Part shown: positions 1-13,330 of the stretch, in pieces
How the letters are laid out: each line of letters opens with the position of its first letter
Position numbering within the stretch: the stretch's first letter is position 1
Source: an uncultured Lachnospiraceae bacterium
Lineage (GTDB): Bacteria > Bacillota > Clostridia > Lachnospirales > Lachnospiraceae
Direction of reading: 5' to 3'
Length of the DNA stretch: 13,330 nt
Assembly: GCA_902803245.1 (NCBI GenBank)
Contig: CADCPJ010000181.1
Coordinates: 1 to 13,330, forward strand
Translations under genes and position numbers: made by a program
The notes under the pieces: model-generated
Told to the model about the DNA's origin: nothing
Seen by the model: the letters and a program-made list of their open reading frames with translations, nothing else
The model's database searches: none

Positions 1-79
1 CACCGACCGAAGCGGAGCGTAGACCTCTGAACGCCCACAATGAGGGACGCAAAGCGTCCCGAATGCTGGGGGTGCTGAA
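1..79 (-). repeat. Dispersed palindromic repeat, copy 1 (cut by window edge)
   Basis: Positions 48-75 match the reverse complement of 2095-2122 at 27 of 28 bases. Positions 12-24 match the reverse complement of 2123-2135 at 12 of 13 bases. Copy 1 has 23 extra bases (25-47) between these blocks. A short hairpin, GGGACGC-AAA-GCGTCCC, lies at 44-60. The element ends with GGGGTGCTGAATAG just before the HD-GYP gene. It is probably a dispersed intergenic repeat; its other end lies outside the window. Confidence 0.7.
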
Positions 80-114
80 TAGTTACGAGAATTTATAGAT
101 ACTGGTTTACTGCT

Positions 115-762
115 ATGGGCAGAATCGTTGACTACAATCTGACGGAGGAACTTGAGCACGGAATCTATGTGAGCTGCCTTGCAAGGGAGCTCGCGAGAGA
201 TCTTGCGCTCAGCGAAAGCGTCGTCCGTCAGCTTCAGATTGCGGGCATGCTGCACGATATCGGAAAGCTCCGCCTCACCAACTACCTCTACGGCAACGAG
301 AAGATCGCTTCCCCCCTTGTCATTGAGGAAATGAAGTACGTGAGGATGCACCCGATGCTCTCCTATGAGATCTTAAGGGAGAGGAACTACAGCGGCTTCA
401 TCCTCGAGTCGGTCCGCTACCACCACGAGGACTACGACGGCAGCGGCTTTCCGGGCAACCTCGTGGGGGAGGAGATTCCGCTTGGCGCGAGGATCATACG
501 CGTATGCGACGTCTTCGCCGCCCTCACCTCCGACCGGCCGTACAGAAAGCGGTTCGAGATCGGGGAGGCCATCAGCCTCATGATCGACGAGATCAACCAC
601 TTCGACATGCGGGTGTTTCTCGCGTTTGAGAGGGTGGTGCACCAGGTGGGGACCAGGTACCACGTCCGCCTCGCGGACAGCGACGCGGACCTTGTGAGAC
701 GCTACCAGGTGGACGAGGGCTTCCTTTCTGCGATGGCGGATTTCTACCAGGGGGCGTCTTAA
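115..762 (+). CDS. HD-GYP domain protein, probable cyclic-di-nucleotide phosphodiesterase
   Basis: A 215-residue protein, nearly all HD-GYP domain. The metal-binding HD pair is His47-Asp48 in HDIGK. The GYP-type signature HHEDYDGSGFP runs from His103 to Pro113 and is followed by the family block around ARIIRVCDVFAALTSDRPYR. These motifs are typical of c-di-GMP phosphodiesterases of the HD-GYP class. The third residue of the signature triplet is Phe rather than Tyr, a common variation. There is no sensor domain, membrane segment or signal peptide, so the protein should be cytoplasmic and may depend on a partner for signal input. ATG at 115 is the first start after an in-frame stop at 76, but no good Shine-Dalgarno precedes it, so the start is less sure than the identity. 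hisS starts 79 bases downstream, so co-transcription is possible. Substrate is inferred from family, not from the sequence. Confidence 0.85.
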   Translation: MGRIVDYNLTEELEHGIYVSCLARELARDLALSESVVRQLQIAGMLHDIGKLRLTNYLYGNEKIASPLVIEEMKYVRMHPMLSYEILRERNYSGFILESVRYHHEDYDGSGFPGNLVGEEIPLGARIIRVCDVFAALTSDRPYRKRFEIGEAISLMIDEINHFDMRVFLAFERVVHQVGTRYHVRLADSDADLVRRYQVDEGFLSAMADFYQGAS

Positions 763-841
763 GGCTGAACAGCTGCTTTTTTTAGCATATAGCATAAGAA
801 AGACAATTTCGTTAACGACTATAAGAAGGAGACCAGGATAT

Positions 842-2068
842 ATGGCACTCATGAAAAAGCCGGTCACCGGCATGAAGGACATCCTGCCGGAGGAGATGGC
901 GATCCGGAATTACTGCATACAGGTGATCCGGGAAACTTACGCCGGATTTGGTTTTTCCTCGATCGAGACGCCGGCTGTGGAGCACATCGAAAACCTTCTC
1001 TCGAAGCAGGGAGGCGAGAACGAGAAGCTCATTTTCAAGATTTTAAAGAGGGGGGAGAAGCTGGACTTAAGTCATGCCACCACGGAAGACGCGGTGACGG
1101 ACAGCGGGCTTCGGTACGACCTCACTCTGCCCCTGTCGCGATATTATTCCGCTCACGCAAATGAGCTCCCCTCTCCCTTCAAGGCCCTGCAGATCGGAAA
1201 TGTCTTCCGCGCAGACCGCCCGCAGAGGGGGAGATTCCGCCAGTTCACCCAGTGCGACATCGACATCCTGGGAGATGCGGGGTACTTAAGCGAGATCGAC
1301 CTGATCCTCGCCACAACGACGGTTCTTCAGAAGCTTTCGTTTCACGGCTTCACGATCCGGATCAACGACAGGAGGCTCCTCCGCGAGAAGGCGAAAAGAG
1401 CGGGATTTATGGAGGAGGACTTCGAGAAGGTCTTCATCGTCCTCGACAAGATGGACAAGATCGGCATGGACGGCGTGAAGAGTGAGCTCCTTTTAAACTA
1501 CCCGAAGGAGACGGTAGATGCCTATCTGGACGGCTTTTCCGGGCGCAGCGGGGAACTCCTTGATGAGGACATCGCGCTCATGAAGGAGGTCGGATCGCCC
1601 CTGCCGGAGATCATTTCCACGGTGGACGAGGTGAAGACGGCGGATTTCCGCGTCCTCTATGACCCGACCCTCGTCCGCGGCATGGGCTACTACACCGGCC
1701 CGATCTTCGAGATCGCCATGGACGAATACGGCGGCTCGGTCGGGGGCGGAGGCAGATACGACGAGATGATCGGAAAGTTTACCGGGCAGGCGACCCCCGC
1801 GGTGGGGTTCTCCATCGGCTTCGAGCGGATCATCATGCTGCTCCTCGAGAAGGGCTTTAAGATCCCCGGAAGCGCCGGCAAGACGGCGTTCCTCGTGGAT
1901 AAGCGCATGGATGCCGGGAAGCTTGGCGGCATTTACCGCGAGGCGATGAAGCTGAGGGCTAACGGGAGCGTCGTGGACATCTCCCAGATGAAGAAGAACA
2001 AGAAGTTCCAGAAGGACCAGCTGGCGGAGCTCGGCTATACGGAAATCAGGGAGTTCTTCGCCGACTGA
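842..2068 (+). CDS. hisS: Histidyl-tRNA synthetase
   Basis: Class II aminoacyl-tRNA synthetase of 408 residues that charges tRNA-His in the cytoplasm. The N-terminal PVTGMKDILPEE block, the motif-2 region (GNVFRADRPQRGRFRQFTQCDIDILG), the HisRS-specific LVRGMGYYTGPIFEI (Arg279, Tyr283, Tyr284) and motif 3 (AVGFSIGFERI) are all present in order. The C-terminal anticodon-binding domain is short and ends in GYTEIREFFAD. The overall length is slightly below the usual 420 or so residues, but no motif is missing. An AAGGAG at 826-831 lies 10 bases before ATG 842. A second in-frame ATG at 851 would give an MKKPVTG start and cannot be excluded. No T-box leader was seen in the 79-base gap upstream. 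aspS follows after a 203-base gap holding a repeat element. Confidence 0.96.
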   Translation: MALMKKPVTGMKDILPEEMAIRNYCIQVIRETYAGFGFSSIETPAVEHIENLLSKQGGENEKLIFKILKRGEKLDLSHATTEDAVTDSGLRYDLTLPLSRYYSAHANELPSPFKALQIGNVFRADRPQRGRFRQFTQCDIDILGDAGYLSEIDLILATTTVLQKLSFHGFTIRINDRRLLREKAKRAGFMEEDFEKVFIVLDKMDKIGMDGVKSELLLNYPKETVDAYLDGFSGRSGELLDEDIALMKEVGSPLPEIISTVDEVKTADFRVLYDPTLVRGMGYYTGPIFEIAMDEYGGSVGGGGRYDEMIGKFTGQATPAVGFSIGFERIIMLLLEKGFKIPGSAGKTAFLVDKRMDAGKLGGIYREAMKLRANGSVVDISQMKKNKKFQKDQLAELGYTEIREFFAD

Positions 2069-2094
2069 CGGAGAAATGAGATGGCGGATTACAG

Positions 2095-2218
2095 GCACCC
2101 CCTGCATTCGGGACGCTTTGCGGTCTGCGCTCCGCGTCCTGTCCGCCCCGAAATCAAAGCGAAAACCATTTAAAAAACCGGCTCCTGGTCTGATTTTCGC
2201 CCTGATTTTAAGGGGTGC
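2095..2218 (+). repeat. Dispersed palindromic repeat, copy 2
   Basis: The element is bounded by GCACCCC (2095-2101) and its complement GGGGTGC (2212-2218). Its left part matches copy 1 in inverse orientation. Inside, 2151-2165 and 2194-2208 form a 13-bp imperfect stem (GCGAAAA/TTTTCGC plus six outer pairs), with a nested ACCGG-CTC-CTGGT hairpin in the loop. It lies between hisS and aspS. It could act as a weak terminator or processing site, but the run of T after the stem is short. Most likely it is an intergenic palindromic repeat of the host. Confidence 0.6.
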
Positions 2219-2229
2219 TGAACAGATAA

Positions 2230-2235
2230 TATAAT
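2230..2235 (+). promoter_or_regulatory. Candidate -10 box for aspS
   Basis: A perfect TATAAT sits in an AT-rich stretch about 37 bases before the aspS ATG. The -35 region at correct spacing (2207-2212, TTTTAA-like) is poor. If used, transcription would start near 2242 and give a leader of about 30 bases with GAGGAG at 2255-2260. Confidence 0.4.
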
Positions 2236-2271
2236 AATAGAGCACAGTACAATTGAGGAGTTGACAGTAAT

Positions 2272-4113
2272 ATGGCAGAATCAATGAAGGGGCTGAAGCG
2301 CACCTGCCGGTGCGCGGAAGTGACGGAAGAGATGATCGGACAGAGCGTGACGCTCATGGGCTGGGTCGCGAAGTGCAGAAACAAGGGAGGCATCGTATTT
2401 GTCGACCTCAGGGACCGCACTGGCATTGTCCAGATTGTCACGGAGTCCGAGGGAGCGGACACAAGATGGGGCGGCCTGAAGACGGAATCCGCGATCGCCG
2501 TGGTCGGAACCGTGGCGAAGAGAGGCGGGGCGGTCAATCCGAACTTGAAGACCGGGACCATCGAAGTGATTCCGAGTGAGCTCAGAATCCTCAGTACGTC
2601 CGATACGACGCCGTTCCTCATTCAGGACGGGATCGACACGAGAGAGGACCTGCGTCTCCGCTACCGCTATCTGGACCTCAGGCGCCCGGAGCTTCAGCAC
2701 AGGATCGTGTTCCGCGCCCACGTGGTGCAGATGATCCGCGATTTCCTTACCGGGGAGGGCTTTCTTGACATAGAGACCCCGAACCTGATCGGGAGCACGC
2801 CGGAGGGCGCGAGAGACTATCTCGTCCCGAGCCGCGTCCACCCGGGCAGCTTCTATGCGCTTCCGCAGAGCCCCCAGCTCTTAAAACAGCTCCTTATGTG
2901 CTCCGGCTTTGACCGCTACTACCAGGTGGCGAGGTGCTTCCGCGACGAGGACCTCCGCGCGGACCGCCAGCCGGAATTTACCCAGGTGGATATGGAGCTC
3001 TCCTTTGTGGATCAGGACGATGTCATCGACGTCAATACAAGGCTCCTCACTTACCTGCTTGAGAAGATGCCGCCTGTCATGCGTGAGCTCTCCTTTAAGG
3101 AGGAACTGGTGCAGGGCATCGAGAGCGCCGCAAGGGACCTCGAGGCGAACGGCATCGGCAGGATCACGTGGCAGGACGCGATGGATCTCTACGGGTCCGA
3201 CAAGCCGGATCTGAGATTTGACATGAAGATCACCGACGTCTCGGACGAAGTGAAGGACTGCGGCTTCTCCGTCTTCACCGGTGCGATCGAAGGCGGCGGC
3301 ATGGTCAGGGGCTTAAATGCCAAAGGCCAGGGCGATATGCCGAGAAAGCGCATCGACAAGCTGACCGAGACGGCGAAGACTTACGGCGCCAAGGGTCTCG
3401 CCTACATCGCCCTAAAGAGTGACGGGGAGATAAAGAGCTCCTTCTCGAAGTTCCTGACGGAAGAGGAGCTTGGCGCCCTGATTAAAGCCATGGGAGGCGA
3501 GAAGGGAGACCTTCTTCTCTTTGCTGCGGACAGGTTCCGCGTCGTGTGCGCGTCCCTCGGAGCGCTGAGGCTCGAACTGGGAGAGGAGATGGGCCTCATC
3601 GATCCGTATGCCTTCCGCTTTGTCTGGGTCGTGGACTTTCCGCTCCTTGAGTGGTCCGATGAGGAGAACCGCTTCATGGCGATGCATCACCCCTTCACGA
3701 TGCCGAATGAAGAGGACTGGAAGAACATCGACTCCGATCCGGGCTCTGTCCGGGCCGAGGCTTACGATATCGTGCTGAACGGCTGCGAGATGGGCGGCGG
3801 GTCCATCCGAATTCACATGGACGATGTCCAGGAGAAGATGCTCGAGGTGCTCGGATTTTCTCCCGAGAGGGCAAATGAGCAGTTCGGGTTCCTTCTTACG
3901 GCGTTCAAGTACGGAGTGCCGCCCCACGCCGGGCTGGCCTACGGGCTCGACCGCATGATCATGCTCTTTTCGGGAGCGGACTCCATCCGGGACGTCATCG
4001 CATTTCCGAAGGTGAAGGACGCCTCGGACCTGATGATGGGCGCTCCGTCGGCGGTGGATGAGAAGCAGCTTCACGAGCTCTCCCTCATCATTGCGGAAGC
4101 CAAAGATAAGTAA
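2272..4113 (+). CDS. aspS: Aspartyl-tRNA synthetase, bacterial type
   Basis: Class IIb synthetase of 613 residues, close to the usual bacterial length of about 590. The order is N-terminal OB-fold anticodon-binding domain (GWVAKCRNKGGIVFVDLRDRTG), catalytic core, the bacterial GAD insertion in the middle, and the C-terminal catalytic half. Motif 2 is FRDEDLRADRQPEFTQVDME starting at Phe223. Motif 3 is GLAYGLDRMIM starting at Gly554, with Arg561. The Asp-binding region NGCEMGGGSIRIH is intact. The GAD insert marks it as bacterial rather than archaeal/eukaryotic. Whether it also charges tRNA-Asn (non-discriminating form) cannot be told from sight. GAGGAG at 2255-2260 supports ATG 2272 (spacing 11); ATG 2284 is an alternative. 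The pairing with hisS is a common Firmicutes arrangement. Confidence 0.97.
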   Translation: MAESMKGLKRTCRCAEVTEEMIGQSVTLMGWVAKCRNKGGIVFVDLRDRTGIVQIVTESEGADTRWGGLKTESAIAVVGTVAKRGGAVNPNLKTGTIEVIPSELRILSTSDTTPFLIQDGIDTREDLRLRYRYLDLRRPELQHRIVFRAHVVQMIRDFLTGEGFLDIETPNLIGSTPEGARDYLVPSRVHPGSFYALPQSPQLLKQLLMCSGFDRYYQVARCFRDEDLRADRQPEFTQVDMELSFVDQDDVIDVNTRLLTYLLEKMPPVMRELSFKEELVQGIESAARDLEANGIGRITWQDAMDLYGSDKPDLRFDMKITDVSDEVKDCGFSVFTGAIEGGGMVRGLNAKGQGDMPRKRIDKLTETAKTYGAKGLAYIALKSDGEIKSSFSKFLTEEELGALIKAMGGEKGDLLLFAADRFRVVCASLGALRLELGEEMGLIDPYAFRFVWVVDFPLLEWSDEENRFMAMHHPFTMPNEEDWKNIDSDPGSVRAEAYDIVLNGCEMGGGSIRIHMDDVQEKMLEVLGFSPERANEQFGFLLTAFKYGVPPHAGLAYGLDRMIMLFSGADSIRDVIAFPKVKDASDLMMGAPSAVDEKQLHELSLIIAEAKDK

Positions 4114-4177
4114 GCGGATTGTCCTCATGGGCGGGCAGTTTCGTTATAGGCAACATCGACATTTGGAATGATTTGAA

Positions 4178-6115
4178 ATGGAAAAGACAGGAAGGTCTGA
4201 TAACAGCACACAGAATAATGCGAAGAGGCAGGGCGAAAGAGGCCGGGCCTCTTTCGGGAGCTCTGACCGCGCGTGGCCCACTTTGAAGCTGCCTCCCTCC
4301 GGTACCGGGAGCGGAGAGACAGGGGAGACGGAACGGATGCCTTCTAAGCGGGAGGAGACGGAGAGAGAGCGCGGGGAGTCTCAAAGACCCCGCCGGGGTT
4401 CGAGTCCCCGGACAGGCAGGAGGGCGGGAGGCGCCGGAGACGGCAGCGGGAAAAGCGGCGCTCCGGGCCATAAGCCGAAGGCGAAAAGAGGGAGTCTGTC
4501 TCCTCAAAGGAGGAGAGTGAAAAAGGCGGATGCGGGACATGGAAGAAGATCCGGCGGCCGGAAGAAGAACGTTCCCGGCGAGAGCCGTGAGCAGGCGAGG
4601 GCGAGAAAGCTCCGTCTCCTCAAGCGGCGGCTGATTGCGGCGGGCGCGGTTCTCGTGGGAGTGATACTGTGGTACTGCCTCGTGGCGAACAGCTACAGGA
4701 GCCGCTTCCTCCCCCACACGTATATCAACGGATATGACGTGAGCCGCATGTCGGTCGCGGATGCGGAGGACATCCTGCGCAGAACGGTCGAGAACTATTC
4801 CCTCGAGCTTGCGTTCCGCGGAGGCGAGATGGATACCCTGACGAGCGAGGACGTGGATCTGACGTATGTGTCCAGCAATGAAGTGGAGAAGATCTTAAGC
4901 GGGCAGAACCGCGCCGGATGGATCCGGAATTTCTTCGGGGTGCACAGCAACTACAGCGTGAGCACCAGCTTCAAGTTCGACACGGACCGCATGCGCGCGT
5001 ACCTCGAGGGGCTTCCGGCATTTCAGGCGGAGAACATCACGAAGCCAAAGAGCGCAGCCATCGTCAGGCTCAGCGACAACACGTTCCGCGTCGCGTCGGA
5101 AGTGGAAGGAAATGAGCCGAACGAGGACGCCGTCTTCGAGGCGGTCGACCACGCGATCAACGCCTCCGAGGCGAGGCTCAACCTGGCGGCCGTGGAGGGA
5201 GCCTATGTGGAACCGGAGCTAAGGATCGACGACGAGGATCTCAATTACACGGTCGAGCGGTTCAACAGCTTCGTGGACACGTCGATCACGATCAGGCGCA
5301 GGGACGGCAGCACCCGGACCTACGGCCGCGACGACTTCGTCGAGTGGGTGAGTCAGGACCCCGATACCGGAACCTGGTCCCTCCCGAAGGAACGCGTCTA
5401 CACGAAGTGCTGGGGCATCATGCAGAACATCGCGGATGAGGACTACGACGCCCACACGGTGATCGAGTACGAATCCAGATTCAACGGCAAGGTTGTGCTT
5501 CCCTGTGCGACCTACGGCTACGCGATTGACGTCGAGAAAATGACGGATCTCATGAATGACGCCCTCTTAAACCGCGAGAGCCGGGAGATCGAGATGGTGA
5601 ACTCCGTGAACGAGACCATCGACCCGAAGAACGGAGGCACCTACGTGGAAGTCGACGTCACCAACCAGCTCGTTACTTATTACAAGAACGGGGAGATCTA
5701 TATCGAGACTCCCTGCGTCACCGGCAAGGAGAATGACCCCGAGAGAAGGACCCCTTCCGGAATTTACTCCATCCTCGACAAGCAGGAGGACACGGTTCTC
5801 GGATCGTTCACGGCGCCGGACCCGGGGCAGCGGTACGAGTCCCACGTGGACGTCTGGATGCCCTTCTTTGAGAGCTACGGCATGCACGACGCAAGCTGGA
5901 GGGAGAACTTCGGCGGAGGCTGGTACTGGGAGTACGGCTCCCACGGCTGCGTGAACCTCCCCCCGGACGATGCAAAGATGATCTTCAAGGACATCGAGAT
6001 CTACACGCCGGTGATCGTGGTCAGAGAGGGCGACAACGCCCCCGAAGGCACGAAGCGAGGCAACACGACCTGGAATCCGCCCGACGGCGGGCTGCACTAC
6101 TCCGAAGACGACTGA
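4178..6115 (+). CDS. Membrane-anchored L,D-transpeptidase (YkuD) with PG-binding-4-like domain
   Basis: A 645-residue predicted cell-wall enzyme. Residues 1-151 are low-complexity and rich in Arg, Gly, Ser and Lys, and should be cytoplasmic. A single transmembrane helix spans about 152-170. The external part begins with YINGYDVSRMSVADAEDIL (from Tyr182), typical of the peptidoglycan-binding repeat found in front of clostridial L,D-transpeptidases. The YkuD domain covers about 489-619, with His570 and the catalytic SHGCVNLP motif (His589, Gly590, Cys591). By family it forms 3-3 cross-links or attaches proteins to peptidoglycan. The start at 4178 has only a weak GGAA-type ribosome site. A perfect 13-bp hairpin follows the stop, so this is probably the last gene of its transcript. 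The long basic tail is unusual and its role is unknown. A tRNA T-arm look-alike lies in the tail-coding DNA at 4393-4411. Confidence 0.9.
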   Translation: MEKTGRSDNSTQNNAKRQGERGRASFGSSDRAWPTLKLPPSGTGSGETGETERMPSKREETERERGESQRPRRGSSPRTGRRAGGAGDGSGKSGAPGHKPKAKRGSLSPQRRRVKKADAGHGRRSGGRKKNVPGESREQARARKLRLLKRRLIAAGAVLVGVILWYCLVANSYRSRFLPHTYINGYDVSRMSVADAEDILRRTVENYSLELAFRGGEMDTLTSEDVDLTYVSSNEVEKILSGQNRAGWIRNFFGVHSNYSVSTSFKFDTDRMRAYLEGLPAFQAENITKPKSAAIVRLSDNTFRVASEVEGNEPNEDAVFEAVDHAINASEARLNLAAVEGAYVEPELRIDDEDLNYTVERFNSFVDTSITIRRRDGSTRTYGRDDFVEWVSQDPDTGTWSLPKERVYTKCWGIMQNIADEDYDAHTVIEYESRFNGKVVLPCATYGYAIDVEKMTDLMNDALLNRESREIEMVNSVNETIDPKNGGTYVEVDVTNQLVTYYKNGEIYIETPCVTGKENDPERRTPSGIYSILDKQEDTVLGSFTAPDPGQRYESHVDVWMPFFESYGMHDASWRENFGGGWYWEYGSHGCVNLPPDDAKMIFKDIEIYTPVIVVREGDNAPEGTKRGNTTWNPPDGGLHYSEDD

Positions 6116-6146
6116 CCTGAGCAAAGTGCGGACATGAGATGTATAA

Positions 6147-6179
6147 AAAGGGCTGCGGGATATTTACCCGCAGCCCTTT
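6147..6179 (+). terminator. Strong hairpin terminator after the L,D-transpeptidase gene
   Basis: AAAGGGCTGCGGG (6147-6159) pairs perfectly over 13 bases with CCCGCAGCCCTTT (6167-6179) around a 7-base loop. The right arm ends in TTT but no longer U-tract follows; the left flank has five A (6145-6149). It separates the wall gene from the ABC operon. Confidence 0.75.
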
Positions 6180-6352
6180 GCTATGGCGACCGGGTCCGGG
6201 ATTCCTGAAAATGGAAACCCGCATAAGCTTTGTGCCCGGGTTGTTCGTACGATGACACGATGACACCTGCGCGAAACTGTCAATCCGGCGGTACCTGCGT
6301 GGAATAATCGCCCAAATACATCTGTGCGGAACCGCGCCCGGAATGATACTAG
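6180..6352. other. Intergenic stretch without a recognisable gene
   Basis: Upstream of the ABC operon promoter. I see only weak structure: a 6-bp AACCCG/CGGGTT pairing and an 8-base tandem ACGATGAC. A cre-like word (TGAAAATGGAAACC) near 6207-6220 is too degenerate to call. Confidence 0.6.
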
Positions 6353-6381
6353 TTGACAAAAAGCGTGAGTAGCTTTACAAT
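6353..6381 (+). promoter_or_regulatory. Sigma-A-type promoter of the ABC sugar operon
   Basis: TTGACA (6353-6358), a 17-base spacer and TACAAT (6376-6381): consensus -35 and one mismatch in the -10. Transcription should begin near 6388, leaving a leader of about 100 bases. A dyad CTTTAC-N12-GTAAAG (6373-6396) overlaps the -10 and the likely start point and is a candidate operator. Confidence 0.85.
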
Positions 6382-6487
6382 ATTTTTGTCGTAAAGTAAC
6401 AATTATGCGATGCCTCCAGGCGCAGAGGAGTGGATATTTTGCACACCTGGATCACCGCATATCTCTTTGGTGAACAGGGAGGTTAAC

Positions 6488-7756
6488 ATGAAAAAGTGGA
6501 TTGCGACATTGCTTGCAGCAGCTATGGCGACAACGAGCCTTGCAGGAGCCGCGGTAAGTGCAAGCGCTGATGATCCGATCGAACTCGATGTCATCATCTG
6601 CCAGTACGGACCGAATACCAGCGACTGGTTCCTGGGCGACGGCATGGGAGGCAGCAGCTTCGTGGAGAAGTTTGAGGAAGCAAATCCGGACATCAAGCTG
6701 AACCTCGACGTGGTTTCCTGGAATGATGTCTACACGGAAGTGGATACCCGCATTGCAAATGACAACGCGCCGGATATCCTGAACATCGACGTCTTTGCGA
6801 ACTATGCCAACGAGGGACTTCTCCTGCCGGTGAAAGACTACTGCCCGGAGGAACTCTATTCCGACTTCTTCCCCTCCTTCATCGAGCAGTCGGTCATCGA
6901 CGACACCGTCTGGGCGGTTCCGGACCTGGCGTCTGCGCGCGCCCTCTTCTACAATGCGGACATCTTCGAAGAAGTGGGCATTGAGCCCCCGACAACCTGG
7001 GCGGAGCTCGAAGACGCCTGCCAGGCAATCATCGATTACTATGACGGCGAGATCTACCCCTGGGGCATCGACATGACGACGGATGAAGGCCAGGCTGCAT
7101 TTGCCTATTACACATGGGGCAACGGCGGCGGCTTCGTCGACGAGGACGGAGAGTGGGCGCTGAACTCCGACGAGAATGTCGAGGCGATCAATTTCGCTCT
7201 TGGCCTCATCGAGAACGGATACACAAACCCGAACCCCGCGACGCAGACCCGCTATGACCTCCAGGATATGTTTGCCGCAGGAAAGCTCGCGATGGTCATC
7301 GCCCCGAACCAGCTTCCGACCTATGTCGCGGACAAGGAAGGCGCGATCAATATCGCGACAGCCGGGATTCCCGCAAATGAAGGCAAGACCGGCTCTTCCG
7401 TCGGCGTCATGGACCGCATCATGGCTTTCAAGGACGACAGCGCTCCCGATCAGGATGCGAGAAATGAAGCCATCGGCAGGTTCTTAAGCTTCTTCTATGA
7501 CCCGGAGAATTACGTCGGCTGGGTCTCCATGGAAGGCTTCCTTCCCGCCGTGAACTCGGCAGTCGAATCCCTCGTCGCCGAAGATCCTTCTTTCGAGGCA
7601 TGGCTCGATGTCCTTGGCAGCTGCCAGTTCTATCCGACGGCGAAAGCCGAGTGGGACCAGGTGAAACAGGGCGTCATCGCTGCCGAACAGAATGCATTGA
7701 CCGGTGCGAGCATAGAGACCGAGCTCGATGCGCTTCAGGAGCAGATTGCAGGCTGA
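6488..7756 (+). CDS. Carbohydrate ABC transporter substrate-binding protein (family 1)
   Basis: A 422-residue extracellular solute-binding protein that should capture a sugar or oligosaccharide for the two permeases downstream. ATG 6488 is chosen because AGGGAGG (6476-6482) lies 5 bases ahead and a signal peptide follows at once: MKK, a hydrophobic core, then ASA at 25-27 before Asp28. The frame is open up to 6410, but that start would bury the signal peptide. The mature part has the typical FVEKFEEANPDIKLN opening, NDNAPDI, and the PDLASARALFYNADIFEEVGIEPPTTW block of the MalE/UgpB-like CUT1 family. The substrate cannot be told. Oddly, there is no lipobox cysteine: where LAGC is expected the sequence reads LAGA (18-21), so signal peptidase I cleavage is predicted rather than lipoprotein anchoring. 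Confidence 0.93.
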   Translation: MKKWIATLLAAAMATTSLAGAAVSASADDPIELDVIICQYGPNTSDWFLGDGMGGSSFVEKFEEANPDIKLNLDVVSWNDVYTEVDTRIANDNAPDILNIDVFANYANEGLLLPVKDYCPEELYSDFFPSFIEQSVIDDTVWAVPDLASARALFYNADIFEEVGIEPPTTWAELEDACQAIIDYYDGEIYPWGIDMTTDEGQAAFAYYTWGNGGGFVDEDGEWALNSDENVEAINFALGLIENGYTNPNPATQTRYDLQDMFAAGKLAMVIAPNQLPTYVADKEGAINIATAGIPANEGKTGSSVGVMDRIMAFKDDSAPDQDARNEAIGRFLSFFYDPENYVGWVSMEGFLPAVNSAVESLVAEDPSFEAWLDVLGSCQFYPTAKAEWDQVKQGVIAAEQNALTGASIETELDALQEQIAG

Positions 7757-7781
7757 GAGGCCGCATAAGGCTATTCCCCCC

Positions 7782-7825
7782 GGATCGGACCCGTGTTTTG
7801 CACAGGTCCGGTCCTGTTATTATAG
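7782..7825 (+). terminator. Intra-operon hairpin after the binding-protein gene
   Basis: GGATCGGACC (7782-7791) pairs with GGTCCGGTCC (7805-7814), with GTG/CAC stacking nearer the loop. A T-rich stretch (TGTTATTATAGTT) follows. Such hairpins between a binding-protein gene and its permeases commonly act as partial terminators or 3'-end stabilisers that keep binding protein in excess; that role is inferred here. Confidence 0.6.
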
Positions 7826-7841
7826 TTAAGAGGAATTCGCG

Positions 7842-8726
7842 ATGAGAGAAAAGAAGAGATGGAATCTCATGCCCTATGTGTGGCTCCTGCCGAGCATTGC
7901 CCTCATATCGGTGTTCGTGGTGTTTCCGATTGCCATCGTGTTTAAGCTGTCCTTCAGCGAGATCTCCAAAGCCGGCGTGGTGGGAGAGTTCATCGGGCTG
8001 AGGAATTACACCGAGGCCGTGAATCTGCCCGCCTTTAAGACCGTGATGGCGAACACCTTCTGGTGGGTCATCTCGGTGGTGGGACTGTCGACGCTCTTCG
8101 GCTTCGCCATCGCCCTTGTGCTGAACGAGAAGTTTGCCGGAAGAAAGATCGCGCGCTCCATCCTGATCTTTCCCTGGGCCACTTCCCTCGTCATACAGGC
8201 ATCGGTGTGGAACTACATCATCAAGTACGAGTACGGCAGTCTGAACAGCGTGCTGCTCAATCTGGGAATCATCAGGGAAGCCATAAACTGGAGATCGACC
8301 TACCAGATCGAGTTCGTCTGGGAGTGCGCCTGCGGCATTTTCGTCACGGTTCCCTTCGTCGCCTTCTGCGTCCTGTCGGGACTTCAGTCCATCGACAGGT
8401 CCCTCTATGAGTCGGCCACCGTGGACGGGGCGGGCTTTTTAAGCAAACTGATCCACATCACGCTCCCGCTCGTGCGCCCGGCCCTTTCGGTCAGCACGGT
8501 TCTCAACATTATCTATGTATTCAACTCCTTCCCGATCATTTTCACGATGACGAAGGGAGCGCCGGCAAATAAGACGGACACGATGATTACCTTCCTCTAC
8601 ATGCTGAGCTTCTACGACAGGAAGAAGGGCCCGGCCATCGCGCTGTCGGTCATCGGGTTCCTCATCCTCTGTCTGTGCGCGGGCATCTATATGGTGACCG
8701 TCATGAGAAAGGAGGACGCGGCATGA
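7842..8726 (+). CDS. Sugar ABC transporter permease, MalF/UgpA type
   Basis: A 294-residue inner-membrane permease with about six hydrophobic segments. The start MREKKRWNLMPYVWLLPSIALISVF is typical of the shorter MalF homologues in CUT1 systems. The EAA loop that contacts the ATPase begins at Glu190 (YESATVDGAGFLSKLIHITLP) and is intact. AAGAGGA at 7828-7834 lies 7 bases before ATG 7842. The stop overlaps the next gene (ATGA), so the two permeases are translationally coupled. It should pair with the downstream MalG-type subunit and an ATPase that is not in this window. Confidence 0.94.
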   Translation: MREKKRWNLMPYVWLLPSIALISVFVVFPIAIVFKLSFSEISKAGVVGEFIGLRNYTEAVNLPAFKTVMANTFWWVISVVGLSTLFGFAIALVLNEKFAGRKIARSILIFPWATSLVIQASVWNYIIKYEYGSLNSVLLNLGIIREAINWRSTYQIEFVWECACGIFVTVPFVAFCVLSGLQSIDRSLYESATVDGAGFLSKLIHITLPLVRPALSVSTVLNIIYVFNSFPIIFTMTKGAPANKTDTMITFLYMLSFYDRKKGPAIALSVIGFLILCLCAGIYMVTVMRKEDAA

Positions 8727-10315
8727 ACAGTTCCTCCGGAAGAAGAGGGAATCTCATTTCCCTTATATTCATTATGGTCGGCCTTGCGCTCACCGTTCTT
8801 GTCATGGCGCTTCCCGCCTACACATTTACCGCGTCGGTCTACACGAAGAAGTCCTCCAACACCTTCGTCGGAGATGAGAAATACACTCAGGTCTTAAGCG
8901 AAGTGGAGGAGATCGCGGAAGGGTACCGCGCGCAGGGAATGGATGTGGAGATCTCCGAAAATGTCACCGAGCGCACCAACTCTAAGGGCGAGAAGACGTC
9001 GCTCGTCGCATTTTCCATCTCCGAGTCCTTTAAGAAGAGCATCCTGTCCTTTATATGCTCCGCCCTCCCGTCCGGCACGGTACTTGGCGTGATGCTGGTC
9101 CTCATGGCTTCCTCCCTGCTCCTGTCACTCCTGGGCTTTTTCGGCAGCCGGAATGAGACGGGCCGGAGCCTTAAGAGAAGACCGGCCGTCCTCCGCACCA
9201 TCGCCTCGCTGTGCCTGCTCATCAGTACGCTCCTCGTGCCGGTGTTTGTCCTTATGAACAACTACCTCTTCTGGAGGAAGGTCAGCCTGTTCACAGGGGA
9301 TCTCATCACGGAAGGCAGGGACGTCTTTTTTGCGAAGCTGGACGGCTTCCTCTTTGGCGGAAAGATGGGGGAGGGGATCGGGGACGCCCTGAAGAACCTG
9401 AACATGAGCTTTCACCCCATCGTCTTTTTGATGATCCTCACCCTCGCGGTCGCGGGAATTGCCTCCATCCAGCTGAGGTACGGGGCGATAAAGAAGAAGC
9501 TCCTCCGGGTGCTTCTCTATGCGTTTGTTGCCGTCGTGTGCGTCATCACGCTCTATCCCTACTACGTCATGCTGATCACGGCCTTCAGGTCCAACGCCGA
9601 GACGCTCGACATGTACTTCCTGCATCTTCTTCCGACTAAGTGGAGATGGAGCAATCTGAGCGATATTGTCAGCCGGGGCGTGCCGCGCTTTCTCCTTAAC
9701 TCCCTCATGATCGCCGGCGGCGCGACCCTCCTCGCCATGCTCTGCGGGATTCCGGCGGCCTACGCGATGGCCCGCATGAATTTCAAGGGAAAGAAGTTCT
9801 TCCTCGGCTTCGTCATCATGAGCCAGATGTTCTCCCCGGTGGTGCTTCTGATCGGCATTTCCCAGCTCATGAACGCACTGCATTTAAATGACACGATCTT
9901 AGGGCTCGTGTTCATCAACGCCGCCTTCAACCAGGCCTTTGCCATCTGGCTGCTGCGGGGAACCTTCGTCGCCATCCCCTCGGAAATGGAGCAGGCTGCG
10001 AAGATCGACGGCTGCGGGACCATCGGCTCCCTCGTCCGCGTCCTTCTGCCCATGGCCGCACCCGGCATCGTGACGACGCTGATCTTCGTCTTCATCAATG
10101 CCTGGAATGAGTACACGATCTCGACGGTTCTCATTTCCACGGCGTCAAACCGCCCGATCACGGTGGGAATCACGCAGTTCTCTTCCTTCAACATGATCGA
10201 GTGGCAGTACCTCTTCGCGGCGTCGCTCCTCGCGACGATCCCGGTGGTGGCCCTCTTCATGGTCATCGAGAAGCACCTGACGAGCGGGCTCACGAGCGGA
10301 GGCGTGAAGGGCTGA
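8723..10315 (+). CDS. Sugar ABC transporter permease, MalG type, with long N-terminal membrane extension
   Basis: The start at ATG 8723 overlaps the stop of the previous permease, with AAAGGAGG at 8708-8715 seven bases ahead. It gives 530 residues, about twice the usual 270-300. From about residue 256 it is an ordinary MalG-type permease: a first helix near VVCVITLYPYYVMLITAF, then an intact EAA loop from Glu421 (EMEQAAKIDGCGTIGSLVRVLLP). The preceding 255 residues hold a helix at about 11-35, a polar segment at about 36-106 that is probably extracytoplasmic, and further hydrophobic segments near 109-142, 159-184 and 231-253. I do not recognise this N-terminal part. No frameshift or separate start suggests two genes. 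No terminator follows before the repeat at 10311. Confidence 0.9.
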   Translation: MNSSSGRRGNLISLIFIMVGLALTVLVMALPAYTFTASVYTKKSSNTFVGDEKYTQVLSEVEEIAEGYRAQGMDVEISENVTERTNSKGEKTSLVAFSISESFKKSILSFICSALPSGTVLGVMLVLMASSLLLSLLGFFGSRNETGRSLKRRPAVLRTIASLCLLISTLLVPVFVLMNNYLFWRKVSLFTGDLITEGRDVFFAKLDGFLFGGKMGEGIGDALKNLNMSFHPIVFLMILTLAVAGIASIQLRYGAIKKKLLRVLLYAFVAVVCVITLYPYYVMLITAFRSNAETLDMYFLHLLPTKWRWSNLSDIVSRGVPRFLLNSLMIAGGATLLAMLCGIPAAYAMARMNFKGKKFFLGFVIMSQMFSPVVLLIGISQLMNALHLNDTILGLVFINAAFNQAFAIWLLRGTFVAIPSEMEQAAKIDGCGTIGSLVRVLLPMAAPGIVTTLIFVFINAWNEYTISTVLISTASNRPITVGITQFSSFNMIEWQYLFAASLLATIPVVALFMVIEKHLTSGLTSGGVKG

Positions 10316-10387
10316 CGGCTGAGCGCTGATCGCTTACAAAGCTGATCGCTAAAGTGCTGACGGCTGAGCGCTGATCGCTTACAAAGC
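10311..10387 (+). repeat. 45-bp-period direct repeat (1.7 copies) overlapping a stop codon
   Basis: The 32 bases at 10311-10342 recur exactly at 10356-10387, a period of 45 bases. The unit is itself made of variants of GCTGANSGCT. The first copy includes the TGA stop of the MalG-type gene. The array ends just before the parE promoter. Function is unknown; slippage-prone intergenic repeat is the simplest reading. Confidence 0.85.
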
Positions 10388-10389
10388 GA

Positions 10390-10418
10390 TTGCAAACGCT
10401 TGTTCGGTGTGTTATAAT
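10390..10418 (+). promoter_or_regulatory. Promoter of the parE-type gene with overlapping LacI/cre-like site
   Basis: TTGCAA (10390-10395), a 17-base spacer and a perfect TATAAT (10413-10418). Transcription should start near 10425. The -35 and upstream spacer contain TTGCAAACGCTTGTT (10390-10404). This has the CAAACG core with central CG of LacI/CcpA-family operators, but its right half is degenerate. Confidence 0.7.
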
Positions 10419-10424
10419 CACCCC

Positions 10425-10511
10425 CGTCGCGCATCTTCCCGAAAAAAACGGGCAGGATGAGAATGCTTCGCCAAAGATGCGGAGCGGGTGCGCGGCCGGG
10501 GGTTTATTATT
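10425..10511 (+). other. Structured 5' leader of the parE-type gene
   Basis: An 8-bp stem joins CGCATCTT (10430-10437) to AAGATGCG (10474-10481). Inside it a small hairpin, CCCG-A7-CGGG (10438-10452), forms. The leader ends in a G-rich weak ribosome site at 10497-10501 before ATG 10512. No known riboswitch class is recognised. Confidence 0.4.
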
Positions 10512-12299
10512 ATGGCGAAAAAAGAAGTTTACGATGCCTCGAGCATCCAGGTGCTGGAGGGGCTGGAAGCTGTCCGCATGCGGCCGGGGATGTACATCGG
10601 CAGCACGTCGAGGAAAGGCCTCAACCACCTGATCTATGAGATCGTCGACAACGCGGTGGACGAGCACCTCGCCGGTTACTGCATGAACATCCGTGTGACG
10701 CTGGAGAAGAACGGCTCCTGCACGGTGTCCGACGACGGGCGCGGCGTCCCCGTGGGAATCCACGAGAAGGGAATGCCCGCGGAGCGGCTGGTCTATACGA
10801 CCCTCCACGCCGGCGGCAAATTTGATAATGACGCGTACAAGACATCGGGCGGACTCCACGGAGTCGGCTCTTCGGTTGTAAATGCGCTCTCCACGGAGAT
10901 GGACGTCATCATAAAGAGGGACGGCGCGATTCATCACGACCATTTCAGGAGGGGCGTGCCGGATCTCGAGCTGGTAGACGGACGCCTGCCGGTCCTCGGA
11001 AAGACGAAAGAGACGGGGACCACGGTGAATTTCATCCCGGATCCTGAGATCTTCGACGTCACCCGCTTCTCGGCGACCGAAGTAAAATCCCGCCTCCACG
11101 AGACGGCCTACCTCAACCCGGAGCTCACGATCTATTTCCGGGATCTGAGGAAGGATGAGGCCGAGGAGCTCGTGTTCCGCGAAAAGGACGGTATCATCGG
11201 ATTTGTCCGTGATATCAATAAAAATGAAGAGACGGTCACGGAGCCTATCTTCATCTCCGGCGAGGATGAGGGAATCGACGTACAGATCGCGATCCAGTAC
11301 GTCAATGAGTTCCATGAAAATGTCATGGGCTACTGCAACAACATCTACAACGCCGACGGCGGCACCCACCTCACCGGCTTCAAGACGGCCTTCACGCAGG
11401 TCATGAACTCCTATGCGAGGGAGATCGGCGTCCTCAAGGAGAAGGATCAGAACTTCACCGGGCCGGATATCCGAAACGGCATGACTGCCGTCATTTCCAT
11501 CAAGCACCCGGATCCCCGCTTCGAGGGACAGACGAAGACGAAGCTGGACAACCCGGACGCGGCCAGGGTCGTGGCGAAGATCGTGGCGGACGAGGCGCCC
11601 CACTTCTTCGACCGGAATCTGGAGACGCTGAAAAACATTCTCTCCTGTGCGGAGAAATCCGCTAAGATCAGGAAGTCCGCCGAGAAGGTGAAGTCGAACC
11701 TGCTGACGAAGCAGAAGTTCGCATTTGACACGAACGGACAGCTCGCCAACTGCATCTTAAGGGACGCGTCAAAGTGCGAGATCTTCATCGTCGAGGGAGA
11801 TTCTGCCGGCGGCAGCGCGAAGACGGCCAGGGACCGCAATTACCAGGCGATCCTCCCGATCCGCGGGAAGATCTTAAATGTCGAGAAGGCGAGTATCGAT
11901 AAGGTGCTGGCAAACGCGGAGATCAAGACGATGATCACCTCTTTTGGATGCGGCTTCTCGGAGGGGTTCGGAAATGACTTCGACATCACGAAGCTCCGCT
12001 ACGACAAGATCATCATCATGGCCGATGCGGACGTGGACGGCGCACACATCGGGACGCTGCTTCTTACGCTGTTCTACCGCTACATGCCGGAGCTCATCTA
12101 TGAGGGGCACGTGTATGTGGCGATGCCGCCGCTCTACAAGGTGATTCCCGCGAAGGGCGAAGAGGAGTACCTCTACGATGACAAGGCTCTCGAGCAGTAC
12201 CGGAAAAGGCATAAGGATAAGAAGTTCACGCTGCAGAGGTACAAGGGCCTCGGTGAGATGGATCCCGAGCAGCTCTGGGAGACGACGCTTAATCCGTAG
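10512..12299 (+). CDS. parE: DNA topoisomerase IV/gyrase B-type subunit, ended early by an in-frame amber codon
   Basis: ATP-hydrolysing subunit of a type IIA topoisomerase, closest in my recollection to the second (ParE-type) Lachnospiraceae copy that starts MAKKE-YDASSIQVLEGLEAVR. The GHKL ATPase domain is intact (Glu43 and Asn47 in EIVDNAVDE, DDGRGVP, GGLHGVGSSVVNALS). The transducer domain includes QTKTKL. The TOPRIM domain has EGDSAGGSA (Glu428) and DADVDGAH (Asp505, Asp507, Asp509). Near the C-terminus QRYKGLGEMDPEQLWETTLNP is followed by TAG at 12297-12299, codon 596, where relatives have Glu (NPETR). The frame then stays open and homologous to 12437. With the stop read as such the protein lacks its last 46 residues. 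The start could be GTG 10488, but ATG 10512 matches the family. No parC follows. Confidence 0.92.
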   Translation: MAKKEVYDASSIQVLEGLEAVRMRPGMYIGSTSRKGLNHLIYEIVDNAVDEHLAGYCMNIRVTLEKNGSCTVSDDGRGVPVGIHEKGMPAERLVYTTLHAGGKFDNDAYKTSGGLHGVGSSVVNALSTEMDVIIKRDGAIHHDHFRRGVPDLELVDGRLPVLGKTKETGTTVNFIPDPEIFDVTRFSATEVKSRLHETAYLNPELTIYFRDLRKDEAEELVFREKDGIIGFVRDINKNEETVTEPIFISGEDEGIDVQIAIQYVNEFHENVMGYCNNIYNADGGTHLTGFKTAFTQVMNSYAREIGVLKEKDQNFTGPDIRNGMTAVISIKHPDPRFEGQTKTKLDNPDAARVVAKIVADEAPHFFDRNLETLKNILSCAEKSAKIRKSAEKVKSNLLTKQKFAFDTNGQLANCILRDASKCEIFIVEGDSAGGSAKTARDRNYQAILPIRGKILNVEKASIDKVLANAEIKTMITSFGCGFSEGFGNDFDITKLRYDKIIIMADADVDGAHIGTLLLTLFYRYMPELIYEGHVYVAMPPLYKVIPAKGEEEYLYDDKALEQYRKRHKDKKFTLQRYKGLGEMDPEQLWETTLNP

Positions 12300-12437
12300 A
12301 CCCGCCGGCTGCGGCGCATCGAGATCGGGGACGCTTCGCTGAGCTCGGATATCACGGATGTGCTGATGGGGACGGATGTCCCGCCGCGGAAGGCGTTTAT
12401 CTATGAGCACGCGAGGGATGCCGAGCTGGATGTGTGA
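12300..12437 (+). pseudogene. In-frame C-terminal remainder of parE beyond the amber codon
   Basis: Directly after TAG the same frame runs 45 codons to TGA. It encodes TRRLRRIEIGDAS, then the family C-terminal blocks DVLMGTDVPPRKAFIYEHA and DAELDV, exactly as expected for the end of the protein. There is no frameshift or gap, so a single G-to-T change (GAG to TAG) explains the interruption. It is translated only if the amber codon is read through or is a sequence error. Confidence 0.85.
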
Positions 12438-12446
12438 CGGCTTTTT

Positions 12447-12563
12447 GACTGGCCCGACGACTGGCCCGGCCAGGGGGCGGAGGATGATCTGCCTTTCGCA
12501 GGAGGGCTGTTTGGGAGGCGGCGCATGAATCTGTGCGTATATCTGCGCGTAAATCTGTATTGA
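12447..12563 (+). repeat. Two short tandem repeats after parE
   Basis: GACTGGCCCGAC and GACTGGCCCGGC are adjacent 12-mers at 12447-12470. Three 12-base units of the form (A/T)ATCTGNGCGTA lie at 12528-12563, the last degenerate. The bases between hold no ORF of note. CTGGCCCGGCCAG (12461-12473) is palindromic but too tight for a terminator. Confidence 0.7.
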
Positions 12564-12571
12564 CGCAGCGT

Positions 12572-12794
12572 CAGACAGTTGTCCTCTCTTCCTTAGAGCG
12601 CTTTTTCGGCTCGTTGATATTTGATTTCAGGACGCTGCTAAAAGCAGTCGGCCGATGAGAAGGGGCTGAGAACTTTCCGTAAGGGATTCTTATTGCATGG
12701 CCCTATGGAGCTTCTCATCGGCCTCCTGACGCAGCGCCCTGAAATCGTCAACTCGCAGCGAAAAAGCTAATGCGTCAGAGAGGACAACTGTCTG
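12572..12794 (+). ncRNA. Candidate structured RNA / hairpin element, copy A
   Basis: Arms at 12572-12589 and 12777-12794 pair perfectly over 18 bp; GCAGCG/CGCTGC (12565-12570, 12796-12801) can extend this after one mismatch. Going inward: an asymmetric loop (12590-12600 against 12767-12776); CTTTTTCG/CGAAAAAG; a loop; GTTGA/TCAAC; a 5:1 loop (TATTT opposite G); GATTTCAGG/CCTGAAATC; CGCTGC/GCAGCG; an 11:7 loop whose left side can form CTGCT-AAA-AGCAG; a perfect 13-bp stem GGCCGATGAGAAG/CTTCTCATCGGCC (12650-12662, 12711-12723); and a 48-base apical loop. Copy B on the other strand shares all of this. I do not recognise the family, and no clear promoter is visible. A DNA-level palindromic repeat is the main alternative. 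Confidence 0.6.
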
Positions 12795-12827
12795 CCGCTG
12801 CTGCAAGCGGCAAGTTTAAGCTATCAG

Positions 12828-12900
12828 ACATGCGTCAAAGTGCTCAGAAAAGACATGCGGCAAGTGCTTCGAAAAGATATGCGCCAAAGTGCTTCGATCG
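12828..12900 (+). repeat. Three degenerate 24-25-base tandem units between the two hairpin elements
   Basis: Units at 12828-12852, 12853-12876 and 12877-12900 share the pattern A(C/T)ATGCGNCAAAGTGCT followed by CAGAAAAG, TCGAAAAG or TCGATCG; the middle unit lacks one A. The octamer AAAGTGCT also occurs at 10351-10358. There are no spacers of the CRISPR kind. The remaining bases between the hairpin elements hold no recognisable gene. Confidence 0.75.
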
Positions 12901-12946
12901 ATCGCTGCGGTATTTGACCTTCAACTTTTGGGAAGCAGCGGGGATT

Positions 12947-13168
12947 GGAGGAAACATCCTCTCTGACGAATTTGCTTTTTCTCATGAGATGGCGATTTTT
13001 CGGCGCTGCGTTAGGAGGCCGATGAGAAGCTCCATAGGGCCGTCCAACGAAAATCCCATAGGGAAAGCTCTCAGCCCCTTCTCATCGGCCGACTGCTCTT
13101 AGCAGCGGTGAAAAATCAAATACCATCGAATAGAAAAAGTTCTCTGAGGAAGAGAGGATGTTTCCTCC
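12947..13168 (-). ncRNA. Candidate structured RNA / hairpin element, copy B
   Basis: Read on the minus strand this is homologous to copy A. The outer arms (12947-12964, 13151-13168) again pair perfectly over 18 bp, but their outer 11 pairs differ from A at nine positions. CTTTTTCT/AGAAAAAG, GATGG/CCATC and GATTTTTC/GAAAAATC replace the A stems with pairing kept. The TATTT:G loop, CGCTGC/GCAGCG, the 13-bp GGCCGATGAGAAG stem (13017-13029, 13078-13090) and a 48-base loop (40 of 48 identical to A) are retained. A and B point toward each other. Minus-strand promoter sequence to the right is not convincing. Confidence 0.6.
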
Positions 13169-13171
13169 GAT

Positions 13172-13330
13172 ACACGCGTCACTTAAGAGCAGAACATATA
13201 ACCGCCGCTTAAAGCCGTCATATAAAACCGCCACCAAACGGCAATCCACCCAAGCGTCACCAAACAGCGGTACTAAAGTGTACCCCTTGTCAAGGACATT
13301 TTTAAAAGCATAAAACCAAAACATAAAGCA
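13172..13330. other. AT-richer right edge without a recognisable gene
   Basis: Short related words recur (ATATAACCGCC / ATATAAAACCGCC; CACCAAACGGC / CACCAAACAGC). A hairpin GGTAC-TAAAGT-GTACC lies at about 13270-13285, next to CCTTGTCAAGG. A minus-strand frame is open from 13324 but resembles no protein I know and runs into copy B. Confidence 0.5.

What the first reader, a model, noticed from the sequence alone, without database searches (positions are those of the whole stretch)
12565..13171. Two inverted ~222-nt elements with conserved fold and compensatory changes
Copies A (+, 12572-12794) and B (-, 12947-13168) each fold into one long branched hairpin closed by an 18-bp perfect stem. Aligned in the same orientation, at least 15 pairs differ at both positions yet still pair: nine in the closing stem, one in CTTTTTCK, two in the GTTGA/GATGG stem, three in the GATTT stem. 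The asymmetric loops (TCCTYAGAG opposite CWAATKCGTC, TATTT opposite G) and the apical 48-base loop are instead conserved in sequence. Paired regions drifting while unpaired ones stay fixed is the signature of a selected RNA or hairpin. I do not recognise the family. Alternative: arm-to-arm correction in a quasi-palindromic DNA repeat could also make matched changes.
Basis: partly seen in the sequence, partly recalled or inferred. Interest (0 to 1): 0.85.

Follow-up and report, generated by a model that had tools for sequence, protein, structure and literature searches.

The report
Paired inverted hairpin repeats, orphan
Next to a DNA-topoisomerase gene of an unnamed bacterium sit two mirror-image copies of a long fold-back DNA repeat whose two arms change in step; they look like a hairpin repeat kept symmetrical mainly by copying one arm from the other, and a new RNA gene is possible but not shown.

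Summary
In detail: two ~222-nt copies (A 12572-12794 +, B 12947-13168 -) each fold into one long hairpin with an 18-bp perfect closing stem. Of 81 consensus pairs, 17 differ on both sides and still pair, 4 differ on one side, 0 are broken. The key inference fails: unpaired columns differ as often as paired ones (15/61, 38/162). No relative was found in Rfam, phages, plasmids, 7 viral-contig scans, 2 genome-contig scans, or covariance-model searches of genus, family, order and class samples, where only the own genome matched. A spurious ORF led to a second contig of the same locus whose protein implies about 7, not 3, copies of the ~25-nt repeat between A and B. In 26 of 29 relatives read, the parC motif lies within 260 nt of parE; here at least 841 nt and an IS end follow. 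Best reading: an orphan pair of fold-back DNA repeats, working like REPIN/ERIC-type hairpins, arms kept matched mainly by template-switch correction (0.45). A selected RNA stays open (0.27). REPIN and MITE membership fail.

The parts
12572..12794 (+). Element A, quasi-palindromic hairpin
12947..13168 (-). Element B, inverted paralogue of A
   Evidence: blastn 83% identity to A over 12957-13158
12582..12784 (+). Core of A (203 nt, ends TCCTCTCT...AGAGAGGA), the part with clear homology to B
12957..13158 (-). Core of B (202 nt)
12572..12581 (+). Outer 10 bp of the closing stem of A, 5' arm; 9 of 10 pairs differ from B on both sides yet pair
12785..12794 (+). Outer 10 bp of the closing stem of A, 3' arm
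13159..13168 (-). Outer 10 bp of the closing stem of B, 5' arm
12947..12956 (-). Outer 10 bp of the closing stem of B, 3' arm
12826..12899 (.). Three head-to-tail ~25-nt repeats in the linker between A and B; the protein read from a second contig (P0001) implies about seven
12438..13278 (.). Stretch between the end of the conserved parE frame and the IS end (841 nt); 26 of 29 relatives read have the parC motif within 260 nt of parE
13279..13330 (.). Terminal part of an insertion sequence, probably IS3-type, cut by the contig end
10488..12299 (+). GyrB/ParE-type topoisomerase subunit gene upstream (context only), ended by an in-frame stop; the conserved frame runs on to 12437

Best explanation
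A and B are two old, inverted copies of a fold-back (quasi-palindromic) DNA repeat lying, with a tandem array and an insertion sequence, between parE and parC. Single-stranded DNA of each copy, for example on the lagging strand, folds back locally. When one arm mutates, DNA synthesis switches template onto the other arm and copies the change over, so the arms drift together and stay Watson-Crick matched. The repeat works like the hairpin repeats of bacteria (REPIN, ERIC): a non-autonomous sequence whose hairpin is what persists. Shown: two paralogous hairpins, matched changes, similar divergence of loops and stems, absence from the sampled relatives, and a second contig whose protein implies a longer array. 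Inferred: arrival as accessory DNA, arm-templated correction as the main cause of the matched changes, and the lack of a dedicated RNA role.
For: 17 double changes, 4 one-sided, 0 broken of 81 pairs. Loops and stems diverge alike (15/61, 38/162), as expected if matched changes arise as readily as single ones. G-U pairs are rare outside the apex (3/134 cells in helices 1-7), and 7 of 17 double changes cannot be reached through G-U intermediates alone (pair types). Several changes come in opposed blocks (columns 37-39 facing 184-188, 57-61 facing 168-170). The local hairpins, not the A:B duplex, are what is preserved, although the minimum-energy fold of the whole region as one RNA pairs A with B instead (181 A-B positions, 0 A-A). 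Only the own genome matched among 42 genus, 299 family, 392 order and 391 class genomes (samples overlap). Other unrelated long hairpins lie in the same spacer in 2 of 29 relatives. Template switching is a published cause of this kind of pattern (PMC8794818: start of abstract and passages), and compensatory changes are reported as common in REPIN hairpins (PMC3116915: passages).
Against: Rates are uneven: 9/10 outer pairs but only 8/71 other pairs changed on both sides (Fisher P 8e-7), and the inner arms carry two facing identical 29-nt runs (two such runs: P 0.001 for random placement; a single one: 0.09, the fairer figure if the arms are coupled). That points to sequence constraint or A-B conversion as well. 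The asymmetric internal loops kept nearly the same sizes. With two copies no event can be polarised. No Y1 (RAYT-type) transposase was found in the own genome, and only two copies were found.
Confidence: 0.45

Rival explanations
1. A and B are paralogous genes for a structured non-coding RNA of an undescribed family, perhaps carried by a mobile element, read convergently (or, from the other strand, divergently out of the repeat-bearing linker).
For: Maintained pairing; a very fast outer stem next to conserved blocks, as in RNAs that need a stem but not its sequence; both strands of the large internal loop conserved, 1/9 and 2/10 columns changed; three apical one-sided changes keep pairs by G-U on the sense strand.
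Against: No Rfam match except three far below the gathering scores (E 0.18-0.83); no homologue in anything searched; no promoter-like site (0 found, shuffles 0.9 on average); loops as a whole no more conserved than stems; the other strand folds slightly better (-119.7 and -110.1 against -113.6 and -101.4 kcal/mol); one transcript through both would favour an A:B duplex.
Confidence: 0.27
2. The whole stretch A - repeat array - B is one fold-back transposon-like element (long inverted arms, tandem repeats in the loop) inserted near parE.
For: Inverted arms 84% complementary over 173 nt; tandem array in the loop, possibly of variable length; a 6-bp direct repeat GCGTCA flanks the composite at 12568 and 13176; no matching element at this place in relatives.
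Against: The 6-bp repeat is expected by chance at P 0.17; the outer ends of the arms are not conserved between A and B; no second copy in the genome; no empty site could be defined, the own spacer not resembling that of relatives by eye.
Confidence: 0.15
3. A and B are the inverted arms of an invertible DNA switch, with the linker as the segment that flips.
For: Long inverted arms with identical 29-nt stretches around a 152-nt linker.
Against: None of the 7 larger window genes scanned in Pfam besides the 110-aa frame looks like a recombinase (DNA beyond the contig end not seen); no promoter-like site in 12400-13330; each arm is itself palindromic with arm-internal matched changes, which a switch does not need; the one further contig known has the linker in the same orientation relative to B.
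Confidence: 0.05
4. Assembly artefact: a chimeric or mis-joined hairpin at a contig end.
For: The contig ends at 13330 inside an IS end, and the genome is a 417-contig draft.
Against: A 590-bp contig in another source encodes a protein that runs from the 3' end of A through the linker into B, with 100% identity over the 45 residues compared, all in B; A and B differ at 35 of 203 core columns, so one is not a mirrored copy made by the assembler.
Confidence: 0.03

Closest known systems
REPIN (REP doublets forming hairpins; PMC3116915)
   Same: Extragenic inverted repeats forming a long hairpin in ssDNA or mRNA; compensatory changes in the hairpin said to be common (passages read).
   Different: [quoted passage not shown] no Y1 transposase found in the 85.8%-complete genome.
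ERIC and related imperfect-palindrome repeats (recalled)
   Same: Intergenic imperfect palindromes with a conserved fold.
   Different: ERIC is 127 bp, enterobacterial and multi-copy (recalled; not compared here by sequence); here a single inverted pair.
Template-switch hairpins (PMC8794818)
   Same: Matched, clustered changes and perfect stems explained by copying one arm from the other (start of abstract and passages).
   Different: The passages treat mainly rRNA with phylogenies; here only two copies, so events cannot be ordered.
MITEs (features recalled)
   Same: Short, non-coding, inverted-repeat structure.
   Different: Ends not conserved between copies, no convincing target duplication, no further copies.

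Membership tests
REPIN | Inverted repeats forming a hairpin with compensatory changes | tested here: met
REPIN | Many copies of a short conserved word in the genome | tested here: not met
   two copies of the element found in the own genome by blastn and covariance model
REPIN | Associated RAYT (Y1 transposase, PF01797) | tested here: not met
   0 matches in the own genome, 85.8% complete; the control rang in 5 of 14 genomes
MITE | Conserved terminal inverted repeats shared by copies | tested here: not met
   in the outer 10 bp, 9 of 10 pairs differ between A and B
MITE | Target-site duplication | tested here: inconclusive
   nothing above chance at A or B; GCGTCA around the composite, P 0.17
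Known structured RNA family | Match to an Rfam model | tested here: not met
   three low-scoring hits in the whole window, E 0.18-0.83, all far below gathering scores; one of them (sR32) overlaps the 3' end of B by 18 nt
New structured RNA family | Covariation across independent homologues | tested here: inconclusive
   17 double changes between two paralogues; no homologues found
New structured RNA family | Transcription | not testable with these tools
   no RNA-seq at hand; a sigma-70 consensus scan found no site
Invertible DNA switch | Inversion of the linker between copies of the locus | tested here: inconclusive
   one further contig, known only from its protein, has the same orientation

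The most novel reading that the evidence does not exclude
The pair is the structured part of an undescribed mobile or regulatory system: two convergent hairpin RNAs or DNA cruciforms around a tandem array of variable length, with a free-to-vary outer stem and a conserved inner stem and internal loop that a protein or partner reads.
Probability: 0.2. Interest if true: 0.65.

Novelty: new variant of a known kind. Interest (0 to 1): 0.38.

Why it matters
Matched changes are usually read as proof of a selected RNA. This pair is a case in which a mutation mechanism may give the same pattern, with loop divergence as a telling control, so it is a useful caution for RNA discovery from few sequences. 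If it is an RNA after all, it would be an undescribed family with two mirror-image copies around a tandem array.

Tried and rejected
Known RNA: Rfam gave three hits in the window, all far below gathering scores. TPP riboswitch (suggested by CTGAGA; the motif is recalled): not among them. Coding: an open 119-residue frame crosses the end of A, the linker and most of B, but its 110-aa part and P0001 have no Pfam domain, and one frame of A that I translated holds three stops. MITE and REPIN: see the membership test. Insertion into a pre-existing palindrome, to explain the unrelated outer stems: undecided, because there is weak similarity beyond the outer stem (banded test, shuffles reaching the score: right side 31 and 23 of 1000, left side 200 and 47 of 1000), while unbanded flank alignments of A and B were not significant (114, 275 and 70 of 500 shuffles).

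More copies were sought by blastn with A in 61 genomes (own only) and with linker, B and the right end in 41 genomes (the own genome, and in two others only the IS end), in phages and plasmids (none), by seven viral-contig patterns (0, 3, 7, 3, 6, 0, 1 hits), two genome-contig patterns (0 and 14 hits) and a pattern with 2 mismatches in 42 genus genomes (2 hits outside the own genome). The 20 viral hits, 14 genome-contig hits and 2 genus hits were all checked with the covariance model R1 at E up to 1, and none matched. R1 was run with stricter filters on samples above 40 genomes; one search repeated the genus with laxer filters on 40 genomes, again own genome only. The samples overlap, and the exact-pattern scans miss anything that varies in the pattern. 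Three protein searches with frames crossing the region: one contig of the same locus, none, and one identical protein listed without a source, as the tool lists the window's own (listed contig 4591 bases, not resolved).

Papers: six searches, three papers opened: PMC8794818 (start of abstract and passages), PMC3116915 (passages), PMC2267715 (abstract and outline). The listings showed no title or abstract start about this sequence; that is no proof of absence in print.

Full report
What is there. Downstream of a GyrB/ParE-type gene (taken as parE because its partner parC follows it in relatives) lie A (12572-12794, +) and B (12947-13168, -), 152 nt apart. Both fold far better than shuffles (z -9.1 and -6.8, 0 of 200 shuffles each). 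Homology between A and B is clear over a 203-column core (83% in blastn; 35 of 203 columns differ).

The matched changes are real. The consensus has 81 pairs: 17 changed on both sides, 4 on one side, 60 unchanged, none broken. Controls: shuffled partners give 8.5 +/- 2.0 double changes (0 of 500 reach 17) and slid partners give 0-2. Both controls share the limit that the structure comes from these two sequences. Nine of the 17 lie in the outermost 10 pairs, against 8 of the other 71 pairs (Fisher P 8e-7).

The argument for RNA is weaker than it was put. Unpaired columns differ at 15/61 and paired at 38/162; leaving out the outer 10 bp, 15/61 and 20/142. The apical 48 bases differ at 8/48. So loops as a whole are not frozen, though the two strands of the large internal loop are well kept (1/9 and 2/10). 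Outside the apex the pairs are nearly all Watson-Crick: 3 G-U cells of 134 in helices 1-7, against 7 of 28 in the two apical helices, which the algorithm itself chose. That G-U makes up roughly a tenth of pairs in typical RNAs is recalled, not measured here. Seven of the 17 double changes are of types (such as C-G to G-C or U-A to A-U) that cannot be reached through G-U intermediates alone (pair types); the other ten could. The other strand gives a similar consensus (72 pairs, 16 double, 3 one-sided changes, against 81, 17 and 4) and folds slightly better, so the data do not pick a coding strand. The minimum-energy fold of 12560-13180 as one RNA pairs A with B (181 positions) and leaves no A-A pair; the differences between the copies put mismatches into that duplex and keep the local hairpins, so what is preserved is the local fold-back.

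Mechanism. Two causes can keep arms matched: selection on a folded molecule, or DNA synthesis that switches template between arms. The second is described for quasi-palindromes and has been proposed for the origin and upkeep of RNA hairpins (PMC8794818, start of abstract and passages). My inference is that it predicts matched changes in opposed blocks, Watson-Crick perfection, and stem divergence no lower than loop divergence; all three are seen. It does not by itself predict the fast outer stem beside slow blocks, nor the two facing identical 29-nt runs in the inner arms (P 0.001 for two such runs at random placement; 0.09 for one, the fairer figure when arms are coupled). These leave room for sequence constraint, conversion between A and B, or a real function. 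I therefore put the DNA reading at 0.45 and the RNA reading at 0.27.

Surroundings. ParE searches hit 40 of 42 genus genomes; 30 loci were returned, one of them the window's own. In the 29 relatives so read, 26 show the parC start motif 41-260 nt after the parE stop; of the other 3, one shows a parC-like start that the motif missed (L023), one ends with its contig (L027) and one gave no stop (L017). Here 841 nt lie between the end of the conserved parE frame (12437) and an IS end at 13279. In blastn against relatives A matched nothing, and 12800-13330 matched only at the IS end; 12438-12564 was not searched separately. The IS end matches G020 (29 nt, 97%), there beside an rve transposase, and G048 (34 nt, 88%), where no transposase frame was seen; the name IS3-type is my reading of the transposase domains. 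The own parC-like fragment lies on another contig, cut at its first base. Two relatives carry other, unrelated long hairpins in the same spacer (L034 3456-3532, L036 1284-1353). Such hairpins are otherwise rare in what was sampled: at score 20 or more and span up to 280, 3 in 102,740 bases of the own genome, one of them the A/B region, and 2 in 129,138 bases of relatives, both in this spacer, which these loci were picked around.

A repeat array. The linker holds three ~25-nt head-to-tail units (12826-12899). A protein search with a frame that crosses linker and B found P0001, predicted from a 590-bp contig in another source. Over the 45 residues compared, all in B, it is identical; read by eye it also matches the end of A and the linker but holds 33 extra residues in the array, that is 99 nt or about four more units. 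This is read from protein; the DNA of that contig was not seen. The locus thus stands in a second contig. The array length may truly vary, or short-read assembly may have collapsed it in one of the two. That the difference is a multiple of three is expected, since only an open frame could be found this way.

No family. Rfam gave nothing near its gathering scores; phages and plasmids nothing; seven viral scans and two genome-contig scans gave 20 and 14 pattern hits, none of which matches the model; genomes of genus (42; 40 with laxer filters), family (299), order (392) and class (391), overlapping samples, gave only the own genome. Metagenome contigs were not scanned.

Comparison. It works like REPIN or ERIC-type hairpin repeats, and REPIN hairpins are reported to show common compensatory changes (PMC3116915, passages). 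It is not a REPIN by two tested features (copy number, RAYT), nor a MITE by its unconserved ends. Filed as a new variant of a known kind.

Noticed in passing
window 12297-12299: An in-frame stop ends the GyrB/ParE-type gene inside its C-terminal domain; the conserved frame runs on to 12437. Intact copies exist in relatives. Could be a sequencing error or a real truncation.
   Followed up: partly
window 13279-13330: End of an insertion sequence, probably IS3-type; the contig breaks inside it.
   Followed up: partly
L034 3456-3532 and L036 1284-1353: Unrelated long hairpins in the parE-parC spacer of two relatives, suggesting that this spacer tolerates or attracts fold-back DNA.
   Followed up: partly
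window 12528-12557: 2.5 copies of a 12-nt tandem repeat just upstream of A.
   Followed up: no
L075 8577-8619: 43-nt hairpin with A and T tails in the same genome, terminator-like.
   Followed up: no
L084 3064-3174: 111-nt hairpin (arm score 20) in the same genome.
   Followed up: no
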